A stretch of DNA of 64,000 bases, taken from positions 248,001 to 312,000 of the forward strand of contig JAUHZU010000002.1 in the NCBI GenBank assembly GCA_030425705.1, read 5' to 3'. The DNA comes from Phycisphaerae bacterium. Its GTDB lineage: Bacteria; Planctomycetota; Phycisphaerae; Phycisphaerales; Phycisphaeraceae. Below the pieces are notes generated by a model that did not search any database, was not told the DNA's origin, and was given only the letters and a program-made list of their open reading frames with translations. The translations under genes and the position numbers were made by a program. Numbering within the stretch: position 1 is the first letter of the stretch; every line of letters begins with the position of its first letter. This document shows, one piece after another, positions 1-64,000 of this stretch.

Positions 1-42
1 CGATTGCCTATTCATGTTGCCGCACACCAGACGCGCTGTGTG

Positions 43-2238
43 TCAGGCCAGGTCGAACCGGCCATTGGTCATCACCATGTCCCATGCGGCGACGAAGTCT
101 TCAACGAACTTCTGCTCCGCGTCGTCGCAGGCGTAGACCTCGGCGATCGCGCGGAGCTGCGAGTTGGAGCCGAAGACCAGGTCCGCCGCCGTGGCCGTCC
201 ACTTCACCTCCCCGGTGTCGAGGTCCTTGCCCTCGTAGAAGTGCTCGCAGCGTTCGGACTTTTTCCAGGCGGTGCCCATGGCCAGCAGGTTGACGAAGAA
301 GTCGTTGGTGAGGGTCTCGGGCCGGTCGGTGAGTACACCGAGCTTGGACCGGCCGGTGTTCGCGTTGAGGGCGCGCATCCCGCCGACGAGTACGGTCATC
401 TCCGGGGCGGAGAGGTTGAGCAGCTGGGCGCGGTCAACCAGGAGCGCCTCGGCCGGCCGGGTGTGCCCGGGGTGCATGTAGTTGCGGAAGCCGTCGTAGG
501 TCGGTTCGAGGACGTCCATCGCGTCGGCGTCGGTCATGTCCTGCGTCGCGTCGGTCCGGCCGGGGGCGAAGGGGACCTCGATGTCGTGGCCGGCCTTCTT
601 CGCGGCCTGCTCGACCGCGGCGCACCCACCGAGCACGATGACGTCGGCAAGCGAGACCTTCTTGCCGCCGGATTGCGCCGCGTTGAAATCCTGCTGCACC
701 TTCTCCAGCACGGGCAGGACCTTTGCTAACTCTTCGGGGTCGTTGACCGCCCAGTTCTTCTGCGGTTCGAGGCGGAGGCGTCCGCCGTTCGCCCCGCCGC
801 GCATGTCCGTGCCGCGGAACGACGCGGCCGCGGCCCACGCCGTTGCGACGAGCTGCGCGATCGAGAGCCCGCTGTCGAGCAAGCGGGTCTTGAGCGTCGC
901 GGTGTCCGCCTTGTCGATCAGCTCGTGGTCGACCGCGGGGACCGGGTCCTGCCAGAGCTGCGCTTCAGGGACCCACTTGCCCAGCAGCCGGCTGTGCGGG
1001 CCCATGTCGCGGTGGGTCAGCTTGTACCAGGCCTTCGCGAAGGCGTCGGCGAACTGGTCGGGGTTTTCGTGGAACCGGCGGGAGATCTTCTCGTAGGCCG
1101 GGTCCATGCGGAGCGACAGGTCGGTGGTGAGCATCATCGGCGCGACCATCGTCGCGGTATCGTGCGCATCGGGGACGGTGCCGTCGCCCGAGCCGTCTTT
1201 AGGCGTCCACTGGTACGCGCCGGCGGGGCTCTTGGTCAGCTCCCACTCGTAGCCGAACAGGTTGTCGAAGAAGCCGTTGTCCCATTTGATCGGATTGTTG
1301 GTCCACGCGCCTTCGAGGCCGGAGGTGATGGTCTGGGCCGAGTGCCCGTCGCCCATGAGGTTCTTCCAGCCGAGGCCTTGCAGTTCCAACTCGGCACCCT
1401 CGGGCTCCCGGCCGACGTATTCATCCGGGTTGCCCGCGCCGTGGGCCTTGCCGAACGTGTGGCCGCCGGCGATCAGCGCGACGGTCTCTTCGTCGTTCAT
1501 CGCCATGCGCGCAAACGTCTCGCGGATGTCGCGGGCCGCGGCGATCGGGTCCGGCTTGCCGTTGGGCCCCTCGGGGTTGACGTAGATCAGGCCCATCTGC
1601 ACGGCACCGAGCGGGTTCTCCAGCTCGCGGTCGCCGGTGTAGCGCTCGTCGCCGAGCCACTCGGTCTCCTTGCCCCAGTAGACGTCCTCTTCCGGTTCCC
1701 AGCGGTCCTCGCGTCCGCCGGCAAAGCCGAAGGGTTCGAGCCCCATCGACTCGATCGCGCAGTTGCCGGTGAAGACCATGAGGTCGGCCCAGGACAGCGC
1801 CTTGCCGTACTTCTGCTTGACCGGCCAGAGCAGCCGGCGGGCCTTGTCGAGGTTGACGTTGTCCGGCCAGGAGTTCAGCGGCGCGAACCGCAGCGTGCCC
1901 GAGCCCGAGCCGCCCCGGCCGTCGTGGATGCGGTACGTGCCCGCGCTGTGCCAGGCCATCCGGATGAACAGCGGGCCGTAGTGCCCGTAGTCCGCGGGCC
2001 ACCAGTCCTGGTTGGTGGTCATCACGGCCATGACGTCCTGCTTCAACTCGTCCAGGTCGATCGTCTTGAACGCTTCGGCGTAGTCGAAGCCCTCGCCCAT
2101 CGGGTCCCCGGCCGGGGGGTTCTGGTGCAGCACCTTGAGGTTGAGCTGGTTGGGCCACCACCGCTGGTTCGCGGACGAGCCGACGCGGTCGTACTCGGGC
2201 TGGCCGCCGGCGAATGGGCACTTGCTGATATCGCTCAT
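43..2238 (-). CDS. katG: Catalase-peroxidase KatG
   Basis: Bifunctional haem catalase-peroxidase that removes hydrogen peroxide. The 731-residue length is normal for KatG. The distal triad is visible in the motif [11 protein letters not shown] as Arg93, Trp96 and His97. Tyr219 (LIYVNPEGP) and Met245 sit at the spacing needed for the Met-Tyr-Trp adduct that gives catalase activity, and the proximal haem ligand is His260 in [11 protein letters not shown]. No signal peptide is seen, so it is probably cytoplasmic. The start codon has an AGGAG ribosome site a few bases upstream. A PerR-like palindrome lies about 36 bases before the start, which suggests peroxide-responsive control. Identification is secure from the motifs. 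Confidence 0.98.
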
Positions 2239-2273
2239 GATGGACTCCTGCTTTTCGGGTGCTTGGGCTAGCT

Positions 2274-2292
2274 TCTTAGAATCGTTCTAAGA
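2274..2292 (-). promoter_or_regulatory. PerR/Fur-like operator upstream of katG
   Basis: A perfect inverted repeat with 8-bp arms (TCTTAGAA / TTCTAAGA) around a 3-nt centre. Read as a 7-1-7 box, the core TTAGAATCGTTCTAA matches the known PerR consensus TTATAATnATTATAA at 11 of 14 fixed positions. It lies about 36 bases before the katG start codon, where a repressor could block transcription. That the regulator is PerR rather than another Fur-family protein is inferred from the target gene. Confidence 0.6.
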
Positions 2293-2408
2293 TTGTAGCG
2301 GGGGCGGTGGGCAAGTCAATCGGGTCATCATGAACCCGTAGTCATACTCCAGTGACGTCTCTAGACGAACCGTCGCAACCACGAAACCGCAAGCCCGACC
2401 CCGTGTCT

Positions 2409-3137
2409 CTAGACATCAGAATCAGGTGGGTCGCGGTAACGATTGCCGTTGGGCTCTTCCAACGGGGCCGGGTAGATCATGTCGATCAGCCAACCCTCTT
2501 CAGTTCGGATGAACTCGACCGACAACTCTCCGATGAGCTCCCACATACCAAACCAGCCCAAAGCGGTATCTCCGTTGATGTTGACCTCGGACATCGGTCC
2601 ATATCTGAATTGCTCGCTGAAGAACTCGAGGCGGTTGTTCGCATTGTGCTCAACATCGAGGCTGTAGAGGCTCTTGGTGAAGGCCAGCGGTGGCCCCAAG
2701 TCGCGCCCCGTGGCAAGTAACGCATCAACATGCCGATCTTCGTCGTCTTCGCCTGGGCCCAGATGTTGCTTCATCCGCCTCCCCACACTGCGGATGCCGC
2801 GTTCGGCCAGAAGCCGTTCCAGCGCCTGGCCGAACGGAGATTCTCGCATTTCCCGTGTGCCCATCCCTTGCCACAAACCAATCATGGCGGCATGACCCGC
2901 TCCGATAAACTCCTCGGCCCGCGGAGACAAGTATGAAAACGCTGTGTCAAAGTCCCGGCTGTTCCATGCCACGCGGAAGGCGGCGTAACAGGCCTCGGGA
3001 GTTTCGCGGTCTGGGTTAATCACGACCGGAGGGGTCTGCGGGGCCGGTTGGACTGTTTCATGGGGACTGACACAACACGAGGCAAAAAGCAGTGAGGTGC
3101 TGAACACCCCAAACCACTTGAGAAGGCGGGTTTTCAT
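2409..3137 (-). CDS. Putative lipoprotein, unknown function
   Basis: A 242-residue protein starting MKTRLLKWFG with a hydrophobic stretch and a lipobox-like FASCC around residue 20, so probably an exported lipoprotein. The mature part contains a segment beginning TPEACYAAFRVAWNSRDFDTA, the type of helix found in SnoaL/NTF2-like or DUF4878-like secreted domains, but the match is too weak to name a family. The start at 3137 is supported by a GGAGG site immediately upstream. The open frame runs on in the 5' direction only as antisense to lepA. It is transcribed divergently from lepA with about 60 bases between the two starts. Confidence 0.7.
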   Translation of the reverse strand: MKTRLLKWFGVFSTSLLFASCCVSPHETVQPAPQTPPVVINPDRETPEACYAAFRVAWNSRDFDTAFSYLSPRAEEFIGAGHAAMIGLWQGMGTREMRESPFGQALERLLAERGIRSVGRRMKQHLGPGEDDEDRHVDALLATGRDLGPPLAFTKSLYSLDVEHNANNRLEFFSEQFRYGPMSEVNINGDTALGWFGMWELIGELSVEFIRTEEGWLIDMIYPAPLEEPNGNRYRDPPDSDV

Positions 3138-3184
3138 ACAAAGCCTCCATTTGAGCTGAATCAACCCCGTGATTTTACTCATGA

Positions 3185-3190
3185 TACAAT
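3185..3190 (+). promoter_or_regulatory. -10 box (TACAAT) for lepA
   Basis: TACAAT ends 10 bases before the ATG at 3201. It overlaps the alternative in-frame ATG at 3189, so a transcript made from this box could not use that upstream start. No Shine-Dalgarno sequence precedes 3201, which suggests a very short or absent leader. Confidence 0.45.
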
Positions 3191-3200
3191 GCCCCGTTCC

Positions 3201-5015
3201 ATGAGCAGTGACCACATCCGCAACTTCTGCATCATCGCGCACATCGACCACGGGAAATCCACCCTGGCCGACCGCATGCTCATGGGCACCGGCGCGATGG
3301 ACCAGCGGACCCGGCAGGAGCAGGCCCTCGACTCCATGGAGCTCGAGCGCGAGCGGGGCATCACCATCAAGTCCTCGGCCGTATCGGTCGAGCACGTCTA
3401 CAACGGCAAGACCTACGAGCTGAACTTCATCGACACGCCCGGGCACGTGGACTTCCACTACGAGGTCTCGCGCGCCCTCGCCGCCTGCGAGGGCGCGATC
3501 CTGGTCGTCGACTCGACGCAGGGGGTCGAGGCGCAGACCGTCGCGAACCTCTACAAGGCCGTCGATGCCGACCTCGAGCTGATCCCGATCATCAACAAGA
3601 TCGACCTGCCCAGCGCCGAGCCGGAACGGCGGGCCCTGCAGGTCGAGGAGGTGCTTGGCCTGCCCGCCGAGGACTGCATCTTCACCTCCGCAAAGACCGG
3701 GCAGGGTGTGCCCGAGCTGCTCGACGCGATCTGTGAACGCTTCCCCCCGCCCAAGGGCAAGCAGGACGCCAAGCTGCAGGCGCTGATCTTCGACGCGAAG
3801 TACGACGACTACCGCGGCGTGATCGTCTACTTCCGTGTGATGAACGGCTCGATGAAGAAGGGCGACCGCGTCCGCATGATGGGCATCAAGCGCACCTTCT
3901 ACATCACCGAGCTGGGCAAGTTCCGCCCGCAGATGCAGAAGATCGACGAGCCCTTCGACGCCGGCGACGTGGGCTACATGGTCGCGGCGATCAAGACGCT
4001 GGACGACGTAAACATCGGCGACACGATCACGCTCGACACCGACCCCGCGGACCAGCCGCTGCCCGGCTACCAGGAGCCGCAGCCCATGGTGTTCTGCGAC
4101 TTCTACCCCTCGGGCAACACCCAGTTCGACGAGCTGCGCGAGGCCATCGCGAAGCTGCATATCAACGACGCGTCGTTCACCTTCGAGCCCACCAGCTCCG
4201 AGGCGCTCGGCTCGGGCTTCCGCTGCGGGTTCCTGGGCATGCTCCACATGGACATCATCCAGGAACGCCTCGAACGCGAGAGCAACGTCGAGCTGGTGCA
4301 GACCGCGCCGACCGTCACCTACGAGGTGCAGCAACGCATCAAGGGCGGCGGCACGGACGTGATCCACATCACCAACCCCGCCGACCTGCCCAACCCCAGC
4401 AACATCATCGAGATCCGCGAGCCCATCGTCCTCGCCGAGATCATCACCCCGACCGACCGCATCGGCGACATCATGAAGCTGTGCGAGCAGCGCCGCGGGG
4501 TCTACAAGTCCCAGAAGTTCCTGGCCGACGACCGCCAGATCCTCGAGTACGAGCTCCCCCTCGCCGAGATCATCTACGACTTCTTCGACAAGCTGAAGTC
4601 GATCACGTCCGGGTACGGGACGATGGACTACCACGTCTCCGAGTTCCGCCGGGACAATCTTGTGAAAATGGACATCATGGTCAACGGCTCGATCGTCGAC
4701 GCCCTGGCCGTCATCGTCCACCGCGAGAAAGCCGAGTTCCGCGGCCGGCACCTGCTCAAGAAGCTCAAGCAGGAAATCGACCGGCACCTCTTTGAGATCC
4801 CGCTCCAGGCGGCGATCGGTGGGAAGATCATCGCGCGCGAGACGATCAAGTCCGTCGGCAAGAACGTCACCGCCAAGTGCTACGGCGGCGACGTAACCCG
4901 CAAGCGCAAGCTGCTCGAAAAACAGAAGGCCGGCAAGGCGAGGATGAAGAAGATCGCCTCCGTGGACATCCCGCAGAAGGCCTTCATGGCGGTGCTGGAT
5001 ACGGGGGAGGGTTGA
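3201..5015 (+). CDS. lepA: Elongation factor 4 (LepA)
   Basis: Ribosome-associated translational GTPase that back-translocates stalled or mistranslocated ribosomes. The G-domain motifs are clear: AHIDHGKST (G1), DTPGHVDF (G3) and NKIDLP (G4). The LepA-specific C-terminal domain follows, with the family's conserved IDRHLFEIPLQAAIGGKI region and the ending VDIPQKAFMAVL. From 3201 it has 604 residues, close to the 595-605 typical of LepA, and its N-terminus MSSDHIRNFCIIAHIDHGK lines up with E. coli LepA. The in-frame ATG at 3189 is less likely because it overlaps the apparent -10 box. It stands alone, diverging from a lipoprotein gene. Confidence 0.97.
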   Translation: MSSDHIRNFCIIAHIDHGKSTLADRMLMGTGAMDQRTRQEQALDSMELERERGITIKSSAVSVEHVYNGKTYELNFIDTPGHVDFHYEVSRALAACEGAILVVDSTQGVEAQTVANLYKAVDADLELIPIINKIDLPSAEPERRALQVEEVLGLPAEDCIFTSAKTGQGVPELLDAICERFPPPKGKQDAKLQALIFDAKYDDYRGVIVYFRVMNGSMKKGDRVRMMGIKRTFYITELGKFRPQMQKIDEPFDAGDVGYMVAAIKTLDDVNIGDTITLDTDPADQPLPGYQEPQPMVFCDFYPSGNTQFDELREAIAKLHINDASFTFEPTSSEALGSGFRCGFLGMLHMDIIQERLERESNVELVQTAPTVTYEVQQRIKGGGTDVIHITNPADLPNPSNIIEIREPIVLAEIITPTDRIGDIMKLCEQRRGVYKSQKFLADDRQILEYELPLAEIIYDFFDKLKSITSGYGTMDYHVSEFRRDNLVKMDIMVNGSIVDALAVIVHREKAEFRGRHLLKKLKQEIDRHLFEIPLQAAIGGKIIARETIKSVGKNVTAKCYGGDVTRKRKLLEKQKAGKARMKKIASVDIPQKAFMAVLDTGEG

Positions 5016-5183
5016 CCTCCTCATGGTCAAGAACACACTTGACGAATGTATATCACAGGCTATACTTCCCATGATATGTGCATGGCTTGGACAGACCATC
5101 CTGCCAGTTATGCGGTTATTTGCTGATTTGTTTTTTATAGACCGGAGCGCACCCAATGACCGCCAGAGCAGATGGAGTTTCGC

Positions 5184-5402
5184 ATGCCCTCTCCCGTCCC
5201 GTTTCGCAAGGTCCGCAAGCAGCGTGACGATGCCAACTGGGAACTTGTGAGGATTACAGGTTCTCACCACCATTTCAAGCACGACTAGGTCGCCGAGTTG
5301 GTGACGATCGCCGTCCACAAGAACCTGGTGAAGTACTGCTATGTCCGCGACACCGAAAAAGCCATCGCCAAGTCGAAAGCCGCCGAAGCGGTGGAAGACT
5401 AA
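5184..5402 (+). pseudogene. hicA: HicA-type mRNA interferase with in-frame amber codon
   Basis: Reading from the ATG at 5184, which has GGAG 7 bases upstream, gives a HicA dsRBD-like domain: NWELVRITGSHHHFKHD, including the GSHH motif that holds the catalytic His. Codon 35 is TAG (5286-5288). The same frame then continues for 37 more codons, starting VAELVTIAVHKN, which matches the second beta-strand region of HicA (VTVPVH), and ends at TAA 5400-5402. One base change from GAG or CAG would explain the stop. Its end overlaps the start of hicB by about 60 bases, the normal hicA-hicB order. It is probably an inactivated toxin; readthrough or a sequencing error are alternatives. Confidence 0.7.
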
Positions 5403-5793
5403 GGCTGAACTCATCAAGCCCTTTGATCGGAAGGTTTTGATCAAGGCGGCGAAGCTGGCCGAGCAGTACACGGTCATCATGGCCCCCGAGGAAGACGATT
5501 CCGGCAGGTTCTACTTCGGCCGAACGCTTGAGATGTTCTTCGTCATGGCCGACGGCAAGACCCCCGAGGCGTGTGTGGAACAGGTGATGGAAGCTACGAC
5601 CTTTGCGATCGCCACGATGCTGGAAAAGGGCGAGCGCCCACCGGTGCCGGCTTCGGATGAGAAGCGGTCGCTGCAGCTCAATGTCAGGCTTACCGCTGCT
5701 GAGAAGTTCCGCATCGAAGAGGCCGCGCGACGAGCCGGGTTCCGCGGGGTGTCGGACTTTGTCCGCGCGGCCGCACTCGACAAGGCGGGGTAG
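5341..5793 (+). CDS. hicB: HicB-family antitoxin with ribbon-helix-helix domain
   Basis: A 150-residue antitoxin that would bind HicA and repress its own promoter. Residues about 42-100 form the degraded RNase H-like HicB fold (EQYTVIMAPEEDDSGRFYFG, then TPEACVEQVMEATTFAIATML). Residues about 108-146 look like a CopG/Arc-type ribbon-helix-helix (KRSLQLNVRLTAAEKFRIEE). The basic N-terminus of about 20 residues overlaps the 3' end of the hicA frame. The gene is intact although its partner toxin has a nonsense codon. Either the antitoxin outlived the toxin or the HicA frame is still used. Confidence 0.8.
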   Translation: MSATPKKPSPSRKPPKRWKTKAELIKPFDRKVLIKAAKLAEQYTVIMAPEEDDSGRFYFGRTLEMFFVMADGKTPEACVEQVMEATTFAIATMLEKGERPPVPASDEKRSLQLNVRLTAAEKFRIEEAARRAGFRGVSDFVRAAALDKAG

Positions 5794-5974
5794 TGCTCCT
5801 CTGGCATGCCTGTTTTTCGAGCATGCCGAGGTGCCCCACAGATTGGCTGTCTGTTCATCGCGCAGGCGATCTTGTTCGCTGCGGAAATGATTGGCAAAAA
5901 GTGTGTTTGGCTGCTCGACAGGGCGGCCGGCTGTGCTATCTTGTGCGGTCCACTTGGAAGGAACGGACGACACG

Positions 5975-7393
5975 ATGCGGATCCTGATGCTGGGCTGGGA
6001 GTTCCCGCCTTTTATCTCGGGTGGTTTGGGTACGGCGTGCCACGGGCTGACCCGCGCGCTGGCGGAGGGCGGCGACCTGGTCACGTTCGTCCTGCCCAAG
6101 CCGGTCGACGGCGAGGTCGCGTCGCACGTCAAGCTGCTCACGCCGCAGTCGCCCCGGCCGGGAGGCCATCCGGCCGGCCAACGCACGCCCGAAGAGGTCG
6201 CCAGCACGTTCGCGTACGACCCGCCCGCCGGCGCGGCCGAGCTGCCCGGCGTGACGTTCAAGGCGGTGCCCTCGGGCGTGGCCTCGCCGTACGGCGACGG
6301 GCGGGCCGTCGGGGCCCACCCCTTCGCCTCGACCCTGCGCGCCGCGCCGGGGCGGATGCCCAACGGCGCGAGCTCCGCGTCGGCCCCGGTCGAGGACGCG
6401 CCGCCGCCGCCCGGGCCCGCCGCGCCGCCGGCCTTCCCCGTCCCCGACGCGCCCTACACCGGCGACCTGCCCGCACAGGCGCGGCGCTACGCCGACCTCT
6501 GTACAGACCTCGCCCACGGATGCGCGTTCGACGTCATCCACGCCCACGACTGGCTCACCTTTCCCGCGGCGCAGGCCGTCTCCGCCGCGACGGGCAAGCC
6601 CTGGGTCGCGCATATCCACTCGACCGAGCACGACCGCAGCGGCGAGCGCATCAACGAGACCATCGCGCAGATCGAACGCGCGGCCGTCCACCGTGCCCAC
6701 CGCGTCATCGCCGTCAGCCACCTGACGCGCAACATCCTCATCGACCGCTACGGCATGGACCCGGGGCGCTGCGACGTGGTCTACAACGGCGTCGAGCAGG
6801 TGGTCCGCAACGGCGTGGAACGCATCGAGCCCGTCGAGCCGACCGCGGGCATCGGCGCGGAAGAGAAGGTCGTCCTGTTCCTCGGCCGGGTTACGATGCA
6901 GAAGGGCCCGGAGTACTTCATCGCCGCGGCGAAGCGGGTGCTTGAGTACGTCAAGGACGTGAAGTTCGTCGTGGCCGGCGCGGGCGACCAGATCGAGCAG
7001 ACGATCCGGCAGGCCTCGGCCGCGGGCATCGGCGACCGCGTGACGTTTGCCGGCTTCCTGCACGGCGACGAGGTGGCCGAGGCGTACCGCCGCGCGGATG
7101 TGTTCGTGATGCCCTCGGTGTCCGAGCCGTTCGGGATCGCGCCGCTGGAGGCGGTGTCGCACGACGTGCCGGTCATCATCAGCAAGCAGTCGGGCGTGAG
7201 CGAGGTGCTGACACACGCGCTGAAGGTCGACTTCTGGGACATCGACGACATCGCGGACAAGATCATCGGGGTGCTTCGACACCCGCCGCTGGGCCGGACG
7301 ATGCGTGCGAACGCGGACCTGCAGGTGCGTCGGCTGACATGGGAAGGCGCGGCCGAGCGCTGCCGACAGGTCTACGCGTCGGTGATGCGGTAA
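5975..7393 (+). CDS. GT4-family glycosyltransferase (glycogen-synthase-like)
   Basis: A 472-residue GT-B fold retaining glycosyltransferase. The N-terminus MRILMLGWEFPPFISGGLGT carries the GGLGT nucleotide-sugar/acceptor loop seen in bacterial starch/glycogen synthases and related GT4 enzymes. The C-terminal half has FLGRVTMQKGPEYFIAA and the E-x7-E element MPSVSEPFGIAPLEA. Between them is a Pro/Ala-rich insert around residues 75-165, longer than usual. The start at 5975 follows a GGAAGGA sequence 12-18 bases upstream; the frame is open further 5' but that part does not resemble the family. A cytoplasmic role in alpha-glucan or cell-envelope glycan synthesis is inferred. The exact substrate cannot be read from the sequence. 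Confidence 0.85.
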   Translation: MRILMLGWEFPPFISGGLGTACHGLTRALAEGGDLVTFVLPKPVDGEVASHVKLLTPQSPRPGGHPAGQRTPEEVASTFAYDPPAGAAELPGVTFKAVPSGVASPYGDGRAVGAHPFASTLRAAPGRMPNGASSASAPVEDAPPPPGPAAPPAFPVPDAPYTGDLPAQARRYADLCTDLAHGCAFDVIHAHDWLTFPAAQAVSAATGKPWVAHIHSTEHDRSGERINETIAQIERAAVHRAHRVIAVSHLTRNILIDRYGMDPGRCDVVYNGVEQVVRNGVERIEPVEPTAGIGAEEKVVLFLGRVTMQKGPEYFIAAAKRVLEYVKDVKFVVAGAGDQIEQTIRQASAAGIGDRVTFAGFLHGDEVAEAYRRADVFVMPSVSEPFGIAPLEAVSHDVPVIISKQSGVSEVLTHALKVDFWDIDDIADKIIGVLRHPPLGRTMRANADLQVRRLTWEGAAERCRQVYASVMR

Positions 7394-7415
7394 GCCCCAC
7401 ACAAGAGTGCGGTTG

Positions 7416-8510
7416 TTACGCCGGCGGCGGGGGCGGCGGCGGTGCCTGCTGGTTGAACAGCGCGGCGGTCGCGGGGGCCTGCCCGGCCGGGGACCAGCCG
7501 TCCATGCCCGCGGTCCAGACCAGCGACGCCGGGGTGACCCGCCCCTCGCCGATCATCGCGCGCAGCACGTTCTCGTCGAACGGCCCGTGGCGGTGGCCCT
7601 GCTCGGCCAGGTAGAACGCGCGCGGGAGCGGCGGCGGCACCGCGCCGTGCGGGGCAGCGCCCGACATCTGCCCGGCCATCTGGTTGCCCATCGCAAAGCC
7701 CATCCCCATACCCATCATCTGACCCGCCGCGCCGCCGTCCTGCTTCGCCGCCTCGCCCACGGCCTGGGCGGACTTGTATTTCATGTACGCGTCCATGTCC
7801 CCGATCAGCCCCATCTTCGACCGCTCGTCCAGCGCCTGCTCCACCGCCTCGGGCAGGGAGATGTTCTGCACCAGCAGCCCCGCGAGGATCAGCCCGTAGC
7901 CGGACATCTCGGCCGACATCCGCTCGCCGATCGTCTCGGCGAGCTCGTCGTATTTGGCGGCGAGTTCGTAGAGCGGGATGCGGCTCTCGCCGAGCACGTC
8001 CGCGAAGCGCGAGACGATGGCGTGCCGGAGCTGGTCGGTGATCTCGCCGGTGACGAACCGCCCGTCCGTGCCGACGACCTCGCGGATGAGCGTCGCCGGG
8101 TCGCCGGCCCGGAAGCTGTAGGTCCCGAACGCGCGCACGCGCACCGGCCCGATCGACGGGTCGCGCAGGATCACCGGGTTCTTCGTCCCCCACTTGCGGT
8201 CGGTGAACTGACGGGTGCTGACGAAATAGACCTCGGCCTTGAACGGGCTCTCGAAGCCGTACTCCCAGCTCAGCAGCTTGGTCAGGATCGGCAGGTTTTG
8301 CGTGCGCAGCTCGTACCGCCCGGGTCCGAAGACATCCGCGATCTGGCCCTCGTTGACGAAGACCGCCGCCTGACCCTCGCGGACGGTGAGCTGCGCGCCG
8401 ACCTTGATCGCGTGGTCGTGGTGCTCGAACCGGTAGACGAGTGTGTCGTTCGTGTCGTCCAGCCACTCGATGATGTCCACGAACTCGCCGCGGAGCTTGT
8501 CCCAGATCAT
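7416..8510 (-). CDS. SPFH-domain protein with C-terminal GYF_2/DUF4339 domain
   Basis: A 364-residue cytosolic protein of the YdjI or 'virion core protein' type of SPFH proteins. Residues about 30-250 form the SPFH (band 7-like) region, with KVGAQLTVREGQAAVFVNEG and a long helical segment. A Met/Gly-rich linker (GQMMGMGMGFAMGNQMAGQM) follows. The last roughly 60 residues match the GYF_2/DUF4339 pattern (FYLAEQGHRHGPFDENVLRAMIGEG...W) and end in a run of eight prolines and an alanine. The start at 8510 has a strong AGGAGG site. Relatives of this type usually carry a zinc ribbon; here the GYF_2 domain takes that place. The role is unclear, possibly membrane-stress scaffolding. Confidence 0.85.
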   Translation of the reverse strand: MIWDKLRGEFVDIIEWLDDTNDTLVYRFEHHDHAIKVGAQLTVREGQAAVFVNEGQIADVFGPGRYELRTQNLPILTKLLSWEYGFESPFKAEVYFVSTRQFTDRKWGTKNPVILRDPSIGPVRVRAFGTYSFRAGDPATLIREVVGTDGRFVTGEITDQLRHAIVSRFADVLGESRIPLYELAAKYDELAETIGERMSAEMSGYGLILAGLLVQNISLPEAVEQALDERSKMGLIGDMDAYMKYKSAQAVGEAAKQDGGAAGQMMGMGMGFAMGNQMAGQMSGAAPHGAVPPPLPRAFYLAEQGHRHGPFDENVLRAMIGEGRVTPASLVWTAGMDGWSPAGQAPATAALFNQQAPPPPPPPA

Positions 8511-8584
8511 GCGTCGCCTCCTGCCCGGGTTAAGAAGTGTCCGCTGGCAAGGTAGGGCATGGGCGGGCGGGTGTCTACAGCGAT

Positions 8585-9412
8585 TCACAGCCCGTAGACA
8601 GTTGGCCGGCGGTTTCGCAGGACCGGGACCGCCGCGCGGACGCGCTCGGCGTCCGCGGGGTCGATCTCGGCGTAGCCGATCCCGGGCCGGTCGCCCATCT
8701 CCAGCAGCACGCGGCCCCAGGGGTCGATGACCGCCGAGTGCCCGTAGGCCGTAAACCCCCCGCCGTCGGGCCCGGTGAACGCGCCGCACTGGTTGGGGGC
8801 GACGATGTACATGCCGTTCTCGATCGCGCGGGCGCGCAGGAGCGTCAACCAGTGCGCCTCGCCCGTGGGCTTGGTGAAGTTCGCGGGGACGGTCGCGAGC
8901 ACCGCGCCGCGCAGCGCGAGCGCGCGGAACAGCTCGGGGAAGCGCAGGTCGTAGCAGACCGTGAGCCCGACCCGCCGGAGCGGGGTGTCGGCAGAGACCA
9001 GCGCGTCGCCGGGGTAGAACCGCCGGGACTCGCGTTCCGCCACGTCGCCGACCTCGACATCGAACAGGTGCACCTTCCGGTAGGCGGCGAGCGTGTCGCC
9101 CGCCGGGCCAAGGAGGACGGAGGTGTTGTAGACGCGCTGCGGGTCGGGGCTCGGCTCGGTAACCGACCCCATGAGCAGGGTGACCCGGTGCCCCGCCGCG
9201 AGCGCGGCGAAGCGCGCGACCGTCGCGTCGAAGTGCGCCGCGGTTTCGAGGTACCGCCGGCCCGCGCCCCGGCCGACCCTGAGGTGGAAGACCTCCGGCA
9301 GCGCGATGAAGCCCGCGCCGGCCCCCGCGGCCTCGCGGACGGCGGCCTCGGCGGCGTCCAGGTTCGCGGCGTGGTCGTCCTGGGCGTCGAGCTGGATCAC
9401 GGCGGTCTTCAT
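8585..9412 (-). CDS. Carbon-nitrogen hydrolase (nitrilase superfamily, Nit-like)
   Basis: A 275-residue amidohydrolase with the complete nitrilase catalytic triad: Glu40 (ALPEVF), Lys113 (AYRKVHLFD) and Cys153 (LTVCYDLRFPELFR). The motif context matches the Nit1/omega-amidase branch, whose known substrates are deaminated glutathione or alpha-ketoglutaramate. The substrate here is inferred only from that branch. It lies 19 bases after the upstream same-strand gene. A TAGGAT -10 box sits 6 bases before the ATG with no Shine-Dalgarno sequence, so it may also be transcribed separately as a leaderless mRNA. Confidence 0.9.
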   Translation of the reverse strand: MKTAVIQLDAQDDHAANLDAAEAAVREAAGAGAGFIALPEVFHLRVGRGAGRRYLETAAHFDATVARFAALAAGHRVTLLMGSVTEPSPDPQRVYNTSVLLGPAGDTLAAYRKVHLFDVEVGDVAERESRRFYPGDALVSADTPLRRVGLTVCYDLRFPELFRALALRGAVLATVPANFTKPTGEAHWLTLLRARAIENGMYIVAPNQCGAFTGPDGGGFTAYGHSAVIDPWGRVLLEMGDRPGIGYAEIDPADAERVRAAVPVLRNRRPTVYGL

Positions 9413-9418
9413 CCCAGC

Positions 9419-9424
9419 ATCCTA
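9419..9424 (-). promoter_or_regulatory. -10 box (TAGGAT), 6 nt before a start codon
   Basis: TAGGAT on the minus strand, exactly 6 bases before the ATG of the nitrilase-family gene at 9412. There is no ribosome-binding site in the gap. This is the same geometry as at 14174, 18071 and 20584, and fits a transcript that begins at or next to the start codon. Confidence 0.4.
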
Positions 9425-9431
9425 CGCGGAG

Positions 9432-10550
9432 CTACTCCCCGAGCGCCGGCGGCATCGGCACGCCCTCGCCCAGCAGTGCCAGCACCGACATCGCCGTGCC
9501 GAAGTTTGCCGACCGTTCAAAGACGCGGTCGTTCCACGTGCCGTCGTCGCTTAGGGTCCGCAGCAGCTTTTCGAGCAGGCGTAGATTCTCGTCCCGACGC
9601 TGCGCTTCGGGGAGCACGGCGATGGCCTGGGCGAGGTAGCGGTGGCCGTAGTAGAAGTAGTAGGGCGCGACGCCGTAGGGCGCGACGTGTGTGCCGTGCT
9701 GGGCGCGGCGTTTTTCAAGCTCGTCCCAGTGCTCGTGGAACGCCTCGACCTGTGCGGCCAGGGCCTCTTCTGGCACCGGGTCGCCCAGCAGCCCGAGCGT
9801 CACGTCGCTGACCGGCGACCGGGCGGTCGCGCCCGGCAGGAGCGGCCGACGGGCCCGGCCGCTGTACTCGTACGCGCCGTCGTTGCCGCGGCTGGCGCGC
9901 AGGGCCTCCGCCGCCCGCTCGAGCATGTCGTGATCCACCGATTCGCCCTGCGCCTCCGCCCACAGCAGCGCCTGCACCGCGGGGGATGTGACGAACGGCG
10001 CGTGGGCGCGCTTGCTGGCGTAGTTCCAGCCGCCGCCGGGCACTTCCTGGATGGCGAGCGCTTCCACCAGCCGAGGGACCCAGCGGTCGATCGACTCGGT
10101 GTGTGGCCCGGTGCGCTGCGCGGCCCGCAGGCGGCAGAAGTAATCCAGGGCGTAGATGTGCCCCCAGACGCGCACGTCGTACGCGTCTTCATCGGACGCC
10201 GCCATGAGTGGGTGGTCCAGCGCCTCAAGGATGAGCGCGGTGCCGCGTTCCAGGGCCCCGGCCGCCTCGGCGTCGTCGTCCTCCGCGGCGTAGAGCAGCG
10301 CGGTGCAGACAATGGCCGTGCCCCCGACCCGGTAGCCGACCGGGATCTGGCCGCGCACGCGGTATACGCCTTCGTACGGCCAGGCACCGTCGTCATCCTG
10401 CATCGCGACCAGGCGATCTACCGCGGTCGCGGTGAGTGACTCGGCGGTGGGTGCCGCGTCCTGCGCCGACGCCACGGGTGCGGCAATAACCCCGGAGAGG
10501 AACACGCCCAAGAGAAAGTGAGCAAGTCCGGGGTGCGTTGGTGTTTTCAT
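9432..10550 (-). CDS. Secreted protein with squalene-cyclase/prenyltransferase-like repeats
   Basis: A 372-residue protein with a signal peptide (MKTPTHPGLAHFLLGVFLSG, cleavage after VASAQD-like sequence). The mature part has alpha/alpha-barrel repeats of the terpene cyclase/prenyltransferase type: AMQDDDGAWPYEG, SRGNDGAYEYSG and LSDDGTWNDR. The DxDD acid motif of true squalene-hopene cyclases is not seen, so a cyclase reaction is not supported. Similar proteins are common and uncharacterised in planctomycetes. The ATG at 10550 has an AGGAG site; an upstream in-frame ATG at 10580 would put 10 residues before the signal peptide. It is followed closely by the nitrilase-family gene. Confidence 0.75.
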   Translation of the reverse strand: MKTPTHPGLAHFLLGVFLSGVIAAPVASAQDAAPTAESLTATAVDRLVAMQDDDGAWPYEGVYRVRGQIPVGYRVGGTAIVCTALLYAAEDDDAEAAGALERGTALILEALDHPLMAASDEDAYDVRVWGHIYALDYFCRLRAAQRTGPHTESIDRWVPRLVEALAIQEVPGGGWNYASKRAHAPFVTSPAVQALLWAEAQGESVDHDMLERAAEALRASRGNDGAYEYSGRARRPLLPGATARSPVSDVTLGLLGDPVPEEALAAQVEAFHEHWDELEKRRAQHGTHVAPYGVAPYYFYYGHRYLAQAIAVLPEAQRRDENLRLLEKLLRTLSDDGTWNDRVFERSANFGTAMSVLALLGEGVPMPPALGE

Positions 10551-10649
10551 CGGCCTGCTCCTGAGGTTGGCCTGGATCATAACGCTGGCCGCCGCCCAGG
10601 GTTCACTTTGTATCCACGGGGGCCGTGTGATGACGCCTTGAATTGGGCC

Positions 10650-10678
10650 TTGGGTCGACGGGTGCGGCCCGGTACAAT
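10650..10678 (+). promoter_or_regulatory. Promoter TTGGGT-17-TACAAT
   Basis: A -35-like TTGGGT (10650-10655) and a -10 TACAAT (10673-10678) separated by 17 bases, 57 bases before the ATG of the small secreted protein at 10736. The spacing is that of a housekeeping sigma factor. Confidence 0.5.
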
Positions 10679-10735
10679 GCGGGCTCTACGCCCGGCTCGG
10701 GCATGCCCTCTCCCACCTCTTGAAGGAGTGATCGA

Positions 10736-11095
10736 ATGAAGCGTTTTGCACCTGTGATGGCCGCTGTTGTTGTGATGATGCTGAGCGGCCTGGCGATGGC
10801 CGGTGGGTCCGAGTCGCCGATGGTCGGCAAGTGGATGGCCACGTCGTACCAGGGCGAAGAACTGCCCGAGGGCGCGTTCTGGGTCGAGAACCGGGACGAC
10901 GGCACGGGCACGCTGCACGAAGGCGGCGAGGAGTACCCCTACACCTGGACACACGACGAAGAAGCCGGCACGTGCACCGTCACCGCCGATGGCGAAGAGA
11001 TGGTCTACACCGTCGTCATCGAGGGCGACGAACTGACGTTTACCAGCGTCGAAGACCCGGACGACGTGATGGTCATGAAGCGCATGGAGGACTGA
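10736..11095 (+). CDS. Small secreted acidic protein, lipocalin-like
   Basis: A 119-residue protein with a clear signal peptide (MKRFAPVMAAVVVMMLSGLAMAGG) and an AAGGAG ribosome site. The mature part is strongly acidic and built of short beta-strand-like segments beginning VGKWMATSYQGEELPEGAFW, each starting with a G-x-W or Y/T-rich stretch. This resembles small lipocalin-like or META-like secreted domains. No catalytic residues are evident. The gene has its own promoter and a strong terminator, so it is a single-gene unit. Function unknown. Confidence 0.75.
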   Translation: MKRFAPVMAAVVVMMLSGLAMAGGSESPMVGKWMATSYQGEELPEGAFWVENRDDGTGTLHEGGEEYPYTWTHDEEAGTCTVTADGEEMVYTVVIEGDELTFTSVEDPDDVMVMKRMED

Positions 11096-11136
11096 GCCCG
11101 CGCGGCTCGGACCGCATCTGTGGAGTCACACCTATA

Positions 11137-11167
11137 GCACGGCCGTCGCCACGGCCGTGCTTTCTTT
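11137..11167 (+). terminator. Intrinsic terminator
   Basis: A perfect 10-bp stem GCACGGCCGT / ACGGCCGTGC with loop CGCC, followed by TTTCTTT. It ends the small secreted protein transcript, 40 bases after its stop codon. Confidence 0.9.
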
Positions 11168-11193
11168 AGGCGCGGCGCGGTTGAACGGTCCGC

Positions 11194-13257
11194 CTAGTCC
11201 CGCGGCTTGCGCTCGCCTTCACCGGCCTCGCCCGGGCCCGGCTCGACGTGCGGCGGGTTTTGGGTGAGTTCGAGCGGTGGCGCTTCGCCGGTCGGCTCGG
11301 TCTTGTCCTCTTTCTCGACGAGCGTCTCGTTGCCCGCCTCGTCCAGCTCGATGGCCATCGGCCCGGTCGCGAGCTGCACGGGTCCCGGGGGGTGGTCCAG
11401 CCAAGGCTGCTTCTCGATGATCGCCCGCGCCGCGCGCAGGCCGTGCACCATCGACCGCCGGTCTGTGGAGCTGCCGGGCACGCCGTGGGCCGGCTGGTGC
11501 TGGCTGCCGTGGGCGGGCTTCTCTTCTTTGAAGAGGTGGACGGTCTGCGTCGGGAACGCGAACTGCACGCCCAGCCGGTCCGCGAGGCGGACGATATCGA
11601 TGAACATCCGCTCGCGCTCGCGCAGCTCCGTGTTCCAGTCGGGCACCTCGAAGAAGATGTAAAGCAGCACGTCCATCGACGAGGCCGACCACTGGTGCAT
11701 CCACACCTGGTAGTAGTCCTTGCGGGTGTAGGGGTGAGTGCGGACCAGCTCGCGGATGCCCTCGGTGAACGCGATGAGCTTGTCCGGCGGGGTGTCGTAC
11801 TGCACGCCAAGGTGCGTCTTCCACCGGCGGTACTTGCGTCGGCCGAAGTTGTCGACGGTCGCGCGGACGAGCGTGGCGTTGGGCACGGTGATCTGCGAGT
11901 TGTAGAACGTGCGGATGCGGGTCGAGCGGAAGCCGAGCTCCTCGACGGTGCCCTCGGTGTCGCCGTCGATGACGATCCAGTCGCCGACCTCGAACGGCCG
12001 GTCGAGGATGACCGCTACGCTGCCGAAGAAGTTTTCGATCGTGTCTTTCGCCGCGAAGGCGAACGCCAGCGACCCCAGCCCCAGCGACGCGAGCATCGGC
12101 CCGAGCGGGATGCTCAGCGCCTCGGCCGCGTAGACGATGCCGATCGCTACGACGAATAGCTTCGCCGCCTTGGTCACCAGCGGGACCAGCACGTCATCGA
12201 ACTTCGTCTCGGTGCGCTTGGCCTGGTTGGCGAGCACCTCGCTGACCAGGTCGATGACCCGCCAGGCCGCCCAGATCCCCGCGAAGACGAGGAACACCCC
12301 GACCGCGCCGCGCAGCATCAGGTGCGCGGTCTCCGGCAGCGCGAGCAGCGGGAGCAGGAGCTGCCAGACCAACGCGGACACGAACAGACCGATCGGACGC
12401 ACCGTCCGCCGGAGGGTGGCCCGGTCGGCGGTGCTGCCGCGGCGTTTGATGATGCCGACCGCCAGCGAACGCAGGAAAAACCGGAAGGTGTAGTCCACGA
12501 CGACACCCAGCAGCACCAGCGCGAACAGCGCGACCCACTGCCAGTACTCCAGCGACAGGAGGACGTGGCCCTCGCCGCGGAGCGTGTCGGGCATCAGCGG
12601 CCGGAGGATGGACGCGCCCAGGTGCGGCATGTCCTCGGGGATGTCGGTGGCGAGGTCACCCTCGTCTTCGATGGCCGAGGGGAGCTGGCGCGCCGCGGCG
12701 TACAGGCCGGGGATGGCCTGGACCGTCTGGGCGGAGAAGCGCCACCGCCCGTCGTCGCCGGGCACGAGGCGGATGCGTGCGTCGGCGGGCACGTCGATCT
12801 GCCGGAGGATCGCGTCGTGGTCGACGTTCGCCGGCCGGGGGAACAGCGTGTACCGCCGCATCGCCTGCCCGTTGGGGCCGGCGGGGAGGTCGTCGAAGTC
12901 GATCAGCCCGACCACGCGGTTCATCGTGTGCCAGAGCATCTCCGCGCGGTCGCGCGCCTCGATCGAGTCGGGGTCGATGCCCGCGCCGGCCAGGTCCATC
13001 GTCTCGAGCACCGCGGCCCAGCGCGTGGTGTCGCCGTCGTTGACCTCGTGGATCGCTTCGAGGAACTGCCGGACCGCCGCGCGCGGCGACGCCAGCGGCG
13101 CGTCCTCGGCCGGCGCGGCGTCCTGCGCCGCGGCCGGCGGGTTGGTGATGACGGGCCGGCCGTCCTGGGCGAGCGCATTGGGGGCGGCCAGCAGGAGCGG
13201 GAAGCAGAGAACGAGGCAGACCGATCGGAGCATGGGCAGGGTTCCGGGACGAAGCAT
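11194..13257 (-). CDS. Mechanosensitive ion channel of the MscS family, large form
   Basis: A 687-residue inner-membrane channel with a signal peptide and a periplasmic N-terminal domain of about 200 residues (RQFLEAIHEVNDGDTTRWAA), then several membrane segments. The MscS core follows: pore-helix region ASLGLGSLAFAFAAKDTIEN, beta domain RPFEVGDWIVIDGDTEGTVEE and the conserved TRIRTFYNSQITVPNATL. The C-terminal tail is Glu/Pro-rich. It gates in response to membrane tension and releases osmolytes. A TACAAT box at 13269-13274 lies 11 bases upstream of the chosen ATG at 13257 and excludes the GTG at 13287. ATG 13233 is a further possibility because it begins directly at the signal peptide. Confidence 0.92.
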   Translation of the reverse strand: MLRPGTLPMLRSVCLVLCFPLLLAAPNALAQDGRPVITNPPAAAQDAAPAEDAPLASPRAAVRQFLEAIHEVNDGDTTRWAAVLETMDLAGAGIDPDSIEARDRAEMLWHTMNRVVGLIDFDDLPAGPNGQAMRRYTLFPRPANVDHDAILRQIDVPADARIRLVPGDDGRWRFSAQTVQAIPGLYAAARQLPSAIEDEGDLATDIPEDMPHLGASILRPLMPDTLRGEGHVLLSLEYWQWVALFALVLLGVVVDYTFRFFLRSLAVGIIKRRGSTADRATLRRTVRPIGLFVSALVWQLLLPLLALPETAHLMLRGAVGVFLVFAGIWAAWRVIDLVSEVLANQAKRTETKFDDVLVPLVTKAAKLFVVAIGIVYAAEALSIPLGPMLASLGLGSLAFAFAAKDTIENFFGSVAVILDRPFEVGDWIVIDGDTEGTVEELGFRSTRIRTFYNSQITVPNATLVRATVDNFGRRKYRRWKTHLGVQYDTPPDKLIAFTEGIRELVRTHPYTRKDYYQVWMHQWSASSMDVLLYIFFEVPDWNTELRERERMFIDIVRLADRLGVQFAFPTQTVHLFKEEKPAHGSQHQPAHGVPGSSTDRRSMVHGLRAARAIIEKQPWLDHPPGPVQLATGPMAIELDEAGNETLVEKEDKTEPTGEAPPLELTQNPPHVEPGPGEAGEGERKPRD

Positions 13258-13268
13258 CAGGGGCGGCG

Positions 13269-13274
13269 ATTGTA
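13269..13274 (-). promoter_or_regulatory. -10 box (TACAAT) for the MscS gene
   Basis: TACAAT on the minus strand, 11 bases before ATG 13257. Transcription from here would begin just before that ATG and would exclude the upstream GTG. Confidence 0.35.
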
Positions 13275-13320
13275 AACCAATCCCCACCCACGCCTGCTGC
13301 TGAGGTGTCCCCGTGAGCTG

Positions 13321-13833
13321 CTAAGAAGCCACGGCACCTGCCCCGCCCGGCGGCAGCAGGTCGGCTTCCGTGATCCCAAGCTCCCCGAGCCCAAACGAGG
13401 CGCCGCACTCCGGGCACCCGATCCGTCCCGCCGACGCGACCTGTCCGATCAGGATGTATCGGCAACTCAGGCAACGCACCCGATCGATCTCATAGTCGAT
13501 CGCCGCCTTCAGACGTCGGCGGAGGATGGCATCGCGCAACAGAAACACGACCGCGGCAGGCAAACCTATCACGCAGAGGATCAACAGCGTGTCTACGGGA
13601 GTTTCGTGCCGGAAGGGTATGGGTTCATTGCCATAGAAGACTCGAAGGACCGACCCAAACAGTACGAACGAGAGGATTAAAGAAATGATGTAAACGAACA
13701 CCAACAAGAACCTGACGCTTTGCTTCGCACCGATCTGCAGGCGCACGCGGGTCATCAACAGATCGCACTGCGCATCGGTCAGGTGATCAAGCTCGGGGAA
13801 TGCCCGGCAGATGTTGGACCAGGGGATACGCAT
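13321..13833 (-). CDS. Membrane protein with C-terminal zinc ribbon
   Basis: A 170-residue protein with two hydrophobic segments (about residues 44-64, VRFLLVFVYIISLILSFVLF, and about 82-102) and a C-terminal CLSC...CPEC pair of CxxC motifs that forms a probable zinc ribbon. The N-terminal 40 residues (AFPELDHLTDAQCDLLMTR) look like a short helical recognition segment. No known family is recognised. It lies 25 bases downstream of the next gene on the same strand, so the two are probably co-transcribed. The longer open frame 5' of 13833 runs into that neighbour and is not used. Confidence 0.7.
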   Translation of the reverse strand: MRIPWSNICRAFPELDHLTDAQCDLLMTRVRLQIGAKQSVRFLLVFVYIISLILSFVLFGSVLRVFYGNEPIPFRHETPVDTLLILCVIGLPAAVVFLLRDAILRRRLKAAIDYEIDRVRCLSCRYILIGQVASAGRIGCPECGASFGLGELGITEADLLPPGGAGAVAS

Positions 13834-13858
13834 TAACGCCCCGGAGAAACTGAACCGC

Positions 13859-14167
13859 CTAACGCTCGACGACGCGCACGTTCTCTCGGCCGTCGTCGCC
13901 GGGCGGTGTGGGGGAGAGCGCGTCGGGGTCGACCGTCTTGCCGGTGAGCGCGTCGAGGACGCGCCCGATGAACGAGAAGATGACCCACGCCACGGCCGTG
14001 ACCGCCAGCGCCGCGAGCAGCAGCAGCGCCAGCGCGACCAGCGGGATCGCGAAGGTGACGACGGCGACGACGGCGGTGGCCTTGAGCACCCACGGCGGCC
14101 GGCCGGTGGCGAGGCGGACGTACTGCCCGTAACGCGGATCGGACTGCATGTCGTGGTACCAGGCCAT
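13859..14167 (-). CDS. Small two-helix membrane protein
   Basis: A 102-residue protein with the N-terminus MAWYHDMQSDPRYGQYVRLA, then two adjacent hydrophobic segments (ATAVVAVVTFAIPLVALALL and AALAVTAVAWVIFSFIG), and a charged C-terminal tail. No family is recognised. A TAGCAT -10 box 6 bases before the ATG and no ribosome site suggest a leaderless message. It heads a probable two-gene unit with the zinc-ribbon membrane protein. Confidence 0.65.
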   Translation of the reverse strand: MAWYHDMQSDPRYGQYVRLATGRPPWVLKATAVVAVVTFAIPLVALALLLLAALAVTAVAWVIFSFIGRVLDALTGKTVDPDALSPTPPGDDGRENVRVVER

Positions 14168-14173
14168 GCGATG

Positions 14174-14179
14174 ATGCTA
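14174..14179 (-). promoter_or_regulatory. -10 box (TAGCAT), 6 nt before a start codon
   Basis: TAGCAT on the minus strand followed by 6 bases and the ATG at 14167. Same geometry as the boxes at 9419, 18071 and 20584. Confidence 0.4.
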
Positions 14180-14396
14180 GGCGCGTCGGGCGGCGGGCAC
14201 AAACGGGTGGACCCCGGCCGTCTCTGCCCGGTGGGCCGCGAACGCGGCTAGGGGGACAAAACCGGGGTTTCGGCCGCAAAAAGCGATTCTTCTTGCGGCC
14301 CCGGGGGCGCGGATATACGATAAATGATTGAACAGGTGGCTGTTGTGTGCGCCTGCGCCGCTGGATCCGACCGACCCACCAAGGGGATTTTGACAG

Positions 14397-15353
14397 ATGA
14401 AAAAGACCAACCGGACCACCGCCTTTGTGGCCGCCGCCCTGATCGGGGTGCCGGCATTGCTTACCGCTCAAACCGCGGCGGGCCAGTGATCGTCGGGCGC
14501 CTGCACAGGTGTGCAGCAGAACATTACCTCGGCGATGGGCACCGTCCGCAGCGCGGACCTGGGGACGGCCTACAACCGGGTGCAGGAAGTCATCGCCGAC
14601 GCACAGGAGAAGAACCTCTCGCGCAGCCGCGATATCCGCGGGCCGCTGGCCGAGTTGGTGGGGCTGCTGGAGCAGCGTGCGATGGATGCGCTGGATTCCG
14701 CGAAGCAGGACTACTTCGCCGGCAACCACGAAGCAGCGCTGGACGAGTTCCGGGCGCTGGCCGCGCTCGACGGGCTCCGCGCCGCACGCGAAGCGACCGG
14801 CGAGCTGCGCAAGGAAGACGACCGGGCCGAGTGGCGCACGCTCAGCGAAACCGCGACCGCCCAGATGCAAGCCGCGGCCTTCGGGGACTTGCGGACCACC
14901 CTGCGTGACCTCACCCGTCTCGCTCGGCGGACGGATTACGACGATCAAACCGATGCGCTGGTCGCGTCCTTCGGCGACACGGTGCAGTCGCACGTCGACC
15001 GTGCCGAGCAGGCTGTCGCCAACGAGGACTACGACGCGGCGTACGGCGTGCTGCTGGAGGTGTCGCGTCTGTCCGAGCTGCGCGAGCAGGCCCACGCGGC
15101 CCGGCAACTGCTGCGGGAACACGCGAACACCCCGGGTATGAAGCAGGCCGAGCGCGAGTATGAGTCGGCCGACGCCCTGTCGCAGATCCGCGCCGACCTG
15201 GCCGAGGCCGAGGGCCAACGCAACGCCGACGCCGTCCGCCAGCAGGCCCAGCGCAAGCTCGAACAGCTTGTGGCTCAGTACGAAGGCACCCGCGCGGCCG
15301 AACAGGCGCAGCGGCTCGCCGACGAACTCAACAAACAACTCGCCGCCGGCTGA
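14397..15353 (+). CDS. Exported helical protein interrupted by in-frame UGA (candidate selenoprotein or broken gene)
   Basis: From the ATG at 14397, with AGGGG about 10 bases upstream, the frame encodes a clear signal peptide (MKKTNRTTAFVAAALIGVPA, then LLTAQTAAGQ). Codon 31 is TGA (14487-14489). The same frame then continues without a break for 287 codons: SSGACTGVQQNI, followed by an Ala/Glu/Arg-rich all-helical, coiled-coil-prone protein. The TGA sits five residues before a Cys, giving a U/C-x4-C spacing. A 6-bp hairpin begins 11 bases after the TGA. If the TGA stops translation, the mature part could start only at GTG 14511 and would not be exported. A decayed gene, a sequencing error or selenocysteine insertion are all possible. 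No family is recognised. The gene has its own terminator. Confidence 0.65.
14501..14516 (+). other. SECIS-like hairpin after an in-frame UGA
   Basis: CTGCAC / GTGCAG form a perfect 6-bp stem with the four-base loop AGGT. The loop begins 17 bases after the UGA at 14487 and has G at its second position. These features fall within the published criteria for bacterial SECIS elements (small apical loop, G among its first two bases, loop 16-37 bases from the UGA). A short hairpin in GC-rich DNA can also occur by chance. Confidence 0.35.
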
Positions 15354-15379
15354 TCGACAACCCCGATACGCTTCCTCCA

Positions 15380-15408
15380 CAGCCCGGCCCCACGGCCGGG
15401 CTGTTTTT
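15380..15408 (+). terminator. Intrinsic terminator
   Basis: A perfect 10-bp stem CAGCCCGGCC / GGCCGGGCTG with loop CCAC and TTTTT. It lies 27 bases after the stop codon of the UGA-containing gene. A strong terminator in the expected place suggests the transcription unit is still maintained. Confidence 0.9.
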
Positions 15409-15531
15409 GCGGATATAGCCCTTGTAACGGCCCGGTTTCGCTCGGTCGCCAGCAACAGGACGAAATAACCGGCCGCCGCCGCCGGTTGTACCCGCGACGA
15501 CGCATGGACCGATGTCCCGTAGCGAACGCCG

Positions 15532-16065
15532 ATGACCTACCACACAGACACCACGCCAACACCGACCGGCCGAGCCCGATACCGCGGGTGGGTCGTGGCG
15601 TTGATTGTGGTCGGCGTGGCCTGGGCGGGGGCGGTCGCGCTGCGGGCGGGGACCGCGCCGGTGCACCTGGACGGCTGGCAACCCGGGCTGGACGCGGGGA
15701 TGGCCGAGGCCGAGGCGCAGGGCCGGCCGATGCTCCTGATGTTCACCGCCGACTGGTGCGGCCCCTGTCAGACGCTGAAGAAGGACGTGATCCAGACCCC
15801 CGAGGTCCGTGCGGCGATCGACGCCGGCTTCGTGCCGGTGGTCGTCGACCTGACCGACCAGTCGTCGAACAACCCGGGCGTGGCCGCGGTCCAGCGCTAC
15901 GGCGTGCGCGGCATCCCGATGCTGGTCCTGACCGATGCCCGGGGCCGCCCGCTCCCCGGCACGATCGCCTACCCCGATTTCGCACACAGCCCGCCGCGGT
16001 TCTCGCAATCGCCCGAGGGTTTCCTCGCTTGGCTCGCCAGCGCGGAGCCCGCCGACGCGGAATGA
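15532..16065 (+). CDS. Membrane-anchored thioredoxin-domain protein
   Basis: A 177-residue protein with one N-terminal membrane anchor (about residues 20-38, WVVALIVVGVAWAGAVAL) and a periplasmic thioredoxin fold. The active site is WCGPC (Cys76 and Cys79) in FTADWCGPCQTLKKDV. The cis-proline loop is RGIPMLVLTD. It resembles DsbD-gamma/thioredoxin_7-type domains that pass reducing or oxidising equivalents to exported proteins, for example during cytochrome c maturation. The upstream gene is separated by a terminator, so the two are separate units. Confidence 0.85.
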   Translation: MTYHTDTTPTPTGRARYRGWVVALIVVGVAWAGAVALRAGTAPVHLDGWQPGLDAGMAEAEAQGRPMLLMFTADWCGPCQTLKKDVIQTPEVRAAIDAGFVPVVVDLTDQSSNNPGVAAVQRYGVRGIPMLVLTDARGRPLPGTIAYPDFAHSPPRFSQSPEGFLAWLASAEPADAE

Positions 16066-16105
16066 GGCGGAGCGCCCGCCGTCGCGGCCCGACTCTCGCC
16101 CCCCA

Positions 16106-16327
16106 TCACATCCCCTGCCGCTTCGCCTCCTCGGCCGCGAGGATGGTGCAGCTCTCGCTCTCCTCGTCGAAGGTGATGACGACCTGCCCGGTGTCCAGCA
16201 GCTTGCGGACCTGCTCGACGCTGTGGAACGCGTCGGCGGTGTTCGTGCCGTCGCGCGTAACGAACTCCTCGATGAGGGCGTCGAGGGTGTCGGGCGGCAG
16301 CTCGCGGTGGGGGATGCGCAGGGGCAT
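16106..16327 (-). CDS. yheU: YheU-family protein (UPF0270)
   Basis: A 73-residue protein starting MPLRIPHRELPPDTLDALIE. It matches the YheU/UPF0270 pattern throughout: IP-x-x-EL-x-x-x-TLD-x-x-IEEFV-x-R-x-GT, then VEQVRKLLDTGQVVITFDEESESCTI. The function of the family is unknown. The longer open frame 5' of 16327 is Pro-rich and unlike the family, so it is excluded. The family is best known from gammaproteobacteria, where it has a similar size. Confidence 0.8.
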   Translation of the reverse strand: MPLRIPHRELPPDTLDALIEEFVTRDGTNTADAFHSVEQVRKLLDTGQVVITFDEESESCTILAAEEAKRQGM

Positions 16328-16639
16328 GGGGCGTTGGCTCGTGGGCGGATTCGGGGGGTGAATCGGGCCTATCGCGACCGGATAGGGGTTTTGCCCCGGC
16401 GATGGGGCCGGGATCGGCTTCCCCGGCGGGCCCGGGGCTGGTATAGTGTATCGCTCTCGGAGGAAGGCCCGAGACGTTACGAGCTCAGGGAAATTCGACG
16501 TTTCAGCCGGTGATGCACACCGGTCCTGGGGCGTCATTGTGGGTATGGCAAGATCGGGTGTCGGCCTGAAGGAGGGACTTCGGCCGAGACTCAGCACTTT
16601 AGGACGCTGCCCCAGCGGGCACGGAAAGGTAAGAGACGG
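16328..16639. other. Gene-free interval with a structured leader for the Gfo/Idh gene
   Basis: These 312 bases separate the divergent yheU and oxidoreductase genes. A TATAGT -10-like box at 16442-16447 would give a plus-strand leader of about 190 bases. Two hairpins are visible in it: CCGGTG-ATGCA-CACCGG (16507-16523) and, more striking, TCGGCC-T-GAAG-GAGGGA-CTTC-GGCCGA (16561-16587), a 10-bp stem with one bulged T and a GAGGGA loop. The second hairpin ends about 50 bases before the ATG. No known riboswitch consensus is recognised. Confidence 0.45.
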
Positions 16640-17986
16640 ATGCAGGATCGTAAATCAATCAATCGCCGGACATTCCTCCAGGGGGCGGCCGCGGCGACGG
16701 TCGGTGCCGCGTGGCTGAACCCGAGCTGGGCCCGGGCCGAGGGCGGCAACAAGCTGCGCGTCGTCGGGGTCGGTGTGGGCGGCCAGGGCTGGCACGACAT
16801 CACCCAGGTCGCCGAGCACCCGGACGTCGCGATTGTCGGGGCGGTGGACGTGGACATGCGTGCGGCCGACCGCGCGGGCGGTGCGCTGAACTGCGACATC
16901 TGGCAGGACTACCGCGAGGCCTTCCGCGACCTGGCGGACGGGTTCGACGCGGTGGTCGTCTCGACGCCGGACCACATGCACGCCTCGATCGCGATGGCGG
17001 CGATGAACATGGACAAGCACGTCTACTGCCAGAAGCCGCTGACCTGGTGCGTGGCCGAGTCGCGTGCCCTCAGCGCGATGGCGCAGCAGAAGGGCCACCT
17101 CGCGACACAGATGGGCACACAGTGGGCCTCGCGTGGCGCAAAGCGGCAGGTGATCGCCGCCATCCGCGAAGGCATCATCGGTAAGATCCAGAAGGTCTAC
17201 GCCTGGTCCGACCGCCCCGCCGGCTGGTGGCCGCAGGGCGTCGAGATCCCCTCCGGCGAGGACCCCGTCCCCCAGAACCTCGACTGGGACCTGTGGATCG
17301 GCGGTGCACCGATGCGCCCCTACAAGAACGACACCTACGCCCCGTTCAAGTGGCGCGGCGTAAAGGACTTCGGCACCGGCGCGATCGGCGACATGGCCTG
17401 CCACATCGCCGACATCCCCTTCTACGCCCTCGGGCTCACCAACCCCACGTCGATGATCTCCCAGGCCAACGACGTCAACGACGACACCTACCCCTCCAGC
17501 CAGAACATCACCCTCACCTTCGCCGGCAACGACAAGATCGACGGCGACACGCTGGAGCTGTTCTGGTCCGACGGCGGGATCAAGCCCGCCGCCGAGGACC
17601 TGGGCGCCCCCGCCGGCTTCGAGGTCCCGCAGAACACCTGCTTCCTCATCGGCACCGAGGGCACCATCGGCTTCCGTCACGAGGACGCCAAGGTCTGGTA
17701 CTGGGTCAACGGCGAGGAGAAGGAGTTCGTCGGCAACCGCCGGCTCCGCGACCGCAACCACTACCACCACTGGGTCGACGCCTGCATGGGCTGGGGCGAG
17801 ACCGAAACCCACTTCGCCTTCGCCAGCAAGCTCACCGAGTCGATGGTGCTGGGCACGCTCGCGTCTCGGTTCCCCGGCCGAAAGCTCGAGTGGGACGCCG
17901 ACAACATGCGCGTCACCAACCTCGACGCCGCCAACGCGTTCATCGCCCGCGACTACCGCGAGGGCTGGGACGTCGAGAACCTCTAG
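16640..17986 (+). CDS. Tat-exported Gfo/Idh/MocA-family oxidoreductase
   Basis: A 448-residue NAD(P)-dependent oxidoreductase of the Gfo/Idh/MocA family. It has a twin-arginine signal (NRRTFLQGAAAATVGAAWL, Arg9-Arg10), a Rossmann glycine motif VVGVGVGGQGWH, and the conserved VVVSTPDHMHASIAMAAM and HVYCQKPLTW (EKP-type) segments. The C-terminal half is the planctomycete-type alpha/beta domain with DWDLWIGGAPMRPY and FGTGAIGDMACH. Such periplasmic proteins are numerous in planctomycetes and are thought to act on sugars or inositols; the substrate is not known. The gene has a long structured leader and a strong terminator, so it is transcribed alone. Confidence 0.93.
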   Translation: MQDRKSINRRTFLQGAAAATVGAAWLNPSWARAEGGNKLRVVGVGVGGQGWHDITQVAEHPDVAIVGAVDVDMRAADRAGGALNCDIWQDYREAFRDLADGFDAVVVSTPDHMHASIAMAAMNMDKHVYCQKPLTWCVAESRALSAMAQQKGHLATQMGTQWASRGAKRQVIAAIREGIIGKIQKVYAWSDRPAGWWPQGVEIPSGEDPVPQNLDWDLWIGGAPMRPYKNDTYAPFKWRGVKDFGTGAIGDMACHIADIPFYALGLTNPTSMISQANDVNDDTYPSSQNITLTFAGNDKIDGDTLELFWSDGGIKPAAEDLGAPAGFEVPQNTCFLIGTEGTIGFRHEDAKVWYWVNGEEKEFVGNRRLRDRNHYHHWVDACMGWGETETHFAFASKLTESMVLGTLASRFPGRKLEWDADNMRVTNLDAANAFIARDYREGWDVENL

Positions 17987-18020
17987 CCCGCCAGTGGCAC
18001 ACACAACCCGCGACTGTTCG

Positions 18021-18054
18021 AAGACGCCCGGCCGACGCCGGGCGTCTTTTTCTT
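18021..18054 (+). terminator. Intrinsic terminator
   Basis: A perfect 12-bp stem AAGACGCCCGGC / GCCGGGCGTCTT with loop CGAC, followed by TTTCTT. It ends the Gfo/Idh transcript. Confidence 0.92.
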
Positions 18055-18070
18055 GCCCGGCCAACCCGTC

Positions 18071-18076
18071 TAGCAT
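18071..18076 (+). promoter_or_regulatory. -10 box (TAGCAT), 6 nt before a start codon
   Basis: TAGCAT followed by GGGGCC and the GTG start of the DEXH helicase at 18083. The upstream gene is closed by a terminator, so this box is the only promoter candidate next to the start. Confidence 0.45.
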
Positions 18077-18082
18077 GGGGCC

Positions 18083-20575
18083 GTGCCGACCGACGCCGCC
18101 GAGCAGTGGATGCAGCAGCGCGGGCTTGTCCCTGCGGCGTTCCAGCGCGCGGCGTGGGACGCGTCGCTCGCCGGCCGCAGCGGGCTGATCCACGCCCCGA
18201 CCGGCACGGGCAAGACCCTCGCCGCCTGGCTGGGCCCGCTGTGCGACTGGCAGGCGCGCCACACCGACGGCTGGTCGCCCCCGCCGCGTGGCCGGTCGCG
18301 CCGCGTCGTCGGCCCGCCGATCGAGGTCCTCTGGATCACGCCGCTCCGCGCCCTCGCCAACGACACCGAACTGGCGCTCCGCGCCGCGGCCGACGGGCTG
18401 GGCCTGCCCTGGACCATCGAGCGCCGGACCGGCGATGTCTCCGCCGCCATCAAGAAACGCCAGCGCGACCGCCTGCCCACCGCGCTCATCACGACGCCCG
18501 AGAGCCTGTCGCTGCTGCTGTCCTACCCCGAGGCGCGCGACCGGTTCCGCTCGCTGCGCACGGTCATCGTCGACGAGTGGCACGAACTGCTGGGCACGAA
18601 GCGTGGCACGCAGACGGAGCTGGGGCTCGCGCGCCTGAGACACTTCAACCCGAAGCTGCGGACCTGGGGGCTGAGCGCGACGCTGGGCAACCTCGATCAG
18701 GCGCTGCTGCACCTCGTGGGCGTCGGTCCGGGCGGGCGTCGGCGGCGCGGCACGATCATCGCCGGGCCCACCGAAAAAGACATCGAACTGGACATCCTGC
18801 TGCCCGAGTCGATGGAGCAGTTCCCCTGGGCGGGGCACATCGGCCTGAAGCTGCTGCCGCAGGTCGTCGAGCGTCTGCGGTCGGCCAACAGCACGCTGGT
18901 CTTCACCAACACACGGGCGCAGGCGGAGATCTGGTTCAACAAGCTGCTGCACGCCGCGCCGGACCTGCTGGGCCAGGTCGCGCTGCACCACGGCTCGCTG
19001 GACCGCGACATCCGCGCGCAGGTGGAAGCGATGCTCGACGCGGGCCGGCTGCGCGCGGTGGTGTGTACCTCGTCGCTGGACCTGGGGGTGGACTTCCCGG
19101 CGGTGGACCAGGTGATGCAGGTCGGTAGCCCCAAGGGTGTGGCCCGGCTGATACAGCGGGCCGGGCGCAGCGGCCACCAGCCGGGCCGGCCCAGCCGGGT
19201 GGTGTGCGTCGCGTCGCACGCGTTCGAGCTGATGGAGTTCAGCGCGGCGCGGTCGGCACTGGCCGAGCGTCGCCTGGAGGACCGCACGCCGTTCGATGCG
19301 CCGTTGGACGTGCTCGTGCAGCACGCCGTCACCGTCGCGGCCGGCGGCGGCTTCGACCCGCAGGCGCTCTACCGCGAGGTGCGGACCGCCGCGTCCTACC
19401 GGACGCTGACACCCGAGCAGTGGCGTTGGGTGATGGACTTCATCGAACGGGGCGGCGAGGCGCTGACCGCCTACCCGCAGTTCGCGCGCGTCGCGCGCGA
19501 CCGGTCGCGGTACCGGCCGTCGTCGAAGCTCATCGAGCGCAACCACCGCCTGGGGATCGGCACGATCGCCAGCGAGCCGGCGATGCTCGTCCGCTACGCC
19601 TCGGGCAAGACGCTGGGCACGATCGAGGAGTACTTCATCGCCCGCCTCCGTCCGGGCGACCGGTTCGTCTTCGCGGGCCGGCTACTGCAGCTCATCAAGG
19701 TCAAGGACATGGTCGCGGTGGTCCGGCGGGCGACCGGGAAGCGCGGCGTGGTCCCGCGGTGGAACGGCGGGCGGTTCCCGTTGTCGACGCAGTTGGCGGA
19801 CGGGGTCGTCGCGCGCTTCGCCGAGGCGGCGCGCGGGGAGCTGGCGGACGAGGCGATGGCCGCGTTGGTCCCGCTGTTGGAGCTGCAGCGCCACATGTCG
19901 GGCCTGCCCGAGCCGGGCCGGGTCTTGGCCGAGCGCGTCACGATGCGGGACGGCCACCACCTGTTCGCCTTCTTCTTCCAGGGCCGGCTGGTGCACGAGG
20001 GGCTGGCCGCGCTGCTCGCGCACCGGCTGACGCGCGACACGCCGCGGTCGGTCGGCATCAACGTCAACGACTACGGCATCGAGCTGCACGCCCCCGACCC
20101 GCTGGACCTCACGCCCGACGACTGGCACCGGCTGCTGGACCCCGACGGGCTGATCGACGACCTGCTGGCCTGCGTCGACGCGACGGTGCTGGCCCGCCGG
20201 CAGTTCCGCGAGATCGCGCACATCGCCGGGCTCATCACGCCGCGGTTCCCCGGCGCACGGGTCCGCGCGAGCGGCCGACAGCTCCAGGCGACCAGCGAGA
20301 TGTTTTTCGAGGTGTTCACCGAGTTCGATCGCGACAACATGCTGCTGCACCAGGCCCGGCGGGAGGTCCTGGAGAAGCAGCTCGAGTTTGCCCGGCTGCG
20401 CGCCGCGGTCGAACGCCTGCGCGCCACGCCGATCGACACCACCGAGCCGGGCGGCCTCACGCCCCTGGCCTTCCCGCTGTTCGCCGACCGCCTCCGGGCC
20501 GAGACCGTGAGCACGGAGAAGTGGGAGGACCGGCTGCGTCGGCAGATCGAGGAGATCGAGCGCGGGCTGGCGTAG
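18083..20575 (+). CDS. Ligase-associated DNA damage response DEXH-box helicase (Lhr-like)
   Basis: An 830-residue superfamily 2 helicase. Walker A is APTGTGKT (residues 38-45) and motif II is the DEWH box in VIVDEWHELLGTKRG, characteristic of the Lhr/ligase-associated branch. SATLGN (motif III) and the motif VI region RLIQRAGRSGHQPG follow. The long C-terminal part is the Lhr-type winged-helix and accessory region. The family is known from four-gene clusters with an ATP-dependent DNA ligase, an exonuclease and the PdeM nuclease; only PdeM follows here. The start is GTG. No Shine-Dalgarno sequence is present and a -10 box sits 6 bases upstream. Confidence 0.93.
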   Translation: MPTDAAEQWMQQRGLVPAAFQRAAWDASLAGRSGLIHAPTGTGKTLAAWLGPLCDWQARHTDGWSPPPRGRSRRVVGPPIEVLWITPLRALANDTELALRAAADGLGLPWTIERRTGDVSAAIKKRQRDRLPTALITTPESLSLLLSYPEARDRFRSLRTVIVDEWHELLGTKRGTQTELGLARLRHFNPKLRTWGLSATLGNLDQALLHLVGVGPGGRRRRGTIIAGPTEKDIELDILLPESMEQFPWAGHIGLKLLPQVVERLRSANSTLVFTNTRAQAEIWFNKLLHAAPDLLGQVALHHGSLDRDIRAQVEAMLDAGRLRAVVCTSSLDLGVDFPAVDQVMQVGSPKGVARLIQRAGRSGHQPGRPSRVVCVASHAFELMEFSAARSALAERRLEDRTPFDAPLDVLVQHAVTVAAGGGFDPQALYREVRTAASYRTLTPEQWRWVMDFIERGGEALTAYPQFARVARDRSRYRPSSKLIERNHRLGIGTIASEPAMLVRYASGKTLGTIEEYFIARLRPGDRFVFAGRLLQLIKVKDMVAVVRRATGKRGVVPRWNGGRFPLSTQLADGVVARFAEAARGELADEAMAALVPLLELQRHMSGLPEPGRVLAERVTMRDGHHLFAFFFQGRLVHEGLAALLAHRLTRDTPRSVGINVNDYGIELHAPDPLDLTPDDWHRLLDPDGLIDDLLACVDATVLARRQFREIAHIAGLITPRFPGARVRASGRQLQATSEMFFEVFTEFDRDNMLLHQARREVLEKQLEFARLRAAVERLRATPIDTTEPGGLTPLAFPLFADRLRAETVSTEKWEDRLRRQIEEIERGLA

Positions 20576-20583
20576 CGGGCCTG

Positions 20584-20589
20584 TAGAAT
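20584..20589 (+). promoter_or_regulatory. -10 box (TAGAAT), 6 nt before the pdeM start
   Basis: TAGAAT followed by CTGCGG and the ATG at 20596. It lies in the 20-base gap after the helicase gene, so pdeM may have its own leaderless transcript as well as readthrough. Confidence 0.42.
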
Positions 20590-20595
20590 CTGCGG

Positions 20596-21273
20596 ATGCC
20601 CATCCCCGGCACCATCCCGCTCGAGCTGGCCGACGAACGCGTGCTGCTCTGCCCGCAGCGCGCGCTGTGGTGGGGGGCGCGGCGGACGCTGGTGATCGCC
20701 GACCCGCACCTGGGCAAGGACGACACCTTCCGCCGATCGGGCGTGCCCGTGCCCGCGTCGGTCGCGCGGGCGGACCTGGCCCGCCTGTCGTCGCTCATCG
20801 GGACGCTCGCGGCGCGTCGGCTGGTCGTGCTCGGCGACTTCTACCACGCCCGGCCCGCGGCCGAGGACCACGGCGAACGCGCGCTGCGCGTCTGGCGCGC
20901 TGCGCACCCGTCGTTGGATGTCCTGATCATCCGCGGCAACCACGATGTCCACGCCGGCCCCCCCGCCGCCGAGCTGGGGATGCAAACGGTTGACGAGGGC
21001 GAGCTTGACCCGCCGTTTGTGTTCCGCCACCACCCGGGGGCGGACGAGCGCGGGCTGGTGCTGGCCGGGCACCTGCACCCGGGCGTGACGGTGTTGCTCG
21101 GGCGTCGCGAGGGCCGGCGCGTGCCGTGCTTCCACATCGAGCCGGCGTGTGTGGTGCTGCCCGCGTTCGGACGGTTTACGGGCACGAGCCGGGCCGAGGT
21201 GTCCCCGGCCGGGTCGGTGTACGCGGTGTCGGACGACGCGGTGACCCCCCTGCCCCGGGCGGTGCTGGCGTGA
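20596..21273 (+). CDS. pdeM: Ligase-associated DNA damage response endonuclease PdeM
   Basis: A 225-residue calcineurin-like metallophosphoesterase. The metal-binding motifs are all present: IADPHLGK (Asp36, His38), LGDFYHAR (Asp81), RGNHD (Asn115, His116) and AGHLHPG near the C-terminus. The RSGVPVP segment after motif I is typical of PdeM rather than general phosphatases. It follows the helicase by 20 bases, which matches the known cluster order. Its stop codon overlaps the next gene's start by four bases (GTGA), so translation of the two is probably coupled. Confidence 0.93.
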   Translation: MPIPGTIPLELADERVLLCPQRALWWGARRTLVIADPHLGKDDTFRRSGVPVPASVARADLARLSSLIGTLAARRLVVLGDFYHARPAAEDHGERALRVWRAAHPSLDVLIIRGNHDVHAGPPAAELGMQTVDEGELDPPFVFRHHPGADERGLVLAGHLHPGVTVLLGRREGRRVPCFHIEPACVVLPAFGRFTGTSRAEVSPAGSVYAVSDDAVTPLPRAVLA

Positions 21274-22226
21274 GTGGCGCAGAGGCGCAGCCGCTCCCGA
21301 CCGCGTTTGTGGATCGGCTGCGCGCATCGCTGCCGGCCGACCGGTTCGAGGCGGTGCTGGCGAGCTTTGGTACGGTCAAGCCCACGAGCTTCCGGGTCAA
21401 CACGCTCAAGGCCGCGGACGACGAGGTGGTCGAGCAGCTCAAGGCAGAGGGGTTGTCGCCGAGCGATGTGCCCGGTGTGCCGCACGCGTTTGTCGTGCCC
21501 GATGCGCAGCGCCGCGCGTTGACCGAGTCGCGGGCGGTCGCGGACGGGCGGGTTTACATCCAGGGCATCGCCAGCATGCTCGCGCCGCTGGTGCTGGACC
21601 CTCAGCCGGGCGAGGCGGTGCTGGACCTGTGCGCCGCGCCGGGGGGCAAGACGCTGATGCTCGCGGCGATGATGGCGAACACCGGCATACTCAACGCGGT
21701 CGAGCCGGGCAGGACCCGGTTCTTCAAGCTCAAGGCAAACCTCGAGCGCGGCGGCGCGACGATGGTGAAGACCTACCTGACCGACGGCCGATCGGTCGGG
21801 CGCAAGACGCCGGACCGGTTCGACAAGGTGCTGGTCGATGCGCCGTGTGCGGGCGAGGCGATGTTCACGACGCGCGACCCGGCGAGCTACGCGGACTGGA
21901 GCGAGAAGAAGGTCGAGCGCTGCGCCCGGGTGCAGAAAGCGCTGCTCTGTGCGGCGCTCGCCGCGGTGAAGCCCGGCGGCAGTGTGCTGTACTGCACCTG
22001 CTCGCTGTCGGTTTCGGAGAACGAGGGCGTCGTGTCGCACACGCTCGGGAAGCTCGGCGATCGCGTCGCGGCCGAGCCGGTCGCCGACCTGCCGGCCGCG
22101 ACGCTGCCCGCGCTGACCGGCTGGCGGGGCAAGGTGTTTGAATCCGGGGTCGGCCACGGCGTGCGGGTCCTGCCCAACGCGACGCACGACGCGTTCTTCC
22201 TGGCTCGGCTGCGCCGGCTGGCGTAA
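21270..22226 (+). CDS. RsmB/NOP-family RNA m5C methyltransferase
   Basis: A 318-residue SAM-dependent RNA cytosine-5 methyltransferase. The SAM loop is LDLCAAPGGKT (residues 118-128). The two catalytic cysteines are in DAPCAGEAMF (Cys193) and YCTCSLSVSENE (Cys244). It has the family's N-terminal RNA-contacting part (TSFRVNTLK) but no NusB-like domain, so it is closer to YebU/RsmF or Trm4-like enzymes than to full RsmB. The exact rRNA or tRNA target is unknown. The GTG at 21270 overlaps the pdeM stop by four bases. The longer frame upstream is antisense-like and ignored. Confidence 0.9.
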   Translation: MSGAEAQPLPTAFVDRLRASLPADRFEAVLASFGTVKPTSFRVNTLKAADDEVVEQLKAEGLSPSDVPGVPHAFVVPDAQRRALTESRAVADGRVYIQGIASMLAPLVLDPQPGEAVLDLCAAPGGKTLMLAAMMANTGILNAVEPGRTRFFKLKANLERGGATMVKTYLTDGRSVGRKTPDRFDKVLVDAPCAGEAMFTTRDPASYADWSEKKVERCARVQKALLCAALAAVKPGGSVLYCTCSLSVSENEGVVSHTLGKLGDRVAAEPVADLPAATLPALTGWRGKVFESGVGHGVRVLPNATHDAFFLARLRRLA

Positions 22227-22285
22227 GAGGGGTACGCGGCGCGGCCGTTTTTCTATAAGATGCGGGTTCCAAGAAAGGAATTCCC

Positions 22286-23344
22286 ATGCTGTCTTCGACC
22301 CGTGTCGGTGCCGCGCTCGCGGTTGCCTTGGTCTTCGGAATGCTCGGCTGCTCGGTCACGAAGCCGGGCACGCCCCTCACCCGGACGGGCGACGAGATCG
22401 TCGTTGCCGGCCAACTCTTCCACACCGGCACGCCTGTGGTGCTGTGGATGGACCCCGGCGGATACGACGCCTATCGCGTCGAAGACCGCTTCGAGCCCCG
22501 AGGGCAGCACGATTGGGACGCGATCAAGGACGAGACCGACTCGCCCAACCGCTACGGCCTGCGCGGTGAACGCACGATGTCCGACGAGGACTTTGAGCGG
22601 CTGCGCGGCGGCGGGTGGACCCTCGAAGAGTTGCAAGACACGGTCGACCTGTTCGTCATCCACTACGACGTCTGTGGCCACAGCGCGTTCTGTTTCGATG
22701 TGCTCCACGACCACCGCTGCCTGTCCGTGCACTTCATGCTCGACATTGATGGCACGATCTACCAGACCCTCGACCTCAAGGAGCGCGCCTGGCACGCCAG
22801 CCAGGCCAACGACCGGTCCATCGGCATCGAGATCGCCAACATGGGTGCGTACCCGCCCGGCGACGACGTGACGCTGGCCAGGTGGTACCAGCCCGACGAT
22901 ACCGGCCGGGTGCGGATCACCCTGCCCGCGGCGCGCGGCGACGGCCGCGTGCGCACGCCCGGCTTTGTCGGCTACCCGCTCCGGCCCGAGCCGGTCCTCG
23001 GCGCGATCCACGGCCGACAGCTCCGCCAGTACGACCTCACCCCCGAGCAGTACGACGCGCTGATCAAGCTCACCGCGACGCTCGCCGAGGTCTTCCCCAA
23101 CATCCCGCTGACGTATCCTGCCGACGGGCTCGGTCGGCCGCGCTACGACGTGCTGACCGACGAGGAGTACGCCAACTACCAGGGGCTGATCGGCCACTAC
23201 CACCTGACCACCGGGAAGATCGACCCGGGCCCGGCGTTCCAGTGGGAGTACGTCACCGAGGAGGCCCGCCGGCTGCTGGGCCGACGCCGCGTCGAGACCC
23301 GGCTGGGCGATGCGCCGGCGGACGGAACCGCGACGGGCGGCTAA
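22286..23344 (+). CDS. N-acetylmuramoyl-L-alanine amidase, lipoprotein
   Basis: A 352-residue exported lipoprotein (lipobox FGMLGC, Cys22) with an Amidase_2 (PGRP-like) zinc hydrolase fold. Zinc-ligand candidates are the His in LFVIHYDVCG and the His in KERAWHAS; the core strand is SVHFMLDIDGTIYQTLDL, followed by SIGIEIANMG. It would cleave the amide bond between muramic acid and the stem peptide. A wide insert after the core (YPPGDDVTLARWY onward) sets it apart from typical AmpD. AAAGGAA lies 8 bases upstream of the ATG. It meets the ROK kinase gene tail to tail with a four-base overlap. Confidence 0.87.
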   Translation: MLSSTRVGAALAVALVFGMLGCSVTKPGTPLTRTGDEIVVAGQLFHTGTPVVLWMDPGGYDAYRVEDRFEPRGQHDWDAIKDETDSPNRYGLRGERTMSDEDFERLRGGGWTLEELQDTVDLFVIHYDVCGHSAFCFDVLHDHRCLSVHFMLDIDGTIYQTLDLKERAWHASQANDRSIGIEIANMGAYPPGDDVTLARWYQPDDTGRVRITLPAARGDGRVRTPGFVGYPLRPEPVLGAIHGRQLRQYDLTPEQYDALIKLTATLAEVFPNIPLTYPADGLGRPRYDVLTDEEYANYQGLIGHYHLTTGKIDPGPAFQWEYVTEEARRLLGRRRVETRLGDAPADGTATGG

Positions 23345-24237
23345 GCCATCTGCGAGGCGCCGATCGCCCCGGCCATCGGGCCGAGGTTGCCGACCGACAG
23401 CGACCACACGTCCGGCGCGACCGGGCTGAGGTCGTCGAGTACCGCGTCGCGCACCCGGTCGAGCACGGGTAGGAAGACCTGCGCGATGCCGCCCATGAGG
23501 ACCACGTGGTCCATGCGGTAGAGCGCGAGGCAGATACGGATCGCGCGGGCGAGCGCGGCGACGGCCTGCGGCATGGCCGGGTGGTCGACGCAGGCCGTAG
23601 GGTTATCGACGGGCATGCCCGCGGCGCGGAGGGCCGGCGCACCGACGTAGGCCTCGAGCGCCCCGCGTCCCGCCGCCTCGGAGGTGGGGGCGTCCGGGTC
23701 CCCGCCGGAGACGTCCATGTGCCCGAGGTGGCCGGGCGTGCCGCGGGTGAAGGTTAGCGGGTGGCCGTGGTCGAGGATCGCCCCGCCGACACCCGTGCCC
23801 AGCGCGAGATAGAGGGCCCGGCCCGCGAGCGGGTCGTTCATCCACTGGCTCATCGCGGCGGCGAGCTGGTCGGTGACGACGCGTGTCGGCAGCGGCGCGC
23901 CCATGACTTGTTCGACCCACGCCACGCCGTCGAGCCCCGACAGGGCCGGGACGTTGCCGCTGATGACGATGTGCCGGTCGCCCTCGACCGGGCCGGGCGC
24001 GGACAGCCCGACGCGATCGATCCGGGCGCGCGTCTCGGCGGGCTGGCCCGCGAGCATCGCGTCCAGCGCGTCGCGCACGACACTCGCCAACGCTTCAAGG
24101 GTCGGCTGGCGGTACTCGGCGGACTGGCCGGTCGCGACGGTCTCGCGCTGGTCGTCGAGCAGCGCGAGCTTGGCGGACCCGCCGCCGATGTCGATGCCCA
24201 GCGCGAGGGGCGGTTTGGGGTCGGGTTGGTTTGGCAT
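23341..24237 (-). CDS. ROK-family sugar kinase
   Basis: A 298-residue ROK-family kinase. The ATP phosphate-binding motif is LGIDIGGGSAKLALL (around residue 15), the sugar-binding region is VISGNVPALSGLDGV, and the catalytic Asp is in VVTDQLAAAMSQW. The second nucleotide motif is LALGTGVGGAILDHG, and the C-terminal HVVLMGGIAQ is conserved. It probably phosphorylates glucose or a similar hexose, which fits the alpha-glucan genes nearby. The usual ROK zinc motif CxCGxxGCxE is absent: after GHLGHMDVSGGDPDAP there are no clustered cysteines. Confidence 0.87.
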   Translation of the reverse strand: MPNQPDPKPPLALGIDIGGGSAKLALLDDQRETVATGQSAEYRQPTLEALASVVRDALDAMLAGQPAETRARIDRVGLSAPGPVEGDRHIVISGNVPALSGLDGVAWVEQVMGAPLPTRVVTDQLAAAMSQWMNDPLAGRALYLALGTGVGGAILDHGHPLTFTRGTPGHLGHMDVSGGDPDAPTSEAAGRGALEAYVGAPALRAAGMPVDNPTACVDHPAMPQAVAALARAIRICLALYRMDHVVLMGGIAQVFLPVLDRVRDAVLDDLSPVAPDVWSLSVGNLGPMAGAIGASQMA

Positions 24238-24336
24238 GGCGGTCGGCGTTAGAATCTTTTATAAGACTTGGGCTGATATCTTAGCGACTCGGACCCGCCC
24301 GCCCCGCCGGGGCTTCTATTTTCCTGGAGACCGCCT

Positions 24337-26346
24337 GTGTACGACCTGCCCCTGCTGATCGCCTCGGAAGCCGGGAGCTTGTCGGGGCGCTTCACCTGGG
24401 TGGACTGGGCGGTGCTGGTGGGGTACTTCGTCGTGGTTACGGTCCTGGGTGTCAAACTTGCGGGCAAGCAGGAAGACATGGACGACTTCTTCCTCGGTGG
24501 GAAGGGCCTGCCCTGGTACGCGGTCACCGGGTCGATGATTGCAACCGAGATCTCGGCTGTCACCTTTATCGGCGTGCCTTACATCGTTTTCAAAGAAGGC
24601 GGCAACTTTACTTACCTTCAGCTTGGCCTGATCGCCGGCCTCATCGCGCGGCTGTTTGTCGCGTTTGTGCTGATCCCGGCTTACTACCAGAAGCGCATCT
24701 TCAGCCCTTACGACTACATGGGCAACCGTCTGGGCGAGGGGGCGAAGCGCATCACGACCGCGCTATTTTCGCTAGGCGGGCTGCTGGGCCAATCGTCGCG
24801 CGTCTACCTGACGGCCGTAGTCCTCGAGATCGTGATGGCCGACCAGCTCGGTGCGCTCGCTGCTGCAACAGGGATCGGCACACTCTTCTGGGCGATCCTC
24901 ATCATCGGCATCGTCTCCGTCCTGTGGACCGTGATCGGCGGCATCAGCACGGTGATCTGGACCGACGTCATGCTCTTCCTGGTGTTTGTCTCTGGCGGGG
25001 TCGTCGCGGTCGTCCTGGTTGCGGGTGCGCTCCCCGGCGGCTGGAGCGAGCTCATTCATACCGCAAATGAAGCGCATAAGTTTAAGACCTGGGACCTGGA
25101 CCTGAGCTTCAGCCCGACGAAGGAGTTCACGATCTGGACCGCGGCCATCGCCTCGGTCTTTGGCAGTATCGGGGCGTACGGCACGGACCAGCTCATGGCG
25201 CAGCGCATCTTCGTCTGCAAGAACCAAACCCAGGCCAAGATCGCCATCCTCGCGAGTTGGGCCGGCCAACTCGTCACCGCGCTGATGCTGATGGTCGGTG
25301 CCGGGCTCTTCGCCTTCTACAGCGCCTACCCCGAGAAGCTCACCGGCCAGGCCCTCGATAAGTTCACCGAAGAGCCCGACCGCATATTCCCGATCTTTAT
25401 CCTGACCGAGCTGCCGATCGGGCTCACCGGCCTTATCATCGCGGGCATCTTCGCCGCGGCGGTATCAAGCATGACCTCGATCCTCGCGGCCTTGTCGCAG
25501 ACCTCGATCTCCTCGGTCTATCTCCCGCTGCGTGCGAGGGCGTTAGGCCGGACCACAGGGGAGGAAGAGCAGCACGCCCGCGCCGATGATCCAGACGAAG
25601 GCCGTCGCATCGTGCGGATGTCGAGGTTCTTTATCGTGGGTTGGGCCGCAGCACTGTGTGTTGCCGCGTTCGCGGTGGATGCTTTTAAGAACGCGACGGA
25701 TGTGCCGATCCTCTCGCTCGCGCTGGGGCTGGCCAGTTACGTCTGGGGCGGGCTGCTTGCGGCCTTCCTGCTCGCCTGGCTGCCGATCGACAAGAACGGC
25801 AGAGGACTGGTCTGGTCCGTCCCGCTCTCTGTGATGATGGTGTTCGCGATGCGCTTCCACGAGCCGTGGGCCTACGCGATGTGCGGCACGGTCGGAGCAG
25901 TATTGCTGGTAACGTGGATCGGCTGGTCGCTCAAGACGGAGTCGCCAGCGCTGCGCACCAGCCGGCTGGTCAAGACCGCATGGCTGGCGGTGGGTGTCGT
26001 GGTCCTAATGCTGACAACCTACTTTGCATACTTCGACGCACGCAACGCAGATGGTGAGGTTGTGATGGAGTACCCGCCATTGGTGGATGCGTCCGGCCAG
26101 CCGGTGACCGAGTTGAAGCCCGCCGAGCCGATGCTGCACCCCCTGACCGAGGCACCGCTGATCGACGAGGCGACCGGTGAGCCCCGGATGACTGAGCCAC
26201 GTGAGGTGCCTGTCCTCGATACAACCAAGGGGACGCCCGCCAAGGCCGCGATCGCCTGGCCCTGGTACGCCGTGATCGGCGCGTTTACCGCGTTCATCTT
26301 CGGCTACCTGCTCGGCGAGCCGCGGGATATCGGCGATGCCGACTAG
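24337..26346 (+). CDS. Sodium:solute symporter (SSS family)
   Basis: A 669-residue inner-membrane transporter of the sodium/solute symporter family, with roughly 14 hydrophobic segments. Family features include DFFLGGKGLPWYAVTGSMIA near TM1-2, YDYMGNRLG, and the well-conserved GIFAAAVSSMTSILAALSQT sodium-site segment. A long periplasmic or cytoplasmic loop before the last helix is rich in Pro and Glu. The start is GTG with GGAGA 7 bases upstream. The neighbours, a ROK kinase and secreted alpha-amylase, make a sugar the likely cargo; this is inferred. It meets the amylase gene tail to tail with a four-base overlap. Confidence 0.92.
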   Translation: MYDLPLLIASEAGSLSGRFTWVDWAVLVGYFVVVTVLGVKLAGKQEDMDDFFLGGKGLPWYAVTGSMIATEISAVTFIGVPYIVFKEGGNFTYLQLGLIAGLIARLFVAFVLIPAYYQKRIFSPYDYMGNRLGEGAKRITTALFSLGGLLGQSSRVYLTAVVLEIVMADQLGALAAATGIGTLFWAILIIGIVSVLWTVIGGISTVIWTDVMLFLVFVSGGVVAVVLVAGALPGGWSELIHTANEAHKFKTWDLDLSFSPTKEFTIWTAAIASVFGSIGAYGTDQLMAQRIFVCKNQTQAKIAILASWAGQLVTALMLMVGAGLFAFYSAYPEKLTGQALDKFTEEPDRIFPIFILTELPIGLTGLIIAGIFAAAVSSMTSILAALSQTSISSVYLPLRARALGRTTGEEEQHARADDPDEGRRIVRMSRFFIVGWAAALCVAAFAVDAFKNATDVPILSLALGLASYVWGGLLAAFLLAWLPIDKNGRGLVWSVPLSVMMVFAMRFHEPWAYAMCGTVGAVLLVTWIGWSLKTESPALRTSRLVKTAWLAVGVVVLMLTTYFAYFDARNADGEVVMEYPPLVDASGQPVTELKPAEPMLHPLTEAPLIDEATGEPRMTEPREVPVLDTTKGTPAKAAIAWPWYAVIGAFTAFIFGYLLGEPRDIGDAD

Positions 26347-29300
26347 CGGCGGCGGCGGCGCAGCAGCAGGCCCACCGTCGTGCCCGCCAGCAGCGTTAGC
26401 GTGCCCGGCTCGGGGATGGTCACATCCGGCGGGACGCCCTCGCCCCAGGCGCCCAGGACGATCTGCAGGTCGGCGTTGGTAACCAGGCCGTCGCCCGTGA
26501 GGTCGCCACGCGACAGGTTGTAGGTCTCGACGCTGTCGCCCCAGTTGGCCAGCAGCAGGTCCAGGTCCTCCACGCCGACGAACCCGTCGCCCGTGAGGTC
26601 GCCGACGATGACGACGCCCGCCGCCTCGGCCGCGTCCAGGAAGTCCCCGGCACCCTGCCAATGCGTGCCGATCAGCGCGAGGTCCAGCCACTCCGCGACG
26701 CTGTCGCCGGTGAAGTCTCCGCCCGCCCAGCCGGTGCTGCTCAGCCAGTTCGCGTCCAACACGGACAGGTCGGCTTCATCGACAGAACCGTCGAGGTTCG
26801 CGTCGCCGTACTCGCTGCCGAGGATCACGCGCACCAGCGTATCGATGTCGCCCTGGTCGGTCGTGCCATCAACGTTCAGGTCGTCGAACCAGTCGTTCGA
26901 GCCGAACCGGTTGTAGAGCTCGTCGATATCGAAGCCGTCGGTGCCGAACGCGCCGTTGATGTTGCCCCGGCGGAGCAGGACCTGGGTGTAGGCGTCCTGA
27001 GTAGTCTGCGAAACACCCGCGGTGTCGAGCGTCTGCCGGAGGGCGAACAGGTCGTGGTTGTCGACCCGGCCGTCGGCGTTGACGTCCGCCGCGGGGTTGA
27101 AGAGCGCGTTCTGGCTGTAGAGCACGGTCTCGAAGTTGAACGGCGAGTTCTGCAGGTCGTCGGCGTCGATCGTACCGTCCGCGTTGACATCGCCCACCCC
27201 CGCACCGACGCCCGACCCGACCGCGATGCCTGCGTGCCGCATCACGCTGTAGCTGCCGGTCTGCTCGTAGGTCACGACGGTGACCACGTTGTTGCCCGAC
27301 TGCACGTCGAAGTAGCCGCGCTGGAACAGGTCGCGGTCGATTTGCGACGCCTGGTTGCCGCTCCCGACCAGCGCGAGGATGTCTTCTTCGCTCAGGTCGG
27401 CCGCGAGGTTGAGGAAGAAGTGCATCGTGTCCGCGGTGCCATCGGTGCTGCGGAAGCGGAAGTCCAGGTTGTCGCCGTCGCCGCTGAACGCGACAAAGCT
27501 GTCGAACGCGGACTCGGGGTCAAGCCGGTCCACATAGACCACCGCGCGGAAGTCGGAAAACACGGCCGGCCCGCCGTCGTCGCGGTGGCGGAAGGCGCGG
27601 ACGGTGATGTAGTTCTGCCCCTCGGGGAGGACGGTCGCGTCGACGGTCTGCTGGTAGAGGCCGTTGCCGTCGGCGTTGAAGTAGCCCGGGTCGTGGACGC
27701 TGCCGTCGCCGCCGAACTCCTCGAAGCCATAGACCACGCTGCCGGGCGTGACGTAGTCGACCGCCCCGCTGCCGTTGAGGTCGATGCCTTCGTTGATCTT
27801 GATGACGGCGTTGTCGCCGTCGGCGTCGCGGTCGCGGATCGTGCCCAGCAGGTTGACCTGCTGCGTCGCCAGCGAGACGGTGAAGCTGTCGTCGCTGATG
27901 ACGTACAGGTCGGTGAGGCGGGTGACGGCGTTCTCGTAGTTGCTGCCCGGGTCGGGGTCACCGCCTTCGAGGACCTGGCTGTACCCGCCGATCTGCAGGC
28001 CGTCGGCGCTCTGTGGGGTGGCGAGCCCGTAGACGAGGTAGCCCTGGTCCTGGCCGTTGTTACGGAGGAAGCGGACGTCGACCGACGCGTTGCCGTTGTC
28101 GTCGAAGACCTGTACGAGTTCGGGGATATCGTTGCTGCCGACCTGCGCGTTCCAGCGCGCGGCGTTGCCGGTCAGCTCGATGAGGTATGTGCCGGGCGCG
28201 TGGTCGACCTGCAGCCGGCGGGAATCGAACCCGCCGTCGTTACGGCTGCTGAGGAGGACAAGCGCCGAGCCGCTGCGCTCGAAGGCGTACTCGTTCTGGG
28301 CGAGCCAGCGCTCGCGGTAGTCGCCCCGGCCGTGCGAGTTGCGGATGTCCAGGAGTGTGGTGATGGTGTCGCCGTAGTTGCCCAGCGCGTCGCCGCGGCC
28401 CTGCTTGGGGAAGTCGCGGTTGTCGCCGTGCTGCAGGGCGTTGTAGTAGACGATGGCGTTGCCGGGGCGCATCAGCGAGTAGGCGTAGGCGACGTTCTGC
28501 ATCGCGGGGCCGAAGTCGTCGTGGCTCTCGACGAAGACCACGCCCGATGACCCGTTGATCAGCCCGTCGTCGTAGTAGTCGACGCCGGAGTACACGACGT
28601 TGCGCCAGTCGTTGAACTGGCCGTTCTCCTGCAGGTTGTCGTGGATGGTGCGGAACTGCGCGAAGTCCAGCGCGTCGCGGTTGCCGCCGACCCGGCCCGG
28701 GTCGTTGGGGTCGATGTCGTCGCGGACGAACTGGTGGAACAGCGTCGCCACATCGCCGACCGCCGCCTCGGAGAAGCTGAACCCGTGGTACTGCGAGCCG
28801 TCCAGCAGCGTGCGGTTGCTCGCGCGGTAGACCGCCTGGTCGAAGTACGCCAGGACCCACGGCTCGAAGTGCCGCGCCGCGTCCAGGCGGAACCCGTCCA
28901 CCCCCACCACCTCGATCATCCACTGCACGTTGCGCATGAGCAGCCCCAGCGCGTTCTCGGCGACCGGGTCCCCCGCCATCGGGTCGTCCAGGTTGAACGG
29001 GTAGATGGGGATGTCGTTCTGCCCGGTGAGCGGGTTGAACACCATGATCGGGTCCAGGTCCATGTCCGGGTAGTACTGCGCGTTGAGCGGGTTGGGCAGG
29101 TTCGCGCCGGTGCCGGCCGGGATGTTCAGCGGGTTGCCCGCCTCGGTGGGCTGGCGGATGAACTGGAAGTTGTTGGCGTGGTTGATGTCGATCAGCCCCG
29201 CGAGCCGGCCGACCAGGTCCGGGTCGCCGGGGTCGAACCGGCCGTGGAAGTCGCCGTCCGTGCCGGGGATACCGAACGGGTCGGTGCCGCCGTCGGGGTC

Positions 29301-29744
29301 CTGCAGGATGAAGCCGGGGTACCCGCCGTACTCCTGGAAGCCGGGCGATGAGGAATCGCTGAAGCCGTTGTGGTTCCAGATGAGGTCGACGATCAGGTTG
29401 CCGCCCATGAGGTGGAGCTGGTCGGCGAAGGCGGTGAGGCCGGCCTGTGTGCCGTAGAGCGTCGGGCTGCCGGGCCCGCCCAGGTCGAAGCGGTTGTACA
29501 CGTCGTAGCCGACCGAGAGGTTGCCGCTGTCGGCCCGGCCGGTGGGCGGGATCCAGACGGAGCCGTACCCCGCCATGAAGAAGTCGGCAACGCGTTCCTC
29601 CTGCACCTCGTAGGACGACTCGAACCACTGCAGGATCGGCGCGGCCGAAGCGTCCTGCGCCTGCGCGGCGTCGTGGTTCAGCGCGGCGGCCGAGAAGGCG
29701 GCGGTGAGCAGTGCGAGCGTCGAGGGTCGGGGGAAGAACTGCAT
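26343..29744 (-). CDS. Secreted GH13 alpha-amylase with dockerin-like repeats and PEP-CTERM tail
   Basis: A 1133-residue exported enzyme with signal peptide MQFFPRPSTLALLTAAFSAA. The GH13 barrel carries DLIWNH (Asp120-His125), GFRLDAARH with nucleophile Asp288, GFSFSEA with acid/base Glu326, and VESHDD (His408-Asp409). An all-beta region follows to about residue 845. The next 240 residues hold several calcium-loop repeats of the DxNxDGxxxxxD type, for example VGDVNADGTIDADDL and DLTGDGFVGVEDLDLLLANW. The C-terminus is a PEP-CTERM signal (IPEPGTLTLLAG, then hydrophobic and RRRRR). It hydrolyses external starch-like glucans. GGAG lies before the ATG at 29744; the longer upstream frame is excluded. 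Confidence 0.93.
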   Translation of the reverse strand: MQFFPRPSTLALLTAAFSAAALNHDAAQAQDASAAPILQWFESSYEVQEERVADFFMAGYGSVWIPPTGRADSGNLSVGYDVYNRFDLGGPGSPTLYGTQAGLTAFADQLHLMGGNLIVDLIWNHNGFSDSSSPGFQEYGGYPGFILQDPDGGTDPFGIPGTDGDFHGRFDPGDPDLVGRLAGLIDINHANNFQFIRQPTEAGNPLNIPAGTGANLPNPLNAQYYPDMDLDPIMVFNPLTGQNDIPIYPFNLDDPMAGDPVAENALGLLMRNVQWMIEVVGVDGFRLDAARHFEPWVLAYFDQAVYRASNRTLLDGSQYHGFSFSEAAVGDVATLFHQFVRDDIDPNDPGRVGGNRDALDFAQFRTIHDNLQENGQFNDWRNVVYSGVDYYDDGLINGSSGVVFVESHDDFGPAMQNVAYAYSLMRPGNAIVYYNALQHGDNRDFPKQGRGDALGNYGDTITTLLDIRNSHGRGDYRERWLAQNEYAFERSGSALVLLSSRNDGGFDSRRLQVDHAPGTYLIELTGNAARWNAQVGSNDIPELVQVFDDNGNASVDVRFLRNNGQDQGYLVYGLATPQSADGLQIGGYSQVLEGGDPDPGSNYENAVTRLTDLYVISDDSFTVSLATQQVNLLGTIRDRDADGDNAVIKINEGIDLNGSGAVDYVTPGSVVYGFEEFGGDGSVHDPGYFNADGNGLYQQTVDATVLPEGQNYITVRAFRHRDDGGPAVFSDFRAVVYVDRLDPESAFDSFVAFSGDGDNLDFRFRSTDGTADTMHFFLNLAADLSEEDILALVGSGNQASQIDRDLFQRGYFDVQSGNNVVTVVTYEQTGSYSVMRHAGIAVGSGVGAGVGDVNADGTIDADDLQNSPFNFETVLYSQNALFNPAADVNADGRVDNHDLFALRQTLDTAGVSQTTQDAYTQVLLRRGNINGAFGTDGFDIDELYNRFGSNDWFDDLNVDGTTDQGDIDTLVRVILGSEYGDANLDGSVDEADLSVLDANWLSSTGWAGGDFTGDSVAEWLDLALIGTHWQGAGDFLDAAEAAGVVIVGDLTGDGFVGVEDLDLLLANWGDSVETYNLSRGDLTGDGLVTNADLQIVLGAWGEGVPPDVTIPEPGTLTLLAGTTVGLLLRRRRR

Positions 29745-29830
29745 GGGGACTCCGCACGTCAAGGTCGGCCCGCCGGGACATCGGGGCGGGCAGGTGCACG
29801 GCGGGGTATCGACCCGGCCGAGCGGTGGGC

Positions 29831-29871
29831 AAAAAACAAGCGGGGCGGGCGGGCGAACCCACCCACCCCGC
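29831..29871 (-). terminator. Intrinsic terminator with UUCG loop
   Basis: On the minus strand, GCGGGGTGGGTGGG pairs with CCCGCCCGCCCCGC (14 bp, two G-U pairs) around a TTCG tetraloop, followed by TTGTTTTTT. It ends the pseudopilin/PEP-CTERM transcript and separates it from the amylase gene downstream. Confidence 0.88.
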
Positions 29872-29928
29872 ATCCGGGGGTCCATGATTCAGGCGGGCGG
29901 CCATCCGCCCACGGGGGAGTCAGTCCGT

Positions 29929-30819
29929 TCAGCGGCGGCGACGCAGCATCGCCAGGCCACCCAGGCCCAGCAGCGCGAGCGAGCCGGGCTCGGGGACGAT
30001 GGTGAAGAACTGGTTGCCATCGAAGAGGGTAAAGTCGATGTCAGCCGTGCCGGTGAAGCCACCGACGCCATCGCCGCCGAGGTTGCCCTGCGGCGTACCG
30101 AGGCCGCCGAGGAACTGGTTCGACCAGTAGTTGTGGTCCTGGTTGTTCACACCGACCATGACATTGATCGCATCGGTGCCGTTCCAGCCCAGGTCTGAGA
30201 GGTTGATGGCCAACTCGAGGCCCGTGGTCACGGCCAGAGCATTCGCCTGGTTAGCAGCGCCGGTGCCGTCGAGGATGCCTGCGGCATTGCTGTCGTCGTA
30301 GGCGACGCTGATCGCGTTGGCGTTGACGCCGGTACCGGTCATGCCCGACCCCGTCTGTGTCCCGCCGAACACATCGCTGTACATGCTGGAGGTGCCCGCC
30401 TGGAGGTCCGCAAAGTCGACATCGAAGATATCTGTACCCGCGTTGCCGCGGCGGATGATCATGTGGTAGTCGGCGGTGAATCCGGCATCAAAGACCATCC
30501 CGTTCATGTTGCCGCTGTTGTCGTTGCCGGCCGAAGTGAAGGTGCTTTGGCCGCCGGCCGTGGAGTCGATGAAGATCTCCATCTTGTTGAAGTTGTTCTC
30601 GATGTTGCCGGTGATCATCAGATAAAGGACACCGCCATCGATCACGCCGTAAGCCGCGTTCAGCTCGCTTAGGTCGTTGCCAAACTGGGTCTGGGTGGTC
30701 TGGACAGACACGGCCGCGCCGTAGCCGTCGCCGACGTTGTTGCCGTTGACCACGGGGGCCGCGGTCGCGGCACCGGCAACCAGGCCGGTACCGATCAGGG
30801 TGGGGAGCATCTTCTGCAT
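29929..30819 (-). CDS. PEP-CTERM surface protein, short paralogue
   Basis: A 296-residue exported protein. The signal peptide is MQKMLPTLIGTGLVAGAATA, with AAGGAGG upstream of the ATG. The C-terminus is a PEP-CTERM sorting signal (VPEPGSLALLGLGGLAMLRRRR), processed in the inner membrane by an exosortase. The beta-rich middle shares many blocks with the next gene upstream: GGVLYLMITGNIENNFNKMEIFID, GMVFDAGFTADYHM and NNQDHNYWSNQFLGG. It lacks the dockerin-like repeats of that paralogue. The function is unknown; exopolysaccharide or surface association is inferred from the PEP-CTERM tail. No exosortase is encoded in this window. Confidence 0.85.
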   Translation of the reverse strand: MQKMLPTLIGTGLVAGAATAAPVVNGNNVGDGYGAAVSVQTTQTQFGNDLSELNAAYGVIDGGVLYLMITGNIENNFNKMEIFIDSTAGGQSTFTSAGNDNSGNMNGMVFDAGFTADYHMIIRRGNAGTDIFDVDFADLQAGTSSMYSDVFGGTQTGSGMTGTGVNANAISVAYDDSNAAGILDGTGAANQANALAVTTGLELAINLSDLGWNGTDAINVMVGVNNQDHNYWSNQFLGGLGTPQGNLGGDGVGGFTGTADIDFTLFDGNQFFTIVPEPGSLALLGLGGLAMLRRRR

Positions 30820-30926
30820 GGGGTTCGCCTCCTTAGGGCAGGTTTGAGTTCCAATCTCTCCGAAGGGCACATCGGGCCCACAATCTTTTCTCCGGCTACG
30901 CGCCGGGGCGATTCAATCTCTGTGTT

Positions 30927-32414
30927 TCATGCCTTCCGGCGGCGGCGCAGCAGCGCCAGGCCACCCAGACCGACCAACGCCAGCGAGCCGGGCTCGGGGA
31001 CCGCGGCCGGGGGCGTGCCTTCGCCCCAGTTGGCCTGGACGATGGCGAGGTCGCCGGCGTCGATGGTGCCGCTGCCGTCCGCGTCGATCGGCGAGCCGCC
31101 GAGCGATTCACCCCAGTTGGCGAGCAGCAGGTCCAGGTCCTCGATGCCGACAAACCCGTCGCCGTTGAGGTCGCCGTCGAGCGGGCCGGTGGATTGGGTG
31201 ATGGTGACGAACTGGTTGCCGGCGATGGCGGAGAGGTCGATGCCCGCCAGGTCGCCGGGCTGGCCACCGGTGCCGTCACCGCCGAGGTTCGCCAGCTGGA
31301 TGCCGTCGCCGGCAAACTGGTTGGACGCGTAGTTGTGGTCACCGTTATTGATAAACGCGACGATGCTGATGTCCCCGGTGGGGTTGCCGAGGGCCGACAG
31401 GGGGATGGCGAACTCCAGGCCGGTGACCGCGGTGGTCGGGTCGCCCGACAGCGTGCCGTCGTTGCCGAAGTCCACACCCATGGTGTTGCTGTTGTCCAGC
31501 GCCATCAGCAGGCCGATGATGTTGTTCATGTTGCGGTTGCTATCGGCGTTCATATCGAACGGGTCATCGTCCTCACCCGCCACGACGTCCAGAACGAATT
31601 CGAGCTCGGGGGCGATGATGCCGTCGCCGCTCTCGTTCGTTGCGCCGCCATCCCCGAGCACATATGCACGGTCGATGAGCTGGCCCTGCGAAAGCCCGGT
31701 CAGCGCCGGGCCGAGTTGCGAGCCGACATCCGAGGGCAGGCTCGGCGCGTCCAGCAGGCCGTCCCCAGGGTTGCGGTTGACGTTGGGCAGGCCCTGGCCG
31801 TAGAGCTGCATCCCGAGGGCGGCAGTTTGGCCGGCGGTGCCGTTGCTGAGGTCCGCGTAGTGCGCGGTCAGCGCCCAGAAGGTGGTGCCGGCCGAGTCGG
31901 CGAGATTGACCGTCTCGTTGCCGTTGGCGAAGGAGAGGTAGTGGTTCGCGTTGAAGCCGGTGTCGAAGGTGAGCCCGTTGAGGTTCTGCAGTGCGCCATT
32001 GCCGTCGGTGTTCGTACCGAAGGGCGGCTCGAAGCCGCCGGTGAAGAACGGGTCGACCAGGCCGGGGAGGTTGGCCCCGTCGATCGTATTGACGCCCCCC
32101 GCCGCGCCGGTATCGATAAAGATGTCCAGCTTGTTGAAATTGGATTCGAGGTTGCCGGTGATGAGGATGTGCAGCATCCCGCCGGAGACGGTGCCGAAGA
32201 CCTGGTTGATCTCCGAGCCGCTGGCCGCGTGGGCGATATCGCCGTTGGTAGCGTTGCCGAAGCCGCTGGCGGTGTTCTGCGTGGACAGCGCGGCGCCGTA
32301 GAACGACTCATCGCCGACCAGGCTGCCGTCGACGGTCTGGCCCACGGCCGGCGCGACGGCAAACAGAGAGGCGACCAGTGCTGCGGTCGCGGGTGTCTGG
32401 ATACGTTTCATCAT
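30927..32414 (-). CDS. PEP-CTERM surface protein with dockerin-like repeats, long paralogue
   Basis: A 495-residue exported protein with signal peptide MMKRIQTPATAALVASLFAV. Its beta-rich body parallels the shorter downstream paralogue (GGMLHILITGNLESNFNKLD, NNGDHNYASNQFAGD). Before the C-terminus it adds two calcium-loop repeats, DGDLNGDGFVGIEDLDLLLANWG and DADGSGTIDAGDLAIVQANWG. The first is almost identical to a repeat in the secreted amylase. It ends with the PEP-CTERM signal VPEPGSLALVGLGGLALL and arginines. GGAGG is closer to the ideal distance for the second of two adjacent ATGs (32411) than for the first. It lies 49 bases downstream of the pseudopilin gene and is probably co-transcribed. 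Confidence 0.85.
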   Translation of the reverse strand: MMKRIQTPATAALVASLFAVAPAVGQTVDGSLVGDESFYGAALSTQNTASGFGNATNGDIAHAASGSEINQVFGTVSGGMLHILITGNLESNFNKLDIFIDTGAAGGVNTIDGANLPGLVDPFFTGGFEPPFGTNTDGNGALQNLNGLTFDTGFNANHYLSFANGNETVNLADSAGTTFWALTAHYADLSNGTAGQTAALGMQLYGQGLPNVNRNPGDGLLDAPSLPSDVGSQLGPALTGLSQGQLIDRAYVLGDGGATNESGDGIIAPELEFVLDVVAGEDDDPFDMNADSNRNMNNIIGLLMALDNSNTMGVDFGNDGTLSGDPTTAVTGLEFAIPLSALGNPTGDISIVAFINNGDHNYASNQFAGDGIQLANLGGDGTGGQPGDLAGIDLSAIAGNQFVTITQSTGPLDGDLNGDGFVGIEDLDLLLANWGESLGGSPIDADGSGTIDAGDLAIVQANWGEGTPPAAVPEPGSLALVGLGGLALLRRRRKA

Positions 32415-32463
32415 TTCCTCCGAGGGATTGCGATGCGTGGGTGGTGAGTCGAATCGAACGTGG

Positions 32464-33384
32464 TTACTGGTTCCCGTTGGGCGTGACCAGGACGTCTTCC
32501 CAGTCCTGCTCGCTGGTCGTCGAGCCGTGGCCATCCAGGAAGGACATGTTGACGCGGCTGTTGTGCCGGTCGCCGCCCTCGTTGTCTTCGATGGGGATCT
32601 TGCGGGAGGTCGAGTTGACCTGCGAGATTTCATAGAACGTGCCCAGACCACCCAGGGCTTCGTCGGCGGTGTAAAACAGCACGTCGCCCTGAGCGATCAG
32701 CGAGCCGCCGCCGGGCTGGCGCGTGCCGGCCTCGGCGTAGATCATGACGCTCGAAGCGTTCTTCACGCGGTCGAGGTTGCCCTCGGCGACGCTGCCGCCC
32801 GCGGCGTTGATCGCCTGGCCGGACGTCCACAGCCCGTCGCTGCCGCCGGCGATCGAGGTCACGTCCGCGTTGATGCCGTAGGAGATCGGCTGGTTCAGCG
32901 ACGAGTCGGTGATGTTGTTGTAGATGCGGTAGCCCGGCCCACCCGAGTCGCCGTCGCTCTGGCCCGGGTCGTTGGGGCAGATAAAGATCTGGGACACCTT
33001 GGGCTCGGTGTCGCTGAAGGTCTGTGCGTCCCCCGCGCCGAGGTAGGTCGCGATAGCGCTGCCCCAGTCCTTGATCCGGCCGGCCTCGGTCCCGCCGACG
33101 AATTGGTCGTTGTACCGCTGCACCCACTTGGGGGCGGCGCCTGGAAGCCAGATCGTGTCCGAGCTGGAGGTCTGAACGTGCTGGTTGTGGTCGGCGGCGA
33201 AGGTGAATTCGCTCTGCCCCATGCTGCGCACATTCGCGAGGCACTGGGAGTTCCGTGCCGCGTTACGGGCCGCGCCTAATGCCGGGAGCAGGATGCCGAT
33301 CAACAAGGCGATGATCGAGATCACCACCAGCAGCTCAATGAGGGTGAAGGCGTGTCGGCGGGAGGGGTTCGACAGGGTGGCCAT
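32464..33384 (-). CDS. Type II secretion pseudopilin-like protein (planctomycete form)
   Basis: A 306-residue protein with a class III signal: [20 protein letters not shown] following a short basic leader, cut before Phe by a prepilin peptidase, then a hydrophobic helix. The C-terminal 250 residues form a globular domain with [10 protein letters not shown] and a terminal [10 protein letters not shown] motif, the pattern of planctomycete DUF1559-like/H-X9-DG pseudopilins. AGGAG lies 9 bases before the ATG at 33384. It is the first gene of the probable operon with the two PEP-CTERM genes and has a near-consensus promoter overlapped by a LacI-type operator. Confidence 0.88.
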
Positions 33385-33486
33385 GGAGGACTCCTGGATC
33401 AGCGTCGCGGTGCACCGGTCAGGGTGGCCTGACAAGGCCTATGGAGCCGGGCAGAAGCCGGCGGGTACCGGAGCAATTACAAGGCA

Positions 33487-33500
33487 GTTAAACGGTTTAG
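33487..33500 (-). promoter_or_regulatory. LacI-type operator at the pseudopilin start site
   Basis: On the minus strand CTAAACCGTTTAAC, an imperfect palindrome beginning 4 bases after the -10 box, about at +1. It matches 11 of 14 positions of the operator at 33680-33693 on the other side of the intergenic region. Binding here would block the pseudopilin/PEP-CTERM promoter. The repressor is inferred to be the adjacent LacI protein. Confidence 0.65.
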
Positions 33501-33504
33501 CGAA

Positions 33505-33532
33505 ATTGTAAGCCCTTTTTCTCGGCAGTCAA
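33505..33532 (-). promoter_or_regulatory. Promoter TTGACT-16-TACAAT for the pseudopilin operon
   Basis: On the minus strand, -35 TTGACT (33527-33532) and -10 TACAAT (33505-33510) with a 16-base spacer. This is the best match to a sigma-70-type promoter seen in the window. The leader to the ATG at 33384 would be about 115 bases. Confidence 0.7.
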
Positions 33533-33658
33533 GACCCGGGCTTAGGGTTTTTGCGGGTTGTGCCGGGGGAATAGGAGGGTGATTCCACTCATTTCGCACG
33601 CTTTTACGGCATCCAAGGGGTGATCATTGCCATTTTTTCAGGCAGTAGCTCCCCGATC

Positions 33659-33686
33659 TTGACCCCGTTCACCCATCAGGTAAACT
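33659..33686 (+). promoter_or_regulatory. Promoter TTGACC-16-TAAACT for lacI and the glucan operon
   Basis: The -35 TTGACC (33659-33664) and -10 TAAACT (33681-33686) are separated by 16 bases. The -10 box is inside the operator at 33680-33693, so a bound repressor would exclude RNA polymerase. Confidence 0.6.
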
Positions 33687-33693
33687 GTTTTAC
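33680..33693 (+). promoter_or_regulatory. LacI-type operator overlapping the lacI -10 box
   Basis: GTAAACTGTTTTAC, with inverted arms GTAAA / TTTAC. It lies 28 bases before the lacI ATG and covers the -10 box. The shared core with the second site is TAAAC[C/T]GTTT[A/T]AC. This arrangement is typical of autoregulation. Confidence 0.65.
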
Positions 33694-33721
33694 TGAACGT
33701 CCGCGGTTTTTGGACCCTCCC

Positions 33722-34843
33722 ATGCCCACCCCACCGTCAGCGAAAACCCCCGCCAAGGCCAAGGAAACGGGCCGGGAGGCGTCTAGCGGACCCGCCAAGG
33801 GCAAGCGCGTCGGCATCCGCGAGATCGCCAGCAAGGCCGAGGTCTCGGTTGCGACGGTCTCGATGGTCCTCAACAACAACCCCAAGATCACGGCCTCGAC
33901 CCGCCAGAAGGTCAACCGCGTGGTCAAGGAGTTGGGGTACCGGCCGAATCGGATCGCCCAGTCGCTGTCGAGCAAGTACACGAACATCATCGCGGTGCTC
34001 ATGCCGACGCTGCGGCACACCATGGCCGACCCCTACTTCGGCGAGCTGATCTCGGGCATATGCGATAAGGCCGCCCGGCTGGGCCACAAGGTGATGTTGG
34101 AGCACGCCAAGCCGGACTTCGTCCGTGAGAAGCGTCACGTGGACCTGTTCGACCGCCGGTACATCGACGGGGTGATGTGCATCGGCTTCAGCGACAAACA
34201 CACCTTCCTGCGCGACTTCGCCGACGGCGGGCACCTGGCGATGATGGTGAACAACGTCGCGACGGACATGGACCTGGACTATGTGGTCTGTGACTACGCC
34301 TCGGGGGCCGAGCAGGTCATGACCTATCTCTCGCAGCTGGGCCACCGCAAGATCGGGATGATCCACGGGGCGCCGGATGTGTGGACGATGCGGCAGATGA
34401 TGGAGGCCTTCCGCGCCCGGCTGGTGCAGGACTCCGGCGGCGTGGCGGACGGCGTCATGGTGGACGGCCGGTTCACCGAGGAGCACGGCTACGCCGCGGC
34501 GTGCCGGCTGCTCGACAAGCACCCAGACACCACCGCGATCTTTGCCGGCAACGACAAGATGGCGCTGGGCGCCCTGCACTGCGCGGCCGAGCGCGGGCTG
34601 CGCGTGCCCGGCGACGTATCGATCGTGGGCTCGGACAATATCCAGTACGCGGCCTTCGTGAACCCCGCGCTGACGACGGTGAACACCCCGCTCTACGACG
34701 CGGGGATGCTGGCGTGCGAGCGGCTGGTCGAGCGCATCCGCGGGCGGAAAGAGCCGGTCGCCGAGGTCTTGCCGACCCACCTGGTCCTGCGTCAGTCGAC
34801 GGGGATCGTGCGGCAGAACGGCGTGGCCGAACCGGCCGAGTAA
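33722..34843 (+). CDS. LacI-family transcriptional regulator
   Basis: A 373-residue repressor. After a 27-residue Lys/Ala/Pro-rich extension, the LacI helix-turn-helix is clear (VGIREIASKAEVSVATVSMVLNN), followed by TRQKVNRVVKELGYRPN and the hinge-helix IAQSLSS, which inserts a Leu into the operator. The rest is a periplasmic-binding-protein fold for the effector, with the conserved ending DVSIVGSDNIQYAAFVNPALTTV. The effector is probably a maltodextrin or related sugar, because the next gene, 36 bases downstream, is a GH13 enzyme followed by an ABC importer. Operators on its own promoter and on the divergent one support autoregulation and control of the pseudopilin operon. Confidence 0.95.
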   Translation: MPTPPSAKTPAKAKETGREASSGPAKGKRVGIREIASKAEVSVATVSMVLNNNPKITASTRQKVNRVVKELGYRPNRIAQSLSSKYTNIIAVLMPTLRHTMADPYFGELISGICDKAARLGHKVMLEHAKPDFVREKRHVDLFDRRYIDGVMCIGFSDKHTFLRDFADGGHLAMMVNNVATDMDLDYVVCDYASGAEQVMTYLSQLGHRKIGMIHGAPDVWTMRQMMEAFRARLVQDSGGVADGVMVDGRFTEEHGYAAACRLLDKHPDTTAIFAGNDKMALGALHCAAERGLRVPGDVSIVGSDNIQYAAFVNPALTTVNTPLYDAGMLACERLVERIRGRKEPVAEVLPTHLVLRQSTGIVRQNGVAEPAE

Positions 34844-34879
34844 CACTCATCTCATCCAGACAGAGGCAGCCCCCCGGTC

Positions 34880-37453
34880 ATGATCCAGCCCCCTTCGCTA
34901 AGGACACGGACGGGTCACGCGGCCGTCCGCGCGTTGTTTCTCGTGCTGGTGGTCGCGGGGCTGCTCGCCTGTGCCGGCACGCACCTTTCGCGTGCGCACG
35001 CCGACACCGAAACGCCCGGCCACACGTTCGTCTACGCCCCGCAGCCCGGGCACCCCGCAGCGCGCACCGTGCACCTCGCCGGCTCGTTCAACGGCTGGTC
35101 GAATGCGACGCACCCGATGACACGCGGTGACGACGGTGCCTGGCGGCTCACGCTCGAACTGCCCGACGGCGTGCACCTCTACAAGTTCGTCGTCAACGGC
35201 GACACCTGGCTCAACGACCCCGCGTCCGACGCGGACTACGAAGAACCCGACGGCCACGGCGGGGTCAATTCTGCCGTGCTGATTGGTCTGGACCTCCGCG
35301 ACCTGGGCGAGCCCGTGGAGAACGCCATCGAGCCCCGTGCTTTGATGCACGATCCGGCAGACCCGGCGGACCAGAGCGCGGCGTCGGCGGAGTTGCTGGT
35401 GCTCTCGGCCAGGGCACAGGCCGGGGATGTCGATGCGGCCTACGTCCTGATCATTGACGGCGATGCGGGTGAAACGGCCCGTCGCGTGCCTTTGGCGCTG
35501 CACCGCACCGAGCGCGGGCTGGACCGGTTCCGGGCGCTGGTGGAAGTGGCTGGCGACGTCCGCTACCGCATCGTGTTTGTCGACGGGGACGCGACGGCCA
35601 TGCTCCCGGCCGACGACGCCTACTTCACCGCGGAGATGTCCGACGGCTTCCAGACCCCCGACTGGGCCAAGCACGCGGTCTGGTACCAGGTCTTCCCCGA
35701 GCGGTTCCGCAACGGCGACCCGAGCAACGACCCCGGCGGCTACTGGTACGAACGCATGGTCCCCTGGACCAGCGACTGGTGGACCACGCTCCCCGGCGAA
35801 GCCCGCGGGGCCAACAACTTCTACACCGGCGCGGGCAACGTCTGGCGGCGGCGCTACGGCGGCGACCTGCAGGGCCTGCAGCAGCAGCTCCCCTACCTCC
35901 GCGAGCTGGGCATCAACGCGATCTACCTCAACCCGGTCTTCGAGGCCGAGTCGATGCACAAGTACGACACCGCCGACTACCGCCACATCGACGACAACTT
36001 CGGCGTCCGCCGTGACACACCCTTCGCCTCCCTTCCGGGTGAGACCGACGACCCGGACACCTGGCAGTGGTCCGGCAGCGACCGGGTGTTCCTTGGCTTC
36101 CTCGAGGAGGCGCACCGCCAGGGCTTCCGCGTCATCATCGACGGCGTCTTTAACCACGTCGGCACGGCCCACCCGTTCTTCCAGGACGTGCTCAAGAACG
36201 GCCGCGACTCCAGGTACGCCGACTGGTTCGCCATCACCGACTGGGGCGACCCCGACCACTGGGGCGATCCCGACACCTACGGCAAGCCGGGCGGCATCCA
36301 GTGGGAGGCGTGGGACCAGCCCAACGGCGCGCTGCCGAACTTCCGCAAGGACGCGCGCCTCGGCCTCGCGCCCGGGCCACGCCAGCACATCATGGACATC
36401 ACCACCCGGTGGATGGACCCCGACGGCGACGGCGACCCGTCCGACGGCATCGACGGCTGGCGGCTCGACGTGCCCGGCGACATCCCGCACCCGTTCTGGG
36501 TCGACTGGCGTCAGCACGTCAAAGCCATCAACCCCGACGCCTACATCACCGGCGAGATCTGGCAGTGGGCCCACCCCTGGCTGCAGGGCGACCAGTTCGA
36601 CGCCGTCATGAACTACCGCTTCGCCGAGGCGGCGGTGGACTTCTTTATCGACCAGCGCACCGCGATCCCGCCGAGCGCGTTCGCCGCCCGGCTGGACGAG
36701 CTGGCCTACAGCTACCCGCTGCAGGTCGCGTTCGTGCAGCAGAACCTGATGGACAGCCACGACACGGACCGGCTGGCGTCGATGTTCGTCAACCCCGACC
36801 GGCCGTACGACGGCGAGAACCGCCTGCAGGACAACGGCCCGTCGTACAACCCCCGCAAGCCCAACAGCACCGAACAGCGACGGCTTCGGCAGCTCGTGGC
36901 GTTCCAGATGTGCTTCGTCGGTGCGCCGATGGTGTACTACGGCACGGAGGCAGGCATGTGGAGCCCTGACGACCCGAGCAACCGCATGCCGATGGTGTGG
37001 GAGGACCTGGAGCCGTACGACGGCGCGGGCGTCGCGTTCGAGGACGACCTGTTCGCGTGGTACCAGCACTGCATCGCGGTGCGCAACGCGCTGCCGGTGC
37101 TGCGGCTGGGGACGTACCGCACGGTGCTGGCGGACGACGGTACGGGCGTCATCGTCTTCGAGCGGGCGCTCGAGGGCCGGCGGGCCTATGTCGTGGTCAA
37201 CCGCTCGCCGCGGACCCGGCAGGTCGCGTTCGAGACGGCGGGCGCTGCCGAGGGCGCGGTCCTGATCGACGCGCTCTCGCCGCGGGTGGATGCCGTGTGG
37301 GCGGACGACGGCCCAGATGCCCGGCCGGTCCTGGACCTCGACATGGGTGAGGTCGAGGCGTACCGTGTGCGCGACGGTAAGCTGGACATCGCGATGCCGG
37401 GCTATGGTGTGTCGGTGTTTGTCACGCCCGATGTGCTCGGGGTTGATGAGTAG
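34880..37453 (+). CDS. GH13 neopullulanase/cyclomaltodextrinase-like lipoprotein
   Basis: An 857-residue exported enzyme with lipobox GLLAC (Cys31). Residues about 46-135 form a CBM48/AMPK-type glycogen-binding domain (TVHLAGSFNGWSNATHPM...VHLYKFVVNG). The GH13 barrel follows with DGVFNHVG (Asp421-His426), DGWRLDVPGD (nucleophile Asp530), ITGEIW (acid/base Glu559) and LMDSHDTDR (His627-Asp628). Motif wording in region II and the pre-barrel domain point to the neopullulanase/maltogenic branch, which cleaves maltodextrins or cyclodextrins. Anchored at the cell surface or in the periplasm, it would feed the ABC importer encoded directly downstream. Confidence 0.93.
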   Translation: MIQPPSLRTRTGHAAVRALFLVLVVAGLLACAGTHLSRAHADTETPGHTFVYAPQPGHPAARTVHLAGSFNGWSNATHPMTRGDDGAWRLTLELPDGVHLYKFVVNGDTWLNDPASDADYEEPDGHGGVNSAVLIGLDLRDLGEPVENAIEPRALMHDPADPADQSAASAELLVLSARAQAGDVDAAYVLIIDGDAGETARRVPLALHRTERGLDRFRALVEVAGDVRYRIVFVDGDATAMLPADDAYFTAEMSDGFQTPDWAKHAVWYQVFPERFRNGDPSNDPGGYWYERMVPWTSDWWTTLPGEARGANNFYTGAGNVWRRRYGGDLQGLQQQLPYLRELGINAIYLNPVFEAESMHKYDTADYRHIDDNFGVRRDTPFASLPGETDDPDTWQWSGSDRVFLGFLEEAHRQGFRVIIDGVFNHVGTAHPFFQDVLKNGRDSRYADWFAITDWGDPDHWGDPDTYGKPGGIQWEAWDQPNGALPNFRKDARLGLAPGPRQHIMDITTRWMDPDGDGDPSDGIDGWRLDVPGDIPHPFWVDWRQHVKAINPDAYITGEIWQWAHPWLQGDQFDAVMNYRFAEAAVDFFIDQRTAIPPSAFAARLDELAYSYPLQVAFVQQNLMDSHDTDRLASMFVNPDRPYDGENRLQDNGPSYNPRKPNSTEQRRLRQLVAFQMCFVGAPMVYYGTEAGMWSPDDPSNRMPMVWEDLEPYDGAGVAFEDDLFAWYQHCIAVRNALPVLRLGTYRTVLADDGTGVIVFERALEGRRAYVVVNRSPRTRQVAFETAGAAEGAVLIDALSPRVDAVWADDGPDARPVLDLDMGEVEAYRVRDGKLDIAMPGYGVSVFVTPDVLGVDE

Positions 37454-37513
37454 AACAAGCTGGGCCGGAGACCGCTCCGCCGGTAGGGATTGCCTCTCGC
37501 CTTGACCTCCCGC

Positions 37514-39919
37514 ATGCACTGGATCGCCCGCGTATTCCGATGGTCGCTCGGCGTGTTCGCGCTGGGGCTGGTGGCGTGGTCGTTCTATGACGTGGGCAGC
37601 CGGACCGTCGCGGACATCACGGGGAGCAACCGCGACGCGGACGTGGTGCTGACCGTGCTCTACTGGGGCACGCCGGCGGAGGAGGCGATCGTCCACGCGA
37701 TGATCGAGGCCTTCGAGGCCGAGCACCCGGGCGTACGGGTCGAGGGGATCCACACCGCCGACTACGACTCGAAGCTGAAGACGATGCTCGCGGCCGGCAC
37801 CCCGCCGGACCTGTTCTACCTCAAGCCCGACGACGTGGCGGAGTTTGCCGACACGGGCATGGTGATGAACCTCGAGCCGTATGTCGCGGCGCAGCGTGCG
37901 GCCGGCGAGGGCGGCTGGCTGGACGCGTTCTACCCCGTGCTGATGGACGCGTTCCGCTGGGACGCCGAGCTGCAGCGGACCGGGCCGACCGGCGAGCTGC
38001 ACGCGATCCCCAAAGACTTCACGCCCGGGGTCATGTACATCAACGCCGACCTGTTCCGTGAAGCGGGGTACAGCGACGCGCAGCTCGACGCGATCCGCCG
38101 GGACGGCTGGACCTGGGACGCGTACCGCGAAGCGATGTTCGCCATCGACGCGCTCAACGACACCGGCGACACCGCCGGCGGGCAGCGCATCTACGGCGGG
38201 GTGCTCAAGCACTGGCCCGACCCGATGCGGAACCTGCTGTGGACGTTCGGCGGGTCGTTCTTCGGTGGCGACGACAGCGACTTCAATGACGTGCAGGTCG
38301 ACGCGCCCGCGTCGGTCGCCTGCCTGGAGTTCATCCGCACGCTGCGGTTCGAGGACGGCACGGTCTTCAACGCGTCGGGCATCACCGAGGGCGAGGACGA
38401 CCTGTTCCGCCGGGGGCGGGTCGGGGCGCTGGGGCCCTACGGCCGGTGGTTCACGCCGGACCTGCGCGACGTGCCGTTTGAGTGGGACGTGCTGCCGCTG
38501 CCGCACGCCGAGGGCGTCGCGCCGGTGAGCGTGCTGTTCACGGTGTCGTGGGCGGTGAGTGCGCAGACCGCGCACCCCGCCGAGGCGACGGCGCTGCTCA
38601 AGTCCTTGTGCGGGGAGGAGGGCCAGCAGCGCACCGCGCAGCTCGGGCTGGCGATGCCGTCGATGCGGACGGTCGCCGAGTCGCCGACGTTCCTGGAGAC
38701 CGAGCACGGCCCGGAGCATGTGCAGGTGTTCCTCGACAGCGCGGCGGTCGGCCGGCTGCCGCAGTTCCCCCGGCTGAAGCAGTTCAACCGCATCCTCGAC
38801 AGCGAGATGAAGGAGACGCTGGTCCTGAACAGCAAGACCGGGGAAGAGGCCGGCCGCGCGGTCGAGGCGCTGTGGCTCAACGAGCTGGCGTCGCCGCTGT
38901 ACTCCACGGACTACGGCGTGATGCCCTGGGGCCGGGTGCTGGGGCTGACGGGCGCGGGCCTGGCGCTTGCGCTGGGGGTGTTCGTGTTCTTCGCACGCCG
39001 GGAGAAGACCGGCCAGCTCGCCGGGGCGGAGGAGCGGACCGGCTGGCTGTTTATCTCGCCGTGGGTGATCGGGTTTTTGCTGTTCGTGATCGGCCCGATC
39101 ATCCTCGCGCTGCTGCTGAGCCTGACTCAGTGGTCGGCGATGGCGCCGCTGGGCGAGGCGCGCTACGTCGGGCTGGACAACTACCGCCACATGGCGGGCT
39201 ACGACAACGACTACGCCCACTCGCTGTGGGTGACGGTCTACTTCACGCTTCTGGCCGTGCCCCTGCTGCAGGCGGCCGCGCTGGGCGTGGCGGTCCTGAT
39301 GAACGTCGAGGTGCGCGGGATCGCGCTGTGGCGGACGGTGTTCTTCCTGCCGTCGGTCGTGACGGGCGTCGCGCTGGTGACGCTGTGGATCGCGATGTTC
39401 GACAACGAGCGCGGGGTGATCAACGCGGTGATCTCGTCCGTCGGCCTGCCCGCCCCGGACTGGTTCGGCAAGGACGGGCCGGTCTTCGCGGTGCCCGCGC
39501 TGGTCATCATGTCGCTGTGGGGTGTGGGCGGCGGGATGGTGATCTACCTCGCCGGGCTCAAGGGCATCCCGGCGTCGCTCTACGAGGCCGCGCGGATCGA
39601 CGGCGCGGGACGCATCAAGCAGTTCATCAACATCACGCTGCCGATGCTCAGCCCGCTGATCTTCTTCAACCTGGTCATGGGCATCATCGGCTCGTTCCAG
39701 GTCTTCACGCAGGCGTACGTCATCACCGGCAGCACGGGCGGGAGCAACAAGGACCTGAACGTCTACGTGCTGAACCTCTACCGCCACGCGTTTGAGTTCC
39801 ACAACATGGGCTACGCCAGCGCGCTGGCGTGGGTGCTGTTCCTGCTGCTGGTTGTGCTGACGGCGATGGTCTTCAAGGGCAGCCGGAACATGATCCACTA
39901 CGAGGGGCTGCGGGCATGA
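37514..39919 (+). CDS. Fused sugar-binding protein and ABC permease (MalE-MalF-type fusion)
   Basis: An 801-residue protein combining two normally separate parts of a sugar ABC importer. After an N-terminal membrane anchor (WSLGVFALGLVAWSFYDVG), residues about 45-440 are a family 1 extracellular solute-binding protein (VVLTVLYWGTPAEEAIVHAM, GTPPDLFYLKPDDVAEFAD, FTPGVMYINADLFREAGY). The remainder, after FFARREKTGQL, is a MalF-type permease: FISPWVIGFLLFVIGPIILA, about six membrane segments, and the EAA loop YEAARIDGAGRIKQFINITL that contacts the ATPase. The frame is unbroken through the junction. An in-frame TTG at 37490 is an alternative start. It overlaps the next permease by four bases. No ATPase gene is present. 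Confidence 0.93.
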   Translation: MHWIARVFRWSLGVFALGLVAWSFYDVGSRTVADITGSNRDADVVLTVLYWGTPAEEAIVHAMIEAFEAEHPGVRVEGIHTADYDSKLKTMLAAGTPPDLFYLKPDDVAEFADTGMVMNLEPYVAAQRAAGEGGWLDAFYPVLMDAFRWDAELQRTGPTGELHAIPKDFTPGVMYINADLFREAGYSDAQLDAIRRDGWTWDAYREAMFAIDALNDTGDTAGGQRIYGGVLKHWPDPMRNLLWTFGGSFFGGDDSDFNDVQVDAPASVACLEFIRTLRFEDGTVFNASGITEGEDDLFRRGRVGALGPYGRWFTPDLRDVPFEWDVLPLPHAEGVAPVSVLFTVSWAVSAQTAHPAEATALLKSLCGEEGQQRTAQLGLAMPSMRTVAESPTFLETEHGPEHVQVFLDSAAVGRLPQFPRLKQFNRILDSEMKETLVLNSKTGEEAGRAVEALWLNELASPLYSTDYGVMPWGRVLGLTGAGLALALGVFVFFARREKTGQLAGAEERTGWLFISPWVIGFLLFVIGPIILALLLSLTQWSAMAPLGEARYVGLDNYRHMAGYDNDYAHSLWVTVYFTLLAVPLLQAAALGVAVLMNVEVRGIALWRTVFFLPSVVTGVALVTLWIAMFDNERGVINAVISSVGLPAPDWFGKDGPVFAVPALVIMSLWGVGGGMVIYLAGLKGIPASLYEAARIDGAGRIKQFINITLPMLSPLIFFNLVMGIIGSFQVFTQAYVITGSTGGSNKDLNVYVLNLYRHAFEFHNMGYASALAWVLFLLLVVLTAMVFKGSRNMIHYEGLRA

Positions 39920-40758
39920 GCACGCGGGCACACGACAACCCGCTCGGCCCCCGCGTCGTGACGTGGACGCTGCTGGTCCTCGGCGGCGTGCTGCTGATGC
40001 TGCCGTTCTTCATCCTGCTCAGCAACTCGCTGAAGACCGATCAGGAGATCAGTGACCTGTCTCAGTGGCTGCCGAGCGCGCCGCAGTGGCAGAACTATCC
40101 GGCTGCGCTTGACGAGATGGGTTTCTGGCCGGCGCTGTCGAACACGGTGGTGATCACCGTGCTGTGCGTGGTCGGGCAGGTGGTCTCGTCGTCGCTGGTC
40201 GGGTTCGGGTTTGCGCGGTACCGCTTCCGCGGGCGGAACACGACCTTCGCCGTCATGCTCGCGACGATGATGCTGCCGGCGCAGGTGACGATGATCCCGG
40301 TGTTCCTGATCTTCCGCCAGCTCGGGTGGATCGACACGTTCCTGCCGCTGATCGTGCCTAACCTGTTCGGCGCGCCGTTTTTCATCTTCATGTTCCGGCA
40401 GTTCTTCCAGCAGGTGCCCGAGGAGCTGCTCGAGGCCGCGCGGATCGACGGCGCCGGCGCGCTGACGATCTACTGGCGGCTGATGCTCCCGCTGTCGACG
40501 CCGGTGATCGCGATCGTCGCCATCTACACGTTTATGTTCACGTGGAACGACTTCATGGCCCCGCTGATCTACCTCAACTCGCCGGAGAACCGCACGCTCG
40601 CGCTCGCGCTCAATAGCTTCAACGGGCAGTACGGCGTGCAGTCCCGCAACCTGCTGATGGCCGCGAGCTTCGTGACCATGCTGCCGTGCATCCTGCTGTT
40701 CTTCGCGGCCCAGCGGTTCTTCATCGACACCGGCGCGAGCGCCGGGCTGAAGGGGTAG
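39916..40758 (+). CDS. Carbohydrate ABC transporter permease (MalG-type)
   Basis: A 280-residue inner-membrane protein with six hydrophobic segments. It has the binding-protein-dependent transport signature with EAA loop EAARIDGAGALTIYWRLMLPLSTP, the site that docks the ATPase. Typical MalG-type features include FFILLSNSLKTDQEI at TM1 and the C-terminal FFAAQRFFIDTGASAGLKG. Its ATG overlaps the previous stop (ATGA), so the two permeases are translationally coupled and would form a heterodimer. The ATPase must be encoded elsewhere, as with the shared MsmX-type subunits known in other bacteria. Confidence 0.95.
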   Translation: MSTRAHDNPLGPRVVTWTLLVLGGVLLMLPFFILLSNSLKTDQEISDLSQWLPSAPQWQNYPAALDEMGFWPALSNTVVITVLCVVGQVVSSSLVGFGFARYRFRGRNTTFAVMLATMMLPAQVTMIPVFLIFRQLGWIDTFLPLIVPNLFGAPFFIFMFRQFFQQVPEELLEAARIDGAGALTIYWRLMLPLSTPVIAIVAIYTFMFTWNDFMAPLIYLNSPENRTLALALNSFNGQYGVQSRNLLMAASFVTMLPCILLFFAAQRFFIDTGASAGLKG

Positions 40759-40781
40759 GCGGGGTTTCACCTGAATGCGCG

Positions 40782-40812
40782 AAGGCACGGCCGTGGTGAC
40801 GGCTGTGCCTTA
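40782..40812. terminator. Hairpin between convergent genes
   Basis: AAGGCACGGCCGT pairs with ACGGCTGTGCCTT around GGTG, with one G-T pair, in the 66-base gap between the convergent permease and GH31 genes. It resembles the stem of the terminator at 11137 but lacks a real T tract on either strand, so terminator function is only probable. Confidence 0.45.
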
Positions 40813-40824
40813 CTGCTTGTCGCG

Positions 40825-43200
40825 TTACTTGCCCAGGACCACGGCCCGGGACCGCATCGCGCGCAGCTTGTCGCCGGTGAGTATGACGGACGCGGGGGTG
40901 AGGGCGATGCCGCGGCGCGCGGTGCCGGCCCGGAGGGTGAGTTCCTTCGTGTTCTGGTACACGACGAAGCGCACGCGCAGCGGGCCGAAGCCGTAGTCCT
41001 CCCCGACGACACGGACCGAGAGCTTGCCGCGTTGCCGGCGGGCCTCGAAGGTGACGCGCGTCTGCTCGCCGCGCCGGTAGCCGTAGCCCCGGCCGTCGTC
41101 GGCGGTGTAGACGTACCGCGCCGCACCGCGGAAGCCCGGGCTCAGCAGCAGGTGCAGCTCGATGTCCAAGAGGTCGGTCGCGTTGTCGGCCGGGTCCCCG
41201 GGGCGCATCGGCACGACCGCGCCGTCGCGCAGGTACAGCGGCGTCGCGTCGGGCTTCGTCGTCACCCTGACGCGCCGCCCCCCCGCGAGCCAGCGCCCGC
41301 GCATCGCGTCGAACCACCGGCCGGCCGGCAGCACGACCGACCGCGTGTTGGCGTGTTCATCCAGCACCGGGGCCTGCATCAGCGACGGGCCGACCATGAA
41401 CTGATCGTCCACACGGTCCAGCGGCAGCGATGGCTTGTCGGCGAAGTCGTGAAGCAGCGGCCGGAGGATCGCCTCGCCCCGCGCTTCCTGCTCAACAAAT
41501 AGGTTGTAGAGGTACGGCAGCAGCTTGTAGCGCAGGCGGATGTACCGGCGGATCGTGCGCATCGTGGCCGCGCCGAAGGTCCACGGCTCCTGCTCGCTGA
41601 AGCCCTTGTTGCTGTGGTTGCGGAGGAAGGGGAAGAGGAAGCCGGCCTTGTACCACGCGGCGGCGAGCTGCGGGGTCGGCTCCCCGCCGAAGCCCGGCAC
41701 GTCCGGCCCGTTGAAGGGGACGCCCGACAGCGCGAGGTTCAGCGTGGTGGGGATGCTGTTCTTCAGGTGGTGCGTGTTGGAGAAGTTGTCCCCGGTCCAC
41801 GCCGCGGCGTACCGGCCGATCGACGTGTACCCGCTGCGCGTGAGGAGGAACGGCCGCTCGTCGGGGTGGGCCGCGCGCATGCCCTCGAACGACGCCTTGG
41901 CCATGCCCAGCGCGTACTGGTTGTGGTACGCGGCGTGCGGCAGCTTGCCCCGGCGGAACAGCATCTCGCTGTTCTCCGACAGCCCCGTCGCCGGGTCGTT
42001 CATGTCCAGCCAGGCGCCGGTGATGCTCGCGGCCTTGACCGTCCTGGCGACCTGTTTGGCCCACCAGTCACGGCCCTCGGGCAGCGCGAAGTCCGGGAAG
42101 ACCGTCGTGCCCGGCCAGACGAAGCCGACGTAGTCCCCGCCCGCGGGGTTGCGGCAGAAGATGTCCGCCTGCTTGCCGCTCTTATAGGCGTGGTACTTCG
42201 GGTCGAGCTTCACGCCCGGGTCGAAGATCGGCACGACGCGCTGCCCGCGCGACTGCAGGTCCGCGACCTGCTTGGCCGGGTCCTTCCAGTGCTTCTTATT
42301 CCATGTGAACACGCGGTAGCCGGTCATGTAGTCGATGTCCAGCCAGAGCCCGTCGTTGGGGATCTTGTGCTTGCGGAACTGCTTGTCGATGCGGTCCAGG
42401 TCCCGATAGCTCTCGTAGCCCCAGCGGCACTGCTGGTGCCCGAGCGCCCACAGCGGCGGCCGGGGCGTGGTGCCTACCAGCCGCTGCAGCTTGCGCGTCA
42501 GTTCCGCCAGCGACGGGCCGACGAGGAAGTAGACCTCCGGCCGGCCGTCGGGCGCGCCGATAAAGAAGCGCGGGTCGTCGTCGCCGTCGGCGGCGTCGGC
42601 CTGGTCGGCGATGCGCACCTTCGGGTTCAGCGACACGAACGACGCGTAGGGGTTGTTGATCAGCACGCCGACGTAGCGGTTGCCGCGCTTCACGATCAGG
42701 TACGGGATCGACAGGTAGGCGGGGTCGGGCGCGCCGTTCACGAAGACGTTGCCGTCGAAGTCGGCCCAGACGTCGGTGTTCCAGAACTTGGTGCGCTTGT
42801 GGCTGTGCTCGAAGCCGAAGTATTTTTCACCCAGCCCGTAGAAGCGCATCGACGGGTCGTAGGCGAAGCCCATCATCCACGCCTGCCCCGACACGCCGAA
42901 GAGCCGGCCGGGCTCGGACCGGAGCAGCGCCTTGCCGCCCGGCTCGCCGAGCACCAGCCCGTGTCGGCCGGTGACCGAGCACTCGGCCGGGGCCTCGGCG
43001 TCGAAGCCGGTGTCGAGCTCGGCGTCGCTAAGCTGCTTCGGCCAGCGCTTGTGCGAGACGCGGAAGCGGAACACGCCCTCGCCGAGGTGTTTAAGGTCGT
43101 GGCGGAAGGCCACGCCGCCGACGGTCAGCGCCTCGGGGCGCACGTCGCGGGCGGCCGGGAACGCGAAGTTCTCGGGCTGGTGGATCTTGTTGAAGTACAT
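40825..43200 (-). CDS. GH31 alpha-glucosidase-like enzyme
   Basis: A 791-residue glycoside hydrolase of family 31 without a signal peptide, so it is probably cytoplasmic. The catalytic nucleophile is Asp399 in GAWLDMNDPA and the acid/base is Asp471 in AAWTGDN. The N-terminal beta domain has FYGLGEKYFGFEHSHKRTKFWNTD, and the sequence LWALGHQQCRWGYESYRDLDRI starts the barrel. The MND in place of the common MNE after the nucleophile is a small variation. It would release glucose from imported malto- or isomalto-oligosaccharides. It converges on the ABC permease gene and is transcribed from the gap before 43397. Confidence 0.93.
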   Translation of the reverse strand: MYFNKIHQPENFAFPAARDVRPEALTVGGVAFRHDLKHLGEGVFRFRVSHKRWPKQLSDAELDTGFDAEAPAECSVTGRHGLVLGEPGGKALLRSEPGRLFGVSGQAWMMGFAYDPSMRFYGLGEKYFGFEHSHKRTKFWNTDVWADFDGNVFVNGAPDPAYLSIPYLIVKRGNRYVGVLINNPYASFVSLNPKVRIADQADAADGDDDPRFFIGAPDGRPEVYFLVGPSLAELTRKLQRLVGTTPRPPLWALGHQQCRWGYESYRDLDRIDKQFRKHKIPNDGLWLDIDYMTGYRVFTWNKKHWKDPAKQVADLQSRGQRVVPIFDPGVKLDPKYHAYKSGKQADIFCRNPAGGDYVGFVWPGTTVFPDFALPEGRDWWAKQVARTVKAASITGAWLDMNDPATGLSENSEMLFRRGKLPHAAYHNQYALGMAKASFEGMRAAHPDERPFLLTRSGYTSIGRYAAAWTGDNFSNTHHLKNSIPTTLNLALSGVPFNGPDVPGFGGEPTPQLAAAWYKAGFLFPFLRNHSNKGFSEQEPWTFGAATMRTIRRYIRLRYKLLPYLYNLFVEQEARGEAILRPLLHDFADKPSLPLDRVDDQFMVGPSLMQAPVLDEHANTRSVVLPAGRWFDAMRGRWLAGGRRVRVTTKPDATPLYLRDGAVVPMRPGDPADNATDLLDIELHLLLSPGFRGAARYVYTADDGRGYGYRRGEQTRVTFEARRQRGKLSVRVVGEDYGFGPLRVRFVVYQNTKELTLRAGTARRGIALTPASVILTGDKLRAMRSRAVVLGK

Positions 43201-43397
43201 GCGGGGCCCGCGAAACGGGTGGGGTCAAACCATCGGCACCGACCCCCGGCCCGATGGGCCCGACAGTTTAGCGTGTTTTCCCCGGCGCAAGGCCGGCGTA
43301 ACCCGCCACGCACTGCGGCGTCGTTATCATGTCCCCGTCCGTCGGTCGTGTGCCGGCGAATCCCTAACCCGACCCACGACTCCCAAAGGATGACGAG

Positions 43398-43859
43398 ATG
43401 AGCATGCGTAAAAACTCGGTAGCGGTGTTTGGCCTGGCGGTCCTGGTGGCCGGCGCAGCGGTCTTCGTGCCCCGCCCGACCCAGGTGGCCGCGGACGCGC
43501 ACGGCAGCGACGAGCTGCACGAAGCGATGGAAGAGATGAACGGACTGTACCGGACGATCCGCCGGCAGGCCCGCGACGAGTCCAAGAACGCCGAGACCGC
43601 GGACGCGCTGAACGAGATGGCGGCCATGGCGCTCGCCGCGAAGGCCCACATCCCCGGGATGGTCGCCGAGATGCCCGAGGACCAGCAGGCCCAGCTCGCC
43701 GCGACCTACCGCTCGATGATGAACGAGCTGGTGATCGACCTGCTCACCGCCGAGACCGCCCTCCTCGCCGGCGACAACGCCGCCGCCTGGGACGCGATCC
43801 TCGAAGCCAACGACGTCAAGGGCCGCGGCCACGAACTGTTCATCCCCGAAGACGAGTAG
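43398..43859 (+). CDS. Cytochrome b562-like exported four-helix protein
   Basis: A 153-residue protein with a signal peptide (MSMRKNSVAVFGLAVLVAGA) and an all-helical mature domain of about 115 residues. The N-terminal helix ELHEAMEEMNGLYRTI aligns with E. coli cytochrome b562 EDNMETLNDNLKVI, placing Met44 on the haem-ligand Met. The C-terminal KGRGHELF places His145 on the haem-ligand His. Haem binding is therefore plausible but not proven. AAAGGA lies before the ATG, and a strong terminator follows. It is a single-gene unit diverging from the GH31 gene. Confidence 0.68.
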   Translation: MSMRKNSVAVFGLAVLVAGAAVFVPRPTQVAADAHGSDELHEAMEEMNGLYRTIRRQARDESKNAETADALNEMAAMALAAKAHIPGMVAEMPEDQQAQLAATYRSMMNELVIDLLTAETALLAGDNAAAWDAILEANDVKGRGHELFIPEDE

Positions 43860-43899
43860 GCCCGCCCGGCTGAACGATTCGAATACGACGCTTTTTGAG

Positions 43900-43936
43900 A
43901 CACCGAGCCGTGGGGGGCTCGGTGTTTTCTTGTTTG
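43900..43936 (+). terminator. Intrinsic terminator
   Basis: A perfect 10-bp stem ACACCGAGCC / GGCTCGGTGT with loop GTGGGG, then TTTCTTGTTT. It ends the cytochrome b562-like gene. Confidence 0.9.
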
Positions 43937-43963
43937 CTCTACGTGCCGTCCACGGGGCGGTGA

Positions 43964-44536
43964 TCAGTTCATCGTCGGGTCGTGCGGGACGATCTTCGGG
44001 TTCATCGCCAGCATCGCGATCGCGCGGTCCATGCCCGTGATCACGCGCATCCACAGCCCGTCGTCCGCGTCGGCGTCGAAGACGATGTCGGGTGTGGCCG
44101 GCGTCACCAGCCACGAGCCGGTCTGCAGCTCGCCCTCGAGCTGCCCCTCGCCCCAGCCGGCGTAGCCGACGTAGAACCCCAGCGGCGTATCCGCGTCCCC
44201 GTTCGCCGAGGGCTCGATCACGCCGGCCACCAGCTCCTGCTCCGTGCTGAAGCACACGCCGTCGCACACCTCGACCTGCGCCAGCATCGGCTGGTCGTGC
44301 AGCAGCATCAGCGGCCCCGGGCACGGCCCGCCCCGCCGCACCCACTGGTCCACCGGGCACGGCAGGATGCTGATCTGGTCCCAGACCGCGTCGACCTTCG
44401 TCTCCGACGGCTTGTTGAGCACCAGGCCCAGCGCGCCGCCGTCGTTGTGGTCCACCATCAGGATGACCGACCGCGCGAAGTTCGGGTCGTTCATCGTCGG
44501 GGAGGCGATCAGCAGTTGGCCGGCGATCGAGTCCAT
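43964..44536 (-). CDS. algH: YqgE/AlgH family protein
   Basis: A 190-residue protein of the UPF0301/AlgH family. It has the conserved N-terminus GQLLIASPTMNDPNFARSVILMVDHNDGGALGLVLNKP, a middle VRRGGPCPGPLMLLHD and a C-terminal GYAGWGEGQLEGELQTGSWLV. In Pseudomonas AlgH affects alginate regulation; the biochemical function is unsettled. AAGGGG is correctly spaced before the ATG. It diverges from hrpA, and a shared interval of about 100 bases holds TATGCT and TAGAAT -10-like boxes for the two directions. Confidence 0.93.
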   Translation of the reverse strand: MDSIAGQLLIASPTMNDPNFARSVILMVDHNDGGALGLVLNKPSETKVDAVWDQISILPCPVDQWVRRGGPCPGPLMLLHDQPMLAQVEVCDGVCFSTEQELVAGVIEPSANGDADTPLGFYVGYAGWGEGQLEGELQTGSWLVTPATPDIVFDADADDGLWMRVITGMDRAIAMLAMNPKIVPHDPTMN

Positions 44537-44643
44537 CGTGCCCCTTGGGTCTGACAGGTTCGGCCAGCATACCCGCGACCGACGCGGGATAGAATGCCGG
44601 CCCGGCCCGATTCCCCGAACGTTCTAGACGCCGCACGAGCACC

Positions 44644-47600
44644 GTGAGCGACCCGCTTGCCCATCTTGCCCAGCGCCTCAACGACGCGATGTCCGCCGAC
44701 CGCTTCCGGCTCCGGCGTCGGCTGGACGCGGTGCGCAGCGCCCGGCGCGACGGCCGGCCCTACGACGCGAACCTCCGCCGGCTGACCCAGCAGGCCCAGC
44801 GCTCGATCGCGCAGCGCGACAAGCGTCGGCAGGCGCTGCCCACACCGACGCTCGACCCCGACCTGCCGATCACCGCGCGGGCGGACGAGATCGCCGCAGC
44901 GGTCGCGGCGCACCCCGTCGTCGTCGTGGCCGGCGAGACGGGCTCGGGCAAGTCCACGCAGCTCCCGAAGCTGCTGATGCGGATGGGCCGGGGCGTCGAC
45001 GGGGTCATCGGGCACACCCAGCCCCGTCGGATCGCCGCGCGGTCGGTCGCCGCCCGTGTGGCCGAGGAGCTGGGCAGCCCGCTGGGCACGGACGTGGGCT
45101 ACAAGGTCCGCTTCAACGACAAGACGGCGCCGACGACCTTCGTCAAGCTGATGACCGACGGCGTGCTGCTGGCCGAGGCGGCGCGGGACCGGTTCTTCGA
45201 GCACTACGACACGCTCATCATCGACGAGGCCCACGAGCGGTCGCTGAACATCGACTTCATCCTCGGCCACCTCAGGCAGGTCCTCCCGCAGCGCCCGGAC
45301 CTGCGTGTGGTGATCACCTCGGCGACGATCGACACCGCCCGCTTCGCCGAGCACTTCGCCGACCCGAAGACGGGCGAGCCCGCGCCGGTGATCGAGGTGT
45401 CCGGCCGGACGTACCCCGTCGAGGTGCGCTACCGCCCGCCGCACTTGGACGAGGAGACCGGCGAGCAAGAGGACCCGGCCGACGCGCTCTGCCGGGCGGT
45501 GGACGAGCTGTCGCGCGACCCGGGTGAGGCCCAGCCCGGTGGGGATGTGCTGGTGTTCATGCCGACCGAGCGGGACATCCGCGAGGCATGCGATGCGCTG
45601 GAGCATCACCTGTCTCGCGGCCGACGGAGCGCGGAGGTGCTGCCGCTGTTCGCCCGGCTGAGCAACGCCGAGCAGGACCGGATCTTCTCCCCGAAGCCGG
45701 GTGGGCCGCGTCGCATCATCGTTGCGACGAACGTGGCCGAGTCGTCGCTGACGGTGCCGGGCATCCACTACGTGATCGACACGGGCACGGCTCGTGTCAG
45801 CCGGTACTCGCCCAACAGCAAGGTGCAGCGGCTGCCGATCGAGCCGGTCTCGCGGGCCAGCGCCGACCAGCGCAAGGGCCGCTGCGGCCGGCTGGGCCCG
45901 GGCGTGTGCATCCGCCTGTACGACGATGAGGACTTCAACGCCCGCGACGCGTTCTCGACGCCGGAGATCCTGCGGACCTCGCTGGCCGCGGTGATCCTGC
46001 AGATCACGTCGCTGCGGTTCGGCTCGGTGGAGCGGTTCCCGTTCATCGACCCGCCGCGCGGGAGCATGATCCGGGACGGCTACAAGACGCTGCACGAGCT
46101 GGGCGCGCTGGACCTGGAGGGCCGGCGTGGGCCGGAGATGACCGCGGTCGGGCGCACGCTCTCGCGGATGCCCGTGGACCCGCGGGTCGGGCGGATGGTG
46201 CTGGCGGCTAAAGATGAAGGGGCCTTGGAACAGGTGCTGGTGATCGCCGCCGCGCTGGAGGTGCAGGACCCGCGCGACCGCCCGGCCGACAAACGCGGGG
46301 CCGCCGACGCCGCCCACGAGCCCTTCACCGACGCGCGCAGCGACTTCCTGTTCTTCCTCAACCTCTGGCGGTTCTACCACGACCAGCGCCGCAAGCTCTC
46401 GCACAGCAAGCTCCGCAAGGCCTGCACGCAGAACTTCATCAACTACCTGCGCATGCGCGAGTGGGCCGATGTCCACCAGCAGCTCGCCCGGCTCGCCCGG
46501 GAGGTCGGGCTCACCGACAGCGTCCCGCGCGGCGAAGGGATCGACGACGAAGTCAACGACGCGCGCTGCGATGCGATCCACCGCGCACTGCTGACGGGGT
46601 TGCTGTCCAACATCGCGCAGAAGGGGGACGGCTACGACTACCAGGGCGCGGGCGGGCAGACGCTGCACCTCTGGCCGGGCTCGGCGCTCTTCGCCGCCAA
46701 GCCGAAGTGGGTCGTCGCCGCCGAGCTGGTCGAGACGACCCGCCGGTACGCGCGGACGGTCGGCCGGGTGCAGCCGGGCATGATCGAGCCGATCGCCCGT
46801 CACCTGGTGAAGCTCACGCACAGCGACCCGCGCTGGGTGCGTGAGACCGGCTCGGTGATGTGCTCGGAGCGGGTCTCGCTCTACGGGCTCACGCTGATCC
46901 CCGCCCGCCCGGTGCCGCTGGGCCGGGTCAGCCCCGCCGAGGCGCGGCAGATGTTTATCCAGCACGCGCTGGTGGAGCACGACTGGGAGCCGGGCGGCGA
47001 TAAGGCGCTGGGCTTTGTGACGCACAACCGCGGCCTGGAGGCCGAGGCCCGCGCGATGGAGGCGAAGTCGCGTCGGCACGGGCTGGTGGTGTCCGACGGG
47101 GCGCGGTTCGGCTTCTACGACCAGCGGCTGCCCGCGGACGTGTTCGACGCGGCGGGCTTGAAGAGGTGGCTAAAGCAGGCCGAGCCCGCAGCGATCGGCA
47201 AGCTGAAGATGTCGCGCGACGACCTGCTCGCGCCCAGCGCCCGCAGCGCGGACATCACGCCCGACAACTTCCCGGACCGGCTGAAGGTGGACCGCGCGTC
47301 GTACCCGATCGCGTACCGCTACGAGCCGGGGGCCGAGGACGACGGGCTGACGCTGACCCTGCCGCGGGAGGGGCTGGCGTCGCTGGACCCCCGCCGGGTG
47401 GGCTGGCTGGTGCCGGGGCTCCTGGAGGAGAAGCTGGTCGGGCTGATCAAGTCGCTGCCCAAGGGGCTGCGCAAGTCGCTATCGCCTGCGCCGGATGCGG
47501 CCCGCCGTGCGCTGAAACAGATGGTGTTCGGCGAGCAGGGGTTCGAGCAGGCCGCGGCCGAGGCGCTGGGCGCGATCGCCGGGCTGCGGATCACGCCGGA

Positions 47601-48645
47601 GGACTTCGATGCGGCGAAGCTGCCCGAGCACCTGGCGCTGCGGCTGCGTGTGCTGGACAAGGACGGCAACGAGTTGGCGGTCGGCCGGGATTTCGCGGAG
47701 GTGCGGCGTGCCTGCGGCGCGGGCGCGGTGCAGGCCTACCTCGGGATGGACGACCCGCGTTGGTCCGCGCCGGGGGCGACCGAGTGGGTGTTCGGCGAAC
47801 TGCCCAGGCACGCCGAGGTGACGCGCACCGGCATCACGCTGAAGGCCTACCCGGCGCTGGTCGATGCGGGCGACGCGGTCGAGCTGCGGCTGGTGGACCA
47901 GCGTGGCAAGGCCCGCCGGCTGACCCGCGCGGGGCTGCGTCGGCTGTTCACGTTCGAGGTGCAGCGGGAGCTGCGCTGGCGGGTGGACCGCTGGCCCGGG
48001 ATCGAAGACCAGCGATTGTGGTTCGCGTCGGTCGGCTCGGCGCGGGTGCTGCGGGACCAACTGGTCGGGCGGATGGTCGAGCGGGCGTTCCTGTTCGACA
48101 ACGCGAAGGTCCACGACGCCGAGGCGTTTATCACCCGGCAGCGTGTGGGGTTCCAGCGGCTGGACGCGGCGGAGCAGGAGGTGCAGCGCGTGGCCGGGGC
48201 GGTGCTCCAGTCGGTCCACGCGGCGCGGCTGGCGGTGGAACAGAGCCGGCTCCCGGCGGACCACTACGCGCGGGCGGACCTGCGGATCCAGTTGGACAAC
48301 CTGCTGGGGCCGGGGTTCCTGCTGGAGACGCCGTGGGACCGGCTGGTGGCGATGCCGCGTTACCTGTCGGCGGTGGTGAAGCGCCTGCAGAAGCTGCAGG
48401 CCGGGGCGGGGGCGGGGGCGGACGGCCGGGACGTGTCGGCGTTCAGGACGGTCGCGCCGCTGTGGAACCGTTACGCGCAGCAGGCGACAGCGGACCGGGA
48501 GCACGGCCGGGCCGACGCGGAATTGGAGCGTTTCCGCTGGATGATCGAGGAGTTGCGGGTCTCGCTGTTCGCCCAGGAGTTGGGCACAGCGGAGAAGGTA
48601 TCGGCCCAGCGTCTGGAGCAGCAGTGGGCAAAGGTCGGCCGGTAG
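44644..48645 (+). CDS. hrpA: ATP-dependent RNA helicase HrpA
   Basis: A 1333-residue DEAH-box RNA helicase, the full length of bacterial HrpA (E. coli 1300). Walker A is GETGSGKST (residues 97-105), motif II DEAH (194-197), motif III SATID, and motif VI QRKGRCGRLGPGVCIRLY. The helicase-associated domain, OB-fold and the HrpA-specific DUF3418 C-terminal region follow. It unwinds mRNA structures and resolves ribosome problems, and probably acts in the cytoplasm. The start is GTG with a TAGAAT box at 44590-44595. Nothing in the sequence suggests damage. Confidence 0.96.
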   Translation: MSDPLAHLAQRLNDAMSADRFRLRRRLDAVRSARRDGRPYDANLRRLTQQAQRSIAQRDKRRQALPTPTLDPDLPITARADEIAAAVAAHPVVVVAGETGSGKSTQLPKLLMRMGRGVDGVIGHTQPRRIAARSVAARVAEELGSPLGTDVGYKVRFNDKTAPTTFVKLMTDGVLLAEAARDRFFEHYDTLIIDEAHERSLNIDFILGHLRQVLPQRPDLRVVITSATIDTARFAEHFADPKTGEPAPVIEVSGRTYPVEVRYRPPHLDEETGEQEDPADALCRAVDELSRDPGEAQPGGDVLVFMPTERDIREACDALEHHLSRGRRSAEVLPLFARLSNAEQDRIFSPKPGGPRRIIVATNVAESSLTVPGIHYVIDTGTARVSRYSPNSKVQRLPIEPVSRASADQRKGRCGRLGPGVCIRLYDDEDFNARDAFSTPEILRTSLAAVILQITSLRFGSVERFPFIDPPRGSMIRDGYKTLHELGALDLEGRRGPEMTAVGRTLSRMPVDPRVGRMVLAAKDEGALEQVLVIAAALEVQDPRDRPADKRGAADAAHEPFTDARSDFLFFLNLWRFYHDQRRKLSHSKLRKACTQNFINYLRMREWADVHQQLARLAREVGLTDSVPRGEGIDDEVNDARCDAIHRALLTGLLSNIAQKGDGYDYQGAGGQTLHLWPGSALFAAKPKWVVAAELVETTRRYARTVGRVQPGMIEPIARHLVKLTHSDPRWVRETGSVMCSERVSLYGLTLIPARPVPLGRVSPAEARQMFIQHALVEHDWEPGGDKALGFVTHNRGLEAEARAMEAKSRRHGLVVSDGARFGFYDQRLPADVFDAAGLKRWLKQAEPAAIGKLKMSRDDLLAPSARSADITPDNFPDRLKVDRASYPIAYRYEPGAEDDGLTLTLPREGLASLDPRRVGWLVPGLLEEKLVGLIKSLPKGLRKSLSPAPDAARRALKQMVFGEQGFEQAAAEALGAIAGLRITPEDFDAAKLPEHLALRLRVLDKDGNELAVGRDFAEVRRACGAGAVQAYLGMDDPRWSAPGATEWVFGELPRHAEVTRTGITLKAYPALVDAGDAVELRLVDQRGKARRLTRAGLRRLFTFEVQRELRWRVDRWPGIEDQRLWFASVGSARVLRDQLVGRMVERAFLFDNAKVHDAEAFITRQRVGFQRLDAAEQEVQRVAGAVLQSVHAARLAVEQSRLPADHYARADLRIQLDNLLGPGFLLETPWDRLVAMPRYLSAVVKRLQKLQAGAGAGADGRDVSAFRTVAPLWNRYAQQATADREHGRADAELERFRWMIEELRVSLFAQELGTAEKVSAQRLEQQWAKVGR

Positions 48646-48700
48646 CGTTGCCGCGGGTGGGTGTACGCCCGGGCCGGCTGCCCCGTCGGATGGATGGGTC

Positions 48701-48706
48701 TACAAT
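48701..48706 (+). promoter_or_regulatory. -10 box (TACAAT) for the ResB/CcsA operon
   Basis: TACAAT 28 bases before the ATG of the first gene. No convincing -35 box is seen at 16-18 bases. Confidence 0.35.
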
Positions 48707-48734
48707 GGTGGACTTCGCTCCTCGGTGAGACGTG

Positions 48735-49427
48735 ATGCGTTTGTCGCTGGCCCTGTTGCTGATGTTGGTGCTGCCCGCCTGCGGGGAGCGCGGGGGCGTG
48801 GTGGCGTACGAGGTCGCGGCACCGGCGGCGTACGACTGGCCCGAGACCGAGGCGCGGGACGATGCGGCCGAGGGCCTGGTCTGGACCGTGCCGGCCGGGT
48901 GGGTGGCGATGGAGGACGTGTCCGACGGCCTGATCGCGGACTACCGCCTGCCGGGTTCGGGCGAGGCGCTGCCCGGGCGGGTGACGGTGTCGATGATCAT
49001 GGGCGATGCCAGCGGGTTCGACGCGAATGTCGAGCGCTGGCGGGATCAGTTCTTCTTCGCGTTGCCTGAGGACACGGCCCGGACCGTGCGGGTCTCGCCG
49101 GTGCTGCCGCACCTGCTGGGGACGATGCGGACGGCCGAGCTGCACGGGCAGCACCAGGGCGCGGCGGTGCCCACCTCGATGCTGACGGCGGTGGTGACGA
49201 TCCTGGACCGGGACGGGCGTGCGTTCGCGACGTGGTTCTTCAAGCTCGCGGGCGACGAGGCGACGATCCGCGCCGCCGGTCGGGCGCTCGGCGAGATGGC
49301 GTTCTCGCTGCGGCCTGAGGGCATGGACGCGATCGACCTCAGCGGCGGCACGCCGGACCCCGCGCCCGACAACAACGCGCCCGACGCCGGCAACGACCCG
49401 GGCACCGACGACGCCCCGCAACCGTAA
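48735..49427 (+). CDS. Putative lipoprotein of the cytochrome c maturation operon
   Basis: A 230-residue lipoprotein (MRLSLALLLMLVLPAC, Cys16). The mature part contains a strand-rich domain (GLVWTVPAGWVAMEDVSDGL, DANVERWRDQFF, TILDRDGRAFATWFFKLAGD) and ends in a 40-residue Asp/Pro/Asn-rich tail. No family is recognised with certainty; the pattern is that of small secreted proteins near ResB in planctomycetes. It is only 7 bases before resB, so a role in haem handling or in apocytochrome delivery is inferred from position. TACAAT at 48701-48706 is the likely -10 box. An in-frame GTG at 48732 is a less likely start. Confidence 0.7.
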   Translation: MRLSLALLLMLVLPACGERGGVVAYEVAAPAAYDWPETEARDDAAEGLVWTVPAGWVAMEDVSDGLIADYRLPGSGEALPGRVTVSMIMGDASGFDANVERWRDQFFFALPEDTARTVRVSPVLPHLLGTMRTAELHGQHQGAAVPTSMLTAVVTILDRDGRAFATWFFKLAGDEATIRAAGRALGEMAFSLRPEGMDAIDLSGGTPDPAPDNNAPDAGNDPGTDDAPQP

Positions 49428-49434
49428 CCCCCAC

Positions 49435-50829
49435 ATGGCTCTGCCACGCAGCCCGTACAACCCGCTGACCCACCTCGCGTCGCTCCGGCTGACCCTCGTG
49501 CTGCTGTCGCTGAGCATCGTGCTGATCTTCGTCGGCACGCTGGCGCAGGTCGACCACGGCATCTGGTGGGTCGTCGAGCACTACTTCCGCTCGCTGTATG
49601 TGTGGGTCCCGCTGGACGTGTTCCGCCCGGTGTTCTGGCCCGGCAGGGAGACGCCGTGGGATGTGTCGTTCATCTTCCCCGGCGGGTTCCTGCTTCTGGG
49701 CCTGCTGGTGGTGAACCTGATCGCGGCGCACGCGGTGCGGTACAAGGTGCGCGCGGCCGGCGGGACGCTTGTCGTCGGCGGGGTGTGCCTGCTGGTCGGC
49801 GCGGGGCTGTACGCACTGACGGTCGCGCTGCCGACGCTCGCGGACATGATCCAGCAGGACGTCATGCTGATGCTGGGCATCTGGGCGCTGCCGACGGCGC
49901 TGGTGACGGCCGGGGCGTACCTGTTGTTCGGCGGCCGCAAGGGCGGGATCGTCGTGATCCACCTCGGGCTGATCCTGCTGCTGCTGGGTGAGTTCGTCAC
50001 CGGGCTCGCGGCGGACGAGGGCCGGATGCAGATCACCGAGCGCGGGTCGAGCAACGTCATCATGGACGTCCGCGAGGTCGAGCTGGCGTTTATCACCCCG
50101 GCCGCGGACGGCAGGGAACGGCACGTCGTCGTCCCCGAACACCTGCTCGAACGTTCCGCGAAGACCGGCGAGCCGATCGAGCACCCGGACCTGCCGGTGA
50201 GCGTCTCGGTCGACGGGCTGATGGACAACAGCGAACTGCGGACCACCGGCTTTGCGGGTGGCGACCTGCGCACGGTGGATTTCGCGGCGCAGGAGATCGA
50301 CACGGTCAGCGGGACGCAGGCCGACCGGTCGGACATGCCCAGCGCGTACATCACGCTGCGCGGCGGCGGCGAGACGCTGGGCCGGCAGCTTGTCTCCGTG
50401 TTCGAGGTGGTCCGCCCGATCGCGTTCGAGGCGAACGGTCGGCCCTGGCGCGTGGTGCTGCGGTTCAAGCGGACCTACCTGCCCTACGCGATCCAGCTCC
50501 ACGACTTCCGCAACGACACGTTTACCGGCACGCAGGTCGCCCGCAACTTCTCCAGCGACCTGCGCGTTGTGGAGCCGGGCGGCTCGGCGCGCGAAGCGTA
50601 CGTCAAGATGAACCAGCCGCTGCGGTACGACGGCAAGGCGTTCTTCCAGGCCGGCTACCTGCAGCACCCGCTCAACCGCAACACCGGGACGATCCTGCAG
50701 GTCGCGGAGAACCCCGGCTCGTGGATCCCCTACCTGTCGTGCGTCATCGTGACCGTCGGGCTGTGCGGGCAGTTCGGCGCGTCCCTGTTCCGGTACGGCA
50801 AGCGCACCGCGGCGCAGGGGGTACGGTAA
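49435..50829 (+). CDS. resB: ResB-like cytochrome c biogenesis protein
   Basis: A 464-residue membrane protein of System II cytochrome c maturation. The N-terminal hydrophobic helix is the ResB signature (LASLRLTLVLLSLSIVLIFVGTLAQVD). A second helix pair and a large periplasmic domain follow (RPWRVVLRFKRTYLPYAIQLHDFRND and a NQPLRYDGKAFFQAGY segment, the ResB motif), then a last membrane helix near the C-terminus. ResB binds the apocytochrome and works with CcsA to deliver haem. The ATG at 49435 follows 7 bases after the lipoprotein gene; the in-frame upstream extension is antisense-like. Confidence 0.9.
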   Translation: MALPRSPYNPLTHLASLRLTLVLLSLSIVLIFVGTLAQVDHGIWWVVEHYFRSLYVWVPLDVFRPVFWPGRETPWDVSFIFPGGFLLLGLLVVNLIAAHAVRYKVRAAGGTLVVGGVCLLVGAGLYALTVALPTLADMIQQDVMLMLGIWALPTALVTAGAYLLFGGRKGGIVVIHLGLILLLLGEFVTGLAADEGRMQITERGSSNVIMDVREVELAFITPAADGRERHVVVPEHLLERSAKTGEPIEHPDLPVSVSVDGLMDNSELRTTGFAGGDLRTVDFAAQEIDTVSGTQADRSDMPSAYITLRGGGETLGRQLVSVFEVVRPIAFEANGRPWRVVLRFKRTYLPYAIQLHDFRNDTFTGTQVARNFSSDLRVVEPGGSAREAYVKMNQPLRYDGKAFFQAGYLQHPLNRNTGTILQVAENPGSWIPYLSCVIVTVGLCGQFGASLFRYGKRTAAQGVR

Positions 50830-50867
50830 GCCGCCGCGCCCCGTGCGGTGCCGATCAGCCAGACGTT

Positions 50868-52712
50868 ATGAGCAAGACACTCCCCAACACGAAGTCGGCC
50901 GAGCAGGACGTCGCGCACGCGCTGAGCCGGGTGCTGCAGGCTGCCCTGCCGATGGCGTTGTGCGTGTTGTTGGCGCTTTGGCTGCTGGGCAGCGTGTTCA
51001 CCGCGCGCGGGGCGGGCACGGCCGAGGGGTTCGGCACGTTCGACTACGCCGCCTTCGGCGCGGTCCCCGTATCCGAGGACGGCCGGGTCAAGCCGCTGGA
51101 CACGCTGGCCCGGAACACGCTGCTGCAACTCAGCGGCAAGCAGTCGCTGGTCGAGGAGATGCTGCTCCCCGGCGAGGGGGACGAAGGCCGGCCCGCGATC
51201 GTCTGGCTGGCGGAGGTCTTTGCGCAGCGGCCCGAGGCGCGGCAGCGCGCGGTCTTCCGCATCGACGACCCGGACGTGCTCGGGCTCATGGGACTGACCG
51301 TCGAGGACGGCAAGTACTTCAGCATGGACCAGATCGCGCCGCACCTCAAGGCGATCGAGGACCAGGCGCAGCTCGCGCTGGACCTGCCCGACGACGAACG
51401 GACGCGGTTCCAGGAGCACGTCATCGGGCTGCGCAGCAGCGTCGGGCTGCTGTTTGAGCTGCAGGTCGGGCTCCGGCCGCACGTCCTGCCGCCGACCGCC
51501 GAGGGCGAGGACTGGGTGCCGCTGGCCAATCCGGGGACGGGCACGCTGGCAGAGCTGAACCCCGCGGCGATGGATCGCGAAACCGCGGTGTCGTGGGCGG
51601 AGCTGGTCAGCGCCTACCGCGCCGACGACCCGGGAGCGTTCAACAGCCGTGTCAAGGCCCACCGCAGGCTGGTCGATGGCGAGGTGCCGGACAAGGCGGG
51701 CAAGGCGTCGTTCGAGCAGCGGTTCAACGCGTACCGCCCGTTTGTGAAGAGCATCGTCCTATACCTGCTCGCGGGGCTGATGGGCCTGCTCGGGCTGCTG
51801 TTCCGGCCGATGCTGAGCCCGGGGTGGGCGCGGTCGGTGTGGCGCTCGGGCGTGGGGGTGCTGGTCCTGGCGCTGGTGGTGCATACGGCGGCGCTGGTCG
51901 TGCGCATGTGGCTGCAGGGCCGGCCGCCGGTGACCAACCTGTATTCGTCGGCGGTCTTCATCGGCTGGGCGGTGGTGGTGTTCGCGGTGGTGATGGAGGT
52001 GATCAGCCGGCTGGGCATCGCGTCGCTGGCGGCGTCGATCGTCGGGGTGGCGACGCTGTTCATCGCACACAACCTGGCGAAGGACGGCGACACGATGGGC
52101 GTCATGCAGGCCGTGCTCGACTCGAACTTCTGGCTGGGCACGCACGTGATCACGGTGACGCTGGGGTACGCGGCGACGTTCTTCGCCGGCTTCCTGGCGC
52201 TGCTCTACATCCTGTTGGGCATGGCGACGCCGGTGCTGGACAAGAAGTCCGCCCGCCTGCTGTCGGGGATGGTGTACGCGGTGGTGTGTTTCGCGCTGCT
52301 GTTCAGCTTTGTCGGTACGGTGCTGGGGGGCATCTGGGCGGACCAGAGCTGGGGCCGGTTCTGGGGCTGGGACCCGAAAGAGAACGGCGCGATCATGATC
52401 GTTCTGATGAACGCAATCATCCTCCACGCCCGGTGGGGCCACCTCGTCCGCGACCGCGGGCTGATGTGTATGGCCGTACTGGGCAACATCATCACGGCTT
52501 GGTCCTGGTTCGGGACCAACCTGCTGGAGGTCGGGCTCCACAGCTACGGCTTCACGGAGGGGGCGATGACCAAGCTGCTGGTCTTCGCGGCGGCGAACCT
52601 GGTGGTCATCGGTATCGCGCTGGCGGTGCCGACACGGATGTGGTGGAGCTTCCGGCCCAAGCCGCGGCCGACCGGTGAACCGCGCTCGCCCAAGCCCCAC
52701 CCGGCGGGCTGA
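50868..52712 (+). CDS. ccsA: Cytochrome c biogenesis protein CcsA/ResC
   Basis: A 614-residue membrane protein that carries haem and ligates it to apocytochrome c with ResB. The WWD haem-binding domain is present: GIWADQSWGRFWGWDPKENGA, with surrounding histidines (TLGYAATFFAGF region and NAIILHARWGHL). The first 290 residues are an extracytoplasmic extension after one helix (ALPMALCVLLALWLLGSVF), beyond the core CcsA length of about 320. The C-terminus is basic and Pro-rich. Together with resB it forms a two-component System II operon. The start at 50868 lies 38 bases after resB. Confidence 0.92.
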   Translation: MSKTLPNTKSAEQDVAHALSRVLQAALPMALCVLLALWLLGSVFTARGAGTAEGFGTFDYAAFGAVPVSEDGRVKPLDTLARNTLLQLSGKQSLVEEMLLPGEGDEGRPAIVWLAEVFAQRPEARQRAVFRIDDPDVLGLMGLTVEDGKYFSMDQIAPHLKAIEDQAQLALDLPDDERTRFQEHVIGLRSSVGLLFELQVGLRPHVLPPTAEGEDWVPLANPGTGTLAELNPAAMDRETAVSWAELVSAYRADDPGAFNSRVKAHRRLVDGEVPDKAGKASFEQRFNAYRPFVKSIVLYLLAGLMGLLGLLFRPMLSPGWARSVWRSGVGVLVLALVVHTAALVVRMWLQGRPPVTNLYSSAVFIGWAVVVFAVVMEVISRLGIASLAASIVGVATLFIAHNLAKDGDTMGVMQAVLDSNFWLGTHVITVTLGYAATFFAGFLALLYILLGMATPVLDKKSARLLSGMVYAVVCFALLFSFVGTVLGGIWADQSWGRFWGWDPKENGAIMIVLMNAIILHARWGHLVRDRGLMCMAVLGNIITAWSWFGTNLLEVGLHSYGFTEGAMTKLLVFAAANLVVIGIALAVPTRMWWSFRPKPRPTGEPRSPKPHPAG

Positions 52713-52930
52713 GCCAGCCCGACGTGAACACCGCTCAGGTGTGAAGCTGGGCAAGCTGGCATATAGGCAGTTTCTCGCTGGCCGGGGCTTCCCGGTCCGG
52801 CCGACACCTGTAATACTGTTTCGCATCGGGCGTCGCCCTAGGGAAGACACCCGGTCCCACGGCCCCAGCGGTTTCATGTCCCGGCCACATCCGGCAAGCC
52901 CGGCCCCTTCCTACCGCCCGGAGATCAGCG

Positions 52931-54292
52931 ATGCCCCCCCGCAACCCCCAGAACCCGGTCTTTACCCCCTGCGGCTGCGCGGACCACACCATGGGCCCCA
53001 ACCGCCGGGAGTTCCTCTACGCGGGTCTGCTCGGCGGGCTGGGGCTGACGCTGCCCCAGTTCTTCAAGCTCCAGGCCGCCCAGGCCGAGCAGAAAGACTA
53101 CGCCCTCCGCGACCCGGTGGCGACGAGCGTGATCCAGATCTTCCTGCCCGGCGGCATGTCGGCCCAGGAGACGCTGGACCCCAAGCCCTACGCCCCGGTC
53201 GAGTACCGCGGGCCGATGGGCTCGATCGATACCAACGTGACGGGCGTGAAGCTCGGTGAGCTGATGCGGCACACCGCGCAGATCACCGACAAGATGACCA
53301 TCATCCGCTCGATGACACACGGCGAAGCGGCCCACGAGCGCGGCACGCACAACATGTTCACCGGCTACCGCCCGAGCCCGGCGCTGCAGTACCCGTCCAT
53401 GGGCGCGGTTGTCTCCCACGAGATGGGGCCCAACGGCGAGCTGCCGCCCTACGTCTGCGTGCCCAACATCCCCAACGAGTTTGCCGGCACCGGCTACCTG
53501 TCCTCGGCCTACGGGGCGTTCGCGCTGGGGTCCGACCCCGCGCGCGACGACTTCCAGGTCCGCGACCTCTCGCTGCCCGACGATATCGACCATCAGCGCT
53601 TCGCCCGCCGGCAGCGCATGCTCGAGGCGGTCGATGCGCACTTCCGCGACCTGGAATCGTCAGATGCGCTCGACGCGATGGACGAGTTCTACCAGCGGGC
53701 CTACACGATGATCAGCTCGCAGCACGCGCGCGAGGCGTTCAACCTCGGCGACGAGTCGGACGACATGAAGAACCGCTACGGCAAGAACCCGGCCGGGATG
53801 CGGCTGCTGCTCTGCCGCCGGCTCGCGCAGGCGGGCGTGCGGTTTATCTCCACGACTATCGGCGGGTGGGACCACCACCAGAACATCCGCGACGCGATGA
53901 ACGGGCAGGTCCCCGCGCTGGACCAGGCCTTCGCCGCGCTGATCCGCGACCTCGATGAGAAGGGCATGCTCGACTCGACGCTGGTCATCCTCTCGACCGA
54001 GTTCGGCCGGACCCCCAAGATCAACCCCGACGGCGGGCGGGACCACTACCCCCGCGTGTTCTCCATCGCCATGGCCGGCGGCGGCGTGCATGGCGGGCTG
54101 GTGTACGGCGAATCGGACGCGACGTCGACCGCCGTGGGCGACAACCCCGTCACGGTGCAGGACTTCGCGCAGACCCTCTACAACCAGCTGGGGATCACCG
54201 GCGACAAGGAGCTGATGGCCCCGGGCGACCGGCCGATCGAGATCGTCGACGGCGGTCGGGTGCTCAGCGAGATCCTCGCGAACCAGGCCTAA
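52931..54292 (+). CDS. DUF1501 protein with Tat-like signal
   Basis: A 453-residue DUF1501 protein. The N-terminus FTPCGCADHTMGPNRREFLY is the usual planctomycete form, with a twin-arginine signal (NRREFLYAGLLGGLGLTLPQ). Conserved alkaline-phosphatase-fold segments include QIFLPGGMSAQETLDPKP, RSMTHGEAAHERGTHNMFTG, GGWDHHQNIRD and TEFGRTPKINPDGGRDHYPR. DUF1501 genes regularly sit beside DUF1549/DUF1553 (PSD1-type) genes, as here; the biochemical role is unknown. GGAG lies 8 bases before the ATG. It is the first gene of a four-gene run with gaps of 16, 4 and 22 bases. Confidence 0.92.
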   Translation: MPPRNPQNPVFTPCGCADHTMGPNRREFLYAGLLGGLGLTLPQFFKLQAAQAEQKDYALRDPVATSVIQIFLPGGMSAQETLDPKPYAPVEYRGPMGSIDTNVTGVKLGELMRHTAQITDKMTIIRSMTHGEAAHERGTHNMFTGYRPSPALQYPSMGAVVSHEMGPNGELPPYVCVPNIPNEFAGTGYLSSAYGAFALGSDPARDDFQVRDLSLPDDIDHQRFARRQRMLEAVDAHFRDLESSDALDAMDEFYQRAYTMISSQHAREAFNLGDESDDMKNRYGKNPAGMRLLLCRRLAQAGVRFISTTIGGWDHHQNIRDAMNGQVPALDQAFAALIRDLDEKGMLDSTLVILSTEFGRTPKINPDGGRDHYPRVFSIAMAGGGVHGGLVYGESDATSTAVGDNPVTVQDFAQTLYNQLGITGDKELMAPGDRPIEIVDGGRVLSEILANQA

Positions 54293-54308
54293 GACAGGAC
54301 CCCACGAC

Positions 54309-56783
54309 ATGCCACGCTACATGACCCCGCGGATCGTGCCGCTGCTGGCCGCGTTGTTCCTGCTCACGCTGGCCGGCGGGGCGCAGGCGTCCAGCCCGGA
54401 GCTGCACAACATCGTGCAGGTCGCCGGGCAACGCGGGACCGAGGTCGAGGTCCGGTTCTACGGCCGCCGGCTGCAGGACGCCCCGCAGGTGCTGTTCCAC
54501 ACCGAGGGGATCACCGCCGGGCCGGTCGAGGTCGTCGACAACAACCAGGTGAAGGCCACGCTCACCATCGCCGCCGACGCCGCGCTCGGCGAGCACCAGC
54601 TCCGCATCGTCACCAGCTCGGGCGTCAGCGAGATGCGCTCGTTCCACGTGACGGCCCTGCCTATCGTGCACGAGCAGGACAACAACGAGACCGACAACAA
54701 CCGGTTCGATGCGCCGCAGGCGGTCGCGCTGGACAGCACGGTGCTGGGCCGGGTGACCAACGAGGACGTGGACTACTTCGTGGTCGACGCCAAACAGGGC
54801 CAGCGGATCACGGCCGAGGTGCACGCGATGCGTCTGGGCCGGGAGATGACCGACCTGTACGTGGCGATCCTGAACGAGGCGCGGTTCGAGCTGGCGGCGT
54901 GTGACGACTCGTCGCTGCTGCTGCAGGACCCGGTCGCGTCGCTGGTCGCCCCGGAGGACGGGCGGTACATCATCATGCTGCGTGACTCGGCGTACGGCGG
55001 CGGCGACAACTGCCGGTACGCGCTGCACGTCGGCACGTTCCCCCGGCCGAGCATGGTCTTCCCCGCCGGCGGCCAGCCGGGGCAGACGCTGTCGGTCCGG
55101 TTCATCGGCGACACCGCGGGCGACTTCGAGCAGCAGGTCACCCTCCCGCCGGACGAGGACAACGGCTACGGGCTGTACCCGCAGGCCGAGGGCGTTGGCG
55201 CACCGTCGCCGCACGCGTTCCGGGTCAACGCGCTGCCCAATGTGACCGAGTCGCCGGACGTCGACAACAGCCACTGGCGCCGGCTGGAGGACGCTCCGGC
55301 CGCGGCGCTGCCCGCCGCGTTCAACGGCATCATCGACGCGGAGAACCAGCACGACTGGTACAAGTTCGAGGCGAAGCAGGGCCAGGTCATCGACTTCACC
55401 GTCTACGCCCGGTCGCTGCGCAGCCCGCTGGACGCGGTGATCAACATCTTCAAGGGCGACGGCAGCCACCTCCAGGGCAACGACGACCAGAACGGCCCGG
55501 ACAGCAAGCTGCGGTACACCTTCCCGGAGGACGGCGTGTACTACCTGCGGGTGCGGGACCACCTGGGCCTGGGCGGCCCCGCGTATGTCTATCGTGTCGA
55601 GGCGACGACGATCGAGCCGGGCCTGGCGACGTACCCGAGCCGCAACAACCGCGACAACCCCCAGGAACGCCAAGCGCTGGCGGTGCCGCAGGGCAACCGG
55701 GCGGCGATCATCCTCGGGGTGCAGCGGTTCGATTTCGGCGGGCTGGTCGAGCTGGCGTTCGACGCGATGCCCGAGGGTGTCGCGCTGCAGACGCGTGGCT
55801 GGCTCGGCGGGACGGACCAGGCGCCGGTCGTCATCGAGGCCGACCCGGAGGCGCCGATGGGCTTTGTGCTCGTCGACGTGCTGGGCACCCGCCTGCGCGA
55901 CAACGCGAGCCCGATCACCGGCGGGTTCGACTACCGCGTGCCGCTGGTCACGGGCAACCCCAACCGCACCGAGTACTACTACACGACGCTGGAACGGCTG
56001 CCCGTCGCGGTGACGACGCGCGTGCCCTTCCGCATCACCGCCGTCGAGCCCGCCGCGCCGCTGGTGCGCGAGGGCAAGATGCGGCTGCGCATCACCGTCG
56101 AGCGTGACGAGGGCTATACCCAGCCCATCCGGTTGTACATGCTCTGGAACCCGCCGGGCATCGGCTCGACCGGGCGCGTCGACATCCCCGGCGACCAGAC
56201 CGAGGGCGTCTTCGAGCTGAACGCCAACGGCAACGCGCCCATCGAGACCTGGCCCATCGCGGTCCACGGCCACGCCGAGGCGACCAACGGCCACGCCTGG
56301 GTGAGCACGCAACTGTTCGACCTGACCGTCGAGGAGCCGTTCGTCCGCGGCAACATCGATATGGCCGCGTGCGAGCAGGGCCAGCCGGTCCGGATGATCG
56401 TCAAGCTCGAGCACCCGCGCGCCTGGGAGGGCGAGGCGGAGCTGAAGCTGCTGGGTCTGCCGGCGCACGCGTCGGCCGAGCCGGTGACGATCACGCACGG
56501 CCAGGAGCAGGCGGTCTTCGACATCACAACCACCCAGGAGACGCCGGTGAACCAGCACCGCGGCGTGTTCTGTGAGGTCACGCTGACGGTGAACGGCGAG
56601 CCGGTCGTCGCCCGCGCTACGCCCAACGGCACGCTGCGGGTCGACCGCCCCCGCCCGGCCGAGCCGGCGCAGGCCGCCGCGCCCGCCGAGCAGGCCCCGC
56701 CGGCGCAGCAGGAAGAGCAGCTCAGCCGGCTGGAACAGCTCCGCCGTGACGCGCAGCGTGCCCGCGAGCAGGGGAACGAGTAG
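54309..56783 (+). CDS. Exported protein with PPC-type beta domains
   Basis: An 824-residue exported protein (signal IVPLLAALFLLTLAGGAQA). It contains pre-peptidase C-terminal (PPC)-like domains, for example the repeat around RVTNEDVDYFVVDAKQGQRI and the second around GIIDAENQHDWYKFEAKQGQ. Each is followed by the DG-x-Y-x-L/I-x-x-R-D ending (APEDGRYIIMLRDSAYGG and FPEDGVYYLRVRDHLGLGG). The C-terminal half is beta-rich and ends in an Ala/Glu/Gln-rich tail (QAAAPAEQAPPAQQEEQL). No peptidase active site is visible. The position between DUF1501 and DUF1549 genes suggests a shared cell-envelope system; function unknown. Confidence 0.87.
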   Translation: MPRYMTPRIVPLLAALFLLTLAGGAQASSPELHNIVQVAGQRGTEVEVRFYGRRLQDAPQVLFHTEGITAGPVEVVDNNQVKATLTIAADAALGEHQLRIVTSSGVSEMRSFHVTALPIVHEQDNNETDNNRFDAPQAVALDSTVLGRVTNEDVDYFVVDAKQGQRITAEVHAMRLGREMTDLYVAILNEARFELAACDDSSLLLQDPVASLVAPEDGRYIIMLRDSAYGGGDNCRYALHVGTFPRPSMVFPAGGQPGQTLSVRFIGDTAGDFEQQVTLPPDEDNGYGLYPQAEGVGAPSPHAFRVNALPNVTESPDVDNSHWRRLEDAPAAALPAAFNGIIDAENQHDWYKFEAKQGQVIDFTVYARSLRSPLDAVINIFKGDGSHLQGNDDQNGPDSKLRYTFPEDGVYYLRVRDHLGLGGPAYVYRVEATTIEPGLATYPSRNNRDNPQERQALAVPQGNRAAIILGVQRFDFGGLVELAFDAMPEGVALQTRGWLGGTDQAPVVIEADPEAPMGFVLVDVLGTRLRDNASPITGGFDYRVPLVTGNPNRTEYYYTTLERLPVAVTTRVPFRITAVEPAAPLVREGKMRLRITVERDEGYTQPIRLYMLWNPPGIGSTGRVDIPGDQTEGVFELNANGNAPIETWPIAVHGHAEATNGHAWVSTQLFDLTVEEPFVRGNIDMAACEQGQPVRMIVKLEHPRAWEGEAELKLLGLPAHASAEPVTITHGQEQAVFDITTTQETPVNQHRGVFCEVTLTVNGEPVVARATPNGTLRVDRPRPAEPAQAAAPAEQAPPAQQEEQLSRLEQLRRDAQRAREQGNE

Positions 56784-56787
56784 ACGA

Positions 56788-59358
56788 ATGGACAAGGGCC
56801 CAGCGATGACCGATCGACGCAAGCAAACCCCCCGCCGACGCGCCCCGCGTGCCGCGCTGCTCGGCCGGCTGACCATGAGCGCCGCGTGCCTCGCGACCGC
56901 CGGCGCGATGTCGTTCGCCATCGTCGGGGCCTATGCCGATGAGCCGCCCGCAACGCCCGCCGACCCCGCGTCGGCCGCGCCGGCGCAGGCCGGCGGCCTG
57001 GAGGTCTACCCCGCGTCCATCGACCTCAACACGCACGCGGACCACCAGACGCTGGTCGTGCGGACCCGCCGGGCCGACGGCGTGACCGTCGACCTCACGC
57101 GCGAAGCAAGCTACCGCGTCGAGAACCCCGAACTCGCGAGCGTCGAGGGCAACACCCTCCGCCCGAAACAGGACGGCGAGACCGCGGTCATCGTCGAGCA
57201 CGGCGGGCAGACCGTCCGCGTCCCGCTCACCGTCCGCGACGCCTCGGCCGAGCGCACCATCAGCTTCCGCCTCGACGTCATGCCGATCTTCGCGAAGACC
57301 GGCTGCAACAACGGCTCGTGCCACGGCTCGGCCCGCGGGCAGGACGGCTTCCACCTCTCGCTGTTCGGCTACGACCCGGCCAACGATTACCACAACATCA
57401 CCCGCCAGCTCCCGGGCCGACGTGTCAACCTCGGCGACACCGCCCGGTCGCTGCTGCTCACCAAGGCCGTCGGCAGCGTGCCCCACACCGGCGGGCAGCT
57501 CTTCACCGAGGACCACCCGTTCTACACCACGATCAAGCGGTGGCTCGACGCCGGTGCGCCCGACGACCCCGCCGAGGTCGCGACCGTGACGGGCGTCGAG
57601 ATCCTCCCGCTGGACATCGTGCTCGAGGGCACCGGCGCGACGCAGCAGGTCACCGTCCGCGCGCACTACTCCGACGGCACCGACCGCGACATCACCGACC
57701 AGGCCGTGCTCATGACCAGCAACGCGCCCTCGGCCGCGATCAGCGACGACGGCGTGATCACCGCCGGCACGCGCGGCGAGGCGTTCGTCATGGCCCGGTT
57801 CGAGGCGTACACCGTCGGCACGCCCGTGATCGTGGTCCCCGCCCCGGCCGAGGGCGACACGCCCTACCCCGAGACACTCGCGGCCAACAACTACATCGAC
57901 GGGTTCATCAACGACAAGCTCCGCAAGATGCGCATCATCCCCTCCGAGGTCTGCTCGGACGAGGTCTTCCTCCGGCGGGTGCACATCGATATCGTCGGCC
58001 AGCTGCCCAGCCCCGAGACGCTCGCCGCCTTCCTCGCCGACGACGCACCCGACAAGCGCGCCCGCATGATCGACACGCTGCTGGAGCGCAAAGAATTCGT
58101 CGAGATCTGGGTCATGAAGTGGTCCGAGCGGCTGCAGATCCGCTCGAGCAACGAGACGATCAGCCCCAAGTCGGCGGTGCTCTACTACGAGTGGCTGCGC
58201 GAGCAGATCGCGGCCGAACGCCCGATGAACCAGGTCGTCCGCGAGCTGGTCGGCTCGGAGGGCGGGACGTTCGCGAGCCCGGCGACGAACTTCTACCAGA
58301 TCGAGCGCGACACGCTCAAGCTCGCCGAGAACACCGTGCAGGTCTTCGTCGGTGCGCGGATGCAGTGTGCCCAGTGCCACAACCACCCATTCGACCGCTG
58401 GACGATGGACGACTACTACGGCTTCGCGGCGTTCTTCTCCCAGATCGGGCGGAAGCGCGGCGAGGACCCGCGCGAGACGATCATCTTCAACCGCAACAAC
58501 GGCGAGATCAACCACCCCGTCGATAACCGCGAGATGCCGCCGACCTACCTCGGCGGGGCCGTCGCGGAGATCGACCGCGGTGCCGACCGGCGCGTCGCGC
58601 TGGCCGAGTGGCTCACTGCCCCGGAGAACCACTGGTTCAACCAGAACCTCTCCAACATCGTCTGGGAACACTTCATGGGCCGGGGCATCACCCACCCGGT
58701 GGACGACGTCCGCGTGTCCAACCCGCCGGTGAACCCCCAGCTCCTCGCGGCGCTGGGCGACCGTCTGGTCGAGACCGGCTACGACCTGAAGCAGCTTGTC
58801 CGCGACATCTGCAACTCCCGCGCCTACCAGCGCTCGACCCAGGCGAACCCGACCAACGCGAGCGACACGACCAACTTCAGCCACGCCCACGTCCGCCGGG
58901 TTCGCGCCGAGGTGATGCTCGACTGCATCAGCCAGGTCACGGACACGCAGGACAAGTTCCGCGGCCTGCCGCGCGGCGCACGGGCGGTGCAGATCGTCGA
59001 CGGCAACACGTCGACCTACTTCCTCACGACCTTCGGCCGGGCCCGGCGGGACACCGTCTGCACCTGCGAGGTCGTCATGGAGCCGAACCTCAGCCAGGCC
59101 CTGCACCTGATCAACGGCGACACGACCAACAACAAGATCCGCCAAGGCCGGCTCGTCCAACGCCTGCTCAACGACGAGGGCAAGACCCCGGCCGAGGTGA
59201 TCGACCACCTCTACCGCGCCTGCGTCACCCGCCCGCCGACGCAGCTCGAGCTGGACACGCTGCTGCCCTACGTCGACGAGGCGGAGGACAAACGGCAGGC
59301 GCTCGAGGACATCTTCTGGGCGCTGCTGAACTCCAAGGAGTTCATGTTCAACCACTGA
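56788..59358 (+). CDS. DUF1549/DUF1553 (PSD1-type) protein with Big2-like domain
   Basis: An 856-residue exported protein. After a signal region (LLGRLTMSAACLATAGAMSF) comes a Big2-like domain (EVYPASIDLNTHADHQ...YRVENPELASVEG), then a Cys motif CNNGSCHG (Cys173-x4-Cys178-His179). A second Big-like segment is DITDQAVLMTSNAPSAAISD. The DUF1549 domain (EVCSDEVFLRRVHIDIVGQLPS, CAQCHNHPFDRW) and DUF1553 (NHWFNQNLSNIVWEHFMGRG, AYQRSTQANP) complete it. CAQCH is a CxxCH candidate for haem c. MTDRRKQ at 56806 is an alternative start with a better AAGGG site. Confidence 0.9.
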   Translation: MDKGPAMTDRRKQTPRRRAPRAALLGRLTMSAACLATAGAMSFAIVGAYADEPPATPADPASAAPAQAGGLEVYPASIDLNTHADHQTLVVRTRRADGVTVDLTREASYRVENPELASVEGNTLRPKQDGETAVIVEHGGQTVRVPLTVRDASAERTISFRLDVMPIFAKTGCNNGSCHGSARGQDGFHLSLFGYDPANDYHNITRQLPGRRVNLGDTARSLLLTKAVGSVPHTGGQLFTEDHPFYTTIKRWLDAGAPDDPAEVATVTGVEILPLDIVLEGTGATQQVTVRAHYSDGTDRDITDQAVLMTSNAPSAAISDDGVITAGTRGEAFVMARFEAYTVGTPVIVVPAPAEGDTPYPETLAANNYIDGFINDKLRKMRIIPSEVCSDEVFLRRVHIDIVGQLPSPETLAAFLADDAPDKRARMIDTLLERKEFVEIWVMKWSERLQIRSSNETISPKSAVLYYEWLREQIAAERPMNQVVRELVGSEGGTFASPATNFYQIERDTLKLAENTVQVFVGARMQCAQCHNHPFDRWTMDDYYGFAAFFSQIGRKRGEDPRETIIFNRNNGEINHPVDNREMPPTYLGGAVAEIDRGADRRVALAEWLTAPENHWFNQNLSNIVWEHFMGRGITHPVDDVRVSNPPVNPQLLAALGDRLVETGYDLKQLVRDICNSRAYQRSTQANPTNASDTTNFSHAHVRRVRAEVMLDCISQVTDTQDKFRGLPRGARAVQIVDGNTSTYFLTTFGRARRDTVCTCEVVMEPNLSQALHLINGDTTNNKIRQGRLVQRLLNDEGKTPAEVIDHLYRACVTRPPTQLELDTLLPYVDEAEDKRQALEDIFWALLNSKEFMFNH

Positions 59359-59380
59359 CCCGACACCGCCACGACACGCG

Positions 59381-62305
59381 ATGAAGACACACGCAACCCT
59401 CCTGGCCGCTGCCCTGTTCTGCGCCCCCGCCGCGTTGGCCGACGACGCGCCGGTGACGTACATCGACCATGTCCGGCCGATCCTGCAGCAGCACTGCTTC
59501 ACCTGCCACGGCCCGGACAAGCAGAGCGGCGGGCTGAACCTGTCCAACTATGCCGCGCTGATGGGTGGCGGATCGGCCGGCGAGATCGTCGCGCCGCAGG
59601 ACCCCGCGGGCTCGTCGCTGGTCGGCGTGATGGACCACACACGCACGCCCACCATGCCGCCCAACCAGCCGGCGATTGATGCCGCGAAGATCGAGGTCGT
59701 CCGCCAGTGGATCGCGCAGGGCTGCCGGGAGACCGCCGACAGCGCCGTTCGGGCACCCAGCCGGCCGGCGGTAGACCTGTCGGTCGGCGCGCCGACGATG
59801 GGCCGGCCCGAGGGGCCGCCGCTCATGCCGCGCGACATGCCGCTGGGTACGATCGTGCAGACGCCCCGCCCCGGTGCGGTGACCGCGATCGCCGGGCACC
59901 CCTGGTCGCCGATCGTCGCGGTCGCCGGCCAGCGGCAGGTATTGGTCTACCACACCGACACGCTCGAGCTGCTGGGGGTCCTGCCGTTCGAGCTGGGCCA
60001 GCCCGAGGTGCTGCGCTTCAGCGGGACCGGCCGGCTGCTCCTGGCCGGCGGCGGCGTCGGCGGACAGAGCGGCGGGGTCATCGTGTGGGACGTCGAGTCG
60101 GGCAACGAGGTCGCGCGTGTCGGTGAAGAGACCGACGCGGTCCTCGCCGCGGACATCGACCCGATGCACCGCTTTGTCGCGCTCGGCGGGCCGGCGAAGG
60201 TCGTCAAGGTCTTCGACCTCGCGACGGGCGAGCTGCTCTACCGCATCGAGAAACACACCGAATGGATCACCGCGGTCGCGTTCAGCCCCGACGGCATCCT
60301 CCTCGCGACGGCCGACCGCAACGGCGGGCTTCACGTCTGGGAGGCGGAGACCGGCGCGCCGTTCTATACCCTCGACGGGCACGACGGCCGCATCACACAG
60401 GTCGCCTGGCGGTACGACGGCAACGTGCTCGCGTCGGTCGGTGAGGACGGGCAGGCCCGGCTCTGGGAGATGACCCGCGGCACGCAGGTCAAGGTCTGGG
60501 GCGCCCACGGCGGCGGCACACAGTCCGTCGCGTTCGCCGAGGACGGCCGGCTGGTCACGACCGGGCGGGACCGGCGCGTCAAGGTCTGGGACGCGAACGG
60601 CAACCTCTCCCGCGAGATCGCGCCGTTCAGCGATGTCGCGCTCGCCGCCGCGTTCGACACGCACGGCCGGCACATCCTCGCGGGCGACCTGACCGGCCGG
60701 CTGCTGCGGTGGACGCCGGTCGAGGACGCCGACGAGCAGGTGGACCTGGACGTCAACCCCGCGCCGCTGGCGCAGCAGCTCGCGGCGTGGTCCGGGCGCG
60801 AGAGCGCGGCGCGGGAGGCGTACTCGCAGGCGCAGGCACAGCACGCGGGCTCGGCGGAGGCCGTGGCCGTGGCGCAGTCGTCCCTGCAGGAGGCGGACCG
60901 CCAGCTCGCCGCGGCGCAGCAGGAGGTCGACCGCCGCCGACAGGCCATGGAACAGGCCTCGGCCATCGTCGCGCAGCAGGCCCAGCAGCGCGACACGGCG
61001 CGCGGGCAGGTTTCGGAGATGACGGCCCGCCAGGAGCAGGCACAACAGTCGGTTAACGCGTTGGCGGGGCAGATGCGTCAGGCCGAGCAGGAGCACGCGG
61101 CATCGGTGGCGCAGCGCGATGCGCTGGCGCAGGAGGCCGAGCAGGCCCGCGCCGCGGCGGAGGCGGCGCGACAGGCGGCGGAGCAATCGCCGGACGACGC
61201 GGCGTTGCAGGAACAGGCCCAGCAGGCCGGGCAGGTGGCGGAGGAGAAAAGCCGTCAACTCGCCGAGCAGGAGCAGCGCGTACAGTCCGCGGCGGCGCAG
61301 GTCGAGCAGTCTGCGCAGCAGCACGGTGCTGCGGAAGCCGCGCTGCGGGAAGCGTCGGCCGCGCTGGACCCGGTGCGTCAGCAGCTCGAAGCCGCGGAGC
61401 AGGAGCTCGCCTCGGTGACCGGCATGCGCGACCAGGCGCAGCAGGCGTTGGCCCAGGCCGAGCAGCAGGTCCCGCCGGCAACCCAGCGGCAGGCGGAAGC
61501 TACGCAGCAGGCCGCCTCGGCGCAGGCCACCCACGCCGAGCGCGAGCAGGCCCGCGTCGCCGCGGAGCGGGAGCACGCGCTGGCCGCGCGTCGCGTCGCG
61601 AAGTGGCGTGCCGCGGAGCTCCGGCTGGAGCTGGACGCGTTGCGTGAGGAGCTCGCGCAGCTCCGCGCGGCCGAGCACCCCGCCGTGCTCGTCGACGAGG
61701 AGGCCGCGCTGGCGCTCGAGGGCGTGCGCAGCCAATTGGCAGAGGCGGAGGAGGCGTTGGCGACCGGTCCGCAGCGCGTCGAGCGCCAGCAGGTGCGGGT
61801 CGCGGAGGCCCAGCAGCAGGTCGAGGACGCGGCGGCCGAGCTGGCCCGTCGGCAGCAGGCCGCGACCCAGCGTGCGGAGATGCTGGCGAGCCACCGCCAG
61901 GCCGTCGAAGCGCTTGCGCAGCAGGCCGAGCAGGCCCAGGGTGACGAGCTGGTCGCGCAGGCGCTGGAGCAGGCCCGCGCGGCGCTGGCGACACTGGAGC
62001 AGGCCAGCTCCAACGCGTCGTCGTCGATGGAAGACATGACCTTCGACCTAGAGGATGCGCAGTTCGAGCACGAGTCGGCGGTGGCCGCGCTCGACCGGCT
62101 CCATGAAGAAATCGCGGGTCTGCCCACGGCGATCGAGGCGTTGCGTGCCGAGGTTGCGCTGCATGAACAGGCCAAGCAGCAGGCCGCACAGCAGCTCGCC
62201 GAGGCCCGCGCCCCCGGCGACGCGCTGGAAGCCCGCCTCAACGAGCAGCTCCCACGCTACGTCGAACTCCGCGCCGCGGCCGGGTTTGAGGTGGGCGGTG
62301 AGTAA
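59381..62305 (+). CDS. PSCyt1 cytochrome-like and WD40 protein with a long coiled coil
   Basis: A 974-residue exported protein with signal MKTHATLLAAALFCAPAALA. A PSCyt1-type segment follows: ILQQHCFTCHGPDKQSGGLNLSNY, with CxxCH (Cys39, Cys42, His43). From about residue 150 to 455 are WD40 repeats (AVAFSPDGILLATADRNGGLHVWE, FAEDGRLVTTGRDRRVKVWD), forming a beta-propeller. The last 500 residues are an Ala/Gln/Glu-rich coiled coil (LQEADRQLAAAQQEVDRR, AEEALATGPQRVERQQ). The combination fits planctomycete c-type cytochrome and WD40 proteins. It ends the four-gene unit. Confidence 0.9.
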   Translation: MKTHATLLAAALFCAPAALADDAPVTYIDHVRPILQQHCFTCHGPDKQSGGLNLSNYAALMGGGSAGEIVAPQDPAGSSLVGVMDHTRTPTMPPNQPAIDAAKIEVVRQWIAQGCRETADSAVRAPSRPAVDLSVGAPTMGRPEGPPLMPRDMPLGTIVQTPRPGAVTAIAGHPWSPIVAVAGQRQVLVYHTDTLELLGVLPFELGQPEVLRFSGTGRLLLAGGGVGGQSGGVIVWDVESGNEVARVGEETDAVLAADIDPMHRFVALGGPAKVVKVFDLATGELLYRIEKHTEWITAVAFSPDGILLATADRNGGLHVWEAETGAPFYTLDGHDGRITQVAWRYDGNVLASVGEDGQARLWEMTRGTQVKVWGAHGGGTQSVAFAEDGRLVTTGRDRRVKVWDANGNLSREIAPFSDVALAAAFDTHGRHILAGDLTGRLLRWTPVEDADEQVDLDVNPAPLAQQLAAWSGRESAAREAYSQAQAQHAGSAEAVAVAQSSLQEADRQLAAAQQEVDRRRQAMEQASAIVAQQAQQRDTARGQVSEMTARQEQAQQSVNALAGQMRQAEQEHAASVAQRDALAQEAEQARAAAEAARQAAEQSPDDAALQEQAQQAGQVAEEKSRQLAEQEQRVQSAAAQVEQSAQQHGAAEAALREASAALDPVRQQLEAAEQELASVTGMRDQAQQALAQAEQQVPPATQRQAEATQQAASAQATHAEREQARVAAEREHALAARRVAKWRAAELRLELDALREELAQLRAAEHPAVLVDEEAALALEGVRSQLAEAEEALATGPQRVERQQVRVAEAQQQVEDAAAELARRQQAATQRAEMLASHRQAVEALAQQAEQAQGDELVAQALEQARAALATLEQASSNASSSMEDMTFDLEDAQFEHESAVAALDRLHEEIAGLPTAIEALRAEVALHEQAKQQAAQQLAEARAPGDALEARLNEQLPRYVELRAAAGFEVGGE

Positions 62306-62320
62306 TGGCGCATCCGGTGG

Positions 62321-62404
62321 GCCCCGCCGCGTGTGACGCAGCGGCTATTGGGGCGCGTTCGTATAAGCGTTTTTGGTTAGCCGCCGCGTCACACGCGGCG
62401 GGGC
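62321..62404. repeat. 27-bp near-perfect inverted repeat
   Basis: Bases 62321-62347 pair with 62378-62404 over 27 positions with one A-C mismatch. The outer 19 bp and the inner 7 bp are perfect. The loop is 30 bases. It lies in the 114-base gap between the convergent WD40 and rmuC genes. Neither flank has a T tract, so a simple terminator is not supported. It could be a REP-like or small mobile repeat, or a transcript end that forms a stable duplex. Confidence 0.75.
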
Positions 62405-62419
62405 GTGACGAGCGGGGCT

Positions 62420-63859
62420 CTAAGTCGCCGAGGCCTGCGATTCACGCGACGCGTCGTCGTCCGCATCGCCCGGTGTTTCGTCGGCGGACTCATCGACTTC
62501 GAGCTTCATGAGCTGGGCGATCGGGCTGTGGTCGGCGCCGGCGTCGATGGTCTTGAGCGCCCGGCCCATCGCGCGGGCGCGGCGGCCGATCTTCGTGTTG
62601 AAGTCGCGGGCGGTGCTCTCCAGCTTCTCCTGCATCTTCTGGGCGACGACCTCGAACCGGCCGAACTCGTCTTTGACCACGCCGAGCATCTGGCCGATCT
62701 CCTGGGCGTGCTTCTGGATCGCCTGGTTGCGGTACATCACCCGGACGGTGTGGAGCGTCGCCATCAGCGTGGTGGGCCCGGCGAGCATGACCCGCATCTG
62801 CCCGAAGGCCTCGAACAGGTGCGGCCGGTTAATCAGCTCGGCGTAGAGCCCCTCGGTCGGCACAAACAGCACCAGGTGCGGCGTTGTGACCGGCTCGTAG
62901 AGGTACTTGGTGGTCAGGTCCTTCGCGAAGCCCAGCACCGTGCGGTCCAGCGCCTTGCGGGCGTCCTCGGCCTGCTTCGGGTCGGTGGCGGACTGGAGGC
63001 GGTCGAAGTCCTCGGCCGGGAACTTCGAGTCGATGGGGAGGAGCGTGTGCGTCCCGTGGTCGCCGGGGATCTTGATCGCGAAGTCGACGCGTTCGCTGGT
63101 CTCCGGGCGGATGCAGCACTCTTTCTCGTACTGGTCGGGGGTGAGGGACTGGGTGATGATGCTTTCGAGGGTGAACTCGCCGAACGTGCCGCGGGTCTTG
63201 ACATTGGTCATCACGCGTTTCAGGTCGCCGACGCCGGTGGCGAGTTCCTGCATCTCGCCGAGCCCGCGCTGGACTTTTTCAAGCCGTTCGCTGACGAGCT
63301 TGAACGACTCGCCCAGGCGTTTGTCCAGTGTGGTCTGCAGCTTCTCGTCCACGGTCTGGCGCATCTTCTCGAGCTTCTGGTCGTTGCTCTGCTGGAGCTG
63401 GTCGAGCTTCTTCTCCACGGCGAGGCGGAGGGTGTCGGCCTTCTTGTCGCTGGCCTCGGTGAGCTTCTCGACACGCTCGGAGACGTCGGCGAGGCGCTGG
63501 TGCTGGTGTTTGCCCAGCGACTCGATGTCGCGCTTCATCGTCGTGCCGAACGACTCGAACTTGCCGGCGAGTTCTTCGCGCTGCTGCTTCGCGGTGCGGG
63601 CCTGCTCCTCACGGGCCGCGCGGTCGGCGGCGGCGAGCTGTTCGCGCAGCGCGTGCGCGGAGTCGTCCTGCCGTTTGGCTTGCCGCTCGGCCTCGTCGCG
63701 GACGAGCTGTGGGAGGCGTGCGGACTCGGCGGCGAGCTGGTCGAGGCGTGCGGCGTTGTCGTGTTGCGTGTCTCGGCCGGCGCGTTGGAGCAGCAGCCAC
63801 TGCAGCACGATCACCACGACGAGCAGGACAAGGGCGGCGATGAGCAGTGCGTTGAGCAT
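62420..63859 (-). CDS. rmuC: DNA recombination protein RmuC
   Basis: A 479-residue protein. An N-terminal membrane anchor (LLIAALVLLVVVIVLQWLLL) is followed by a long coiled coil (about residues 30-200) and the RmuC endonuclease-like domain (TRGTFGEFTLESIITQSLTPDQYEK, VDFAIKIPG, LLPIDSKFPAEDFDRL, GFAKDLTTKYLYEPVTTPHLVLFVPTE). RmuC limits inversions and other recombination at short inverted repeats. A TAGAAT box lies 5 bases before the ATG and no ribosome site is seen, so the message may be leaderless. It diverges from hemC. Confidence 0.95.
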   Translation of the reverse strand: MLNALLIAALVLLVVVIVLQWLLLQRAGRDTQHDNAARLDQLAAESARLPQLVRDEAERQAKRQDDSAHALREQLAAADRAAREEQARTAKQQREELAGKFESFGTTMKRDIESLGKHQHQRLADVSERVEKLTEASDKKADTLRLAVEKKLDQLQQSNDQKLEKMRQTVDEKLQTTLDKRLGESFKLVSERLEKVQRGLGEMQELATGVGDLKRVMTNVKTRGTFGEFTLESIITQSLTPDQYEKECCIRPETSERVDFAIKIPGDHGTHTLLPIDSKFPAEDFDRLQSATDPKQAEDARKALDRTVLGFAKDLTTKYLYEPVTTPHLVLFVPTEGLYAELINRPHLFEAFGQMRVMLAGPTTLMATLHTVRVMYRNQAIQKHAQEIGQMLGVVKDEFGRFEVVAQKMQEKLESTARDFNTKIGRRARAMGRALKTIDAGADHSPIAQLMKLEVDESADETPGDADDDASRESQASAT

Positions 63860-63864
63860 GATGG

Positions 63865-63870
63865 ATTCTA
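63865..63870 (-). promoter_or_regulatory. -10 box (TAGAAT), 5 nt before the rmuC start
   Basis: TAGAAT on the minus strand followed by CCATC and the rmuC ATG. No Shine-Dalgarno sequence fits in the gap. It belongs to the series of boxes at 9419, 14174, 18071 and 20584. Confidence 0.45.
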
Positions 63871-63896
63871 GCGGCTGCGGGGGCTGGCCCGGTCGG

Positions 63897-63902
63897 TATA
63901 GT
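63897..63902 (+). promoter_or_regulatory. -10 box (TATAGT) for hemC
   Basis: TATAGT, 34 bases before the proposed TTG start of hemC. Unlike the opposing rmuC promoter it leaves room for a leader with AGGGAAG. Confidence 0.35.
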
Positions 63903-63936
63903 ATGGCTGGGGCGCACCGAGCAGGGAAGCGAAGCA

Positions 63937-64000
63937 TTGCGACGAAGCCGAAAACCCATTGTGATTGCGTCTCGCCGCAGCCCGCTCGCGCGGGTCCAGG
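63937..64000 (+). CDS. hemC: Hydroxymethylbilane synthase (HemC), N-terminal fragment cut by the window edge
   Basis: Only the first 21 codons are in the window. The frame starting TTG reads MRRSRKPIVIASRRSPLARVQ. The segment IVIASRRSPLARVQ matches the conserved HemC N-terminus (IRIGTRxSxLALWQ) in the right place. The enzyme polymerises four porphobilinogen units in tetrapyrrole synthesis. AGGGAAG lies 9 bases before the TTG; a GTG at 63961 would cut into the first strand, so TTG is preferred. The call rests on a short match. Confidence 0.7.
   Translation, partial: MRRSRKPIVIASRRSPLARVQ

Follow-up and report, generated by a model that had tools for sequence, protein, structure and literature searches.

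The locus lies in a window of 64,000 nucleotides (the whole stretch of DNA that was analysed) on contig C16 of genome G000, and all features of the locus are on the forward strand. An ATG at 14397–14399, preceded by a probable ribosome-binding site recognised by eye (AAGGGG, 14381–14386, 10 nt upstream), opens a frame of 30 codons that ends in a TGA at 14487–14489. Beyond it, the same frame stays open for 287 codons and ends in a second TGA, at 15351–15353. An intrinsic terminator follows at 15380–15408 (CAGCCCGGCC-CCAC-GGCCGGGCTG-TTTTT), consisting of a perfect 10-bp GC-rich inverted repeat and a run of five T. The initial annotation had proposed that the internal UGA encodes selenocysteine (Sec), and its account of the start codon, ribosome site, 30-codon leader, TGA, 287 further codons and strong terminator is exact on the sequence. 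With UGA31, its sole in-frame stop, read through, the stretch 14397–15353 would be one gene of 318 codons.

Codons 1–30 (14397–14486) are predicted to encode a signal peptide. Three Lys or Arg residues precede a hydrophobic core, whose best 11-residue Kyte–Doolittle mean is 2.34, at residue 11, and residues 1–29 have pLDDT values below 50 in an AlphaFold2 model. The next cysteine was said to follow UGA31 by five residues, and codon 36 (14502–14504) is indeed Cys; it is conserved in all three homologues found. Sec31 and Cys36 would be the only Sec or Cys residues of the protein. A hairpin resembling a bacterial selenocysteine insertion element (bSECIS), CTGCAC-AGGT-GTGCAG, lies at 14501–14516, and a gene for a thioredoxin-like protein is found at 15532–16065, beyond the terminator.

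Base composition gives a probability of about 0.004 for 287 codons without a stop. The open frame is cheap evidence, since the DNA is GC-rich and the other two reading frames of the same stretch hold only 1 and 2 stops.

All four genes of the Sec pathway, for which a genome search had been proposed, are present in G000 above curated cut-offs, grouped at 658–666 kb of contig C14. SelB scores 309.5 bits against a cut-off of 242.25, or 345.2 bits together with its in-frame neighbour; SelA scores 520 bits and SelD 362 bits. The tRNA-Sec (selC) scores 64.9 bits against a cut-off of 47 and has the anticodon TCA according to ARAGORN. The selD gene itself contains an in-frame TGA, in the motif CGGU, so that SelD would carry Sec. 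Between selD and selB lies a gene for a putative selenate ABC binding protein (TIGR04553, 297.9 bits; cut-off 250). The region L047 (G000:C14:656000–668500) thus reads as one selenium locus, with Sec-SelD, a putative selenate ABC transporter (PhnCDE-like), SelB, SelA and tRNA-Sec.

The genome also encodes a recognised selenoprotein with an in-frame TGA, VPGUxxT type 2 (360 bits, cut-off 275). From the pathway, Sec-SelD and this protein, we conclude that the cell is equipped for selenoproteins and encodes others. The VPGUxxT type 2 gene (L060:1351–2508; G000:C3, about 140.4–141.6 kb) has a second in-frame TGA (U205) in the context MFUFWEGQ. This context is MsrA-like (match to PMSR with E 4e-4 and 21.0 bits, where the cut-off is 23.7), and the product is possibly a double-Sec protein. 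Its counterpart in a second species of the genus has a frame broken after the first Sec.

A search with the read-through protein gave matches in 3 of 101 genomes, its own included. The other two belong to the second species of the genus (G001), with 57% identity and one TGA inside the gene, and to a third species (G003), with 41% identity and no stop. Full-length matches were confined to these three genomes in a profile search of 51 family genomes at E<=1, where 11 gave a match. In draws of 397 genomes from the class and 392 from the phylum, each of which left out some genus members, 14 had a match at E<=0.01 and 8 at E<=0.001, respectively; full-length matches were found only in G000 and G001 in the first draw and only in G000 in the second. 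When 84,980 species genomes were scanned with a pattern, a single locus came out, on a Phycisphaeraceae MAG contig (JAHQVV010000079.1).

The initial annotation had named an alignment of homologues at codon 31 as informative, and it bears out the proposal. The sequences read AAGQ-U-SSGACTG in G000, ASGG-U-GSSGVCTG in G001 and LAKS-C-KSGSCGG in G003, so that the column holds TGA in two species and Cys in the third; these two TGA and one Cys are all the sequences known at this position. The number of residues between Sec and the downstream Cys is not the same in G000 and G001, the difference being one. In G001 the equivalents of Sec31 and Cys36 are likewise the only such residues, and the G003 protein has one extra Cys, at 303.

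The distribution of the decoding machinery follows the same pattern. SelB is over the cut-off in 6 of 13 genomes searched, namely G000, G001 and four more distant ones (G058, G210, G253 and G342), and is not over it in the genus members G002, G003 and G004. For the tRNA-Sec, G000 and G001 exceed the cut-off, and G002, G003, G004 and G007 do not. Given that the G003 assembly is 89% and the G004 assembly 70% complete, the absences in these two are strong, not absolute. The UGA is thus kept in a relative with the pathway, and Cys stands at its place in a relative with neither SelB nor tRNA-Sec over the cut-off.

Beyond the UGA, G000 and G001 diverge by 28, 27 and 54% at codon positions 1, 2 and 3 (286 codons), which indicates purifying selection on the protein. 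The gene therefore has a single UGA within an otherwise open and selected frame. The contrary signs that the initial annotation had listed for the genome and the homologues are absent: the pathway was found, the codon-31 column has no ordinary residue other than Cys, and the frames have no other stops.

Seen in one genome alone, the TGA would look like a lone stop in an open frame, and a nonsense mutation, or a base error turning TGC or TGG into TGA, in the gene of an ordinary exported protein had been offered as the prosaic reading. Two observations practically exclude this reading: the TGA recurs in a second species, whose protein is 57% identical and whose genome is a single contig, with no other stop in the frames; and the relative with neither SelB nor tRNA-Sec over the cut-off has the Cys form.

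It is just as improbable that the UGA is read as another amino acid, be it Trp or the result of near-cognate suppression. The residue in the homologue is Cys and not Trp, the genome holds a tRNA-Sec with anticodon TCA along with the rest of the Sec pathway, and TGA is also the terminal stop of this very gene. Nor do we give much credit to a division of the locus into a short leader peptide that stops at the TGA and a downstream protein with a start codon of its own, such as GTG 14511. A frame of 280 amino acids does begin there, and the G001 frame offers the same. The downstream protein would, however, have no signal peptide; the leader is kept in frame between G000 and G001, with the same residue at 67% of 27 aligned codons; and in G003 an uninterrupted ORF covers both leader and body, with Cys in place of the UGA. 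We conclude that 14397–15353 is very probably a selenoprotein gene in which UGA31 (14487–14489) is decoded as Sec, a reading made from the sequences of two relatives and of the host genome.

The hairpin contributes less. Published bSECIS constraints require a loop of 3–9 nt, a stem of 4–16 bp and a distance of 16–37 nt from the UGA (PMC13188914), as well as G in the first two loop bases and a minimum free energy of at most -7.5 (PMC13188914, legend to Fig. 2). We applied them in a purpose-written script rather than with bSECISearch. As the initial annotation had claimed, the loop begins 17 nt past the UGA and has G as its second base, and the hairpin fits the constraints, with a 6-bp stem, the loop AGGT and -7.8 kcal/mol. 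The G001 hairpin also fits (20 nt, 7 bp, loop GGGC, -9.7 kcal/mol); the stem CTGCAC/GTGCAG is identical in the two species and the loop is changed. No hairpin passing the strict test was found in the Cys homologue of G003, a gene that would need none.

Taken alone, the hairpin is weak evidence. The same test is passed by 61 of the 1329 TGA triplets in the 64,000-nt window (both strands, any frame), and by 524 of 5000 synonymous re-codings of the G000 stretch and 653 of 5000 of the G001 stretch. The 56-nt fold at UGA31 is no better than that of shuffled sequences (z +0.49), and looser local folding of the G000 sequence favours a different hairpin, of -7.9 kcal/mol, whose loop is 13 nt from the UGA. 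The strict test found nothing after the UGA of the VPGUxxT genes in G000 or G001, and the loop of the selD hairpin is only 14 nt from its UGA. The test thus discriminates poorly in this genome, and we use the hairpin as supporting evidence only. A search of 14300–14700 against Rfam gave three matches, all below gathering scores and judged to be chance. It is the comparison with relatives that lifts the proposed reading of UGA31 above chance.

The protein was modelled with AlphaFold2 on the three-row alignment, with Sec entered as Cys. The model is an all-helical solenoid with no strands (mean pLDDT 88.2, pTM 0.72), whose helices span residues 35–317 (14499–15350). The first helix comprises residues 35–52. 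Sec31 is placed just before it, where a predicted disordered stretch ends, and the first turn of the helix, at the start of the predicted rigid solenoid, contains Cys36.

No model of Pfam or of NCBIfam release 20.0 exceeds its cut-off for this protein, and neither collection indicates a thioredoxin domain; the modelled fold consists of helices only. The best hit of a profile search against PDB sequences has E 0.62, and Foldseek gave no match at E<=0.001 (best E 0.017). VIA-align Z values reach 8.9, which is within the range that the tool's own note states for helical repeats. The remaining matches are weak, among them the fold match to BamD (3qky, E 0.088) and the Pfam model TPR_20 (E 0.077, in one of the three family members).

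The C-terminal half is similar to helical segments of planctomycete thioredoxin-like proteins. Weak matches of the family profile elsewhere in the phylum often fall in such segments of exported proteins. We examined 18 proteins matched by the family profile (7 from the phylum draw, 11 from the class draw). A Pfam domain of the thioredoxin fold is present in 9 of them at E<=0.01; only four of these (L026, L052, L056 and L057) pass the Pfam gathering score. L027 becomes the tenth thioredoxin-fold protein once its TGA is read through, giving a Thioredoxin_7 domain with the motif UGPC. In L056 the matched part is N-terminal to the thioredoxin-fold domain and not after it. The other eight matched proteins include an esterase-like protein, a histidine kinase and a cyclophilin.

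In hhalign comparisons, the three-member family aligned with three thioredoxin-like proteins at a probability of 95.9 and E 6e-9 (columns 182–312). Against six single sequences, five alignments had E values of 4e-6 to 4e-5 and the sixth, with L062, an E of 0.08, which we count as no match; six reversed controls gave E 0.04–0.74. The targets were chosen from the profile search of the same family, so that the relation between the helical parts is not fully independent evidence. The protein looks like the helical tail of a thioredoxin-like protein joined to a short Sec–Cys segment, without the thioredoxin domain.

Several sequences met in these searches are further apparent selenoproteins: L027:835–1707, L062:997–2034 and L066:1453 onward (G210, same phylum). 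L027 is the UGPC Thioredoxin_7 protein, with a helical tail. L062 is a TlpA-like protein with the motif LGUPAC and a helical tail, which matches VPGUxxT type 1 (NF041382) at tail positions 172–346, scoring 29 bits where the cut-off is 350; for the UGA31 protein of G000 (P0001), the match to NF041382 is not significant (10.7 bits, E 0.23). L066 has the motif RUVPUASC, with two in-frame TGA.

The thioredoxin-like protein encoded downstream (15532–16065) has a WCGPC motif, a Thioredoxin_7 domain (Pfam, E 7e-20) and, by eye, an N-terminal membrane anchor. Its gene is syntenic in G001, and in both genomes a gene named by eye as a Gfo/Idh-type oxidoreductase also lies downstream. The terminator after the selenoprotein gene suggests that the thioredoxin-like gene is transcribed separately. 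We regard its product as a candidate partner of the selenoprotein. A fixed partnership was considered and rejected: relatives of the thioredoxin occur in G002 and G004, in which no homologue of the selenoprotein was found (G002 gave only a partial match to its profile, E 0.14), and G003, the genome with the Cys form of the protein, yielded none at E<=1e-20. The G001 copy of the thioredoxin-like gene (L046, about 9430–10010) changes frame close to the membrane anchor, through an apparent frameshift that is either real or an assembly error, and a second G001 gene, L061, is also split.

The surroundings of the Cys gene in G003 (L031:2745–7994) are of another kind. The gene starts 152 bp 3' of a gene for a DtxR/MntR-like regulator, and close by are genes that look like those of a metal ABC transporter, all named by eye. 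This neighbourhood is a hint of a metal link.

Taken together, these features lead us to propose the following mechanism. SelB and Sec-tRNA-Sec would recode UGA31, directed by the hairpin just downstream, to give a protein of 318 residues. The signal peptide would direct its export, and cleavage shortly before Sec31 would place this residue within the first few of the mature protein. A lipoprotein with Cys or Sec as the acylated +1 residue was considered and rejected. A lipobox ends in [GAS]-C, and the residues before Sec or Cys (AGQ, SGG and AKS) form, by eye, no lipobox.

As the sole Sec and Cys residues, Sec31 and Cys36 would most likely form either a reversible selenenylsulfide at the mobile N-terminus or a joint soft-metal site. 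If they form a selenenylsulfide, the solenoid could act as a docking scaffold, and some periplasmic thioredoxin-like protein could service the Sec–Cys pair. That the two residues instead bind a soft metal or selenium, and are not a redox couple, seems rather unlikely to us; this alternative shares the Sec reading with the main explanation, and the odds of the two overlap. The variable Sec–Cys spacing would suit a flexible chelate, and the regulator and transporter genes beside the G003 gene point the same way. Against it stand the neighbourhood of the gene in G000 and G001, which differs in that genes for a thioredoxin-like protein and an oxidoreductase lie downstream, and the likeness of the C-terminal half to the helical parts of thioredoxin-like proteins.

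On balance, a role as a periplasmic selenol/thiol redox protein is the putative assignment, somewhat favoured by this evidence. More tentatively, the protein may represent a new architecture, in which a bare Sec-x4-5-Cys segment at the N-terminus replaces the thioredoxin domain of a protein with a helical tail, and the exported helical scaffold, itself lacking a redox fold, serves as a swinging selenenylsulfide carrier.

The initial annotation spoke of a new type of selenoprotein, which is fair in the sense of a new family; the decoding mechanism is not new. None of the 119 prokaryotic families and subfamilies in Table 1 of the 2026 inventory (PMC13188914) is identifiable with this protein, as far as its rows allow: several give no motif and permit no comparison, and the families of Haft and Tolstoy 2025 were compared by their rows in the same table. 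UxxxxC does not occur among the motifs that the table gives, and the motif of TsoB is UxxxxU (PMC13188914). Selenoproteins have been reported in two planctomycetes (PMC4807772), and the available text of the deep-Sep paper (PMC12013277) nowhere uses the word 'planctomycete'. A literature search by title and abstract returned no paper pointing to the UGA31 family, and the secreted protein is probably undescribed. Automatic annotation would probably yield a 30-residue fragment and a truncated protein; with the gene split at UGA31, the real product is likely to be missed.

The family is apparently additional to the 119 of the inventory, to the extent that its table describes them (PMC13188914). 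Its Sec would stand outside known redox folds, at the N-terminal end of a secreted protein, which suggests that the use of selenium by planctomycetes reaches proteins not predicted by homology lists. The Sec and Cys forms inside one genus offer a natural comparison for the benefit of selenium.

With the catalogued prokaryotic selenoproteins, as summarised in the inventory, the family shares a UGA with a bSECIS-like hairpin, a Sec near a Cys, and a Cys homologue in a species with no Sec pathway over the cut-off (PMC13188914). The likeness to TPR-like and BamD-like proteins is that of a predicted all-helical repeat solenoid with low-level similarity and no clearly significant match. Planctomycete thioredoxin-like and TlpA-like proteins, including VPGUxxT type 1, have a comparable helical C-terminal part, are likewise apparently exported and, in some cases, have an in-frame TGA in the redox motif (UGPC in L027, LGUPAC in L062). 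In contrast to them, the UGA31 protein has no thioredoxin domain, and its Sec would directly follow the signal peptide, with Cys five residues further on. Mammalian thioredoxin reductase has a C-terminal Sec arm. If the swinging Sec–Cys carrier proposed here is true, its logic would be comparable to that of this arm.
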